Assembly (NCBI GenBank): GCA_022579005.1
Contig: MU401534.1
Coordinates: forward strand, 62,001-126,000
DNA length: 64,000 bases
Direction of reading: 5' to 3'
From: Poronia punctata
Taxonomy: Eukaryota; Ascomycota; Sordariomycetes; Xylariales; Xylariaceae
The position numbers were made by a program, and so were the translations under genes. A model generated the notes under the pieces. It was not told the DNA's origin and searched no databases. It saw only the letters and a program-made list of their open reading frames with translations. Positions 1 through 64,000 of the stretch are shown here, in pieces; within the stretch, counting starts at the first letter, position 1, and the number at the start of each line of letters is the position of its first letter.

Positions 1-531
1 AGCTTAACTCCGGCAGCTCCTTCTCTTGATAACAATTGGTTCGCGACCAACCAACCAGCCGAACAATCCGATGAGGTAGGGTAGACTGGGTAGGTAGATA
101 GGCGCTGTACCTAAACTGCTCGTCATCGGCTCCTGCTTCTCTCTTATTTTGATATTTAAATCTCTCCTCAAAACTTTTACTACCCTCGTTTAGACGACAA
201 CAAATTGTGACCGTGCCTAAGACAATTAATCCTCCTCGAAAAGAGATTGGGTATCGGATGTTTAGCCTATAGCCCAATATCAGGGAGTCGTATTTCTTTA
301 CACGCAACCCAGAAGAGTACGTACCCAATCTTTTTCTCTAGGCACGATAACCTACAACGTTCTGGATGCTAGTCGTTGTGTCAGGTCGTTCTTTTTTCGC
401 GATCGGAAATACATATATGTTTACCTCACAGAGCCCAAATCGACATATCCCACACCCCATGTTTTGTAGGGCCCGGCAACCGCGGAACTAACACTCACAT
501 ATAGGAATTATCTGAACTCATACCTACAAAG
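1..531. other. Intergenic, upstream of the phosphate carrier gene
   Basis: No reading frame with coding character is visible. The stretch presumably holds the promoter and 5' leader of the carrier gene that starts at 532. I could not define a TATA box or a transcription start. Confidence 0.5.
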
Positions 532-2078
532 ATGCCAGGTCTCTTCCCGACACAGCAGATACTCCAGCAGACCTTCGGGTCGCAACTACTTCCCGGCGAG
601 ACTCGTCCGGCACCGGCCCAGAGCACGACATCCCAGCGGCAAGCATTTCCTGAGCCATACGGTGTAGCGTATTCCATCGTCGATGACTCGAAGAAAAAGT
701 TGAGCGCCGAGGCGCAAAAGGAGCTGGACAAGGCGAGCTCGGCTGTTAAGGCCAAGACTGGCCAGCTCGAGTTGTATTCGGGTGGCTTTTACGCTGCTGC
801 CACGTTTGGTGGTCTCATGGCTTGTGTGAGTGACTGGCGCGAGTGCCATCCTATCGGAATGCGAACTGCTGCAGATATATTGAGGGTAGAATGCTGACGA
901 GTTTGGCCTGTTGACTAATAGGGGCTCACCCACACCGCCGTCACTCCACTTGATCTGGTGAAATGCCGTCGCCAGGTCGATTCCAAGCTATACAAAGGTA
1001 ACTTTCAAGCTTGGGGTTTGATCTATCGTCAGGAAGGGATCAGGGGTATCTTCACGGGTTGGGGACCAACCTTCTTTGGATATTCGGCCCAGGGAGCTTT
1101 CAAGGTAAGCCATTCTAGTTACAAGGTTCCCCACGAAGAGATGGAAGATGGCCGTATACTAAGCATCACCTTTGTTTAGTACGGCTGGTATGAGTACTTC
1201 AAAAAGACGTATTCCGATCTTGCGGGCCCTGAGAACGCCAACAAGTACAAGACCCTTCTATATCTGTCAGCTTCGGCCTCGGCTGAGTTCCTAGCCGATA
1301 TTGCTCTGTGTCCGTTCGAAGCCGTCAAAGTGCGCATGCAGACGTCGATTCCGTCACCTTACGCTGGTACTGTTGATGGTATCAGGAAAATTACCGCGGC
1401 TGAAGGGGTTGGGGGTTTGTATAAGGGACTGTATCCCTTGTGGGGTCGCCAAATCCCCTATACGATGGTAAGCGGACATCCCTTTACGTCTCATCTCCTT
1501 ACTAGGGATAGTATGTGCAAGCAACTTCTTGACGTTATATTATGTCGTGAGATGCTACTTGCTTCCTTCATCTTTTGAGATGACTAGGCTCAGATAGTGC
1601 TCCGTGAAGTCGTGTTAACCTTAATACCGCTAGATGAAATTTGCTTCCTTCGAAACCATCGTGGAAATGATATATAAGCGTCTGCCGGGCAACAAGGCCG
1701 AGTATGGCAAGGGCACTCAGACTGCTGTATCTTTCTCGGCCGGTTATCTTGCCGGTATTTTATGTGCCATTGTTTCTCATCCAGCCGATGTACTCGTCAG
1801 CAAGCTGAACGCCAATCGCAAATCTGGCGAGGCGTTTGGGGCTGCCGTAACACGGAACTATAGAGACGTCGGCTTCAAGGGTCTCTGGAACGGATTGCCA
1901 GTACGGATCATCATGATCGGTACTCTTACCGGTTTGCAATGGATGATCTATGTAAGTATACAGAGTTCTAAACTGTCTCGATCTATTACTGACCGTGAAA
2001 TAGGACTCATTCAAGGTCTTTATGGGCTTCCCTACGACCGGTGGCTCAACTAGCGATGTCCCCAAAGATGGTAAATAA
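532..2078 (+). CDS. Mitochondrial phosphate carrier (Mir1/PiC-like, SLC25 family)
   Basis: Inner-membrane carrier that imports inorganic phosphate into the mitochondrial matrix for ATP synthesis. Five exons join in frame: 532-825, 922-1104, 1180-1467, 1634-1951 and 2004-2078, giving 385 residues and a TAA stop. All introns are GT-AG. The three SLC25 repeats are recognisable by their PX[DE]XX[KR]-type signatures: TPLDLVK at the start of exon 2, CPFEAVK in exon 3, and SHPADVL in exon 4, where the basic residue is less conserved. The segment around GLTHTAVTPLDLVKCRRQVD is characteristic of phosphate carriers rather than ADP/ATP carriers. The N-terminal extension of about 80 residues is rich in Ala, Gln and Pro and fits the fungal members, which are longer than yeast Mir1. 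The ATG at 532 follows a 'caaag' context and has no competing in-frame ATG. Family assignment is confident; Mir1 versus Pic2 subtype is not settled. Confidence 0.93.
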
Positions 2079-5000
2079 CTGGGCGAGTCGTTAAGTGGTT
2101 CATTTGGCCGACTTACCTTGTAAATCGTATCCCCCTTTTTTTAGTCTTTTGTGCGTATAGTTTTAAGTATAGTTTTGCATTCTTATTGCGTCTTATACCA
2201 AAAAGTTTCTGAAATTCCTATAAGGTTGTTTTTACTTAGTTCGAGTATAGGTACCGTATTTTGCGCCATGGATATGATAGGATCTCATTCACCTAGAATG
2301 CACATTTGGCATGCTAGCATAGGAAGCCATGCGGGATAATGTACATCCGATAATGTTGCGTTGTGGAAAAACGACGAGTCGATATGCTGGGTCGCGAAAC
2401 CCAGGAAGATGTCGGAGGCGATCTCGGCGTCCATCGGCAAAAAGGAGCAAATGGCCTGTATCGTATAATTTTGTTCGACAAATGGGAAGTTTGTGTTACT
2501 ATCCTCACCTACAGCCTGGCCACTGGGTAAAGAAGGATGGCAATAAACGTGTAACTTGTCCACAACGTCGGTTTAGAGAATTCAAACATGTTACTGTGTA
2601 AGCTGTAACCCCTCCAGATTGCTCCTTTCGTCATCGCACATCAATAACCATGTGGCCATGTTGGGTGCATCAATGATCGTCCGCTTGTTGGTTGAATGCA
2701 AAATGCAAGACGGCGCTTTCTCGGCTCCGCTAGTTGCCCAATAAATCTGGTGCGGGTCTTTGCGTCTTCGGATAGTATCCCAAAAGTTGTCTTCTTCGGT
2801 GCATAACGGCAGTTTCCGAGCTATAGAGCCTTGTGGGCGGTTGCTGTGTGCCGTTCCACCACATTTCTGACTATAAGTCACCTACCTATTACCGGGCTGA
2901 AGGAAAAGGGGGGCTTGATGAATCAACTCGCCGTTAGGTTAGACAAGTCCACAGTTCTGTCCCTGCTATAGTTGGAAATGCGACGTAGTTGTCGCATAGG
3001 GGGGTATTATCGGGTGACAATGGCAGCTATCATGCTGGGGTGAAGGATCGCATGTAAGTTAGAACATCGGAGGGTTGCATTTAAAACGATGCTTGAAGGT
3101 CCTCGGAATAGACTTGTTGCCGCAGCCTGCTTTCGATACCGAAATTTTGTGTTTTTTTGTTGGAACGGTGGGATAATCGCACCATAAAAGACGTCAGGAT
3201 GGAACATATCCTGTGCATGTAGGTAGTATAAATAGGTATACGGTACCTATACCTGTCCATGTTGCATGAGGAGGTATTGTTCTATGTACGCATCCGTTGC
3301 GTTGGGATGACTAGGGCGTTATGTTAGGTAAAGTAGGTAGTACTGCCCATTCTAGCCTAGAAGGTCTGTAGAAGCACTTGGAGTTCTCGTTCTTTGGCGG
3401 AGGTAGGTTAGCCACGAGACGGCGATGGGGGTTTCTGTGACTCTGTACCGTTGTATTTTATGGTGGGAGGGGAGGGGCCTGACGGGCAGCGAGCAGATTG
3501 GTTACCACTCGAAAAGCATGGCAAGTGGAGTACTGACATAGGTACCTACCCTTAGGTACTCCTACTGCCCTGCCCGTCTGACACTCCCCAGGGAGCCATG
3601 TTGGGGAAATGGCCCAACCCCTCACCCCTGTGGTAGGTTAGGAACATGGCTCGCTTTGTGATCTCGCATTTGCATCCATGAGACGGAATGACCAAAAGCT
3701 TAACCTAGCAAGTTTCCAGCTTCTGTCCCGCGATAGCCGTCCCGCAATGCTTAAAAAGCGTCTGAGCAAGCGCATGACTTGAATTCTTCCGAGTCTGGGT
3801 CGAGACTACTCGTAGATAGATATCTGATGTTGACAAATACTACTTGACTCTCCCCTTCCAACACGATCTGTTTAATCAGCAAACCATTGCCTACGGCGGA
3901 CAAACTTCCCTTTTGGGGGGTTCCCGACCCATATGACGAATCACGTTGGTCACACGCGAGGCATGCACTTGGCGCCGTAACCTGTAGTGCCTGCCTGCCC
4001 GCCTATGTATGTACCTAGTTGGGACTCGGGAGCGTCTCTTGGGCCTGTGTTTGATCTGAAGCTGTCTCTTTAATATAATTGACCAAGGTCAAATATGATG
4101 TGGTGAGAGGGAGCCCTTGAGGCAGCAGCTGTTGTCTAACAACTTGCTGTCAACGACTGTTGAGAAAGAGTTGGGGGCCTTTACCACCTTGGGATCTAGT
4201 GGCGTGGAATATGGGGTTAGGAGAGAAGCGGGAGAATAAAGTCGGCTATTGAAACCTGTACAGTAGTGTTCGTATGAAGTAGGGAGGTGTCGTCGATGCT
4301 TCGCCTATTCATTTGTTGTTTGCTTGATTCAGAAGGGTGTCAGCACTCGCCGCAACAGAAAGCGGATTGCGGCGGGTGAGCTGAGAGGCCCGCTCCCTAA
4401 AACTTAACCGTCGGGAGTCCGCCACTGGGGAAGGCGGCCAATGAACTTGGAGCTACCCCGTCTTCCAAGCCATTTCGCTAGGCTACACAAAGAATAGCAA
4501 AAAAAATGTTACAACTGACTAGCCCCTGATCGAACTAAACATAAACCGCCTAAAATTATCCACCTGTAGACTACCTGGTCTAGTGGCCATGCGTCTGATC
4601 CGATCAGAACATGCAGATGGCACTAGGGTATCTATCGTTCATTATAGGCACCTACTCGTACACATGGTGGTAGGTTAGTATTGCGCGCTTTGGCAAGACT
4701 AACTGCAGGTATTGAGTCTTTACCTTAGGTATCTCCACGTACTGGCATCCTGCCTGGCGATTCAGTGTTTAGTGGAAGTGGCCTCCCTGTTGTGTCGCGT
4801 GCGAAGTACCTGGTTCCCTACAAAGTTCTGTACTGCTCGCCCTATTTGATGGACTTCCGAACGGGCGTGCGTACCGATAGACCGGCGAAGGGGTTTAATA
4901 CATTCAACAAGGGCCCGAATCCTTTCGACAAAGCCCCTGCTTCATAACACCACCACAATTACGACCACTCGTTGTCTTTTCTCAAGTCCTTCCCCTTCCA

Positions 5001-5503
5001 TCGGCCTATTTGCGATTTTCGAGCAGTCTTTAGAAAGCTTCGTTTCTAGAATTTATACGCGTCCTACTTTGCGACAACTACCCTTTCCCTGGGATGCTCA
5101 ATTGGCGCAGTTAATAACCAACGCGACCGACTTCATCAGACTACCTACTCGTAATAATTTAGGTGCTCTCCAACTGAAGTGTCCCCTCACTCTGTCACCG
5201 ATCGAATCATCTCCGCCAGAGTGGAAAGAAATAAGGCATAATTCGTATAATTCCTCCTGTTGGTCCAAGGCGAACACAGTATACCTATCTCAAAGGGCGC
5301 CTTTGGCGTCTCGAAATTGGAGCATCTTCATGCCTAGATTGCGCCTATTCGAGTTAAAACGAACGATCGCTGCCCGGATGACGTCCGCCTTCGACATCCA
5401 CCGCTCCTGCTGACCTCTAGGCCGTGCGGCTTAACGCTGGCTTTAAAAATTACTCAACAATTCTTCCATTCCCCGAACAAAACAAACCTTACATTCAGAC
5501 ATC
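2079..5503. other. Long intergenic region, no gene seen
   Basis: About 3.4 kb without a convincing gene. The open frames here are short, begin at non-ATG codons or lack splice partners. The sequence contains several AGGTAGGT/ACCTACC-type words, for example near 3340, 3540 and 4010. The part from about 4900 to 5503 is pyrimidine-rich and probably includes the 5' leader of the deubiquitinase gene. Confidence 0.4.
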
Positions 5504-7996
5504 ATGGCAGGCTTTCTGAATAAGTGGAAGCCCGGATTAGGGGTACGTACCTGCAACCTGTACCTGGAGCTAGACTGCGCGCGCAAAGCATGCAGATGCG
5601 CTTTTCGAATATATCTATATGTCAATGGGTGGAATAATGTTTCTCGCGCTGACATATGTGTGGAAAGTCTTCGTCACATCCGTCCACAAAGGAATCGGCC
5701 AAGAAGAAAGAAGAACCGCCTCCCGATATGACCCCATTAGAAAAGATGCTCCAGAACGCTGGCGCGATCCGACCAGACGGGAGCGACAAATTCTTCGGCA
5801 TGGAGAATGTAGGCTCAGACCCCTTGTTGTAACCGAGATGCCGATACTGAATTAGCAATACTGACAAGATGGTGCGCAGTTCGGCAACACATGGTACGCG
5901 AAGCCGATAGTCTGAATATTTGGGCTGCCACTAAACTACATTCCAGCTACTGTAACTCGATTGTTCAAGCGCTCTTTTACACGACTGCCTTTCGCGATCA
6001 GGTGTTGAAATTCCCGCTGTTAACCCCCGCCGACAGCCCAAGCGACAGTCGACCCAAAGTCAACGTGCAGATCCGAGCTTTAAATGCCAATGGGAACGCT
6101 CAAGGAGACGGCGATGGCAAAAAGAACGCTACCGATAAAAAGCCCCCCGCTGCACCAATTCCGGGACAGCCGGTCAGGCCGGAGGATAAACCCGATACGC
6201 CCGAGTACAAGAAGAAACAGGCGATGCTGAAAGGCCCTATACTGGAGTTGGCGCAAGAGAGCGGCAGTACTTACGGTATGGAAGAATGCACGTTTACAGG
6301 GCTACGCGACATCTTTTTGGCACTGGTCGAGAGTAATACGCGCACGGGAGTGCTCAGCCCACAACGGTTTCTCGAATTGTTCAAGCGCGATAACGAAATG
6401 TTCCGAAATTCCATGCATCAGGATGCCCACGAATTCTACGGATTAGTACTAAACGATGTTATATCCACTGTCGAGAATACTGCTCAACGAATGCTAAATC
6501 GCGAGGCCGAGCGTTCCGCAAACGGCCTCACGGATTCCCTGAGGACGGCGTTGGGCGCAGTCGCCAAAACCACAACGAACGGGACGAACTCGCCCGGCAC
6601 AGGCTGGGTACACGACATATTCGAAGGCGTATTGACATCTGAGACCCGATGTTTATCATGCGAAACCTCTTCCCAAAGAGATGAGACCTTTCTAGACTTG
6701 TCGATCGATCTAGAAGAGCATGCGTCTGTGACATCATGCCTCCAAAAATTCTCAGCGGAAGAGATGCTCTGTGAAAGGAACAAGTTTCACTGCGATACCT
6801 GTGGAGGGTTACAAGAGGCCGAGAAGCGCATGAAGGTTAAGCGATTACCAAAGGTTTTGGCGCTCCATCTGAAACGCTTCAAGGTTGCCGAAGACTACAG
6901 CCGGCTGCAGAAGTTGTTCCATCGAGTAGTGTATCCCTACCAACTGCGGCTGTTCAACACAACAGAAGAGGTTGAGGATCCCGACAGGTTATACGAACTT
7001 TATGCCGTAGTCGTCCATATCGGCGGAAATGCCTATCATGGACACTACGTGTCAGTCATTAAGACGGAAGATCGTGGCTGGCTCCTGTTCGACGATGAGA
7101 TGGTGGAACCTGTGGACAAGCACTATGTGCGCAACTTTTTCGGGGACAAACCGGGAATGGCCTGCGCTTACGTGCTTTTCTACCAAGAGACCACATTCGA
7201 AAAAGTTCGCGCTGAGCAGGAGGCGGAAGGGTTGGAGGAAGTAAGGATAGTCAGCGAGAAAGCAGATGTTGCACAGGAAAACGGCCCGGGACATGGACGT
7301 AGTAGCGACCTGGCAAGACAAACTACTCTGCCTGCACGATCCGCCGATGATACAGATCGGCTTCCCAATCTGGGCCACTCTCACACAGCACCGGAAATCA
7401 ATAAACCCTCAACCCCTATACCCATCCCGCCGATACCGGAAGACATCCCGCCGGTTCCTCCTTTGCCCAGATCAAATACGGTCAAGTCGGCGAAGGAAAG
7501 TAAAAGAGAAGCCGAAAAGTTAGCCAAAGCCCAACAGAAGGCAAACGAAAAGGCCCGGAAACAAGCCGAAAAAGACGAATGGAATGCGAAGAAAAAGCAG
7601 CGTGAGGAATCGTATGCGAAAATACGCGAAGCGCGAAAAGCAGAAGAAGATCAAATGAGGCAAGCCCTCGAGGAGAGCAAGAGAATGGCGGAAGAAGAGG
7701 TGGAGAAACGAAAAGAAGAGCAGGATAGCGTTCCTGCGTTGAACCTCCCAAATAGGGAGAGCAAGTCGATGACGAGAAGGAGCTTCGCATTCTTGCGAGC
7801 GAAGAGAGACAGCACCGAAACTTCTGATGGTAGCCAGAACGGCGAGACATCAACGCCGGCACCGACGCCTGAGAAATCCCAGAAAACCGAGAAAGCCGAG
7901 AAAGCCGAGCCGTCCAAGCTTCGAAAGAGCTTTAGCTTCGGGCTAGGGCGCAAGAAAAGCACAAAATTTCCGCAGGCTCGACAAGATGCAGCATAA
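5504..7996 (+). CDS. creB: CreB-like ubiquitin C-terminal hydrolase (USP12/46 type)
   Basis: Cysteine protease that removes ubiquitin from proteins; in Aspergillus the CreB orthologue works with the WD40 partner CreC in carbon catabolite regulation. Four exons join in frame: 5504-5542, 5668-5808, 5880-5893 (only 14 nt) and 5947-7996, giving 747 residues. The catalytic Cys box FGNTCYCNS lies at residues 61-69 and is encoded across the 14-nt exon; the Cys65 codon itself is split TG|C. The His box with YHGHYVSV and the following FDDEMV are near residues 430-460. Two CxxC pairs (CLSC and CDTC) in the middle match the USP zinc ribbon. The last 250 residues are Pro-rich and then a charged Lys/Glu/Ala coiled coil, as in fungal CreB. 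Upstream residues include [11 protein letters not shown], a known feature of this group. A longer apparent frame starting at 5891 is an artefact of reading through the last intron. Confidence 0.92.
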
Positions 7997-9948
7997 AGCG
8001 GTTAACATCCTACTCTATGGGACCGATTTGTCACGTCCGTGCCCTTCTGGATTAAGCACGATAATGAATGCATATTTGGTGCTCTTCTGAGGTGTTTTGG
8101 AATTCATAGGACATCCAAAATGAGGGCGGAACAGAGTCGACCCATCCTCTAGGGGTTGCAGGAAGACATGACGGCAAAGTACGACACTCCTGGATAACGG
8201 GTGTCGGCTATGTCCTCGGCATCGTTGCCGATCTATACGCCGTGACCTCACCTCTCACCGGTACAGTTGGTGACTGAAAGCATGGGATGGAAAGCTTGGT
8301 CTTATACCCACTGTACATCATATACTATGTATCAAGCGTTGAGTAAACAACACATGGTATCGCATGCATAATGCCCGTGGCCGTGGGCAACTGACCAACC
8401 GATTATTATGTATTGGTTTGGCAAGCGAGTTTCTTTTCATCTGATGAGATCGAACCTAGTCGCTACAGGTGATTTGGCGTGTAATAGGTGTATAATACTG
8501 GGCAACCTTCGCCCTGCTCATGATGACCGGGCACGCATCGGTATATGTCTCGAAGTAACCATGACTTCACTGATGCCCATTTTCCCTCCGTCTCTTTCCC
8601 GTTTGGCGTCCCTTTCTCACGGTTCCATGTGCGCCCGAGTAAAGACACAACGGATATTATTTTCCCGGTCCTCTACGGTATACTGTCATAAAACCACCTC
8701 GTAATTGAAATCGACAGAACCCCCAGGCCGTGAAATACCAGCTCATTGATAGATACACATGCCGGGTTATCTGTATTCGGTTTTCGTCTCGCGACTCGTC
8801 GTACGGATTTTTCGTCGTCCCCTATCCTTTATAGAATCCGCACTCCTTTCATTATCCTAGGACGAGCTCGTACAGTATTATCAACGTATTAGTCAATATA
8901 AGGGGGACTAGAGAGGCGTTCGCTCGTATCAGCTTTTGTGCACGGAATATTTTGGGCGCTTCTAGTTTTCGTGATGGCAATAAGACGTACTCCTCATGAG
9001 TGTCCTGACGCTCGCTATTAAATTGATGGCCTTTGCCCTTATGCTCTGGTTATCGGGACCGGTGCCGAAGGCCGGATCATAGGAAGCGGAAGAGAAATTG
9101 ACTGTTGATTGATTGTTCAGTTAGCGCAACATCCTTTCTCGTTCGTCGATCCGGGTCCGGGTATGGCCAGTTCACGTACTGCGTGCTAGAAACCGGTCCT
9201 CGGAGAGAATGGCGAGGGCGTTGGTTAGGAGGACCAACACTATGTGACGTCAGTTATGCTGATAGTTGACGGCAAGGATGGGTTATATATAAGCTTACCG
9301 TAGATAAGGTTCCCGAGGAGCATCATTTTGCTGAGCGGTAGGGCTGCGACATAGAGGGGGAGGTCTGAGGCTGGTTTGAAGCCTAAAGAAAGGCACTGTT
9401 GATGACGATTATTAGGTGTACTCGGAGGGTTGGAGGATTAGGTAAACTGTTTGTCAGACGGGCTGAACTAGGTACAGGCCAGGTGTCAACGGGCCCGATA
9501 GCTGGTGTGTTACCTTACCAGGATCCTGGAACGTGCCGGTGGGGCTAGCCAATCAGTGTGAGCGGAACGGCCTCAACAGCTTTCCCGAGCTTCCTTTCAG
9601 CGTTCTTCTCGATGCATATGTACTCGTACTCGTACGTGTATGTCTACAGCCGACGGACATGGATGTGGAATTGATTATTTAATTGCCCTTCCGTGATTGG
9701 CAATCAACTGGAAAAATCTCAAAGAACGCCGGCGTATCGCTGGTGATAAAGTATCTAGAGCTGGTTGGCAGCTCCTTTTTACAGCATTGTCATCAAGCTG
9801 CCAAAATCCACCAACTTAGCTTCTCGGGAGTCGGCACCCATCTCATTGCTTCAACTCACTTAGTTCTTCCGGACTAAGTATATCTAAACAGCCCACTAAA
9901 GAGAGCTTCGGGGTGTTGTGGTTGTGGCAATTGCGAGGTATCTACGGG
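7997..9948. other. Intergenic between creB and ALG12 genes
   Basis: Nearly 2 kb between two same-strand genes. I see no reading frame with recognisable protein content. The last few hundred bases presumably carry the ALG12 promoter. Confidence 0.4.
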
Positions 9949-11736
9949 ATGGGGACTCTTGGTAAGATAATATGATTGTCAGAATACATGGATTGAATAA
10001 TGTAATTAATACGTCTTAAAGATACTCTTTTGGCGCTGTCCATTCCAGCACTGGTCATCCTGCACCTCCTTGTAGCCCCTTACACCAAAGTTGAGGAGTC
10101 GTTCAACATTCAGGCCACGCATGACATTCTTGCCTATGGCACGCCCACCGAAAACGTATATGAGTATCTATCGTCCCACTACGATCACTTTGACTTTCCT
10201 GGAGCTGTACCCAGGACATTCCTCGGCCCCGTCTTCTTAGCTGGTATAAGCCAGCCCGTCGTGGCTCTGGTCGGCTTCCAATACGCCCAACTCATCGTAA
10301 GGGCCGTTCTAGGCCTTGCTAACTCAGCTTCCTTGTTGGTGTTCAAGTCGAACCTGGAGCGTGCTTTCGGGAAGCCAACAGCGAGATGGTACGCGGTGCT
10401 GCAAGCTAGCCAGTTTCATGTGCTATTCTACGCCTCTAGGCCATTGCCCAATATGTTCGCTTTTTGTCTTAGTACGTTACCTAGATGTCTACGCGGGGGA
10501 ATCAGGGGCTAATTAATTGCAGCGACATTGGCCTTCTCGCAGCTTCTACCGCATCCAGACCCCAAGAAACGCGTCGTACGGTTTAAGGTGGCAATTGCGC
10601 TCCTGACCATGGCTACAGCCATTTTCAGATCCGAGCTGGCTATTCTCATGATAACGGTGACGCTCTATGGCCTAGCTACCTCTCATATCTCTCTCGGGCA
10701 GATCATTGCGCCGTTCCTGGCATTCTTTGCTGTCTCGCTCGGTATCTCAGTTCCAATCGACTCATACTTCTGGCAAAAGCCGCTGTGGCCGGAACTTTGG
10801 GGCTTTTACTACAATGCTGTCCTCGGTTCTTCTTCCAACTGGGGTGTATCACCCTGGCACTACTATTTCACGTCCGCACTACCCAAAATATTGACCAACC
10901 CAATGAGTGCAGTCATGATACCATTCGCATTATCGAGATCAGGAACGGCAGAGCAGGCACGCGCACTTGTAGTGCCCAGTTTACTGTTTGTGGCAATCTA
11001 CTCCATCCAGCCACATAAGGAAGCTCGGTTTATCTTTTACGTCGCCCCGCCGCTTACTGCAGCGGCGGCTTTAGGTGCCAACTACATATCCACTCGGCGT
11101 GCCAAGTCGCTTGTCTTTGCGACCGCCTCCGTTATGATTGCCGGCTCGGTCCTAGCCTCTTTCGCTATCAGCACTGTCATGCTCGTCATCTCCTCCCTCA
11201 ACTATCCCGGAGGTGAGGCACTCTCGGAACTTAGGAGCCTAGTAGCTCTGGATCCCTCTCCCGATATCCAGACGGCTGCAATACATACCGACGTACTTTC
11301 CTGCATGACCGGGGTAACTCTCTTCGGCCAGCACTCCTCATGGCCCGATGAGCCGGGCCCCGCACCAGACGTGCTGCCATTCACATTCGACAAGACCGAG
11401 GACCCGAGTACGTTACGTAACCCGTCATTCTGGGAAAAGTTCGACTACGTTCTTGCAGAAGATCCGATGAAACCTCTTGGCCCCTGGGAAACAATCGGCG
11501 TTGTCGAGGGGTTTGCCGGAATCGAGATCCTGAAACCTCGCTCCACAACGGCGGCCGGGGGCGATATCGAGAGCGGTCAGGACCATGTGCTCGGACGCGG
11601 AGCCACGGTACGGAAGATGAAAGATCTGGTGAGAAGCTTTACAGGAGGATGGTGGATCGGCCCACGCATGGAACCAAGGGTCTATGTATTGCGGAAATTG
11701 AGGGGTGGCGAGGCATGGCGGACTGCAACGGCCTGA
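9949..11736 (+). CDS. ALG12: ALG12-like dolichyl-P-Man alpha-1,6-mannosyltransferase (GT22)
   Basis: ER-membrane glycosyltransferase that adds the eighth mannose (alpha-1,6) to the lipid-linked N-glycan precursor, using dolichyl-phosphate mannose. Three exons join in frame: 9949-9961, 10022-10471 and 10523-11736, giving 558 residues, close to the usual family length. The tiny first exon encodes M-G-T-L plus one base; without it the frame has no ATG start. Residues 26-39 carry the GT22 signature TKVEESFNIQATHD, followed by a HFDFPG-VPRTF segment typical of ALG12. The rest is strongly hydrophobic with many predicted membrane segments, including an HKEARFIFY-type motif in the C-terminal half (SIQPHKEARFIFYVAPP). 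The C-terminal 150 residues are less hydrophobic, as in fungal homologues. Confidence 0.92.
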
Positions 11737-13760
11737 ACCCCTTTCTCCTTGAATGTATACCAAGCGTGCGTTTGATTTACTTGAGAAATATTTGCGTTGT
11801 ATTGTACTATACAAGTAAACCGCCCCCCTTACTACCTGATATGCTGGGTGCAACGTCACATGAAGCGTAAAATTAGATGACATTGTTGGAGATATAGTTG
11901 TCCTCGCCTCCAAACCAAAAGGGATAGGAGAGGCAATGATTCAACCTGAAGCAATTCAGGTTACATGAGATAACTTGGGGGCTTCGATACTCCCGTCTAC
12001 CGTAAAGCAAGAATGTATAGAAGAATCAGTAGATTATATATAGCAAACACAGATCGTCGCCTTTTGGTTAATAACCAGGACTTACAATCCACACTGCTCA
12101 GGTTTATAAACCAAATGTATCCAAGTTTAGTTTGCTATTTATTTCTATTTTTTCTGTCGTTGGCAACCGAGGAAAAAAGTAGGAACAATATCTGGTGCAT
12201 ATCGTATATTTGTTTACAATACATCACCATTATCAAATGTGGTCAAATTATCTACGATAGTCTAATAAGTTAGGTTAGCCGTGTCTTGGCTACAACAACT
12301 CCGTAGGGCAGAGCGCAAGGAATTTCCGAGTCGGTACCTTAGTAGTAGTAGAATTTTAACGTCTATCTTAGGTGGGTCCGGGCTAACCAGAAGTCAATTT
12401 TTAAGACGCTCTACCCCACAAGAGTGCCAGGGCACAGGGGTACACGCATTTCTACTGCACATGATAATATAGTCACAATATGTTTACCTGAGGTACAAGT
12501 GCCTATTTCGCGAAGGCAAACAGATTGAGCACTCCATTGTCATTGAATAACTCTCTCAGATTGGAGTTGAAAAGTGAGCATCATGCATGTTGACTTACCT
12601 AGGTTAGGGTGATACCTACGACTTGTTATCCTGATTGGATGTCTTGATTCCCTAGGCAACTTGAAGCGCTGTGTGGGGTAAAATCGGGTACATAAGCAAC
12701 AGACCTTCAAGGTACCTACCTACCTGTAAAGTACTACCTATCGATAACCAGTTTCTATTGGACAGATACTGACTGCACAGTCTCAAAATTTGCTCCGGAG
12801 GTAATGTTTATTATTAGCAGTACCTATTTTCTTGGATTATCTGGTACTTGTCACTATCACTCACCTTACGTAACAATAGATGTGGCCAAGCCTCCTCTTC
12901 TTGTATCTGGGGGACCTACTGTACTTTGTAGTCTGCGTGTCTGAAGTCCACGTAGGTAGTAGTAGAATTTTAACATCTGTCTTTAGATTTATAGTCTGCC
13001 TAGGCTAGGTAGTTCTACTTGTATACGAGTACAGAGATGGAGTTCTGACATACAAGTATACTGTACTTAAACTTGTATCGGATCTCTGCCCTACCTGATG
13101 GGGCCGTCCTTACCGGATTGGGCATACCAAAGCTCGCTATCTTCTGAGACACCGACACAACGCTGGTGCACGTCCTGCCCGCATCTCCACGCCTTATCTG
13201 GACTTTCAAAGCAAGCAACCAACACTGCTCTAGACTAATCCCACACGTCTGCATCTTGGCGCCGTCTTAGGTGCTAGGTTAGCAGTAGTCTAGGTCAACC
13301 TAGTCCAGGTAAAGCAACGCCGCGGCCATCTGGCACCCTGGTCCTAGAAATTTCCCCTATATCTGGCAGTCCCGCAGCCTGGCTGTGCCGATACCCCAAA
13401 GACCACGACGTTGAACTTGGCACACTGGTTGCATACATGCACTCAGCAAGTGGTGTATTTTTGGCTATTGAAACGGACCCCTCACCACCAGACAGCCACC
13501 CGACCGACCAACATTGTCTGTGGACGTGGGGGGGAGAGTACAACAACAATATTCCAACTACAAGGGGCACGCGTGAGGACACAGGAAGTCAGGTTACTCA
13601 CTTACCACGTACGCTAGATACCCGGCGTAAATAACCAGATACAAGACCAAGTAGAAGGACGTTCGCCGGTCGGTCAAGCTTAAGCCTCTCATCTATCCAT
13701 CTATGATCTCGAATTCCTAATCGATACCTCCCTTATGCGACGCTGTCTTCTAAACAGATC
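11737..13760. other. Intergenic, AT-rich part and AGGTAGGT-type words
   Basis: About 2 kb with no convincing gene. The part near 12000-12270 is AT-rich. Two near-identical copies of a 'gtagtagtagaattttaac(a/g)tct' segment sit at about 12342-12366 and 12956-12979, so a short dispersed repeat is present. Several ACCTACCTACC words occur around 12710. Confidence 0.4.
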
Positions 13761-16700
13761 ATGGACAATGACCTCCACACTGCCGACGGCAGTCGTTCTA
13801 CACGACGAGACCGTTTTATGGGGAAGCTGTTCAAGCCCAAGGATAAAAAAGTAACTAGCGAAGAAAGTGCGAACAATATCTCCGACTTCTTAGGTACTTC
13901 CGACCGGCTACAAGTATCCCATCCACCTCCAAGACCGCCGCCTCTCCAGAGCTCATACAGCGCTGGCGCTGGCCCTCCAACCCTCGCTGGCCCTCCAACC
14001 TTGGCCATCGACACTTCGAAAGCGAGCCGTTTCACAAAAGCAGCTACTTATTCAAGCACATCGCAACAGAGTATCCCTTTCCGAGCACAGTCGCGCAGCC
14101 CCGCGCGCCCAAGGAAACACAAGGGATTGGTTGTACGCTTTGTCGACACATATCCCGAGATTATTGGCGAGGGTGGAGAGGAATGTGAGACGGTTGTGAC
14201 CGAGATTGGAAAAAGAAAACCGTTAAAGCCGGCGCCCACGACCGGACAGAAACCGCCGTCTGGGCAGGGACAGGGATATCAAGGATATGGGAGACCATGG
14301 AACACTCAGCAGCCAAAGAGCGAGGACGATTTTGTGCCTGCCCCTATCCGACGGACACAGACAGGCTTCGCTTCTATTCCAGATCCTGATCGCGTCGAGT
14401 CTAAAAAGTCGTTTCTGCGCCCCTCACCGGATCCACCAAAACCGAGAACTCTACCCGCCGGGGAGCCTGTTACGTCGCGTTTTCTCGATACCGAATCAAA
14501 TAAAGACGAGAACCGTCGTTCTTATATTGAAGCCCATCAGCAGGAGCAGAGGAGAGCCGAAGCGATGGCTTTTCACGAGGCAGTCCGGTCATCGAGTGGA
14601 AGTGCGCATCCAGATCGGGAAGCGTATATTTCGTCGCCAGAATCGCTCCGCAACCCGTCACCTCGTCGTCAACGGCAAAATCAACCACAGCAGCAGCAGC
14701 AGTCGGATTTGCAGCTGCAACCATGCGCCGTGCCTGTCACACTTACCGAATCACCGTCTCCCCTGGCTCGAGAAAAGCCTAATACATCACCTATGCCTCC
14801 ACCATCATTGGCAGAATCTGTTTCTAGTATGTTACGGACAGAATCTACAAGGTCACCCCTTACACCCCCAGACAAAAACCCGGCTAGGAGGTCACCTCTC
14901 CCTCGCCAAGACTCGGTACAGACGACTTCCTCTAGAGCCCCCTTGCCGTCTTCATCCACCGGTCAACTGGCCCCTGCCGCGCAATTGCCGAATTTTGACT
15001 GGGAGCCAGCCCCAGCCACTACTCGGACCAAAAGACTGTCTGACGAGCTTCGGGTAAATACCGATTATGCTGCCGATAGCCCCGCCTCAACATATCCGAA
15101 TTCATTGCATTCAACTTCTGATGTCTCTTACAAATCGACGCCCGTTACCTATAACCCCGGATCACGTGGATTCACGTCTTCCTCAGTTGAGAGAACGAGG
15201 TCCGTGCACGATTCCGCTGCTGCGGGAGACAATGCGTTGAACACATTCATCTCTCGCACAAAACATCTGTACGAGCTCTTCCGTTTATATGCCGAGCAGC
15301 AGAAACCACTGGATACCGCCAGGCCAGAAGACGTAAGCCGGGCGGCTTTATGGTGGTTTTTGAGGGGAAGAACGTCGCTGGAAAGTGTCATCAGGAACCG
15401 GCCCAGCAACGCCGACGAGCAACGGCATCTCATTGCACGGTACCAGGCATATACGGACTTGACAAAGGGCTACTGGCTGACAGAAGTCGCTCTACCTGAA
15501 ATTGCAGAGGGCAAGTATAGCCCAACGGGCGGGGAGCTGGGAGAGGTAAGACAGCTACTAATGCACAACCTACGCAAATTGGCCATGTCCATGGAGAGAA
15601 ACGGGTTTCTACCTCCTGAAGAGCCGTTCCTTCCACAAACGATGGACAAATCAATATGGGTAGAATATCCCACCCTCAGCCAAGATGTCCTCGCGCTACT
15701 TAACGGGCGGTGGGGGTCAGTATTAGCCGCGTCACAGCTACCTACGCAAGCAATGGGAGCGCTGGAGGCATTGCCTGTCGGCGATACGGCCAAGTACTTC
15801 ATCTATACCAGGGTATTGGTAGATGTGTACCTCATGGAACAAGGCATCGACTCGGCACAAACTTACTTCCCTTGTATGCTCTCTGTGGTTCGGTCGCCAG
15901 AGGATCCAAATCTCAACTTCATCGTGGCAAGCCAGAACGGGAGCGTATCTCTGCGGATTCAGTCGGATAAGAAGGCCGGCCCAACTTGGCAAAACGTGAA
16001 ATGGAGGCCCGAGGCCCATTCTTTCGAGGTAAAGCTCCCACGCGGCTTCATTTTGGCAATTCAATGCGTCAAAAACGACTTCCAAGTGTTGTGGGGTATC
16101 TTTGACTTTAGTACCAAGGTCCAAGGCTACCTCTATCCTCGACAAGATGAAGTCGTCGCGTATAGCACTATGCTGAGGGGTTTCCATTACTTCGACGCCA
16201 ATCCCCAGGGGCGAGCGTTCCCTAAAGAAGCTGTCGGGCCGTGCAAGATTGCCCTGTTTGAGAAGATTCTGAAGGAGAACAGCCCGACAGGCCCTCGATC
16301 TTTCCACCGCGGTTTCAGAGTCGCCGTAATGACCGGTCCACAAATTCGAACATTGAGTGGAGTATCGCACAACTTTAGCGCGGCAACACCGGTGATATTT
16401 GCTCTGATGCGCGGTGAGCAGCGGTCTCCCCTTCTTCAGTTGCAATTCAACGACGGCAATGACCGGGGCCGTATGGTCATGTCATTTGCGGACGAACAGG
16501 AGCGCGAGAAGCTGTTAAGACTGATTTCGGGAAGCTATGTTCACCACGACGAGGAAGTCGTCACAGATGTGCCGCTAGAAGGCATGAGCATATCCGGGGG
16601 GCTTGCAGATACTAAAGGTGGTTTCCCGGCAACCCAGCGACTGCCATGGCAACGGGCTCGCGTGATCAATGATCGATATGCTAGTGAGGCTCCGCAGACC

Positions 16701-17531
16701 GTCTTGGCAGAGAAGCTGCGGATAGAGATCGACTCTGTGGATAAAACCGGCGTTGGCATCGTTAGCACCCTCACGGACCGGGTGAATGTCGCACCAGGAG
16801 AACTACGTTTGAGACTCGGCACCAAGGACATCCTTACCTTGCAGGTATTGCGGCAACCGCAACTCGACATGACGGTGTCTCTGCTGGAAACGGGTGTCCC
16901 GAAAGAAATAGCCCGAGAATTTGCTAGTTTGCAGAGTTCCGTCCAAAGCAGCTCGACAGTCCGGACTTACCGCTTCCCCAGCTTCAAGGACCTCCACCTC
17001 TTCCAGATGGGGCTTACAGGGTACAACGTACTCTTTGACGGGGTAGCTCTCAGCCTCAATATCTCGCGTAGAATGATGGTGGTCCCTATCCACAAAAAGT
17101 GGGAGTCTGGCACAACCCGCATTCAGGTGGTGAAGCAGGATAAGACTGTGCAATTGCTCGCCTTCTTCGAAGACTGGCACCATGGGCAGTGCATGGGATT
17201 TGTTCTAAAAGGGACCGACGTGTTCGAGTGCTTTAGTCGGAACGGAAAAGCCGGACTCAAACTCGCAGATGCCAAGTTCCCCCTGCCAAGGGTTCCGCCT
17301 GAGGGTGGGGCTAAGACGGAGGACATGGCTTTCCTATGCTTGGATATGCCTGATTTTGCCGGGGAACACGATGATATTTCTATCGTGTTTGAAGACAGTG
17401 GCGGTAAGTCCTCTCCTCTCCTCGCAGAGATTCTGCTTTCTAACGAGACTAACGATGGAATAGAGCGGGACCGTCTTTGCTCAGTGCTGCCAGCGGCGGT
17501 AAAGGGTTCCCGAACTACAAAATCCAAGTGA
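13761..17531 (+). CDS. Conserved fungal protein of unknown function, 1.2-1.3 kaa
   Basis: I do not recognise a named family. The reading frame gives 1256 residues if uninterrupted. The N-terminal ~430 residues are low-complexity, rich in Pro, Ser, Gln and Arg, and carry a short conserved-looking segment KGLVVRFVDTYPEI at about residues 118-131. From about residue 490 onward the protein is ordered, with a helical block (residues about 493-630) followed by several beta-rich segments that look like PH-type modules (by eye only). A consensus intron is likely at 17404-17463: GTAAGT donor, CTAAC near the end, TAG acceptor, 60 nt long. Because 60 is a multiple of three the frame stays open either way; splicing would give 1236 residues and remove 20. 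It could be a membrane- or cortex-associated scaffold, but that is a guess. Confidence 0.8.
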   Translation: MDNDLHTADGSRSTRRDRFMGKLFKPKDKKVTSEESANNISDFLGTSDRLQVSHPPPRPPPLQSSYSAGAGPPTLAGPPTLAIDTSKASRFTKAATYSSTSQQSIPFRAQSRSPARPRKHKGLVVRFVDTYPEIIGEGGEECETVVTEIGKRKPLKPAPTTGQKPPSGQGQGYQGYGRPWNTQQPKSEDDFVPAPIRRTQTGFASIPDPDRVESKKSFLRPSPDPPKPRTLPAGEPVTSRFLDTESNKDENRRSYIEAHQQEQRRAEAMAFHEAVRSSSGSAHPDREAYISSPESLRNPSPRRQRQNQPQQQQQSDLQLQPCAVPVTLTESPSPLAREKPNTSPMPPPSLAESVSSMLRTESTRSPLTPPDKNPARRSPLPRQDSVQTTSSRAPLPSSSTGQLAPAAQLPNFDWEPAPATTRTKRLSDELRVNTDYAADSPASTYPNSLHSTSDVSYKSTPVTYNPGSRGFTSSSVERTRSVHDSAAAGDNALNTFISRTKHLYELFRLYAEQQKPLDTARPEDVSRAALWWFLRGRTSLESVIRNRPSNADEQRHLIARYQAYTDLTKGYWLTEVALPEIAEGKYSPTGGELGEVRQLLMHNLRKLAMSMERNGFLPPEEPFLPQTMDKSIWVEYPTLSQDVLALLNGRWGSVLAASQLPTQAMGALEALPVGDTAKYFIYTRVLVDVYLMEQGIDSAQTYFPCMLSVVRSPEDPNLNFIVASQNGSVSLRIQSDKKAGPTWQNVKWRPEAHSFEVKLPRGFILAIQCVKNDFQVLWGIFDFSTKVQGYLYPRQDEVVAYSTMLRGFHYFDANPQGRAFPKEAVGPCKIALFEKILKENSPTGPRSFHRGFRVAVMTGPQIRTLSGVSHNFSAATPVIFALMRGEQRSPLLQLQFNDGNDRGRMVMSFADEQEREKLLRLISGSYVHHDEEVVTDVPLEGMSISGGLADTKGGFPATQRLPWQRARVINDRYASEAPQTVLAEKLRIEIDSVDKTGVGIVSTLTDRVNVAPGELRLRLGTKDILTLQVLRQPQLDMTVSLLETGVPKEIAREFASLQSSVQSSSTVRTYRFPSFKDLHLFQMGLTGYNVLFDGVALSLNISRRMMVVPIHKKWESGTTRIQVVKQDKTVQLLAFFEDWHHGQCMGFVLKGTDVFECFSRNGKAGLKLADAKFPLPRVPPEGGAKTEDMAFLCLDMPDFAGEHDDISIVFEDSGGKSSPLLAEILLSNETNDGIERDRLCSVLPAAVKGSRTTKSK

Positions 17532-19265
17532 GATTTTGGGACAATGCATGAAGATATGAGAATATGATTTGGGCTTGCAATGACCACGGATACCTCACCA
17601 CAGGTTGAGATGAGATATCCATGAACCCCCCTAATAGTGGTCATGTCTGTTTTGCTACTGTTGGGAAGTCCGCAAGTGAAAGATGTTTAAATACATAAGG
17701 ATGGTGGTAGACAAGAGAGATACAAGACTAAGGCAAGATAGTGTCGACTTACAGACCTAGCCTAGGCATTTGCATTTGCCATGCGGCCGATCTTGTCGAA
17801 CATGGTTTGCTATCCACAATAGCTAGATCGGCCGTATCAAGCATTCTGGGTTACATAGAACAAGATATCAAGGAGAGGGCTGGATCAATGGTGAGGGCGT
17901 TGCATGATGACAGCCTCTCTCCCTTTTATCGAGGTCGTTGCTATATGTAGAGAAACAAGAAACAAGAAGCAAAGAACCATAATTGTTAAAACATTGTTGA
18001 ACCCCAAATAGTTTGTCAGGATTTGCTTCATAGTGATAAGACTGACTCGAAGGCAAGAGCAATTGTGGACACTACGAATTACAGGCATTCCATTCCATGT
18101 TTATTCCTACATCAACACAGCATGCCTGGCCTGTAGATATACAGGTACTGTACGACCCCTAGTATTTATCATTTCTTCCTATAACCAAAGTGAGACTATC
18201 TGCTCCTCATTATTCTCGCCGTTTCATCTGGACTGATATAATGATATATACGTATATGAATTAAATAAACGGGTGGCGCATTCCGGCGCGTGATCCAGGC
18301 GGGTGGAATACATCTACATACGTCATTTTGTAAGAAAGGGGTTTGGACCAAATCTGCTGTGTACTCGTACACAGACGGGTAGCTTGGGCAGTTCCTATTT
18401 GGTGTTCCACGTAAGTACGTGTACTTAATTTCAGGGTCTTTGATGTCTGCCTGGACTCTGGAGCCTGGAGGCGGATAAGGTACGCGTCGCCTGATCAGTT
18501 GGGTCGAGACTTGAGGGGCATGTGAATTACCTACGAATCTTTGACAATCATGATGTTGAATAGTACCTACCAACCTTTTGGAGTATTTATTACAAGGCTG
18601 TTGATATTTTAGCCCTTGTTCCCCGCGATAGCTATATCCTGGTGTACTCGTACTAATGACTTTTGTGCTTGATTAACAGACAACTTCACTCTTTCAAGTA
18701 GCATCAAGTTTTGCTGTCGTGACTCGTCTACCTACAATCGAGGCATTGCTTGGATGAGTTGACCGGCGTATTTTCTAGTGAGGTCATCAGATCGGCATAC
18801 CTAATCGATAGGCTAAAACCCCACCTTTTGACTAGGTTCGTGCTAGGCTCTCATCCGATTCTGGGTTAATGCTACCCTTGTCTTCGACCTCTGACGGTAT
18901 TTGAATACCTTTAGCTAATAATGAAAGTGTGATTTTAGGTACCAGTCAATATACCAGTGTATCCAATTACCGGAATGTACTTTCAGGAGCTGCTCTTGTC
19001 CATCTTTTAGTCTGATTCTAAAGGTATCCGCCAAGTACTTTCAAAAAATAGGTGACATGCAAGGAGGGGTTCACGTTTTTGCACATTGGAAGCTGTCGTC
19101 GCTTTCCCCCACTCATTATTAGTCCAGTAGTCCCTTTCCTTTTCTTTCCCCTTACTCTAGCTACACTGGTAGACTGTACGCAATACCCATATCTACACTT
19201 TAGATACCTATTTTACTTTGATTATACATCGACAACAAGAAGCTATCCGGAACACATAGACCAAC
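17532..19265. other. Intergenic, nothing recognisable
   Basis: About 1.7 kb between a gene end and the oxysterol-binding-type gene. Only short unconvincing frames occur. The last 250 bases are pyrimidine-rich and probably form the promoter and leader of the next gene. Confidence 0.4.
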
Positions 19266-21381
19266 ATGCACGGAGGCAAGATCACCTCGGGGCTAACCCG
19301 TCGCCGGCGAGCGCATTCCAATGCTAGTATGTTATGCTACCCATACGTACTTTTACTTCTGCGTCTTCCACTCGCCGCAACCTATGTGGATGACTAACCC
19401 ACGAAACTCTAGGTAGCAGTGCATCGGTTGACGGGAGCACTGGCGATGTAGATGAGGATACCACTGTGATGGAGCCCGATCAGGGCAATGGTATGTCTTC
19501 AATCATAGTCGCAAGACAGGGAACACCCTGCGTTGTCGATGCTAACTATAGCCCAGTCCTCACCCACATCATCTCGCAACTCCGACCTGGCGCCGATCTG
19601 AGCCGCGTTGTCCTTCCTACCTTCATTCTCGAGCCCCGAAGCATGCTGGAACGGATTACAAAGTAAAACGACCCCACGGTCAGGGGTAAAACAATACCCG
19701 GCTTCTGTTAAGAGGGAGGCTAACCATCGTGTTGAACCACAGCTTCATGTGTCATCCCGAAATGCTGCTCTCTATCCCGGAAATGGAAGACCCTGTCGAT
19801 CGCTTTGTCTCCGTTGTCAAGTTCTACCTGAGCGGTTGGCACATCAGACCCCCGTAAGAGCCCCCTCTCTTCTACCCTCTTGTCTGACATAAACCCCCAG
19901 CGGGCCCTGCTGACGCCCTGGTCGATAGCGGCGTCAAGAAACCTCTGAACCCCGTTCTCGGCGAGGTATTCTCCTGCTACTGGAACTTACCTGACAAGAC
20001 CCGGGCATATTATATATCCGAACAGACATGCCACCACCCTCCCAAGTCGAGCTACTTCTATATGGTTCCCGATCACCATATTCGCATAGACGGTACCTTG
20101 AAACCGAGGAGCAAATTCCTTGGCAACTCGGCCGCAAGTCTGATGGAAGGCGTCGCCGTTCTAAGCTTGCTGAACAGGGGAAAGGACCCACATAAGGGGG
20201 AAAGATAGTGTGTCTCCCATTCACCGGTCTTGGTTGATTATTCTCTATTAACACTTGCCTTCAGTTGGCTCACTCAGCCGAATATGTACGCCCGCGGTAT
20301 TCTTTTCGGAAATATGAAGTACGAGCTGGGCGACCACAGTGTAGTTCGCTGTCCTGAACTAGGTTTAAGCGCCGATATTGAATTCAAGACGAAAGGGTGG
20401 GTGAGCGGCACCTATAATGCGATCGGTGGCACGATAAAAGATGACAAGACGAACCAAATACTGTTCGAGATCTCTGGTCTATGGAGTGAAGAGATGCAGA
20501 TTAAAGACGTCAGGGTGAGCACCGCATCCGCCATATCAAGAGATATGTGACGCGAGACTCTCGATGGACTAACGGTCAATGGATGGTATAGAACGGCAAA
20601 AAACAGATGTTTTTCGATGCTCGGAAGGCGAGACCTTCAAGGCCGAAAGTCCGACCTCTTGAGGAGCAGCATGATAACGAGTCGCAAAAACTCTGGTATA
20701 ACACAGCACAGGCCGTAAAAGTCAAGAATCACGAGCTCGCTACCGACGAGAAGACCAAGATCGAAGACAAGCAACGGGAGGAAGCCGCCAAGAGAAATGC
20801 AGCGGGCGTCGAATGGCATCCCCGACTTTTCAGGCCCGTCAACCCTGATATTGACGGCCATGATGAATATATAGAGAACCTCGAGTGGATCATAAACGCG
20901 ACGATGTAAGGTGACATGGTAACTAATTTGTGGTCTGACATGTACTAATTTGAGTCGCAGTGATGTCGATACGCCGGAGAAACAGGCGGAACAGATTATG
21001 CACATCTACCCTATAATACCGGGTCAGGTTTGTAACGAACGAGAGATACCTCCACGACATGCGTCTACTCATACTGCCAACCCCGGCCAAGCCGAAAAGC
21101 CTTCGGATGACCATGGAGGGGATCTGATCGACTTTGGACAACATGATGACCCTGCCCCTGCCCCTGCCCCTGCCCCTGCCAAACCTGAGAGAAAACCGTC
21201 GACCGATATCTCCGAGTTGTTGCAAACGACTGGGAAGAAGGCCGATGGACCTCTTCTTGATTTCACCCACGATCTGCATAAGGATCTCCCTTCGGATAAA
21301 GCCAATGCGTCGTCGGATCTGAAGCGGACAGATACTGCAGAAAGCCACGACAATGACGACTTTTTCGATGCTGAGGAATGA
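19266..21381 (+). CDS. Oxysterol-binding-protein-related lipid transfer protein (Osh6/Osh7-like)
   Basis: Cytosolic lipid-transfer protein of the ORP family. Eight exons join in frame: 19266-19326, 19413-19490, 19557-19662, 19743-19853, 19929-20207, 20265-20514, 20592-20905 and 20961-21381, giving 539 residues. The [15 protein letters not shown] segment resembles the phosphatidylserine-binding region of yeast Osh6/7. [14 protein letters not shown] and the lipid-headgroup motif [14 protein letters not shown] follow; most family members have Ser where this protein has Cys. An [17 protein letters not shown] stretch and a long C-terminal charged helix are also typical. The C-terminus has a PAPAPAPA run from a (ccctgc)n-like repeat and ends in an acidic tail. 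The acceptor at 19928 was preferred over a nearer AG at 19900 because only it keeps the frame and restores [14 protein letters not shown]. The short 55-residue N-terminus lacks a PH domain. Likely role: phosphatidylserine or sterol counter-transport at ER contact sites, by analogy. Confidence 0.9.
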
Positions 21382-22449
21382 GTGGCGTTATACCCCAGGA
21401 ACGAATCAGAAACACAAGCAAGCCATGGATATTTGAGCAACCATGAATGAGATAAGTAATGGGTCTTAAGGGCTTGTGTGCCGCGAAAGCAAGATGCAAA
21501 AACTCAGCACGATCAGAGAGCAACAGAAAGAGAATTGTAAAGGGACCAGGCGGCATAGCCGGCCTACATACCGTGTGTGGTGCGCCTTACTCTACCTCTA
21601 TATCGGGGAAGCCATGATCTCAGATGTACGAGGTGGGTGACAAGTCATGAAACAGAGGAGTCATTTAATTTTTAGAGCACTGGTCGAGCAATGTTGGCTA
21701 TGCTAACAACGAATTGGACGAAAAGATGACGCCGCTGTATATACCCATGTAGCCTGTCGATACCACGCCGTTTATGCATTGCCCTACAAGTCTTCGCTAG
21801 TATGCACCGTAAAAAAGAATTACACATGTAAGAGTTTGGTAGCTCAAATTTTTTAATTTAAAAAAAAAAAAAAAAAAATTGTCAGATTCACTTTTTACTT
21901 TCAAAGTGAGCTAGGCCATATTCATGTTATCAAAGGAAATTGTAATTAATGGGCCATGTAACCGCAGGCCTAGGCAGTGTACACTCTCTGCTGTTACGAT
22001 AAGGGGGTATCAAAATCCCGGCCGCCGTATTTTCCATATCATACTTTTGCATGCTCGTGTTGCTCGCGTGCCGACCTCACATGCGCAGCTTGCCTTGGTT
22101 GTAATCTATCCTCATGCTTTCCCATTCAGACGTATGAGGTCTATGCAATTCCAGGCATGAAACGAATCAAACCACACCCCCCATGCCACGATTTCTTAAC
22201 CCTGCCATATCTCTGCGTGGATTATCAGGGTTATGGTAGTCCCCGATTATGTGTCCGTCTTCTAGGCGGGCAGCGTTATATCTGCCTCGTGGTAGGTAAT
22301 TGTTGTTTTACACCTCGGGACATGTCCATATCAATATTTGCGATGTCCTTATTGGCCCATCATCCCCAGTAGGCCATCAAATCCCGATCCTAATCCGACT
22401 GGGAGGTTGTTTTGGAAGGCGAACCAGATGATAAGGAGGTCAGACCATG
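21382..22449. other. Intergenic between convergent genes, with an A-homopolymer
   Basis: About 1 kb between convergent genes. A run of about 19 A residues lies near 21861-21879 after a T/A-rich stretch. No gene is seen. Confidence 0.4.
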
Positions 22450-23079
22450 CTAAAATCTCCTCCTCGTAGGTTCAGGACTAGGGCTCCTCGACATACTCTT
22501 CTCATCCCTGCCTCGCATCTTCAACCACTTCTTCGTCGAGAGCGTGAGCTCCCTATCGAGCTCGGGGGACGGGTTCTTGCGATGTATGAAATTACAGAAG
22601 CCGCCCCTGACGCAGCCCTCGCCGGAATTCAGTCTGCAGCAGGCCTCCCTGAAGTCCGTGACGGGGCTCAACTCGCAGTAGATGGGGCGGCCGGCGTACC
22701 AGCGGCTGTTGAGGTCGTCGCAGGCCCTCTGGGCGGAGTCCTCGTACTTGAAGCGCGCGTACACGTTGCCGATCAGGTGGTCGTTTGTGTTGTCGCACAC
22801 GACGAGCTCCTCCAGCTCGCCGTACTTGCAGAGCTCGCACCAGAGGTCCTCGTAGAAGGCGTCGAAGTGGTTCATGCACTGTTCCGGCGTCAGGCGGGAC
22901 TTCGGGTCGTGCGCCGGGTTCTGGTACATGGATGGGAGGAGGATGGTCTGCGAGTACGAGGGCTTGACGTGCTTGCGCGAACAGCGGTCGCCGTGGCGGC
23001 AGGCGCCGATCTTGTAGTAGAAGGAGCAGTTGACTTTGTCTTGCTCTGTGCCGAAGATGGAGGCTAGGAAGTTGGCCAT
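22450..23079 (-). CDS. U2AF small subunit (U2AF35/U2AF23-like splicing factor)
   Basis: Nuclear splicing factor that recognises the AG at 3' splice sites as a heterodimer with the large U2AF subunit. The gene is one uninterrupted frame of 209 residues. Domain order: a CCCH zinc finger at about residues 16-40 (C-x8-C-x5-C-x3-H spacing in SFYYKIGACRHGDRC), a U2AF-homology RRM at about residues 65-145 with the GNVYARFKYE segment, a second CCCH finger at about residues 147-166 (CCRLNSGEGCVRGGFCNFIH), and a short Ser/Arg/Pro tail. This is the usual fungal length with a reduced RS domain. The ATG at 23079 gives the family's conserved start, MANFLASIFGTEQDKVNCSF. A long open frame on the opposite strand is a composition shadow of this GC-rich gene. 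Confidence 0.96.
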   Translation of the reverse strand: MANFLASIFGTEQDKVNCSFYYKIGACRHGDRCSRKHVKPSYSQTILLPSMYQNPAHDPKSRLTPEQCMNHFDAFYEDLWCELCKYGELEELVVCDNTNDHLIGNVYARFKYEDSAQRACDDLNSRWYAGRPIYCELSPVTDFREACCRLNSGEGCVRGGFCNFIHRKNPSPELDRELTLSTKKWLKMRGRDEKSMSRSPSPEPTRRRF

Positions 23080-24385
23080 TTTGTCTCGTTGTCTCGTATT
23101 GTCTTGTCTTGACTTGTCTTGTCGTTTGTTTGTTTGTTTATTTGTTTGTTTGGGGCGGGATGAGAATAAAAAATGTGTCGAAGTGTGTGGCGACGTGGAA
23201 GAAATCCGGTGACTGCGACGACCGGGGGGGATTTGTCGCGTTATTCTGTTTGTCGGGTCGGGCTAATCAAGTTAGCTGTTACCGGTTACTTGGATGCCTT
23301 GTTGATTATAAAGTGGTTATATGTTGTTGTCGAGGTGATTGGGGGTACAAGAGCTTCCAATGGACGCGGAATTCTTGTGATGGTTCTCGTTTCGATGTTT
23401 TGCTGGATACAAAATGTAATCAACGATCAAACAGAATATTGAAGAATGCCAAGTCTAAAGATGAATGAACGCCTTGCCTTGGTTGGTAATACGTGGGGCA
23501 AAGTATTGTAGCTCAAAAGGATTAACTGGCCCCATATTTCGTGGTTCATACTTGTACGCACTAGTACATCTTTGGTATTGGTGGAGATACCGTACCTACA
23601 CGTACTCGAACAGCTCGTAATGTGGGAATTGCTGCATATCCGCACCTAACGGTCTCTGTGTTATAACGACTCTCATAGGGGTAAAATACGTGTACAAGCT
23701 GCATACAAATCTCAATGAGTGGGTCATTTGTCCCGTTTTCTCGGTCTCGTAAGTCAACCTTGAGAGAGTCATGGAAGTAAGGAAGGTCTACTCATACATT
23801 ATTCAGAGGAGTCACTTGGGGCTACTTGGGAGAAGCTACCCTTGAATTGCGATGTGAGTTCGGATAATGGACCCTTCCCGGCACTAGATCTAACCTAGGA
23901 CATGATTGGCCACATTTGCGACAAATCGACGTCTGGGAACAATGTGCAAACGTTTAACACTACCTTAAACCTTCTGCCGTATTAGTCCGAGGGCTTCAAG
24001 GGATTGTTCGGCTTTTTGACTCGTAGGGTAAGTGTTCTGTAATTCTCTTCCGGCGCCGGGTGTCTTGGAAAGGGCGTATGTAGGGCGTATTACATCTGAA
24101 TTTGGGTTGAGTCATATAGTTAAACAGGGGTAAGCCACGCCGTCCGCTACACTGGATCCTTGGCCGGTCCGGTGTTTTAGTGTGCGGCTAGGTAGGTAGG
24201 TAAGTAAGCTGTTGAGAATTTGATATCCCCTCCGTAGCTCTATATCAACCTCAGTTCTGGAACTGGCAAACCGTCCGCTCTTTCATACTCTCTTTTCATA
24301 GTCGTCTGAGCTTCCAATCTTACCACTTTCCTTCCCAACAGACCTCAAGTCACAGATCCCCTCACCCAACAAAAACCAGTCAACA
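23080..24385. other. Divergent intergenic region
   Basis: About 1.3 kb between two divergent genes and so likely to contain both promoters. A (TTTG)n-like low-complexity stretch (tttgtttgtttgtttatttg) lies near 23125-23150, in the leader of the U2AF gene. No gene is seen. Confidence 0.4.
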
Positions 24386-25000
24386 ATGTTGGAAGCCAAG
24401 GTCCCAGACGATGCCGCGCGGTCTGCGAACACCGTGACAGCTTCAAACTCAGAAGACAACATCTCAATAGTGGAGGCAACGCTCGAAGACGCAGAAGCCA
24501 TCTCCAGACTAGGCTCAGAGACCTTCTCCACCACGTTCGGGTTCTCGGTGAGCGCCGAAGACTTGGCCTCGTTCCTAGGCACCACTTACTCGGTCGACGC
24601 CACGCTAGAAATCCTAAGGGACCCGAAGATAAAAACTTTCACTGCGCGTATACCCTCAGATGCCCAAGGAGCAGCGGCGGATAAGTTGGTGGGCTTCGTG
24701 CAGCTCGTGCGAGGGTCGACGCAACCCTGCATACCCGGGAGCGCGGCGAAGCATGCCGAGCTTCGAAGACTGTATGTCGATGCCCACGCTCACGGCCAAG
24801 GCATCGGGACAAAACTCACGGCGGCGCTGGAGAAGGAGGCCCGCGCAGAGGGATTCGAGAAAATCTGGCTCACCGTGTGGGAGAAGCACCCCCGTGCGCA
24901 GAAGCTGTATCAGAGGCTGGGGTATAAGCGGGTTGGCGAAACGGGGTTTCGTACCGGCAATGAGGTGCAGACGGACTGGGTGCTCATGAAGACGCTGTGA
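24386..25000 (+). CDS. GNAT-family N-acetyltransferase
   Basis: Acetyl-CoA-dependent N-acetyltransferase of unknown substrate. A single exon of 204 residues. The acetyl-CoA binding signature (R/Q-x-x-G-x-G/A) is seen as HGQGIGTKL within the segment YVDAHAHGQGIGTKL, about residues 130-144. The following helix, the W-L-T-V-W-E-K strand and the LYQRLGYKRVGE segment are standard for GNAT motif B. The N-terminal 30 residues are not part of the fold. The start at 24386 has a good fungal context (caacaATG). It stands alone between non-coding stretches. Substrate cannot be judged: small-molecule or protein N-terminal acetylation are both possible. Confidence 0.88.
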   Translation: MLEAKVPDDAARSANTVTASNSEDNISIVEATLEDAEAISRLGSETFSTTFGFSVSAEDLASFLGTTYSVDATLEILRDPKIKTFTARIPSDAQGAAADKLVGFVQLVRGSTQPCIPGSAAKHAELRRLYVDAHAHGQGIGTKLTAALEKEARAEGFEKIWLTVWEKHPRAQKLYQRLGYKRVGETGFRTGNEVQTDWVLMKTL

Positions 25001-28000
25001 TGGGTTTGAAAAGGGGCACCGGATTTTGTTTCTTTCCGTTCTTTACCTAACACACAACTACGTTCATGGGGATACGGAAAGGGGAATATCACCGGGCGGT
25101 TGTCTGACGCGCTAGGGCGATCAAGCCAGCGGTATACATATTGGACGGGGTTGCTTTTACTTAGACCGAACATATTAGAACCGGAGGATTTTGTTATTTT
25201 GTTTATTCCAAGCAAAAGCGAACAGTAGCAGGGGACTATCATTTAGAACGTGGCAGATTCCTGTTAAAGTATGTATCATATCTTCACTACAGCAGGTACA
25301 TACAGGCAGGATTGCAAGATAAGAGATCTCTCTCATAGGGCTTCAAACAACACCGATTTCATCCCTGGGGCTTAGATGACGCGTAATAGAGATTACTGAT
25401 AAAAAGTCTCTTATTATACTGTATAAATACAACAGAAGAAAACGACCGCTGTGGCGTCCGCGGGCTGTTGTCATAACGACGTACGGCCTTGCTACATGGC
25501 TTTGGAATCACTTGAACAATTTTACGAAGAATGCTCAAACCAGATTAGCTTGAGGCAAGGAATACCAATCACTGGTTGAGAAGATGAGAGTTGTGGTAGG
25601 TCTTGTACCAGCAACTCGCTCACGGGGGTGAGCTGTGAGCTGAGCTGAGCTGAGCTGAGCACGCCCCCAAGATACATGCACATAATAAGCCCTACGCGAC
25701 TAACCTGGTAGGTTAGGATGTAGACCTTATCTACTGTAAAGTATCGAGTTACGACCTCCGGCAGGGCGTACTGTCCCTCGGCTTTGAAAAGAATTCGTCT
25801 CGAAGAGATAGGTAGACCACCGCAGGATCTGGGACAGGTTTATCGAGTTGTCAAAAATCCCACGCACGTTTGTAAACATGACAGCCACCTAGGTACTTGT
25901 ATGTATTGTTCAGCAATACGGTACCTACTCCATAACCTTGGCCCACGACGAGAGCCTTTCTCCGGAGGCTCGGCAACTGCTAATTGTAGCTGTTAGTTAG
26001 CCGCTAACCTAAGATTCTCGGTCGTGGAGTCCGTCTCCTGTATGATTTACTTGACTTCCCAGCAAAGTTCTTTGATCGGGGCTAGTAGTGAAGAGTGCAA
26101 TTGGGAGTGTCTTTACGAGTACGTGGAGATGGTCCGTGTTGATGTCTTTGCTTATCCCCATCTTGAAGTCTATAAGTCGTGCAAGGTTTATTCCTGTACG
26201 TGGGAGAAGTATGGAAAATGTCCGACTCGGCAACTAAGTAATGTAGGTTAGGCACAATATCATAAATTGTACCAGATTTTGCCTGTTTCAGTTCTGTTGC
26301 GCATCACATTGGAGGCACACCAATTACCGCTGCCATCGTCAACCGCTGCCGCGTCTTTGGAGCGCTGTGGTTTTCGGACCATCATCTTTTGGTAACATCA
26401 TATTTTCTGGACGTCTAAGTCAATCCGTCAACATCTTGTTCTGCCGCTTTGACGCTTTTCTTGCTTGCCCAACATAGTGCGCAAACAGCAGTGCAAAAGT
26501 TGAGCCTAATTATCCCGCATCGCGTTGATAACTCTTTCGGCCATGGCCCATGGCATCCAAGGCCCCGGTGTGATTCTTCCAATTTGTAATCGACACCTTT
26601 CCTCCATTCAATGGGCGGCTTCGACTTGTACAAGCTATTCCAATGCGGTCTTCACTTTGGCATAACTGACACCGGCTGCCTGTGATACCTTATCCTGAAT
26701 TTTATCCCTCATCCGTTTGAATTTGATATCTCGTTCTTAAAATAGGCTTTCTGTTAACAAATGTCTAGCCAAGTGGTCAGTAATCCATGCTGTGAGGATA
26801 AAGCGAGGAAAAACCAGCAAAGCTCGACCATGTTTAGTCTTAAAGGGAACCAGGGCACAATAGAAGATGTTCCATTAAATACTCCGCGCGTCAGTTCACG
26901 GCTATACCTCTTTATATCCCCCCCTACCGAATAGTCAAACGTTGATCTCCAGTGACAAGGTGTAGGTATGGTTTATTATAATAGAAAGTGGGAAAGATTA
27001 TCGATAACCTTGTGGAACGGTTTGGAAAATTTCTAGATCTGCAATTCAGCTTCGCTTGCTTGCCCCAGCAATCTTTTGATTTCCTCGTCTCGAACGTAGG
27101 ACGGTCTTTGTGTCTATGTACCCTAGATGGCGTGATGGGGCGGCAGCAAGATGCTGGAACTTGTCCATCTGGGCTTTAACCTCCCCAATCGCCCGAAAAG
27201 TACCACCCTAATTGTCTTGGAAGTATGCCAGCTGTCCTGGAGTAAGTGTTTGTGTGTGTTGTAATATGTTTTCTCTTCACCCCTGTTGTCTTCTGGGGTC
27301 TTTATACAGGCAAACAATCACTAGACCAGGCGCGGGTAAAGCAGATAGACAGTTTCAGAGGATAGGTGAGTGTGTTCGCACGTGTAATGGCAGACAAGAA
27401 CCATGCCACCCTCGAAATACCTTCAACATGTACGTTAACTAGAGATGCCTAACACCATATCGACAACGCCGATGGTGGTATAAATCGTGACTCTTCACTC
27501 TGAACCACAACCAACAAGGACCATCATTTCCTTGGCAAGAAATCCTCTTCATCAAAACTCCGTGGAATCAAGACAGGTTTGTGGTCGAGTTTGAATCCGT
27601 GATGATGGACAGCAGCAGAAATACCGGTACCTAGTAAACTTGAACTGGGCCAAATCTACGTCATCAAGGTCTCCGTCGCTAAGACAAAAGATACGTACGT
27701 ACGTATGTACGCGTAGGAATGTTGAAATTTTGTTAGCTAAATGATCCTTTAATGGTTGCGAGGTTGGGGGCGTTATTATTAAGTAAAACGGATGACGGCA
27801 CGTGGTGATACGGGGTAGTGTGCTATTATTACATGTTTCTATAATTAGACGACCCTATCAAGAAACTTAATTGGTGCATCAACGAAGAGATCGTAGTGAA
27901 TTAGGTAATTAGGTGAGCTTGGCAACACGGACATATTTGTAGAGGTCCTTTTTGTGTTCTGACACCTTGGCCCCCATAGTGGAGAGGAGGAGGAGGAATT

Positions 28001-29047
28001 GCCTGCGAGTATACCTGCTGATCCTTGTTTGAGCTGAATAACAACCAACATACCATCGAGCAGTTGACTTTATGAAATAGAATGCAATTATTCTAGCTTT
28101 GTAAGCTGAGTACATAGTTAGTTATATCAATTCCGAACCGGGAATCTAGGATATTACAAAGTGGTGGTATGTTCAAATGTACGAGTAGAACGTAGGCAAG
28201 TATCTCCTTTTTAATCTGGCAACCTCGGACCCACCAAAGTTAAATTTACCCGCAGACGTCTATGCACTAGGTACCTAAGTACTTACCTACCTACATAGTC
28301 TACAGACTACACGTACACTGGCAGCTGGCAGCTGGCAAAAGTTAAAAAGGGGTCTCGGCCTATTCTGCGGTGATTTTAAGAGCCTTTTAGTTATTAGATC
28401 TACCGTGTAGTAACCATGTGGAAAATAGAGCCGCACTAAGGATTCTGTTGTCGTTCGACCAAAGTGGCGTTGAGACGTCATTAAATCAAACTTAATGCCG
28501 GTTATGTAAGTTAGCTTCGCGCTAGTTAAACCCAAGACGGCAACTGCCAAGTAGGTAGCTCGACACGGCTGTTCTAGAGATGCTTGTACCTGGTTCGAAT
28601 GCTTCAATTAGGTAATGCTTTACAAGATCGCTTAAACGTAACAAGTGTTAGTCTACAGCTTTGGTGTAAGAGATGCGATCATCATCGACCATCTGAGGCT
28701 TAAGGGATCATCAGCTGGGCTAACTCATGTACGACTACGACTGTAAAGATTTCCTTCCACAAGATGAGATCGTCGGTTCGGATGTTAAGCGAGCACATGG
28801 TCGTCGTGTCGAAAAGGGGTTGGGATTTACAAGAGTTTATAGATAAAATCAAAATATAAAAGCAGATCAAATTCCCCGGAGAGAAGCTGATGTTTGTTCC
28901 CATCATCACATCACAACCGCAAGCAGAACAGAACAGAGAATCCCATCCCCTTCGATCTTTCCAGATCGGTTTATCATCTCATCCCTGACGAGAAAAAAAT
29001 CCCAAAATCCCATACCTTTTATCTAACCTAGATACAACCAAAGCACC
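25001..29047. other. Long non-coding stretch, boundary of the accessory region
   Basis: About 4 kb without a convincing gene. A short GAGCT/GCTGA tandem lies at about 25630-25660. Only frames below 110 codons without homology-like content are present. It separates the housekeeping block from the accessory RiPP-like block. Confidence 0.45.
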
Positions 29048-29833
29048 ATGCATTCCTCTATCAAAGCATTGGCCCTCCTCCTTGCCAGCCGGGCAATGGC
29101 CATTCCCGCGCCGCAAGCTGGCTCTCCCGTCTGCACGCAAGATACACAATACCAGAACATCGAGGAATCCGAGCCGTACGACGATGCTACCCAGATCGCC
29201 AGCGGCTACCGCTGCACATCCAATAACGCCGAAGGGTGCACAATTGCCGAGTCGGCCACACATACAGTGTAAGATATATGCCCTTTCTTCACTCCCCTTC
29301 CCTTCACTTTTTTGGTATATCTTTACTGACAGAATATAAAAATAGTACGGTTAGCACGAGTGTAAACGGTGGTGCTGGTGGCAATCTGGACTTGAGCAAG
29401 ATCCTCACCCTCGGCTTGGATGCCGGCTTCTCTTACACGTAAGTTTTTGTTCCCTGATTTTACATACCAAAAAAACCCAAAAAAAAACATATCCAACTAA
29501 CAGGAAAACAGTTGGGCTACCTCTGACGCCGAAGGCACTTCTGCTTCCGTGACCTGTCCCAAGGGCGGCATCACCTGCGGCATCCAGGTGATTCCCAAGG
29601 TGATCAAGACGACGGGCCAGACGCGCACAATCATCACCGGCTTCAACTGCCCGGATAACGACGGCGAATGGAGCGACTTCGAGGTCGTCGCCCCCTACGA
29701 GGTCGGCAATGGCGGCTCCGAAGATCTCAGGGCCGTCATGGACTTTAGCGCCTGCTTGGCCGAGTGCGATGGCGACGACGTCGATGCTTGCAAGAAGGCT
29801 GCCGAGGAGGCTAACCTGCCCGATTGCCCTTAA
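29048..29833 (+). CDS. Secreted cysteine-containing protein of unknown function
   Basis: Three exons join in frame: 29048-29268, 29346-29438 and 29512-29833, giving 211 residues. The first ~18 residues are a signal peptide (hydrophobic ALALLLA core, probable cut after A-M-A). About ten Cys follow, several in spaced pairs, for example TCPKGGITCG and ACLAEC. There is no transmembrane segment after the signal. A nearer AG at 29502-29503 would break the frame of exon 3, so the acceptor at 29511 was used. Around residues 39-55 a DATQIASGYRC segment resembles the repeat of the small precursor at 39093 (DGTQIAEGWKR). Function is unknown; an effector-like or cell-wall role is possible. It sits at the edge of the cluster described in the summary, which may or may not mean co-function. 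Confidence 0.82.
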
Positions 29834-30370
29834 ACTAAGGATCTAGATCTAGATCAAATTTGGTTGGGATTTTCGTCTAAAACTTTAGGGGGGTGTATTT
29901 TCTTCTTTTGCCGATAATCTTTGCTTGGTTATCTTTGGGGGTTCTGTCTGTATAAACCATAGCCGGGTAGTTTTTTATTGTATATTTTATTCCACTTCAT
30001 CGAGGTCGACACTGCACTTGAATCTTGAAGACAAGTAAATTCCTGATCATGTAGGGGTACTAATCTTCCCGGCATGGTTTCTATATCGTTGTCCTATCTG
30101 GTCAATATACCAATAGTTCCATATCTCCTGTACCGGCGGTGACGCTCGCTGACGCTTGGTCCAAGTGTAATGCATGTGACTCTGGTATTGAAGCAATAAG
30201 TCTCGCCTTTCACATACATTATTACGGCAACACAGCCATATTAAAGCAAAACGAAAATATCATTGTGGAGCCCCTGTGGCCCTAACCGTTCCTCGGTTCC
30301 TTAATACCCGGCTTACAAACAGAGGACGTCGCTATCCCCGGCATATATATCCATCGGGATTACTACTCTT
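29834..30370. other. Intergenic between convergent genes
   Basis: About 540 bases holding the 3' ends of two convergent genes. No gene, repeat or RNA is visible. Confidence 0.4.
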
Positions 30371-31375
30371 TCAAGGACGTCCGTCTTGTTCAAGAGCGCC
30401 TGGGGCACGTACAAAGCCTGAGACATTAAGACTATGGACGCTGTGCTCCTCGGCCCAGTCGAGTATTTTTGAGTACGGTCGACACTTGTGAATTCTGCTC
30501 ATATAGCAAGTGTTAGAAAGTACAAGTGAAGTTAAGCAATGGGAGTACAGTACATACACGTTGAAGTCTGGGAATATTTGTTTGAAGCCTTTTGCCCAAA
30601 CATATGTCACCATACCGAGATCTGGTTCGCACATAAGCTAGGGAAATGTCAGTGATTTTACGTAGAATAAGTCGCCCAGACCTGCCCGCTTTACCTTTTG
30701 TCGCAGCATATCTATACAGTGGTCTGCAACTTTAGTCAGCGCAGCGTCTTCAACTGGCTTTGAGGGGGGGGCTAAGTTAGTCTAACCCAGATGAAATCTC
30801 AGCGTCTTAGGATCGTCCCTCCACTCCTTCTTCTTTGGCAGATAGTGATCCATATACGATGCTTGACGCAACATGTTCAGACAGTGTAGTCCGTGGAACA
30901 CTTCGAGGGCACCCATGTACCCACCGCCCATCTCCTCGGTATATTCGGCAGCATACTCTGAAGCGTTGATTCTGTCTACATCACTCCTGGACAATCGCAT
31001 CAGGCCTCCTTTGGCAAAAGTGATCTTCTCCCACCTCTCATCCATCTCATCACTTGGCAGCGCACTGAATTCGTGGGGGGCTCTCAGCGTCCCATCGAAG
31101 CGCTGCATCTCAAAGTCGTCGTCGTTGAAGATCTCGAGCGCTGGAGACCAGGTGCTCATCTTTTGCGTGCACTTGTTCTTGGGTCGAACAAATGCAACGG
31201 TACTAAAAGCAAGGAGACTAAAGAGGATACCGATGAAAATTCCAACAAGGACACATGGCCAGTTCAGGGCTTTGTCTTCTCGTACAGTGGGCTCCGGAAT
31301 GCAATTATCCAGGGGCAATAGTTTCTCATCGTCAGAATGTTCGCCCAGACATTCGTAGTTGGGCGGGCTCTTCAT
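30371..31375 (-). CDS. UstYa/DUF3328-family oxidase, copy 1
   Basis: Members of this family are membrane-anchored oxidases that crosslink or cyclise fungal RiPP peptides (UstYa/Yb in ustiloxin). Four exons on the minus strand: 31375-30787, 30723-30695, 30637-30558 and 30494-30371, giving 273 residues. One transmembrane helix lies at about residues 40-62, placing the rest in the lumen. The two diagnostic motifs are present: HGLHC at residues 161-165 and HLDHC at 195-199. The second is created only when the intron 30786-30724 is spliced, which supports this model; a much nearer acceptor at 30754 would give a 33-nt intron and lose the motif. The C-terminal KCRPYSKILDWAEEH stretch matches the family. 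The start at 31375 is preferred over an in-frame ATG at 31426 because the extra residues look untranslated. It is divergent from the P450. Confidence 0.88.
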
Positions 31376-32888
31376 AACTCCTTGCGTTTGTGTGTTGTAG
31401 AGTAAGTAGATGGTGCAAATCCACAAGAATCAAAACCAGAGAGCTATGGTAAGTGCTGCAGTGTTACTGGCCCTGTCTGATAGGCAGGGTTATATAAAAG
31501 GTACATGTCTAAGTACCCGCAAAGTTGCCATTTATAGCAACGCGGGGGGCGAGTATGGATCTCTGGGATGGTAAGGAGCATATGTCATTTCTTGTAATAC
31601 GATACTGATGGTACTACTCCCTCTAGTCCGGGGCGATTTCATGCCTCATTGGTAATAAAAGATGATATTATCACAGCTACCCCTTAAGTATGATATGAGA
31701 CTAGAGGACAAGACTGCGCGCACGAGATGGCCGTGGGAAACATTTACTATGCCATATGAGTCCACGCAAGTTCTTTTTACTCGGCGTTGATATGGGACGA
31801 GAGGGTCTTCCTTATAGAGAAGACCCCAGCGATTTATATTAGCTCTAGCCAGTTATTCATCTTTTCCTTGATAGTGTATTCATTAAAACCGTTCAATGTA
31901 TATAACAGTTATTGCTGCTGTTAACCTACTCGTAGTTAGTTCTTCAACCCGTATCTAAACGCAGCTTACCGCAACACGGACAAACCTTACTATGAGAACC
32001 AATGTGATGTAATCACCCCTTTGGTCCATATAAGGCTCTGTTCTAGGTCTCTCTGCATTTATGACTCCTTGCTATTCTTAACCGCGGCTACGGAGGACAC
32101 AACAGGATCTATGCGTTTACAAGGCCCAAACCATTGCCTTTTGACATAAAAGTGGGGTATATGTATTGTGACAAATCGCAGTGCCTAGGTAGTAGGTACC
32201 TTATTTTTGTGATAAGAGCCCGCGTTGGAGAAATAACACGCCAATGGCACGTGGGAATGCTGAGCTAGACGCCGGAGCCTTTACAGGTTGCGGAAGACGC
32301 GGCCCATTGCTCGGATACTGTCATACTGACATCTGACATGCATTGTTGTATGACATTTACAAGCGGCTGGGAATAAAGGAATATGCAGAGGTAGTGGTGT
32401 GTACGTTGGTCGCAACCAACATGTTACCATGCCCCATCCCGGGTACTATCTCAGGCCTTGTATTGTACCTATTGGTCAGACGCAGGAGGTCGGTTATCCA
32501 GACAGTGCGGTACGGTGTAATATGGACGGTGGATTCTCGTCCAGGGGGGTGGGTGTACCTTTTTTAGCTGTTGGTCTGTTGCCTTGCATTTCTTATTTAC
32601 GTCCAACACAGAGTTAAGTACTCATACTTATTTTGCTATTTACCAAGTATGGCAAGTTAATATGTCTTATATACATATAAATTGAGGTAGGTACACTCCA
32701 TGTCAAGTTTCCATAGTTCCCTGCCAAAGGCAGCCAACGCAAATGCATCCCTGCACCTGCCCTGCCCTCGCCCTCGCCTCCTAACCTTGGACTTTTATCG
32801 TCAACATTCTATTCCGCATCTCCTTACCCTCTCTCGTCTTCTTCTCTCCCGTCCCATTTTGTATGGCCTTGGAACTAACTTGCTACCT
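31376..32888. other. Divergent promoter region of UstYa copy 1 and the P450
   Basis: About 1.5 kb between divergent genes, likely holding both promoters. No gene is seen. The frame upstream of the P450 ATG (from 32700) stays open but looks like low-complexity leader. Confidence 0.4.
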
Positions 32889-34600
32889 ATGGCTATCCTT
32901 CAAATCTTTCTAACCACAGTGCTTTTGGCCGCCCTGCTGACGATCGGAGGTGCCATACGCCGTTTGTTCCTTCACCCCTTGGCTCATATTCCTGGCCCAA
33001 GACTCGCCGCTCTCACCTGGTGGTATGAATTCTATTTCGACGTCATTCAACCTGGTAAATATGTCTTTAAAATCCAGCAGCTGCACAAACAATACGGTAA
33101 GGCCAATACGTGCGCAAGTGTAAGTCTACAGCGCAGCATCACTGATCTACCTACCTCGCAGGACCAATCATCCGTGTCACCCCGGACGAGATTCACATCT
33201 CTGATGTTGGATTTCTCGACACAATCTATGCCCCTTCTTCGTCCCCGAGAGACAAGTATGAGTACCAACTGAGAACTCTGCGGGTTCCCGGTGGAGTTGG
33301 CACTACTGCCAGTCTTGACGCCCATCGCAGACGACGTGAAGCTCTGGCTCCATTCTTCAGCAAACGCAATGTGACCCTCCTTGAGCCGACGATTACGGAG
33401 AAAGTTCAACAGCTTTGTCAATTGCTGTCGAAACATGCCTCCGAACAGACGCCAGTTAATCTTTCGGATGTCTTCTTCGCCTTCTCCAATGAGTAAGATC
33501 TCTTAACATTCGGGACAAAGAATGACCCTCCTAACAGAGGCTAGTGTTGTCAATAACTTCTTGTTCTCTCAGAGAACAGACGCCCTTTCGGATGAACAGA
33601 AAGCGGCCACATTACGCCATAACAGCTACGAGCTCATGATGGGAATTCATTTCAACAAGCACTTCCCCTTCATCCCCGACTTCCTAGAATCCCTCCCGGA
33701 ATTCATCAGCAAGCCTATTATGCCACCTGGATTGCTTGATATGCTAGACCTATTTGACGTATGCGTTGCCCTGAGAACTATTGGCATCGTGTTCTAATGC
33801 TAAAGACGCAGCGAGTCCGAGCCGAACTGGTAGGCATCATCAAAGCCAAAGCTTCTGGGGCCGGTAGCGACTCGTCGAGTGCAAAATCTGTATATCATAC
33901 TGTGCTCGACAATCCTACTTTGCCCGCACCAGAGAAGGCTTTACTCCGGCTTGAGCAAGAAGGTGCACTCCTGGTTCTCGCAGGAACCGAATCACCAGCC
34001 AAGTCCCTCAACCTGATATTCTACCATCTGCTGGCCAATAGACAGATCATGAGCAAGCTACGACAAGAACTCAGCACCGTCGCACAACCAGCGTCGTGGA
34101 CCCAACTTGAGCGACTGCCATATCTCACCGCGGTCATCGAGGAAGGTCACCGTCTCTCCTTTGGTGTCACGGCCAGAACGGCACGTATCGCTCGGGAAAC
34201 ACTTATATACAGCCCTACATCTCATGCGGCTTACTCTTCGAACATTGGAAAGTCGTACAAGATTCCCGCCGGTACTCCCATGAGCACAACGACCTTGAGC
34301 GCCCATACCGCGCCGAGTGTTTTCCCCCGCCCATTCGTCTTCGACCCGGAACGCTGGCTCGGTGACGAGGGCCGCAAGCTCCAGAAATACCACATGTCAT
34401 TTGGTAAAGGCAGCAGAAAGTGCCTTGGCATCGAGCTGGCCCGTGCCGAGATGTATCTGGTGACTGCAGCCCTGGTTCAGGGTTTTGACATGAATTTGCG
34501 GAAGACTGAGGCGAGCGATGTGGCATTTGCCCATGATTATCATGTTTCAATGCCGAGCAGTCGGTTCAAGGGGTTGGAGGCTACGGTGACTGCCCTGTGA
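32889..34600 (+). CDS. Cytochrome P450 monooxygenase (trichodiene-oxygenase-like)
   Basis: Membrane-anchored haem monooxygenase of secondary metabolism. Four exons join in frame: 32889-33096, 33162-33492, 33545-33758 and 33812-34600, giving 513 residues, a normal P450 length. An N-terminal hydrophobic anchor is followed by the [14 protein letters not shown] hinge. Further motifs are the I-helix AGTES near residue 308, the ExxR motif EGHR at residues 362-365 and the haem-binding loop [10 protein letters not shown] with Cys455. All key residues are intact. The acceptor at 33544 was preferred over one at 33539 because the latter reads into a stop. The sequence resembles proteins commonly annotated as trichodiene oxygenase (Tri4-like), but no terpene cyclase is in the window, so this name reflects similarity only. 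Its position among three UstYa genes suggests work on a RiPP. Confidence 0.92.
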
Positions 34601-35753
34601 GGAAGTGAAACATGGTTTCAATGGCTAAAGTATTAATCATTAAGCAAAGAAGTGCAACTTTAGATATCATTACCTTGCATAGTTTGCAGGTAATGAAAAC
34701 GATGCTTTGAGGGTCTAAATTGTATAGAAACTTCCAAGTTGTATACCTAGCCTCTAGGTGACTATATCTGTGCTTTTAAGAGCAGCTCTATATGCTTACT
34801 TTTAAACTATAAAAAAGGCTTAAAACTATTTTATAACATAAATTAAAGCTAACTCTATTTATCCTTACCTATTAAGCATTAGTCTACCTACTTGATTAAA
34901 GGTTTGCAATAACACTATGATAACCAAAATGTACACGTAGTGCTTAAGAGAAAATGCCAAGATCTTATGTACGTCTCCCCAAATCTAGGTGGTGTGTGCG
35001 GGAACGTGACACACATACTGTACCAGGGCCCAGGGGCTGGTTGGGGCTAACTTGGCCTGAGACTGACACCGTACCTCCCTCCACATCAGGAGGCTGTAGG
35101 ACATCAGCGCGGTAGGACGTGGATGTGGCACTCTGTCAAGCTTTAATATGCACTCGCCTTAGCCGATGCTGCGTCAAGGTTACTCTCAACCCCAATACAA
35201 GAGCGAAGGCCGCTTGTGCCTCAGACCTACATCTACTTCTGTCTTCCATGCCTTGATGCCATCCAAACAGTCACCTCACGTCGGCCGTTGGTCGTTGGTC
35301 CGACTCCCGAGGTCGTTGGTCGTTGGTCGTTGGTCGTTGGTCGTTGGTCGTTAAACCGACGCGCCAGTCCTGCCCACTGCACGCAGGCGGCAGCAGTACT
35401 ACCACCCACCAAGGATCCTCGTACCGGTCAACTACAAGAATTTCCGGTGGCCATACAGCCACAATATGAGGTGCCGACATGAGCGAAGCATCTATGCCCC
35501 TCTACTAATTGCCTTCTGGACTTGGGTGTATTTGAAAAAGCACCCCCGGATCCTACGCTTATCATTATACGAGTATGTTAATAAATTCTCGTGTGACTTT
35601 CTCCCAAGGTTCTAATGTTTTTCTGATTTTCTTCGTCAGGCACCCTGGAAAAGTAGAAAGGTCCTTCGTGCAGCAGTGTTTGAGTTGCAGGCTTCCTGAT
35701 GCTCGACAGGACTTCAGCAGCTGCTTCCCCGGTATCCAAACACCACCGTCAAC
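34601..35753. other. Intergenic with a heptamer tandem repeat
   Basis: About 1.15 kb. The first 300 bases after the P450 are AT-rich. No gene is seen. The heptamer array is listed separately. Confidence 0.4.
35311..35352. repeat. Tandem heptamer GGTCGTT, six units
   Basis: Six perfect head-to-tail copies of a seven-base unit, with a degenerate copy cluster just upstream (35281-35300). A heptamer cannot be read in one frame and the array lies outside any gene. It is a short minisatellite. Confidence 0.9.
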
Positions 35754-37180
35754 ATGGACGGCCCTCCAGTCATGACAGATTATTATACCACTCCGGCATC
35801 AATCATCTTCATCAGCATCTTCTTTCCCATCCTCGGCGCCACTTGTGTAGCTCTACGTTTCTACACTAGAGCCAAGGCGAAGAGTGCGTTTTGGTGGGAC
35901 GACTGGCTATGTATTTCAGCGCTGGTATGCACACGCAATATATTCCGGTCCGTTCAAAGTACAGGCTAACTAATGCTGGCCAGATTTTCGAGCTTGCGAT
36001 GGCGGGGCTCCTGATATGGGGTGCTTCGAAGAAGGCGCTGGGGCGGCATCTTCCTGTCTCAACTGACCCAGGTCCAGACGCATATCTGTTCTTTACCTCG
36101 CCCCAACAAATCATTCTGCAGCAAGTATGTATCCGGCGATCAAGATAATCGCGCCACTTGGAAGAAAATTTTACCAACGCTTGTTACAGATCCAGTATTT
36201 CTTCGACCTCATTGGAGTTTTTGCCTTTGGGTCGCTCAAGCTCAGCATCCTGTTCTTCTACCGCAAGATCTTCTGCGTCAGCAACCCACACAAGGATGCC
36301 TTCAACATCATTACAGCTTCCATGATCGCAATAGTTATCGTCTGGACTTTGAGTTTCGGGATCGGGGCCATCTTTCTCTGCGGAGCTCGTCCTGCATACG
36401 CGTGGGCGCCCGTGGCTCATGTTGCGGAGCATTGTCCTGCGCAGCTACAGTTTCTCGAGGCATATGCCATATCCGATTTCATTGTGGATTTTTTTATCTG
36501 GTCGCTCCCAATTCCCAAAATCTGGGGGTTGCACATGTCTGTTAGCAAGAGATTGAGCGTCATCGCCATCTTTCTCGTCGGTGTACTGTAAGTTGTCCGG
36601 GCCTTTTCCCTCTCTCCTGGATAGCAGGTTGGAGCTGTGAATCATGACTAACATGATGGATAGCACAATCGCTGCTTCCGGCGCGAGAATGGCCATCTAC
36701 ATCATTTACGTCGTCAACGCATTTGCCCAATCCGACGGCGAAAGTACGGATCTCCTCCCCGATCCCCTGCTCACCTAAGAATACTAACATCCGGCAGAAA
36801 TTATCACCTACCTCCTCTTCTGGACCATGATAGAATGCGGTCTCGGACTTATGGTAGTATGTCTACCTGCGCTACGTGCCCCCATGCGCACCTTCTTCAC
36901 TGCCATCTCGCCTGGCTCGCTGATCAGCGGCATCAAATCCGCCTTCACAACGCGCTCGCTGAAGAGCGAGGGGAGTCTAGAAGCAGGTTTCTACCGGCTC
37001 GATGGTGTCAATCAGTCGCACAAACCGTCGGCTTCTGATTGGAGTCGCTATGTGCCGACGGAGGGGGCGCTGCATACGTGTACTTCTGTCGTTGGACCCA
37101 CCGACTCTGATAATTTGGCGAGACAGGTGAAGCCGATGAATGGAGCAATTCATGTTCGGAGTGAGATCCGGCAGTATTGA
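35754..37180 (+). CDS. Seven-helix integral membrane protein (fungal rhodopsin-domain / Pth11-like)
   Basis: Five exons join in frame: 35754-35924, 35984-36124, 36190-36587, 36664-36743 and 36798-37180, giving 390 residues. About seven hydrophobic segments of 20 or more residues lie in the first 290 residues, starting at SIIFISIFFPILGATCVALRF after a short N-terminus. The WWDDWLCI motif after helix 1 and the LKLSILFFYRKIF segment after helix 3 are typical of the fungal rhodopsin-domain family. A soluble C-terminal tail of about 100 residues follows. Family members are common near secondary-metabolite genes and their role is mostly unknown; a receptor function is only inferred from the Pth11 relative. 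Not a transporter by sequence. Confidence 0.88.
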
Positions 37181-37421
37181 GGGAAGCTCTAAGACGTCTC
37201 GAAATGGTTCTGTCATGCTGTATATAGCATTTTCTCGCAAGTCGTAATAAAGCAAGAGCCATGTTTACATTTTCCAGCCGCTCCTCAACTACTTGAATAC
37301 GAAGAGGGGCGCATCCCCCATAAAAGGAGCCGTCTACTTGCATAGTATTAGACTTAAAAGGAGGTTAAAAAGATTAATCAAGTTCCTATCAACTGCCGCA
37401 TTCCACCTACACATTCACAAT

Positions 37422-38240
37422 TCACAGCCCCTCAAGATCCGCGCAATGGCCAGTAGGCCAACAAGCCGTATGCTCCTTCGCAAACTCCGTCAAAGCATCC
37501 CAGTCACGACACAGCCGAAACTGACCATCCCCTGTCAGCTTCGACTGATAGGGCGCATACAGCGGCGTATCATTCGCGCGGCATTGAATCTCTTGCCGAA
37601 GCGCATCGTAGCAATGATTGATATGGATGGCTTTCTCGTCCACGGACTTGCCTGTCATCAGGTCCTGGATGACTTGCCGCAGGTATATCTGCTCGCACGG
37701 TTAGTTTGAATTTTTTTTTTTTTTTTTTGGAAATCCCGGAGATGGTTTGAGCTGTTACTGGAGGGAGGGGGGTTATTTTGTTGCATACCACGCAGTGCAG
37801 CTCGTGAAAGCCTGCAAGTACATAAACCCCCTTCTCCGCGTCGTCGGGGAAGTCCTCGGCGACAGGGAGGCCAGCGCGTGCGGCCTCGCGGTGCGGAATG
37901 GCGACGAACCCGTTGGTGGTGAAGCGGCTCCATGCGACGTCCGATATGGATTGGTTCACGTTGCCGTATTCCGTGTAGGTGTGGAACTCTCTCCACGATT
38001 TCCCTCGCGAGTATATGCCAGCTTTCAGATCTTTCTTTTAGTGTCCAATTTTTTGGGGGGGGGGGAGGGGGAGCGTGTCGAAATTTATTTCAACAACTTA
38101 CTGAAGCCATGGTCGTCGACTGCGAGCTGCAGCCGCCGGATTTGCGTGTATAGAGAGACGTTGCAGGTGACGAGGAGTAGGCAGAGGAGAACCAGCGGTG
38201 TGGGCTGGAGAAGGAATGGGGGACGTCTTGAGGATTCCAT
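37422..38240 (-). CDS. UstYa/DUF3328-family oxidase, copy 2
   Basis: Peptide-modifying oxidase of the UstYa family. Three exons on the minus strand: 38240-38102, 38021-37789 and 37688-37422, giving 212 residues. A transmembrane helix lies at about residues 12-28. Both HxxHC motifs are intact: HELHC at 119-123, placed right before the second intron, and HINHC at 146-150. The segment after the second motif (ALRQEIQCRANDTPL) and the C-terminal RLCRDWDALTEFAKEH match the family; this copy is shorter than the usual 230-270 residues. The introns are unusual: 38022-38101 includes a poly-G run of about 11 and 37689-37788 contains about 20 T (plus strand). An in-frame ATG at 38288 exists, but the 38240 start is preferred. 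It lies between the membrane protein and the precursor gene. Confidence 0.88.
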
Positions 38241-39092
38241 GGAGTGCTGGTTTTCCCGGTTCGTCGTCGGCGGTGGAGGTCCTTTCAAATTGAATCTGAT
38301 AATTGACGTCGCTTCAGGGGCCCAGGGGCCAGGAGGGGTTGTTGCGATAGCTGTTCAGCAGATCATCAGATGCAGGTTCCGACTTTCAAGTTTCGCGGAA
38401 CTGGGAACCAATTGCAGAAGACATGACATGCGACCGAAGTAGGTACCCTTTACTTGAGAAACTAGGGCCAACAAACCTGCTCCCGATCTTTATTCCCTGC
38501 CAAACGCTCCGTTTTGAGCCTCCAGTGCACGTATACCTAGGTTACCTACCTTAGGTAAGTAAAAGTAAGTACCCGGTGTCCATGTTACTATAAGGTAGAC
38601 CGATGCACCTTAGTGGAGTACAAGTGTTTGCCGCGCGCCAACATGTTACATTGCAGGTCCTCTCGGAATACTTGCAAGTTGCAACCAACAGAGCAAGATT
38701 TTTCCATCCACCCTCTTCGGGCTGACATCTACCTAAGGTAGGTAGGGAGGGTTATTTCAAATGGTTACTTTGCTTTGGCCGTAATACTACCCTTCAACGT
38801 CAGCCTCTGGGGGGTTTAAAGTGTAAAGTGCTACCGGGCCTTTCGGGATCAGGGATTCAGAGTCACCAGACATTGTGTTCTAATGCAACGTTTTGATATA
38901 ACGTGAGTGAGTACCACCCAGCCAGCCTGTAGGCTGTGAGGTGTGAAAGACCTATCTATCTATGAATAGTACTTCCTATATTACAGGGTGAGTTTGCACC
39001 CATCCGCAAGTCCACTGTCCACATCGGCAAGAAACTCGACAACGCAAACTTCAAGCCCGCTCCATCAACCGTCTTCTAACTTACACGTAATC
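38241..39092. other. Divergent promoter region of UstYa copy 2 and precursor gene
   Basis: About 850 bases between divergent genes, so it may be a shared control region. It contains ACCTTAGGTAAGTAAAAGTAAGT and ACCTAAGGTAGGTAGGG-like palindromic words near 38525-38560 and 38730-38750. I cannot assign a regulator-binding site. Confidence 0.4.
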
Positions 39093-39351
39093 ATGAATTT
39101 CTTCCTCATCTCCCTTGCCAGTCTTGGCATGATCAGTCAAGTCGTAGCTCTGCCACGTGCAGGTATGTTGATTGTGCGGGTCCGAATTCGTATCCTTCTT
39201 GGCTGACGAGAATCTAGGAGCAAGCGGTATGGCTCCCGCCGGCGAGGCCTTCAGTCCCAGTGAAGAATCTGTCGATGGTACCCAAATCGCCGAGGGCTGG
39301 AAACGTAACGAAGAAGCCGTCGACGGTACTCAGATTGCCGAGGGCTGGTAA
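39093..39351 (+). CDS. RiPP precursor peptide with duplicated core (dikaritin-like)
   Basis: A secretory precursor of 67 residues from two exons, 39093-39162 and 39218-39351, with a 55-nt GT-AG intron (CTGAC branch). Residues 1-19 form a signal peptide. Two identical ten-residue segments, VDGTQIAEGW, lie at residues 42-51 (39271-39300) and 58-67 (39319-39348). Between them are a Kex2-type Lys-Arg (52-53) and an acidic spacer NEEA. The last residue of the protein is the Trp of copy two, so Kex2/Kex1 trimming would leave the same Trp end in both. This is the layout of UstA/PhomA-type precursors: signal, spacer, repeated core, KR. The core is not one I know. The ten-residue segment is an upper bound; the actual product may be shorter. 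Neighbours are UstYa copies 2 and 3. No expression evidence is available. Confidence 0.82.
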
Positions 39352-39654
39352 GCCATCTTCGGCTGTGTAGTTGGAACTTGGGGACGCGGGGATATGATTT
39401 CAAAACCGGCATATATATGAGACTGTACGGGTGGCCTGTATGTCAGGAAGGCCTTCAAACATTTTGCGGAAGGAAGGTACAGTCTTTCGAAGGGGAAAAA
39501 CAGCATGATTGGGGAGAATTCGGGAAGTGTATGATCTATTTGATTTAGTTTTGTTGTGTCTTGGAGCGAATCAAATCTTCATAACTGCTCTGGACAGCTT
39601 GACTTCCTCCTCTCTACATACCACACTGTACATTGTCCGCAACCAAACAAACCC
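39352..39654. other. Short intergenic between precursor and UstYa copy 3
   Basis: The 3' ends of the precursor and of UstYa copy 3 face each other here. No other feature is seen. Confidence 0.4.
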
Positions 39655-40578
39655 TCACAAGACTCCCGATATGCCATCATCGATGATCTCGCAGTGATTG
39701 AAATGATCAAACAACGGAACTGGATGATCACCGTCTGCATAGCACGCCGTATTCTCTCTCGCCCACTTCTTCCTGCTGTCCCAATCAACACATTTCCGCA
39801 ACTGCCCATCCCCCGTCTCGTTGCGACCCCAAGTGTATAGCAAAGTATCCCCCGAGTTACCGCACATCACATATTGCAACAAACTATCGAAACAATGCAT
39901 CGAGTGCGGCACTGGTACACTTGGGGTCTTGCCCGAGACGAGTTCGGTGAGGGTCTTACGGATGATAGTGAGACAGTGGAGCTGATGATATCTACATAGA
40001 AACAAACGTCAACAACTGGTGCTGCGTTTACGAGGGAGGGGGATGGAGAGAGGAGAGACCGACGCATCGATAATGTAGACACCTTTTGAAGAATCCGAAG
40101 GAAGGCTCATGCTGGCTGGGAGATTGTGCTCCGTAGCCCACGTATGATTGACAGCTACGAATCCAAACGCAGGCACAATTCGATCCCAGGCCGCATCGAC
40201 AGCGTCCTTGGCTCCCGGGTCTTTGGAGCTGTAGACACCGGAGACCCAATGGAATTGTCTCCAGCGCTCATCGTCCGATGTCAGACCTTGTGGATATGAG
40301 CTACTATCTCCCTGTCACGGAGTTGACGGACGGCACTTACGATAGTCTTGGACCTGTACCCCTGTCCCCCCTCCAAATGGCTTCAGAGAGTGCTCGAACG
40401 TGAGGAATGCACACACGATACTGAGACCTAAAATTGCCAGCTCCCGCCAGCACTTAACCAGGTGCGTGAAGAACCGAGATCCTCGGGCCCTACTTCCAGA
40501 AGATGTCTTCTCGCCCGGGTCGTTGTCGTCGCCCAGCAAGGCGTACCGAGCTGTTGGGAGTCGTAGATTGGGAAACAT
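39655..40578 (-). CDS. UstYa/DUF3328-family oxidase, copy 3
   Basis: Peptide-modifying oxidase of the UstYa family, immediately 3' of the precursor gene and convergent with it. Three exons on the minus strand: 40578-40341, 40286-40064 and 39991-39655, giving 265 residues. One transmembrane helix lies at about residues 46-61 (ELAILGLSIVCAFLTF). Both motifs are present: HQLHC at 156-160, completed by the second splice, and HSMHC at 183-187. RWRQFHW early in the lumenal part and RKCVDWDSRKKWAREN near the C-terminus fit the family. The second donor (GTCGGT at 40063) is weak, but it is the one that gives the Y-HQLHC join. A predicted N-glycosylation site (NHT) supports a lumenal location. Confidence 0.88.
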
Positions 40579-43500
40579 GATGCTAGAAATAAACCGCCAC
40601 GCGGCACCTGAAGAAAGGAGGATCCAAGTCTTGCTGAGGAGACAAGCTGGGATTCGGGCTCACAGAATACGTCCTTGGATAGTCCTTTCGAGACGGTCCT
40701 GGTGATGAGGTAGATGGTCCGGGCAGGTACTGTAATTAGGTGTACATATAGGTACTTTATCTCCAAACCAGGATCCCAATCCTTGGTCTTAGAGATCCAT
40801 ACCGAATACAACCCATCTAGATTCTACTATACCCGATCTTTACAATTGTGACTGGACTGTTGGTGTACGTGTAGTTATGGTTAGGTCTAGAGGGCACATA
40901 GGTCACATCCCCGCGGCGGCACGGTCTTATCTGGTGCACGGTCCTAGAGTATCAGCTTGGATGGCCTGGATAGTGCAATACTAAGGACGGAGGGTTTTCT
41001 AAAAAAATACAATATACAGGGGCTAAAAGTCATGCACATTAGATTCACCGGGGGGGCCGGGTATTTCACGAATCACGAACATCAATAGGGAACCTCTTAC
41101 CTGTACTCCCTTACTAGGACTTTTTATCTTCTAATTAAAGGAAAAGGGGCGATATGACTACGACCAACGTGTAAGCACATTTGCCTACCTCTTTATGTAC
41201 CAATACTTATCTGGGGTTTTTGTCAAGCAAGGCGAGTCACTAACCCATAAGGAACAAATAGGCCTAGAGACGAATTCGTTTTAAAAAGCCCTGCTAGGAT
41301 GCTAGAGATGGATACTTTACTTTCCTATCTTCTGGAAGAACCATGCATATCATATGCATGTCATATCTCACATTTGGCATTCTACAATGTGGGGTGATTA
41401 ATGGGATCTAGGTACATAGCTACAGACCAGAAGTCCCCAATATTGACTGTTGACACATGCAAAGGATTTCGATAATACAGCCTATTTAAGTAAAGGGGGC
41501 GTTGGTTTGCCTTGGTTTGCGTTGATTAGTGTGAGTGAGGGAGGTGTGTTGTTAGCCGTGCTATCAACCGAGCGGCATTTTTGCTACTTAGGTAGGTATG
41601 CGAGTGATGTAGTATTATGGCGTTGGCTGTGTTGTTAGGCATGTTAGTTGCGTAGGTAGGTAAGTAAGTTGGTATGTTGGCTGCGAGGCTAGGATTGTTG
41701 GGAACTTGGAACAGGCGAGGTTGGTAGGTAAGGTTATAGTCACACTAGCGCATGGATTTTCCACCCCTGTTAGGTTATCCAACCGCCAGCCTGCTTCAAA
41801 TCTCTGGCGAAAACTGGTTGGGTATGTATGTACATACATCGGTGTGCAATAGCTGTACTACGAGTACAGTCCCTGGATATATTCTGTGATGGTATTGATG
41901 GCATCTCAATTTAACACCGAATAATAAAACTATTTCAGAATAGAACCAGCATACCGTTAGAAACCCCTGACGAGTTAAATACCAACTGTATTGTCTAGTC
42001 AAAGAGTCCTACTGCAATAATTAAAAGATATGCTGCATCTGCTGTAGGGTTGGTGCCCCTAGGTATCTCCTGTAGTGCAGTGTCAAGCACCTGTCAACAT
42101 ATGGCACACAGTATAGTTACGTCTCCACTGGCACCGTCTACCTACCCTTGCCTCAAGAGATTGAAGCTATTCGCAGTTTTGTAACCTTGTAACCTGACGC
42201 ATTTCATACTCCCTAACCGACCGCCTCAATTAAATTCAGCCCTTTTACGCCGTTTTCAAAAGCTGCAAAGGGGGGTTTGGGGGTACCTTACGTGGAATTG
42301 TTGAGAACTTCAGCACTGTATCAGCTGCCTCAACTGGTCTAGCACTGCACTACAGTAGATGCAGCACGTCTCCAGCATGATTAATGAGTATCATCGACGT
42401 CAGACCAAACCAGGCCGAGTCTTTGGGCGATCTACTGCACAAAAGGACAATACCAAACATACTTGACACTCTTCAACGCATTGTGGATAATGCTGGTCCC
42501 GCCATTGTCGAGAAATCATCGCAGGGGATGACAGTATCAGTTTTGCAGTTGTGTGCAGCGAGTTCTTTCTCTGCGGAACGACAATTGGCATTCCACCGGA
42601 AAGAAGATATGGGAGGTTTATCCCAATCGACTAGACTCTTTCATGGTATGGGAACGTACCAACTGGAAATATAGGTATGTTCCAAATGCCAGGTATTGTT
42701 AGCACAAAGTGTCCTTTACTTGAATTGCTCATCGGTGAGGTATTTTTTACTAACTGTGGCGACTGCGCTTGTCCGGGATGTCATTGATTGAGCCCATCGA
42801 CGTCGCAGGTAAGACGCTTCAGGCGGGAAACAAAGTTGTTGGTAAGACTGAATTCCGCCGATCTCTCTATCTGCGCAGAAAAATAACAACAGTTAGATCT
42901 CATATCGCCAACTGCACTACCAACCGGTCTGTTTAGGGGCCCGATCCACTCCTTATAGAGTTTTTGCAGTTTACAGACGATCCCAAGCTGAAATTCTTCC
43001 ATGGCTTATTATCGCCCCTTTGGAGGAGGTCATAGGTACTTAGTAGGTACTCTTTGCCCAGGTCGGTTTGTAGCCAAACGATGAATGGCATATACGCTAT
43101 TGCTGCTATATTCACAAGAGTTCGAAGTTAGCCTAGATGCTGAAATGACCGCAAAGGCTGTTGGGAGCAGTTGGTAGCAAAGAAAGTCGTGTTTCCGAGG
43201 CTTGGCGCAAAGCAAGCCAAGTCCTGGGGCTAGCTTGCCCATCCGTGGACATGACGTATTTCTAGGTTTGATAAGCAAGGACAAGACGGAATGAATGTAA
43301 AGGGTGCCGTATCACCACGATGTAGTTGCTATATTTAGGTAGAGAGGTCGTCATTAACACGTCCGTTTGAGCCTACTGACGGATTATAAAGAAAAACCAT
43401 GATAATGCCTAAACACGTACATGCCTTATGCCGGTCAATGAGAGTGGAATATAGGGGCAATATCTTGGCTTATATCTTTACATGTAGACTTGTACCCTAT

Positions 43501-44024
43501 TATTGCACGCCTACATAATACCATGATTAGTACCTTGGGTAAGTCCGGACACTCTAAACATCCTTTGCGAAGCAAAAGCCCTGGTGAAGAACATTTGAGC
43601 TCAACTAGAAGATAATTAAGGTAGATCAACATACGTCCACATTGCTTAAGAAAACATAGATAATAGATATTATTATAGAGAAGTAAATTCATTTTCTCTT
43701 ACCATCGTGATCGACAGGATCCCATAGGTAGGGCGTTTACAAAACACGCATATGCCCATCAATCCCGGTACCTATCTGCACAATTGATAAATCAAAACAT
43801 TTAAACCGGCTGTACTATATAGGCTGTAAGGTACATAAATACAAGGTTAAGTACATAAGTTTACTTTCTACTGAGCAAAATAACCATAAAATAGCAGGTT
43901 AGGAACCCAAAATTTTGACAATGCGGGAATAGCAACATGAACCCATCACCTTCAACAGTTGAAATATCTAGTTCGAGGAATCGATAGAGCAAGGCAGCAA
44001 AGAGCAAAACTAGGTAGCTATGTA
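40579..44024. other. Long intergenic with a MITE copy
   Basis: About 3.4 kb. It contains the short element copy at 42031-42366. An ATG-initiated frame of 96 codons at 42384-42674 begins just outside that element; I do not recognise its product. GGTAGGTA words recur near 41590 and 41650. Confidence 0.4.
42031..42366. mobile_element. MITE-like inverted-repeat element, copy A (degraded)
   Basis: About 336 bp. The left end reads TGCTGCATCTGCTGTAG and the right end is its inverse with one change (tgctgcatct-a-ctgtag). The left arm then has an extra insert of about 28 bp bounded by two CTGTAG words that the right arm lacks, so the right arm seems to have lost it by recombination. The inside shares ACCCTTGCCTC, ATTGAAGCTATTC-CAGTTTTG and a TGTATCAGCTG word with copy B at 47396. 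No transposase frame is present, so it is non-autonomous. No clear target-site duplication was found. Confidence 0.78.
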
Positions 44025-45130
44025 TCACTCTCCAATGTCATCCAGTCCAGTTCCCTCGACGGCAAACAAGTCCTAATTCAGGTTAGAATATTTCTCCCCG
44101 GAGGGGGGGCGGCTTCTTAGAAGGTTAGGCATTATAAACTCACCATAACGGATTGACGCACGGCACTCTTTGTATCGTGTCCGACCCACTCGGCATAATA
44201 GCCATGCCAGACACGGCCGGAAGTTCGATTCAGAATATCGCCGACTACCAACTCGCAATACTCGGCCGTTTCTAGTCTCGGCATATCGTCCTGGCCCTGA
44301 GCTCTACCAGCCACCTTTCCCTCGATATCCTTGTACAGCCTGAAATAGGTAGAGAGTCAGCCATGTAACATGTTCACAAGGGCGGGGAGAAGGGATTGTT
44401 TTCCTACTTACTACCGTAAAGTTAGCATAAAGCCCCTCAGGAAACGAAAAGAGTGTAGTTAGGAAGGGGGCGAGACCTTACCGAGTCGGTGGGGAGTTTG
44501 AAATCTTCAAAATAAGTCTGGCCTTTAGACTTGACCCCGCTCGTCACCACTTCCAGGACGTCTACGCCAAAGGGTTCAAGTCCGAGACGCAGCGTCTCGC
44601 CAATAACTTCTAAACCAATCTTTGAAGCTGCATATGTACCTACTTACAGTCAATATTTCCTTATCCCAAAAAATCGAGAAGATATCAACTTGAAACTTAC
44701 CCATATACGGGATATTCAGATGTCCAGCCGTAGAAGTGATATAAACAGCCAAGCCCTTCGCTTTAATGAGCAAGGGGGAGAATGCCTTGGTGAGAGCAAT
44801 CGGAGCAATCAGGTTGATCTCGAAAATCTCTCTGACCGCGTCTAAGTCCTCGTCGAGGATAGGCATGAAGTGATTGCGTCCGGCATTACTGATGAAGCAA
44901 TCCAGACCTTTTCTGCTCGTACGCTTAACCGCTTCGACGGCAGCTTTGATGTCATCGGCTTTGACGACATCAAGCTTCAGAAACGTCACGTTAGGCAGAC
45001 CCTCGAGATCACTCATTTTGGAAAGATCGCGGGCGGTGGCGTAGACGTGGAAATCGCGCTGTTGGAGGATGCGGGCTAGGGAGGACCCGATTCCTCCGTT
45101 ACTGCAGCCGGTTATAAGAGCGGTCTTCAT
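44025..45130 (-). CDS. Short-chain dehydrogenase/reductase (Ayr1-like), splice site uncertain
   Basis: NAD(P)H-dependent reductase. Minus-strand exons: 45130-44701, 44639-44482, 44329-44144 and 44072-44025, about 273 residues. The cofactor motif TGCSNGGIG is at residues 7-15, SNAG follows around residue 85, and the catalytic Y-x-x-x-K is YAASK at 146-150, completed by the first splice. GKVAGRAQGQD and a C-terminal helix match proteins annotated as 1-acyl-dihydroxyacetone-phosphate reductase. The second junction is troubling: donor 44481 is phase 0, but the natural acceptor at 44340 leads into the wrong frame by one base. An acceptor at 44330 restores the frame but loses L-Y-K, which homologues appear to keep. 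So either the acceptor at 44330 is used, a small middle exon exists, or a one-base change has broken the gene. It could be a tailoring enzyme of the nearby cluster, unproven. Confidence 0.75.
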
Positions 45131-46624
45131 GTTGGGGTGGTTTTTTTTTTTTTCCCCCTTTCGCGTGTGGGTGTTAAGTGTCACAGTCTACACTGCCAGG
45201 GGGTCCGTAAAGACTTATTGTTATTGCACAAGGAAGGAAGGTTTCTCTGAGAAGTAAAGGTCTCCTGTATCTACTTATATAGGCGTTTCGGTGTAGACTT
45301 GGTCTGTACACGTAGGCACCGAGACCGGAACCGGGACAGTAAGTGAGTGAAGTTCTTGTTTTACAAGTAGATTGGGAGAATAGAGGAGAGGGAAAAATGG
45401 TGATGGGAATAAGGTCATGGTGCAGCCTTTATAGGTAACCAACCCTGTTCGTTTTCCGGGAGCCTACGTACCTATCGACTAACCTAACTGTATATACAAA
45501 ACACTTGGAGAGGGGTAAACCCGGAATCCAACAGAAAAATTTGATCCCAGGATCAGGGTAACGACGCCCATTTCATGCCAAATTATAGTAGGCTGACGAT
45601 AGAGCCGACAGTTCGTTCTCAACTTTTAGGACGTTTTATTGTGTTAGGTGCACCCCTTGGGTCGCATGATATACATGTTTTTTTATATAATGATGAGTTG
45701 CTCTAACGGGTAGGTGGACTTTACATAATTTACAATGGTGTGAGTTTAGGAAAACGAACAGTCGGCTCTATAGTCCGCCATATCGAGGCATATCTAAATT
45801 ACCTAATGATTGGAAGAAGCACATGCAGATTGGAGATTTGGATTTTATCTACCCTTGAGGCTAACAAATCCTCTCCAACTTACAGCTTAGTCCTACTGTG
45901 TACCTATTTAATATCTTCAAGGGAAACATACCAAAGTATTCCCAGAGATCTATAGGAATAGCAAGAGTTCATCGGCTATTATTACATTTGTGCTTGGCCA
46001 AAACCAAAAAGGAGAAAAGTAGGAGGGAATCAGGAATAGCAACAGGAACGCATTACTTTCAGCAGTTGAACAAGATTGACGATATCTATTGCGTGCGTGG
46101 TATTTCGGGCCTATAAACTCTGCTGCTGGATACACAATACCGAAACTTGCCGAGGGGTGACTCGGCTTTATATAACCACATTTGTGGCATTGTGACATTG
46201 TGACACATTCCGATCGGTCTGCCATATTCATATTAATGGCCCGGAAAAGGCTTACTTGGGCAAGGCGAGACTCAGCAAACTCAAGTAAGGTATATATACT
46301 GACCTGAGGGTGGTGAATAAATAAGCTGTACACAACGCGGTCACGTTATGAGGTCGAGGTGACGATGGACTCGTAGTCTCTGACATGTTTGACAAGAGAA
46401 GTGAATCAGTTTGTTATACCCAGCTCTAAAGGGCCGAGCCGTACAATGTCTATAAAGCAAGACAGATAATCCCCATCCATCTCTAGAGAAAAGTTGTCCT
46501 AAAACCAAGACAAAACCTGCCCCCTATTATTGATGGGCCCTTATTGATTTAACTTGGAAACAACATCAAAAAATACCTCCCTATCATAAGAACCTACATA
46601 ACCCCCTAAACAAACAAACAAACA
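45131..46624. other. Intergenic, nothing recognisable
   Basis: About 1.5 kb between divergent genes. Only short AT-influenced frames are seen. Confidence 0.4.
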
Positions 46625-46894
46625 ATGAAATCCATCATCGTATTCGTCTACCTCTCGGCAACGGCTCTCGCCTGCGGAAACGGGGCATACAGATGTAAAC
46701 ATCCCAACCAGACCGTCGCCGTCGAATCCGACGCCACGCAAGGAATCTGCGACCACATCGGTGCCGAGACATGCTGGTGTTACTCGCTCGCGGAGGATTA
46801 CTGCGATCCCTGGGGGCAGAATATTAGAGAGTTTCAGAAGTTGTGCGAGGAACGGGGTGATGAGTGGCATTGGGTTGAGTGTGTGGGGGTATAA
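46625..46894 (+). CDS. Small secreted cysteine-rich protein (effector-like)
   Basis: A single exon of 89 residues. Residues 1-16 form a signal peptide (MKSIIVFVYLSATALA). The mature part of about 73 residues has eight Cys, enough for four disulfides, including a CWC triplet, and one N-glycosylation motif (NQT). The ATG follows a run of CAAA repeats (acaaacaaacaaacaATG), a good fungal start context. The pattern fits small secreted effectors or antifungal-type proteins, but I recognise no named family. There is no obvious link to its neighbours. Confidence 0.75.
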   Translation: MKSIIVFVYLSATALACGNGAYRCKHPNQTVAVESDATQGICDHIGAETCWCYSLAEDYCDPWGQNIREFQKLCEERGDEWHWVECVGV

Positions 46895-47395
46895 TTAAGG
46901 GAGGGGTTTTCTGGGTGAAAGACTTTTTGTGGTGGGAATGATTTGGATATGGGCTTGTTGTTATCTCCTTGTCAGGGATGGTGGTATTAATTTTGGCCAG
47001 GTAAATGCAGCCAACTGAGAGTATTCGCAAGTTTGGAATATGGAAGCAACCTTCACTTTACGCTAGCTTCTTTCACATTCAGATTGCAAGGTCCCCCATA
47101 CATTCTCTTAGTCAAGGTATTCAAGTGACTCATATATGCAACGACAAGCCCATATACCTACCTAATCATGACCACCTGCTCCCGGCTTTTGCTGTGATAA
47201 TGTGACCACTATCAAGCTTGCCCCTATTTCATTCAAGATCGGCAAATCCAGACAATTATCTGAAATATCCCGCTAGATACCTACACAAGGTCACTAAACG
47301 CGTAACCTCTGTGGTTCCCGAATCAACGTATGTGTTGTATGACAGATCGAGATGTGTCGAACCTTGTGTACGTTACGTCCATCTCGGCATGTTTT

Positions 47396-47932
47396 TGAGG
47401 TGTGCTGCATCTGCTGTAGGGTGTGTGCTAGATCTGCTGTAGTGTAGTGTCCGGCACCCGGTGCCGGATAGCGTATAGTGTGGCTACGCATCTAGAAACA
47501 CTGTTTAGGTACCTACCCTTGCCTCTAAAATTGAAGCTATTCACAGTTTTTGCAACGTCTTTTAACGCATTTTATACTAGGTCCTAACCTAGGCGCCTAG
47601 GTATTTGCAGCCCTTTTAATCCCCTTCGATCCCCTTCGATCCCTTTCGATCCCCTTCGATCCCCTTTCATCCCCTTTTAATCCCCTTTAATCCCTTTTAA
47701 TCCCCTTTAATCCCTTTTAATCCCCTTTAATCCCTTTTAATCCCCTTGAATCCCCTTTAATAAAAGGAGACTTGCCTTTAGAAGCCGGGCATGCTAGGAA
47801 ATGCGCTCTTTAAAAAAATGCCCCTTTAGTAGGTACTAAGGTAGTCGGCGCTGTATCAGCTGTAACCACCTGGCTTGGCACTGCACTACAGCAGATCTAG
47901 CACACACCCTACAGCAGATGCAGCACACCTCA
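47396..47932. mobile_element. MITE-like inverted-repeat element, copy B (near-intact)
   Basis: A 537-bp element. The first 54 bases and the reverse complement of the last 54 differ at one position. The termini are TGAGGTGTGC...GCACACCTCA. Directly outside both ends stands TGTTTT (47390-47395 and 47933-47938), a candidate 6-bp target-site duplication. An eight-base-arm hairpin, CCGGCACC-c-GGTGCCGG, follows the left repeat at about 47451-47467. No transposase frame is present. It shares internal words with copy A at 42031-42366. The superfamily is undecided. Confidence 0.88.
47611..47762. repeat. Ten-bp tandem array inside MITE copy B
   Basis: About 15 units of a ten-base unit, in two subtypes: CCCCTTCGAT on the left and CCCTTTTAAT/CCCCTTTAAT on the right. 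Copy A has only a single related CCCTTTTA-type word at the corresponding place, so the array expanded in this copy. Confidence 0.9.
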
Positions 47933-48888
47933 TGTTTTCCCCCTATTTACTGAAATACCTATACAGACGTAGGAAAGGCATCCTCGGAATTATATATTTT
48001 TGCATAATTAGCAAGCGACTGGTCTACAGCTAAACATCTCATTCGTCACGAGAAAAGGGAAAAAACACTCTTTGGATCGAAACACGTAGTGAATGATCAT
48101 ACATACAGTAGTGAGTCAGTTGATTTACCATTTCTTGTAACTTTCCCTTACTGAGTCCGTTTCGGATGAGGATGTCAAGAATATATGTCTGTCCCCGGCT
48201 TGTCACAGTTCAATATATGTAACCCTTTTAGACATACAATGTCGGGTTTCCCACATTGGCTATGTTCTACTTTTACCATCTAGTGTTTTGGGATAGTATG
48301 CAGTTGTGGTCCGTCATATAGTTTTCTGTCGGACAGGACTCGTTATTCGCTGATCTCTTTCTTCCACATCATATTTAGTGTACAATCGCATTCATCACGT
48401 TTTCTGCCACTCATGGTAATTAGGATGTTCAAACTGGAATTCTACGATATCTTGGGTTTCTAGCCACTTGATTTCCAAGTCGATTTCTGTCGAGAATCCG
48501 AGCCATGGGGCTTGAATCAAGCCACACCAAGTTGGAGACAGTTAGGTTACGGACTCAAAAGTCGGTACCGGGTAGGTAAGCGCCGCATCAATGACAAATA
48601 CATCTGTGCCTCTTATTTTGCCTAGTATGAAACGACGGGATAGTGGGACCTACCGGTATCGCGCACCGGAAGAGATGTAGTAATATGGGGCTTCTCATGC
48701 ATGACCATTGAGGGGACCAACATTTAAATGTGCTAGGCATTGTAAGTTATTATCACCTTCTACCAAGACCTCCGTCTCTTGAAGTACCGTCAATCAATAA
48801 CTTTTATTAGAATCGGGCCTCGTTCAAAAACCCTACACTTGAAAGTTGATAATCTGACCCTTTCAGAAGCAAAGCCCAGGTGCTAGCA

Positions 48889-49938
48889 ATGTCGCTCGTC
48901 AAGCTCGATCCGGAGTGGGCGGAGCTGTGGGCGCTCTTTTCGCAAATGCCCAAGCCCGTCTACGACGACGTCTACGGCCTACGCAATGTTCTAAAGGTGG
49001 CCCTCACGGCTGCTAATCAGGCATTTCCAGCCCCAGAGGGTGTCAAGGAGACGAAACACACATACCCTTCGCTAGATGGTACCAACATTGACATCCATCA
49101 GTTCGTGCCCCCTTCAGCGTCAACTGCGTCGCAGGCTTCGCAGCGAGCCATTGTCTATGCTTTCGGCGGTGGAATGATAGGAGGCAGCGTCGAAATTTGG
49201 CGGACGAGTATCAAGGATCTAGCAGCCAGCACCGGATCGCCCGTCTTTGCGGTGCAGTACCGGCTAGCTCCGGAACACCCGGCACCGGCAGCGGTTGAGG
49301 ATATCTACTCGGCCGTGCTATGGCTGCAATCAGAAGCCGCCAGATTCGACATCGACCCGAAGCGCGTCGTTCTCTTCGGAGGAAGCGCGGGTGGGGGTCT
49401 CGCGGCTGGAGCGGCCCTCTTGGCCCGTGATAGAGGGCTTCCGTACCCGATAGCGGCCATGTTACTTTATTACCCGATGCTTGATGACCGAGCTGAATTG
49501 CCCGATGACCATCCTATGCACCCCTATCTAACATATACAAAACGCTCCAACGACATGGCCTGGGAAGCTGTCCTAGGTAGAAAGAGAGGTGTGTGCCATG
49601 AGTCCATGACATATAGACTATGCCTAGCCAAGATCCACTGCATGAGTGTGCTGACTTGGAAACTACTAGCTGATCGAACGGACGAGAACGTTCCCATCTA
49701 CGTTGCTCCCGCGAGGGCCAAAGACTTGAGCGGACTGCCTGACACATTCATCGATATCGGCGGTGTGGACATATTCAGGGACGAGTCTATCGCGTTCGCG
49801 GCGAAACTAGCAGCGGACGGCGTCTTCGTCGAGTTCCACCTTTATCCCGGCGTCCCTCATGGATTTGACAACTCCAGGCAAATGCGTGTTGCGCAGCAAG
49901 CGGTATCAAATCGGATTAATTTTGTGTCGAGATACTAA
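48889..49938 (+). CDS. Alpha/beta-hydrolase fold-3 (HSL-type) esterase-like protein
   Basis: Serine hydrolase of the hormone-sensitive-lipase type, substrate unknown. The ATG at 48889 is the first real one; the open frame extends to a GTG at 48880. A likely intron lies at 49589-49669: GTGTGT donor, CTGAC, TAG acceptor, 81 nt. Removing it joins RKR to ADRTDENVPIYVAPARA, which reads as a normal family segment, and gives 322 residues; without splicing there are 27 odd extra residues. The nucleophile is Ser166 in GGSAGG (usually GDSAGG). The Asp (GGVDIFRDES) and His (PGVPHGFD) of the triad are present. The oxyanion motif is FGGG at 92-95 where the family usually has HGGG. It stands alone; a hydrolytic role in the nearby pathway is only a thought. 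Confidence 0.85.
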   Translation: MSLVKLDPEWAELWALFSQMPKPVYDDVYGLRNVLKVALTAANQAFPAPEGVKETKHTYPSLDGTNIDIHQFVPPSASTASQASQRAIVYAFGGGMIGGSVEIWRTSIKDLAASTGSPVFAVQYRLAPEHPAPAAVEDIYSAVLWLQSEAARFDIDPKRVVLFGGSAGGGLAAGAALLARDRGLPYPIAAMLLYYPMLDDRAELPDDHPMHPYLTYTKRSNDMAWEAVLGRKRGVCHESMTYRLCLAKIHCMSVLTWKLLADRTDENVPIYVAPARAKDLSGLPDTFIDIGGVDIFRDESIAFAAKLAADGVFVEFHLYPGVPHGFDNSRQMRVAQQAVSNRINFVSRY

Positions 49939-50724
49939 TCTGAGCTTGTTTCGAGTTGCTTGGAATTCGATAGGTCGGATTTACAAGAGAACAAAAGCCC
50001 CCCCGAAATGCATTTCATACCTGTCTCGGCGTCGGAGTGCGAGTATATTCACTTTCTGGTAGATACTGGAAGCTGTCCACAAAGTGCTGTGCAACCATCC
50101 CCACTTCCAAATATGGGTTTGATGTCTGCGATAGAAACACCAACAGAGTCAATATCAGGGCAAGAGGAACCTCGATACCAACATAGTCTTGAAAACTGAC
50201 CGGTTCGGGCAGAGAATTAGGCGGGGCTCGCATCATACGTGCCAGTGTAGCTGCATTTGCCAGACGATCAATTAATTAATCAATCTGTCAATAAGACAAA
50301 GTGCAAACAATCTTTGATTTTTCCTTTCCAAGTCCTTGTGATGACTGTAACTGTAACTGTACAACCCTCTTGTAACAAAATTTACATTGAAAACCGCCTG
50401 CGAGAACACTCCGCAGTTAATAACAAGGAGCAAACAAACGGGATGATCAGTGTCACCATCCACCATTTGTTTGCGAAAGATCAAGATGCTGAAACGACGA
50501 TCGGCGCGCTGTCTCGTTCCTGCCAAAAATAACCATTGCGGTGTAGATCACCAGATGAGGCGTCATTAGATAAATAAGTAGCCACGACTCGCGGGGCCTC
50601 TTTCCAACTTTGAACTTTACACTGTACTGGACTACCTAGATAATTGGATCTGGTATCAGCTCAATCATTTAACTTTCTCTCGATAACTCCACTCGCAAAA
50701 AAATCACAATCACGCCTCATCAAA
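49939..50724. other. Intergenic, nothing recognisable
   Basis: About 790 bases between two same-strand genes. No gene is seen. Confidence 0.4.
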
Positions 50725-51185
50725 ATGCTGTTCATGATGCGGATAAGCGCCTTGCTCGCTCTCATGTCCAGCCACCTCGTGCACAGCTGGAACGCAACCA
50801 TATATGAATCAGCCAATTGCACCGGAAGTCGGGTACGTTTCTCTCACATGATAGGGGGGAATAATACTAAGATGATTATTACTAGTACGTGATTTATCCG
50901 ACCGCCGAGCACACCAAGTACTTCGAGATGGAAGGCTCTTTCGGAGCCGGGATGGAGTGCACGTACCACGGCACCAGGAACAACGGTACAGCTACGGGCA
51001 CCGCCTGCAACGAGCAGTTCCCCGTGGCCCGATCCGTCTTCAGCGATGTCGGCTCCTGCAACGATTACTCGGGGCCCCACTCGAGCGGCGAGCGCGTGGC
51101 TCGCCAGACAGAGGGTCAGTGCATGACGACGGATTTCGACATTCGCTCTGTCGTCTGCTTCGACCGGCATCACGAAACTAAATAG
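50725..51185 (+). CDS. Small secreted protein, unknown function
   Basis: Two exons, 50725-50832 and 50886-51185, with a 53-nt intron, join in frame to give 135 residues. Residues 1-21 are a signal peptide (MLFMMRISALLALMSSHLVHS). The mature protein has six Cys and N-glycosylation motifs (NAT, NCT, NGT). The end is His/Glu-rich (DRHHETK). I recognise no family. A small secreted effector or cell-wall protein is possible. It is the second small secreted Cys-containing gene in a 5-kb stretch. Confidence 0.75.
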
Positions 51186-53682
51186 ACATGCGCGCACACA
51201 CGGCGGCCCTCTTCGTTGAAACACATGAAGAAAAATCTCGCAAACGAATGATCACGACGGCCATGTACGATTACCTTGATGCATGTTTCACGATTGAATT
51301 TCTTTGGCCCGACTGGGCATGCACATTTACGCTTGATTAAATGAGCTTCCGCCGTAAATCTATAGTTCCTAACGGGGACATCGGGGATCATAGAGCGTCA
51401 AGAAAGCACACACAGTCAGGATTGACAGTCAGCCAGCCGGCCATATATGAGATTTGCAGTTTTTTGCGCAAAAGGTTATTATGACTTGGTGCTAACTATG
51501 GCTTTTAATTTCCCTGGGCGTGTGGAACTGTTTCCCTCTCGGTGGATTGTAAATATTGAATATTGTATATAGAAGTATGGAAAACTCCCATCCGGTTGTT
51601 TCCGCCCGATGATTTTAATTCAAGGACCGAACCAGGCCAACTCCACCCAATCTTTTAATAGGTACTTGGTTACATGGCCATGAAAGCAGCCCCCTTGCCC
51701 TGACATACAAGGCATCAGAAGCATGGGTAGCATTGTAACAAAAGGTGGACCATGAGGCATCAGGGCAGTGTCTCGAAACCTTACTGCTGCTGTAACACAT
51801 TCCCCTCCACGTGTAAATTGGCTAGGTTATATTGGGTCTCTTCAGGAACAGCCTCATTGGACACGTCACTGCAGATGCATGTATCGCCTAGTTGGGTCAA
51901 GATACTCGACGCAACAGAAAATAGTAAGTTGTGTAGTAGCCTCGATATAGTTCACTACTACTCTGCACGTAAATGAAACAGCACCTGAGCGGTGAGTAAA
52001 CCTTTCTAGGTACATACCTACCTACTCGTCGCCCTAAAGGTGGGATGCTTCGTAATATCCAGACTCCTAGAGTAATATCCAGAGAAGCGGCCGCTCCAGG
52101 CGGGTCCTTGCCCGAAATAGGTCGTAGCCAGTGTCTTTAAGGTTAGCGCTTTAGTTATGCAAGCTATAAGGAGTACTTGTCTAAGACAATTTGACGCAGG
52201 TGATGGGATAGGTATTCAGGGCTTTTGCGAGGAAGCGCGGGGTTGACCGGATCCATGGATCTCATTTGTGATAAGGCCACCTCTCTACAGGTTGAGCTTC
52301 AAAGTCTTAGATAAAATAGGTATACTCTTAAGAGGATTATGGTTTGTGATTCAGAAGGGGAACAAGGTTCGCTCTGGTCGGAATTGGATATATTTGTATT
52401 TTAGGTTTTGTCGACGGTACACATAGTAGTCGCGCTCACTGTACGGATAAATAGGTAAAGTAAGTATGCTACAAAGCACCTCCCGTCGAGTAACGTCGGA
52501 GGACGTAGGACCAGGCTTGGATTTTGATTGCGGTCTTAATCACTGGTATAATACGGGTACACGTATTATAAACATCCAGACACACGTGTACATTTATCAA
52601 TATCCAGTTCTGATATAAGGGTGTGATGGCTATATTACATCCAGATATTTTAGGGTTTCTCACCTAGGGGCCAGGTCCCTCTCGGTCACCATACCAGTCA
52701 TTTAAATGAATTGGCCAAACTTCAAGATAACATCTACATGGTTGGCTTTCGTGTCAAGAAACATCTCTACACGTATGTCTAACTCGACCTACCTAATCTA
52801 GAGAGTACCTTACCTTCTTATTGTATATAGGCTATTGCACTTGCTAGGTTAATGGGGTTTGGACCAGGCAAGGCCCCCAAGTAAGGAGGATGCTGGACTA
52901 CACAACTTGATCCAATTGGCAAAGGCCCGAGGTGACGACGGACTGGAGGCGCGGGCGCTTAAGCTGGAAGATCTACTGTTCCAAGTACCGTATGCCAAAG
53001 GAGCTACTCTATCTGGTGTCCCATCAGTCCAGTTAGCCAGACTTGATCTATTTTAAATCCAGCAAAAGGCATAAGTGAGACACACTCGTACAATAAATAG
53101 GATGTTTAGCACCTGGCATCTTCAACCAGACGCCTAGAATAGAACAGGTCGAGCAAGTCCATAGCTCAATTAGTCATCTAGCGTACTAGCCTAACCTAGT
53201 AAGTCGCAAACGCCCAACCCAATTATCTCCAGTAGAGGCATAGATTAGAACAGGGCAAAGCACCAGAATGCTAGGCCCCACGTCCCCTCATCCCCCCCAT
53301 CAGACCCCCATCAATCAATCAGCCCATCCGTCCTCACTTGTCGTTCACATCTGCCTCAGCTTTTAATAATTTTACATCGCGCATCTTATCACTCTGTGCG
53401 CGCACAGAATATCATTGTATCTTCGTGCGCATCGCCGGGCCATCCATTGGCAACCGGTCTCCACATTCTTTAGGCCTGTCTCGTGCCGGACGCTCGAGTC
53501 GACCATTTGTGCGCTGGTTAGGAGCAATAGTATACCTAGTTGTCAGATTTCCCCCGACACAGCCCCGTTCACCTTTACTCGTACTGCCGGCGCTGCGCCA
53601 CCCCGTCAGGCAGACTTCTGTGTCAACCTCGCAAAAAGCTTGGACTTCTAAAGACAGCATCAAAGTTGACGTATCGGTATCG
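51186..53682. other. Intergenic upstream of the Crz1-like gene
   Basis: About 2.5 kb. A frame without ATG at 52859-53056 has a helical, charged composition and could be a gene relic; I cannot name it. The last 345 bases remain open in the frame of the next gene but start without ATG and are likely leader. Confidence 0.4.
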
Positions 53683-55899
53683 ATGGATCAACCATCTACC
53701 CTATCCACTACGCCGGCGCGTGGCCGATCCCCATCCGTGGGGCATCACCATCAGCAGCAGCAGCAGCAAATCCATATAAGAAATAGTACTTCGCCTTCGC
53801 CTCATCCCTATCAATCTCCAGATGCCTCTATCGGACTTGGTATCGGACTCGAGCCCTCTTCTACGGATTCCCAATTCTCACCCGACAGCTTCAACAGCTT
53901 CGACGCCAGTAATACTCAGTTCTTAAACACATCCCAGTCTCAAGGATATACCCATCTCGGAGGCGCCGATACGATACCCTTTGACCCGAACCAAGATTTT
54001 ATACAATCACAGCCCGACTTTACGGAATTCAGTACCGGCGACTTTTCCTTGTTTCCGCCGCCTGTGCAAAACGACCAATACAATACGGCACAGTTCTTTA
54101 GCGGGGAGTCATCGGTTCCGAACCCGAATGACCTGTCAAACATGACGTCCCCCCAGACGCACCAGTCGCCCACCCCGCCTCACCTGTTGAAGCCGGCACA
54201 CAGTTCCGCTCACCAGTCGCCGTCTTTTAACCAACATCAATTCTCTTCGCCCCCCGGCCGGCATTCCAGACATACTTCAACAGGGCATGCTTCATTGACG
54301 CCTGAAGATGCTCTGCTTCACGGGCATTTGGATTGGACACAGGCCCAGTTTCAAGGCCATAGACGGACGCCAAGTGAATACTCCGAAGTGTCATCTAATG
54401 CAGCATCGCCCAACTTAACAGGTCGTGATGGGTTTGACCATTCCGACCACGGCCATTCACCGATGCAGCGGCCGCAGGATAATTTCTTCGATGGTGTCGC
54501 GGGGCTACATAACTTTAGCATATCGGATCCCAACCATCCTAGCCGTAGCCCATCACACAGTCCCCACATATCGCCGCGACTCCTCCCTCAAATGCCGGAC
54601 ACGGCTCAGTCCAACCAACACATGATGCTCGGCACGGGATACCAACCCGGCCCTCCGGCTGGTTACACTATGCCGGAAGAATTCCCCTCGCTGGCACAAC
54701 AGGGGCCTTCGATGGAACAACACGTCCCTCAGGGACTAGCACCACCTTCGATAAATATTGATTTCGCCCCTAACGCGAAACAAACTACATTCGAGCCTCT
54801 AAAGGCACCCTTGGACGAAAGCTCTTTGACCCCTCCTGATAGAGGTAATAAGCCCCGCCACTTTACCCTTCTCCCGCGTCGCTTGCTAAATAAATATGTA
54901 GGACGGCCTAGATCTCGGCCCCGAGCCGCCACTGATTCGATGTATAGCGGTGGTGGGGGGAGCTCCCGGCCGCAGACGCCAGGGAGTTTATCGCCGCATC
55001 TCGGTGCTGATTTAGCAAATCGGAATCGTTCCGGATCCGAATCGTCTTCCCGGTCACTCTCTCCCTTAGCCCCCGGCGACAGATCCGGTAGTGCCAATGC
55101 GGCCTCGAGGCGGCGCGTCTCGATGTCGTCCGTACCGAATAACGTAATTGCGCTCCGGCTAGCGGATCCCGACTACCAAGCCTCTCAGGAGAATGGGAAT
55201 TCGAAGAGGGTTCAGAAGCATCCTGCGACATTCCAGTGTACTCTATGCCCTAAGAAATTCACCCGCGCCTATAATCTCCGTTCGCATCTCCGCACACATA
55301 CGGATGAGAGACCATTCGTGTGCACAGTGTGTGGTAAAGCTTTTGCTCGACAACACGACCGAAAGCGCCATGAGGGATTGCATTCAGGCGAGAAGAAGTT
55401 CGTCTGCAAGGGTGAGCTGAAAGCTGGCGGCCAATGGGGCTGCTCTAGGCGATTCGCGCGTGCCGACGCTTTGGGCCGTCACTTCCGCTCTGAAGCCGGT
55501 CGTGTGTGCATTAAACCACTGCTGGACGAGGAGCTCATGGAAAGACAACGGGCCTGGCAAGAGCAGAACATGATGGCGGCGCAGAACATGGCTCAACAAC
55601 ACCAGCAACAACAACAACAAGCCATGATGGATCCCAACATGTATTCGATGGAGGCTTCATATGGCCTCCCGGCTGCATTATTGGCACAGTATCCAGCTCT
55701 AGCGCAGATCAACTGGGCGCAAAATGACATGGGTAATATGGAAGACGAACTTAGCGGGCGCTCAAGTTTTGACGCGTCGGACTATGACGATGGCGACGAA
55801 ACGGGCTATGTCAGCGGACCAGGAACAGGGTACGGGGCAGGCGGAGGGGCGCAAAACTTTGGCGAGCTTGGATACACCAGCGATATAGGCGGACGCTAG
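53683..55899 (+). CDS. Crz1/CrzA-like C2H2 zinc-finger transcription factor
   Basis: Calcium-responsive transcription factor that enters the nucleus after dephosphorylation by calcineurin. A single exon of 738 residues from the ATG at 53683. The first ~500 residues are disordered, rich in Ser, Pro, Gln and His, with a poly-Gln run and many Ser-Pro sites. A PSINID segment near residue 355 resembles the PxIxIT calcineurin-docking motif. Two classical C2H2 fingers begin near residues 517 and 545, then an atypical third finger with a longer Cys loop, [13 protein letters not shown], as in Crz1 proteins. The C-terminus is Gln- and Gly-rich. The frame upstream stays open to 53338 but contains no ATG, so a longer start is unlikely unless a 5' exon exists. 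Confidence 0.9.
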
Positions 55900-57369
55900 A
55901 TTTATCGTTTGGTCTTCTCGAATCTCGTCTACGCCTTTTCCATTTCTGTTTGCCACGAACGAATTTTATAGCGTTAGAGCGTTTTACGGTTTCTCTTTTG
56001 TGTTACAGAGTATATGATTAGACGGGGAGGCTGATACCGATACCACATATGGAGTTGTATATGTTATCACAAATTCTGGCTTGCCACAATAGCGAGCGAT
56101 GAGGATTTTCGTTTCTGTTTTTATCGGGGTAGATGGTTTGGGTCAATTCTTTCAATGCTCGGCGGGTAAACCTTTTCGTTCGGGTCATTAAGCACAAGTA
56201 CAGGTCAGACATGGCGAGGTTACGATGATGATGATACTCTAGACATGTTTTCATTATCAAGTACTGGGACTGCGTTCTTCTCATGAGTCATCTGTGCGTG
56301 ATAACGTTTCCACGTAAGTATACTGATATTTTGAAGGATTGGGCTAATTATATAGAAGGCGGAAACGAGGCTGTCTAGAGAAGAGGTCCGTCGTTCATCT
56401 CATAGCGAGAGGAAAGGGGCAACAGTCAACTGCCCGTTTTACAACAGCGCATCATGCCTCGACGCGAATTAGATGTTAAGAGTATATTGAAATCACCTAT
56501 AGGCACAATATTTGTTATGTTGGACTGGGGTAGGGTAGGCGCCAGCATCAATACGTACTCGTAGCATGTAAAACAATGTGACAATTTAGATAAAGGATGA
56601 ATAAGCGGCCGGTGGTAAACGTCCGGCTTGATATTAACCCGGCCAAGTCCGTCCTCCGGAGACATTCCTTCCCGACCCTCCCCCCACTTTGCTTAACATC
56701 TCCACACGCAGTTTTAACGAGTACTTACCTACTTTATAATAGACAGCCTTGGTCTTTTGCGTCGCTTTTTGATGGTGTGATATATACCATATATGTGTTG
56801 CGGCGGTGATAGGCCGAAGGTATGTAATACAAGACATACCTCTTGTTGTATTTTAACTGTTACGGTAGCATCTAGATAGTAAGGTCAATTAGTTGGCAAA
56901 TCCGGGCTCCGGGACCCCCGCGCAAATACCAATCCCTCGGATGTACTTGTAAATTTATAAACCACCTACCTTACCTAGGACCTAGGTAGGCCCGCATAGC
57001 TCAAGAAAGGTGGGTATCTGTTTTATCTCCGGGCATTAAAACACCAACTCTGGTTGATTAGTAATTAATTACTGGGGATAATTCCAACATTCCTACGCCA
57101 ACCCAAGGCTGCCTTGACAATGAAGGATTACAAACCATATGTTTTGTAGAAAACTTCAATTAGCCATAACATTCTTTTTTGCGGGGGTTGGATGGATGAA
57201 TTGTTTTGGCGTAACCTAGGTAGGTACTTAGATAACTCGTCCCACTGGGAGAAGTATATATAGTTGGGGATAATTCCGGGCATCTTTTACTCAGGTTACA
57301 TACCTACATTGAAGTGTATGTACCTAATCTATCCATCTTCCTTCCCAAACCTCGTATTCAATCAACAAA
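55900..57369. other. Intergenic, nothing recognisable
   Basis: About 1.5 kb between same-strand genes. Recurrent ACCTAGGTAGG words near 56970-57000 and 57210-57230. Confidence 0.4.
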
Positions 57370-58690
57370 ATGTCGACCGCCAAAGCCCTCATCTTCGCCG
57401 GACCAGATAAAGCCGAGATAAGAGAAGTTCCCCATCCGGAAATCGGGCAGGGAGAACTCCTGGTCAAGACGCGCGCCGTGGCCATCAATCCTACCGATTG
57501 GAAGAGTCTCAGTAAAGCCGGGGAGAAGTGGTTCGGTACCCGTCTCGGATGTGATTTAACCGGGGAAGTTGTCGAGGTTGGACCTGGTGTGACGAGGGAT
57601 ATCAAGAAGGGGGATAGGACTGCTGGTTTTGTGTTTGGGGCGTAAGGATTTCAATTTTTCTTTTTTCATTTCTTTCTGTTTCATTTATGTACACAATTTG
57701 CGATGGTATGCTAATGAGAGAGAGAGGTGGGGGGGAAACAGGAGCACGACACGTCCTGATAATGGTGCTTTTGGAGAATATGTTCGTGTGAAGGAACATA
57801 TACAGGCCAAAATCCCGGATCACGTCACGGATGAGGAGGCAGCTACGCTTGGGATTTCTGTTACTACGGTGGTATGTGTGTTCACCCCCCCCCCCCCCCT
57901 TTTTTTCTTTTCTTTTTTTTCTCTTTTTTTTTCTTTTTTTTCTTTTCTTTTTCAGTGTTCCTTCATTTCCCTTTCTTCCCCTTCCCGCGACTTTACTTAC
58001 CTTACTTACCACTTTCTCATATATGTATAGGGCCAAGGTCTCTACAAAACCCTCCAACTCCCCCTGCCCAACAACCCCGCCAAGACGGCCTTCCCCATCC
58101 TCATCTACGGCGGTAGCACAGCAACAGGCATCTACGGCATCAAATACGCCAAACTATCCGGCCTCACCGTGATAGCGACATCATCGCCGCACAATTTCGC
58201 GCTTTTGAAATCCATCGGCGCGGACCACGTTTTCGACTATAGATCCGCCACGGCGGGCGCCGAGATCCGCGCCCTCACGGATAATAAGCTCGAGTACGCG
58301 TGGGATTGCACCGGGTACGGCGCGGCGGTCTGCGCTGCCGCGTTATCCGATCGGGGAAGGCCGAAATACGCGACTATCATCCCGGTGAAGGAGGAGGAGT
58401 TGCTGGATGTGAATCCGGTGGTTGATGGGCCGTATTTCACGCTCGGGTATGATGCTATGGGTGAGCCGTTTGAGCGTATGGGGCAGGGGATGTGGACGCC
58501 GTCGAAGGAGGAAGTGGATTATGCGAGGATGTTTTGGGAATTGTCAGAGGAGTTGTTGGCTAGTGGGAAGTTGACGCCGTTGAAGCCAGAGGTTAATCGG
58601 TTGGGGAGTGGGCTGGAGGGTGTTATTAAGGGGTTGGATGAGTTGAAGAATGGGAGGGTTAGTGGGAGTAAGTTGGTATATACTTTGTGA
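57370..58690 (+). CDS. Zinc-type alcohol dehydrogenase-like / trans-enoyl-reductase-like oxidoreductase
   Basis: NADPH-dependent medium-chain oxidoreductase. Three exons join in frame: 57370-57641, 57742-57871 and 58031-58690, giving 353 residues. It has the GroES-like N-terminal domain (residues 1-120, with LGCDLTGEVVEVGPGV) and a Rossmann domain with the nucleotide loop YGGSTATGIYGIKYAKLSG from about residue 155. The catalytic and structural zinc Cys/His residues of true ADHs are missing, as in trans-acting enoyl reductases (LovC-like) and toxD-like proteins. Intron 2 (159 nt) has a very long C-then-T run at 57885-57950. No polyketide synthase is in the window, so function as a partner enoyl reductase cannot be claimed; a stand-alone quinone- or enone-reductase is equally possible. 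Confidence 0.9.
57885..57952. repeat. Long pyrimidine tract inside an intron
   Basis: About 14 C followed by about 50 bases consisting almost only of T with occasional C. It lies within intron 2 of the oxidoreductase gene and is a likely length-variable site. Confidence 0.85.
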
Positions 58691-58951
58691 TTATTATAAG
58701 TCAATTGCAGGTGTGCGCGGGTATGATAGATAGATAAGTCAAGAAATGATTGAATCGAATTTTTGAGAAAGTCTTATAAGGAGTGAGACGTCATACAGGT
58801 TTTTGTTTTTTTTTTGTCCTTCATTTGTATGTATACATACCGCCTTGAATAGTTACTATACCTACATGGATACCCCCTAGTTTAACTCCCATACTCCCCT
58901 TTCCCTTAACCCCATATCATATTTAATAACAACCCACCAATACCACTACCA

Positions 58952-59521
58952 CTACCACTGCCTCTGCCGATCCGACATATTCTGATGATTCCTCCCATCA
59001 GGTGGGCCATCAACCCTCTTCTTGGCATGCAACTGCCCGAAAGGCGGCTTATATTTATCCGGGTCCCTCATCTCCGGATGCAAGTATCTTGGTCCACCAT
59101 GTTCATCTTCTTCCTCGGCTTTTTTCCTATTATGCGATCTATTTGCCTGACCTGATAGTTGTTGCTTCTTGGGAGTAGCAGGCGGAGATGTTGTTGATGA
59201 TGAGGGCGTCATCGTCGTCTCACTCTCAGATGAAACTGAAATTGCCGGCTCGGGTTTGGGAGATGGGATCATAAAGTAGGCTAATGCTGGTAGACCTACG
59301 GATGCGCCGATGAGGCTATTGTGTGTTAGCTTAGGTATAAGTGTTTAAGATTAGAGGATAGAAGATACGCACAGGTTTCTGTTGTTGTTGTTGTTGATGT
59401 TACCACTACCGGGGAAATTTGGTCGCTCGGTGGCATATGTTCGTTTCAAGGGCTGTGATACCCTTGGGACCGAGCGAGTGGTTGCTCGGAATAAATTGTT
59501 TGTGACGATGGGCGACGACAT
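58952..59521 (-). CDS. Small putative mitochondrial protein, unknown function
   Basis: Two minus-strand exons, 59521-59373 and 59315-58952, join in frame to give 170 residues. The N-terminus is rich in Arg, Ser and Thr with no acidic residues for 30 positions and ends in a KRTYATE-like cleavage context, as in mitochondrial presequences. One hydrophobic segment (LIGASVGLPALAYFMIP, about residues 51-67) follows an Asn-rich run. The C-terminal 100 residues are hydrophilic and Pro/Lys-rich. I recognise no family. An upstream ATG at 59596 would add 25 residues that mask the presequence, so 59521 is preferred. Confidence 0.72.
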
Positions 59522-62500
59522 GACTGTTTTGACTCTGCTACTGTTGTAATAATATCGTGCCAAGTTTGGTTTGAGAGGAGGTTTGGTTTCGAGCAAGGTA
59601 GGTTAGGTATATGAAAGGACATGATGGTGGCGGACTTGACGTAGTGATAGGTATGATGTTATTAGATGACCTCTGTATGACATCTCATATCTTGAGACGA
59701 TCCATTGTTTGAACTCCATCTCATAAGCTAAGAAACTCTAAATCACAGGCCCTTTTACAACGCCCATAATAAGTGTATAAGCGGGACTCTGTGAGATCAT
59801 TTCACGTCCTCTACCTTTACTGAGGATGTAACGATAGGATGGGTCCATCAAGGATCGGACTCGCTTTGTTGCTAAGACTTATTATATTTGTGGGATGGCC
59901 GGATTGGACCCTTTCTTTGAGCCAACTCGATGACGAAGAGGGCGACTTGTGGAACTAGATGTCCAGGTCTTGGGTATGTAGCTACTTGAGGGAAAGCTCT
60001 TGAATATTAATTTTTGCGTCGGAGTTGATGAATGATTGAAATTGAAATTGAAATTGCCTATCCTCCATGTCGCGACTGTTATTCGGCATTCCTTCTCATT
60101 CCGACTTCACCTCTCATGAGTCTTGCGCACCTCAAATGAGTTGATAATACACCATTCTTCGACACACACAGCTAGGTTGAATAATATCTGATTATACAGT
60201 CATTGTCTCTTGTTGTCAAGTAACTATGCTTTAACAAGGCCTATCGTAAGACTTGGTAGGATTTAAGATAGCTCTTGCAAGCATTCATTTATCTTACTCT
60301 TTTGCTCTTTTACCCTTTCCATCTCCTCACAGCCACCTGTCTTGGAAAGCTAAGGGCTACCCTCAAACAGAGGAGGGAGAATGTAGCGAGGAGGACAAAG
60401 TGCCATTGCTAGTCAGCCTGACTTGCTAGATGGGCATCTATGTATTTAGAGTAGGACCTAGCCTAGCACGCCTGTATACCCCACGGGAGGTTCGGTGGGT
60501 GACTACTACGTAGTTACCCCCTGGCGTTAAATATAACAACAACAACAACAACAGCCACCTGTCTTATTTCGCAGTACTGAAAAAAGAGACAAACTTACCT
60601 GAACCTGATTCCCATTGCATCCCCAAAAACCTTCAATTCAACACAATGTCCAATAGGTACATGCGGATGTTCCCTAGATCAGAGGCCAAGCACATACAAC
60701 AATACTGACGAAACGCTTGAACATATCGACCCGCTTACTCACAGATGAGATGATAGAGTATGAGGTGACCTAACCTGAAACCAGAAGCTCGGCCTTTATC
60801 CACACTGCAGCCTTGGTTTTGCAATGGGACAGACAACAACAAAGTGTCCAGTCATGAAGGTATGTAGGTAGGTAGGTACTAAGTCTAAAGCGCCTTCCAC
60901 GTGTCGCTCTTGGCATCGCTTAGTTTCATTCCAAGGCGAACAAAGCTCCTAAGGCTATGTACCTAGTAGGGAGGAAGTCCGTGTTATGTACCTCTGCAGC
61001 CGTTATTGTTGATTGGGCTCTTAGACTATGTAGGTACTTGGAAGTAGGAAGGTACGAGTAGGTACATGAGGTAGGTTGTGTTGATTCGGATACCTATGTC
61101 AAGTGAGGAGATAGGCTGCAAGTATAGAAGGTTAGGGATTCAGTTTTCAAGCTGACCCTATCAATTCAATTTGTTATTTTGTAATCGGGCATTTCCCATC
61201 TGGCCCCGAAACAGCAAGGGGTTCTTGAGAACTTTGGTGGTATGTTTTCTTCCGAGACAGGTGATACGGTACTCAAGGTGTAGATTAGGTGAGTGTCTTG
61301 CCCATTTGGTCAGAGGTTACCCTCATTGGTAGTATTATCTAATGCCTAAAACACCCCGCGCTGGATATCCTGCTGCTGGTTTGGCGGAAATATATGCTAT
61401 GCTGTATTACTTGTCTGTCCGTGTTATTTTGCCAGCTCCCCTTGCAGTTCGGTTTATTTATTTTCAAGGAACCTCAATGATTCTATAGAAAGCTGATAAA
61501 CAGTAGGTGGTTCGTAAGGCGGCCCCTCGTGATCTCCTTCCTATCTCTTGCTAGCACCCGTGATTTGGCAATTCCATAAGGAACCGTGAAATATTACTGG
61601 CCCACGTTTTTCTTATGCGTCAAATCTGATCAATATTTTTTTTGCGCAGAACCCGCCTTGCTTTCATATTCGATTCTTCAGCTTTGGGGCAGAGGCTGGA
61701 GCGAGGGGTGGCGGATACAGTTGAATATGAACTGCAATCGCGTAACCTACTATGAATGTAGGTGGCCGGGCTAAAAGTATGTAACCTCTTCCCGACGTCG
61801 CTCACAGTGAGTGACACCACCCGCTTTCAATCAATGGGTTTCAGGTCCAATTGGTCGGGCACTAATCTAGGTAGGCGCCTATCTGCCGAAAATATTCATC
61901 TGATGGGATGAACCAAGATGACTAAGCAATGATATTATAAACCTGAAGATATTGTAGATCGGCTATTGAGATGTTCATGTTGACCTGGTTGTTAAGCAGG
62001 CAGTTTCAGGCATATAAAGTCGAAGCGATATCGCATTCGGCTGCCTTATTACCTCCTACACCATTTGGTCAGGTTAGGTAGCAATAACAAAAGATTGGCA
62101 GGCACATGGGCACATGGCCTCGTGTAAAAAGGGGTCTTCTCTCTCCCCCCACACCTCAGATCCGGTCGAATCAGTCCGTCAATCAAGTCGCATCTTCCCC
62201 TCACTCCTTTCAGGGGCGATATTGGTACTTAAAGGAGCTCGTGACATTGAGGCGTTTCATGTCTTTATTACAGCCATTTAACCTTGCCCTGTCTCATTAT
62301 CATCAAATTAAAGGATAGTTTTGCTGGATATCGGCAACAACATCATGTATGGTGGACGTTGACCTAGCACATATGCTCTTACGATTACGTAAGTGGTTTA
62401 GAGGACTAGGGACGCACACATCGCTCGTTAGAACAGGTAGACTAGTACTCGCATGCAAGACGAACAAGATTCGGCCGCAACCAGCTCAGCTGTGTGGTAG

Positions 62501-64000
62501 GAATGGTCATTATAGGTATAGACAGGCGCGTGACCAGCTGGATTCGATTTAATACACATGTGCTCGACTCATCTATATGCACAGAATAAACAGGCACGGG
62601 CAAGTATGGGGGGTAACATCGACAATTGGAGGGCATGGGATCCCAAGCAATACGTGCGTAGCTATGGTCCCATTGCGGGCTCAACCCGCGGCTGGCGTAA
62701 ACCGGTGCAAAGAAAAGAAAGAGACTACTGTACCTAGCAACCAGACTATATTTTTAAGAATGCCCTCTCGCGGAGGGGGAGGAACTAAAGATATGGGGTA
62801 AGGCAGCGAAGGAGTCATGTGCGGGCCGAACGGCGGCCATTGACTGGACGCGTACCTTGCGAAGCCGGAACTACGGACATTCGGTTCATGCGTCAAATGC
62901 TGCTGCGAGTGTTTTTGCTTTTACACACAGAGACACGTATGGGCGGCGAGGAAAGAAAGGAGTTGAGCCCAATGGAGCTCGATGGAAAGGAAAATCTTAT
63001 GGGATTGGCAAGCCAATAACGACATGTTTTGACTTTGCGCCGTTTTCCGACTATTGCATGTATGTACGTGTAAATCTCACCCGCTTCGGCGCAGAACCTA
63101 TCGTGTCCTGTTACCGAATAGGTAGTCAAAAAAGAAGCTGTACGTTTATTTTGGTAGGTTTATGTGGTGGGAACGTTGATGCGCGTAGAGGCGGTGAGGC
63201 CCTTTCGGGCGGAAGACGGTGGGCTCGCGCATGGAAGATTTGCGTTGGGCTACTCCACCATTGGTCGCTGGCTGTTTACCTCCATACGTATGTGAGTAAG
63301 GGCTTCCTTTCTGGCTTCGGGAGCTGCTGGAGGCAGTAGGACAAGTGAGATGAGTCCATTCAGATGATGGTTCTTTAGATGATGTGCTTGGACATACCTT
63401 CCTCTCTATGGGGGTTCGATGGGGATACGTTAGCTGCCGTGGATATGGTATTGCGGGAAGACTAAAGCAAGTAAACACAAGGCATCATTTACCTCAGGTG
63501 CGAGATGACGGGTAGGTCAATGACTTACATACATACCTACTCGTGACTAGACTAACCTAGGGTTTCTAACTACACGTACTCGGGTATGGCTGCTGTATCA
63601 TGACATCTTGAATTGCTGTTGCTCACTATCGAGGGTGGACTACAAGTACGGTACACGTATGTACGTGTAGAGAGCGGCCCACACAAGCTAGCTCGTTGGA
63701 CAAGTGGGAAGTGGTTCGGTACGGTCCGACTCGTCCATAACTGGCTTTAAACATACCTCCTCGCGTACATACATTGTACCTAACTGGGACTTACATGGAG
63801 TATGGTTGGAATATTTTGCTACTTTGACTCCAAGTCTCCTACAACTAATCGTGGTGTATTGCCAGTAGATATATCACTTCATCTTGAAGTAAGTGTTTAG
63901 ATTCTCTACAAGTACACGTATATCTGGCCTGTTGTGATGGCGACCCTATGAGGTAAAAGTGGGTAGCGCAAAAAGATGGGGAACATCCATTTTAAAGAGG
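59522..64000. other. Long terminal stretch without a convincing gene
   Basis: About 4.5 kb. No spliceable or intact recognisable gene is seen. Short simple repeats occur: GAAATT-type near 60039-60056 and AAC-type near 60536-60552. AGGTAGGTAGGTAC words lie near 60865 and 61040-61070. The largest frame, 160 codons at 62857-63339, has no protein-like composition. Confidence 0.4.

What the first reader, a model, noticed from the sequence alone, without database searches (positions are those of the whole stretch)
39093..39351. Candidate new RiPP precursor with duplicated VDGTQIAEGW core
A 67-residue secretory precursor has two identical ten-residue segments separated by a Lys-Arg site and an acidic NEEA spacer. 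The last copy ends exactly at the C-terminus, so both Kex2/Kex1-trimmed products would carry the same Trp end. This matches the known UstA/PhomA precursor layout. The core differs from the ustiloxin, phomopsin and asperipin cores in lacking Tyr and Phe; Trp is the only aromatic residue. If UstYa enzymes crosslink it, Trp is the likely partner.
Basis: partly seen in the sequence, partly recalled or inferred. Interest (0 to 1): 0.92.

Follow-up and report, generated by a model that had tools for sequence, protein, structure and literature searches.

The report
Fungal peptide precursor with receptor gene
A dung-fungus gene makes a small secreted protein holding two copies of a ten-amino-acid peptide; it sits between genes for peptide-modifying enzymes and beside a cell-surface-receptor-like gene, and these genes keep company in other fungi, which hints at a modified peptide signal rather than only a toxin.

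Summary
The spliced gene gives 67 residues, identical to an annotated Poronia punctata protein; the two VDGTQIAEGW copies differ at four bases, all silent. Of 15 further relatives 14 keep two or more copies. UstYa genes flank it on both sides; in Stromatinia precursor and UstYa B have consecutive tags. So this is very probably a UstYa-type RiPP precursor, one of nine repeat precursors found at 15 UstYa loci of this genome. Trp-only repeats occur at two of the others, so as a RiPP it is a new member of a known kind.

Relatives of it lie with UstYa B or the precursor in fungi from Xylariales to Aspergillus and Agyrium. A model of its Ustulina orthologue matches the pheromone receptor Ste2 best. 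No paper opened or listed or 88 was seen to link UstYa clusters with such receptors. Crosslinking, ligand-receptor pairing and function are untested. In this species copy 1 lacks the preceding KR that 12 of 15 relatives have.

The parts
39093..39162 (+). Precursor exon 1: hydrophobic signal-type N-terminus MNFFLISLASLGMISQVVALPRA
   Evidence: hydropathy; identical public protein P0003; no signal-peptide predictor was run
39163..39217 (+). 55-base GT..AG intron, with CTGAC (branch-point-like, recalled motif) near its 3' end
   Evidence: splice agrees with P0003
39218..39351 (+). Precursor exon 2 including the stop codon
39271..39300 (+). Core copy 1, VDGTQIAEGW, followed by KR
39301..39306 (+). 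Lys-Arg, the only dibasic (Kex2-type) site of the spliced precursor
39307..39318 (+). Acidic spacer NEEA
   Evidence: spacers of relatives
39319..39348 (+). Core copy 2, VDGTQIAEGW, directly before the stop codon
39655..40578 (-). UstYa B (PF11807), exons 40578-40341, 40286-40064, 39991-39655; 265 aa, HQLHC and HSMHC motifs
   Evidence: relatives aligned
37422..38240 (-). UstYa A (PF11807), exons 38240-38102, about 38030-37789, 37688-37422 with stop; HELHC and HINHC motifs; start of exon 2 uncertain (several acceptors possible)
35754..37180 (+). Pth11-like 7TM protein (PF20684 Fung_rhodopsin), five exons, 390 aa
   Evidence: relatives; model and fold match of orthologue P0062
32889..34600 (+). 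Cytochrome P450 (PF00067); start codon chosen by eye; membership of the cluster not tested
30443..31375 (-). UstYa C (PF11807), third UstYa gene, about 8 kb from the precursor; membership of the cluster not tested; 3' end approximate

Best explanation
The gene encodes the precursor of a UstYa-type fungal RiPP. The 67-residue protein enters the secretory pathway, is cut after Lys-Arg in the Golgi, loses the basic residues, and yields peptides ending ...DGTQIAEGW. The flanking UstYa enzymes A and B oxidise the peptide at one or more conserved positions; the C-terminal Trp and the Ile/Val four residues before it are the likeliest sites (a crosslink or a desaturation). A Pth11-like 7TM protein belongs to the same conserved module and most likely senses the secreted product. 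Shown here: gene structure, repeat, conservation, flanking UstYa genes, linkage of the 7TM gene in several fungi, GPCR-like model of an orthologue. Inferred: proteolysis, oxidation and its site, secretion, sensing. The confidence given is for the RiPP-precursor part; I put the 7TM gene being a working part of the module at 0.6, and it being the receptor of the peptide at 0.3.
Against: No transcript, peptide or product was seen. Copy 1 lacks an upstream Kex2 site in this species. Stromatinia has precursor and UstYa B but no 7TM row. In Aspergillus and Agyrium the 7TM/UstYa B pair is present but no precursor of this family was returned. Within this genome alone the 7TM association is weak: 4 of 15 UstYa loci against 6 of 80 P450 loci (Fisher p 0.03 with the shared locus C81 taken out of the P450 side) and 2 of 12 tyrosinase loci (p 0.44). 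Two of the five nearest 7TM paralogues (C98, C70) are not UstYa-linked. Foldseek E-values for the 7TM model are 4e-3 at best.
Confidence: 0.8

Rival explanations
1. Defensive or toxic RiPP of the ustiloxin/victorin type: the UstYa-modified peptide acts on competitors, grazers or a host, and the 7TM protein at most regulates production. (Shares the RiPP part of the best explanation; it differs on function.)
For: Phomopsins, ustiloxins and victorin act as toxins (PMC9233826, passages). Victorin shows that a C-terminal aromatic can be the linked residue of such a core (same passages). The genome holds at least nine UstYa-linked repeat precursors, as expected of a chemical arsenal.
Against: The core is kept more strictly than an arms-race toxin would suggest: D, G, Q, E, G, W of copy 1 are invariant in the 16-row alignment across four orders (orders recalled). 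A 7TM gene is not among the genes listed for ustiloxin and phomopsin clusters in the passage read (PMC6941272).
Confidence: 0.35
2. Unmodified linear Kex2-processed repeat peptide (a pheromone- or effector-like KEP); the UstYa genes act on something else.
For: The yeast alpha-factor family has Trp in its repeats (WxW, PMC7329392 section 6 passage); W is as common in KEPs without DUF3328 (24.5%) as with it (20.5%). The 7TM model resembles Ste2.
Against: UstYa genes lie on both sides, and the neighbourhood with UstYa B recurs in other fungi. In the same survey 98.6% of 216 putative fungal pheromones and all 227 yeast alpha-factors lack neighbouring DUF3328 genes. Of eight 7TM loci away from UstYa genes seven show no repeat precursor and one only low-complexity matches.
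Confidence: 0.12
3. An ordinary small secreted protein with a fortuitous duplication, not a peptide precursor.
For: No product is known; copy 1 lacks its N-terminal Kex2 site here; the annotated Seiridium protein P0013 shows one copy only.
Against: 14 of 15 relatives have two or three complete copies, and of the 35 copies 20 are followed by KR and 15 end the protein; silent-only change between the copies here, and no comparable repeat in 30 Markov sequences; UstYa neighbours.
Confidence: 0.03

Closest known systems
Ustiloxin B (UstA with UstYa/UstYb) and phomopsin (PhomA) dikaritins
   Same: Secreted repeated precursor, Kex2 sites, neighbouring UstYa genes (family facts from passages of PMC7329392, PMC9233826 and PMC6941272; layout here)
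   Different: No Tyr in the core; no tyrosinase or S41-peptidase match on the contig; only two copies; a linked 7TM gene
Victorin
   Same: Multi-core Kex2-type RiPP whose C-terminal aromatic residue is linked to an internal aliphatic one (PMC9233826, passage); UstYa dependence recalled
   Different: Phe instead of Trp; different core; similarity of the precursors was not tested
Asperipin-2a
   Same: Small cluster with UstYa and no tyrosinase (cluster content recalled)
   Different: Tyr-containing bicyclic core (PMC9233826, passage); a single UstYa gene (PMC7329392, section 7)
KEP type P-3 and other W-containing DUF3328-linked KEPs of the 2020 survey
   Same: Kex2-repeat proteins, 4 of 7 of type P-3 near DUF3328 genes, with W in the repeat (PMC7329392, sections 6 and 7)
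   Different: P-3 has W with P; its genera (Fonsecaea, Cladophialophora, Galerina, Psilocybe, Coprinellus) are not those found here; the survey's supplement could not be read, so this family may be in its list unnamed
Alpha-factor type pheromone with Ste2
   Same: Kex2-processed repeats; the 7TM model resembles Ste2
   Different: UstYa neighbours; 7TM of the Pth11-like PF20684 family; core not pheromone-like (by recall, not tested)

Membership tests
UstYa-type (ustiloxin-like) fungal RiPP | Secretory signal at the N-terminus of the precursor | tested here: inconclusive
   Hydrophobic N-terminus (11-residue mean up to 2.1), similar in full-length relatives; no predictor run
UstYa-type (ustiloxin-like) fungal RiPP | Repeated core separated by Kex2 sites | tested here: met
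   Two copies and one KR here; 31 of 35 copies in the 16 proteins are preceded by a dibasic pair plus four residues; copy 1 of this species is one of the four that are not
UstYa-type (ustiloxin-like) fungal RiPP | Adjacent PF11807 (UstYa/DUF3328) gene | tested here: met
   Three UstYa genes in the window, two of them flanking the precursor
UstYa-type (ustiloxin-like) fungal RiPP | Oxidatively modified product | not testable with these tools
   Needs LC-MS/MS
Dikaritin sensu stricto (ustiloxin, phomopsin) | Core Tyr crosslinked to Ile | tested here: not met
   No Tyr in the spliced protein or in any of the 35 copies
Dikaritin sensu stricto (ustiloxin, phomopsin) | Tyrosinase and S41 peptidase in the cluster | tested here: not met
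   No match of PF00264 (20 matches elsewhere) or PF03572 (2 elsewhere) on contig C81; exon-by-exon search, so a much-split gene could be missed
Pth11-like fungal GPCR (class XIV, PF20684) | PF20684 domain over the cut-off | tested here: met
   76 bits for the third exon (cut-off 27), 18.9 bits for the last exon alone; orthologue P0062 139 bits
Pth11-like fungal GPCR (class XIV, PF20684) | Seven transmembrane helices with a GPCR-like fold | tested here: met
Pth11-like fungal GPCR (class XIV, PF20684) | Coupling to a G protein | not testable with these tools
   Needs experiment

The most novel reading that the evidence does not exclude
A RiPP pheromone system: a UstYa-oxidised secreted peptide and its own Pth11-like receptor are encoded side by side and have been inherited, and duplicated, together across Pezizomycotina. 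If so, the peptide would give a ligand to a receptor class whose ligands are unknown in the passages I read, and some UstYa RiPPs would be hormones rather than toxins.
Probability: 0.3. Interest if true: 0.88.

Novelty: new variant of a known kind. Interest (0 to 1): 0.62.

Why it matters
UstYa RiPPs are mostly discussed as toxins, and for the Pth11-like GPCRs discussed in a 2026 review the ligands are stated to be unknown (PMC13308352, passages). A recurring gene module that places a modified-peptide precursor beside such a receptor-like gene gives a concrete ligand-receptor pair to test, and a search rule (UstYa + PF20684 + short secreted repeat) for finding more. A Tyr-free core also asks what UstYa enzymes do when their usual phenol is absent.

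Tried and rejected
Chance repeat: rejected. Tyrosinase and S41 peptidase as partners: no match on C81. Trp-only core as a novelty in itself: rejected, as L019 (SGDAVPWNAVGSE) and L023 (GEAIVPWKEGVQE) also have it. 7TM enrichment at UstYa loci of this genome as sole proof: too weak against the tyrosinase control, although random placement alone made it look strong (which counted C81 twice); linkage in other fungi and the paralogue ranking carry the claim. UstYa B structure model: pLDDT 51, not used. No solved structure of a UstYa relative by sequence (0 matches). At C74 (L012) no repeat precursor was found; a signal-type ORF at 5374-5556 lies near its UstYa gene. Literature: no held paper contains QIAEGW. 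UstYa with rhodopsin gave four papers, off topic by title and abstract start, not opened. Of 16 papers listed I read passages of three; one, on a putative Trichoderma reesei RiPP cluster, names a PTH11-type GPCR among some 20 cluster genes and nowhere holds 'DUF3328'. One search found 1,307 papers and listed 15, one search found 84 and listed 20, two; nothing on such a linkage by title or abstract start. One search (Poronia) listed 10 of 21,630, none of them holding 'Poronia punctata'. A paper on in-vitro UstY copper chemistry was not held; I know it only from a citing passage.

Full report
What is there. The spliced gene 39093-39162 + 39218-39351 encodes MNFFLISLASLGMISQVVALPRAGASGMAPAGEAFSPSEES-VDGTQIAEGW-KR-NEEA-VDGTQIAEGW-stop. 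The same 67 residues are annotated in Poronia punctata (P0003), so the window very probably comes from that species; the assembly held for it has 45.05 Mb in 573 contigs, the window being C81:62001-126000. The two core copies differ by four silent changes.

Family. One protein search returned 16 proteins at E<=1 out of 19 candidates: ten carry species names (Neopestalotiopsis, Gnomoniopsis, Poronia, Hypoxylon fragiforme, Xylaria, two further Hypoxylon, Paramyrothecium, Stromatinia, Seiridium) and six are unnamed. The alignment shows a signal-type leader that is much alike in the full-length members, then 14-residue units joined by KR; D, G, Q, E, G and W of copy 1 are invariant in its 16 rows. 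A motif with fixed D, G, Q, [IV], [AG], E, G, W found 35 copies; the free positions are V/T/A (first) and T/G/H/V (fourth), which mostly vary together within a protein. One truncated fourth copy in P0012 was not counted. 14 of the 15 relatives have two or three copies, P0013 one. 12 of the 15 have KR before the first copy; P0006 and P0013 have ER, P0012 no dibasic pair, and the window protein SP.

Neighbours. Pfam finds UstYa (PF11807) in the frames 30785-31429, 37573-38037 and 39658-40008 (minus strand), P450 in 33758-34597 and Fung_rhodopsin (PF20684) in 36067-36588 and, below its cut-off, 36788-37177 (plus strand). Gene models put UstYa A about 0.85 kb before and UstYa B about 0.3 kb after the precursor. 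UstYa B has HQLHC and HSMHC; these H and C positions are invariant in 23 relatives. That UstY enzymes use a dicopper site is taken from a passage (PMC12186524).

Linkage in other fungi. UstYa B gave 44 proteins at E<=0.001 of 290 candidates; the 7TM protein gave 42 at E<=1e-20 of 4440. Locus tags or equal contig lengths tie precursor to UstYa B (Stromatinia, Paramyrothecium), precursor to 7TM (Paramyrothecium, Neopestalotiopsis, Hypoxylon FL1284) and 7TM to UstYa B (Paramyrothecium, Halenospora, Aspergillus californicus, A. egyptiacus, A. tanneri, A. bombycis, A. violaceofuscus, Agyrium; in A. niger the two are annotated as one fused protein). Rows stand for clusters at 90% identity, so missing rows cannot be read as absence with confidence; Stromatinia, with precursor and UstYa B, shows no 7TM row, which counts against an obligate trio. 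In Paramyrothecium and Neopestalotiopsis one tag lies between 7TM and precursor, as UstYa A does here; that it is UstYa A there is inference. The 7TM rows fall from 90% to 44% identity, then three rows at 33-35% follow.

Paralogues in the same genome. UstYa matches form 15 loci. A screen for dibasic-separated repeats (7 of 8 residues alike) finds a precursor-like reading frame at nine, the window included: C197 (seven [QH][IV]SEGF copies, last one at the stop codon), C4 (SDDEAVVYKW[DE]G), C5 (DAAYREGAWG), C37 (CNAPKCAKDTAYAII), C117 (VDQDAAKFYDR, dibasic sites only in part), C350 (SGDAVPWNAVGSE), C29 (QFVGTYVPAG), C44 (GEAIVPWKEGVQE). Six loci gave none; 10-kb stretches were screened, the C81 locus with the whole window. 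Of eight loci with a 7TM gene but no UstYa match, seven gave none and one only low-complexity matches in four frames. C197 resembles the window: UstYa, precursor and UstYa in a row, with the 7TM gene at one end, and it holds the nearest paralogues outside the window of both UstYa B and the 7TM gene.

Mechanism. The parsimonious reading is Kex2 release of ...DGTQIAEGW peptides and oxidation by UstYa A/B. The last core position is aromatic in both paralogous families (Trp here, Phe in C197), the fourth before it is Ile or Val, and E-G precedes the aromatic residue in both; this points to these two positions as sites, by inference only. UstYa-family proteins are credited with ether links, desaturation, hydroxylation and chlorination (passages of PMC12048977 and PMC10880069). 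The 7TM protein is best explained as a sensor of the product, because it recurs with these genes over wide divergence; that it binds the peptide is a hypothesis (0.3).

Known or new. Association of Kex2-repeat proteins with DUF3328 genes was surveyed in 2020, including W-containing repeats (PMC7329392; I read the first part of section 6, all of section 7, and passages; supplements not readable here). The held main text of that survey holds neither 'rhodopsin' nor 'GPCR'. No held paper contains this core. I saw no report of a UstYa-receptor linkage (listings, passages of three papers); the nearest is a Trichoderma reesei cluster list with a PTH11-type gene (PMC7099791, passage). Most subscription papers and preprints are not in the library, so this is not proof of absence.

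Noticed in passing
L010 4019-4246, L011 6627-6920, L014 6687-7235, L015 2044-2763, L017 2920-3600, L019 2174-2908, L022 7895-8215, L023 7084-7737: Eight further UstYa-linked repeat precursors in the same genome with different cores, two of them (L019, L023) with Trp as the only aromatic residue of the repeats.
   Followed up: partly
window 39020-39092; P0013: The stretch before the start codon reads STSARNSTTQTSSPLHQPSS in one frame, and the same 20 residues lie near the N-terminus of the annotated Seiridium cupressi protein: an unusually conserved untranslated region, or a recent common origin.
   Followed up: no
window 29027-29269 (+): A signal-type small ORF with Cys holds DDATQIASGY, an echo of DGTQIAEGW, about 1.2 kb from UstYa C; may be chance. 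No Pfam family over its cut-off.
   Followed up: partly
L012 5374-5556: Signal-type ORF without a repeat beside the UstYa and 7TM genes of C74: possible single-core precursor.
   Followed up: no
P0018, P0066, P0021: Paramyrothecium (Hypocreales, recalled) UstYa B is 84% and its 7TM 79% identical to the window's, against 60% for Stromatinia UstYa B: possible horizontal transfer of the cluster, not tested against other genes.
   Followed up: no
window 35311-35352: Short tandem run of GGTCGTT units between the P450 and 7TM genes.
   Followed up: no
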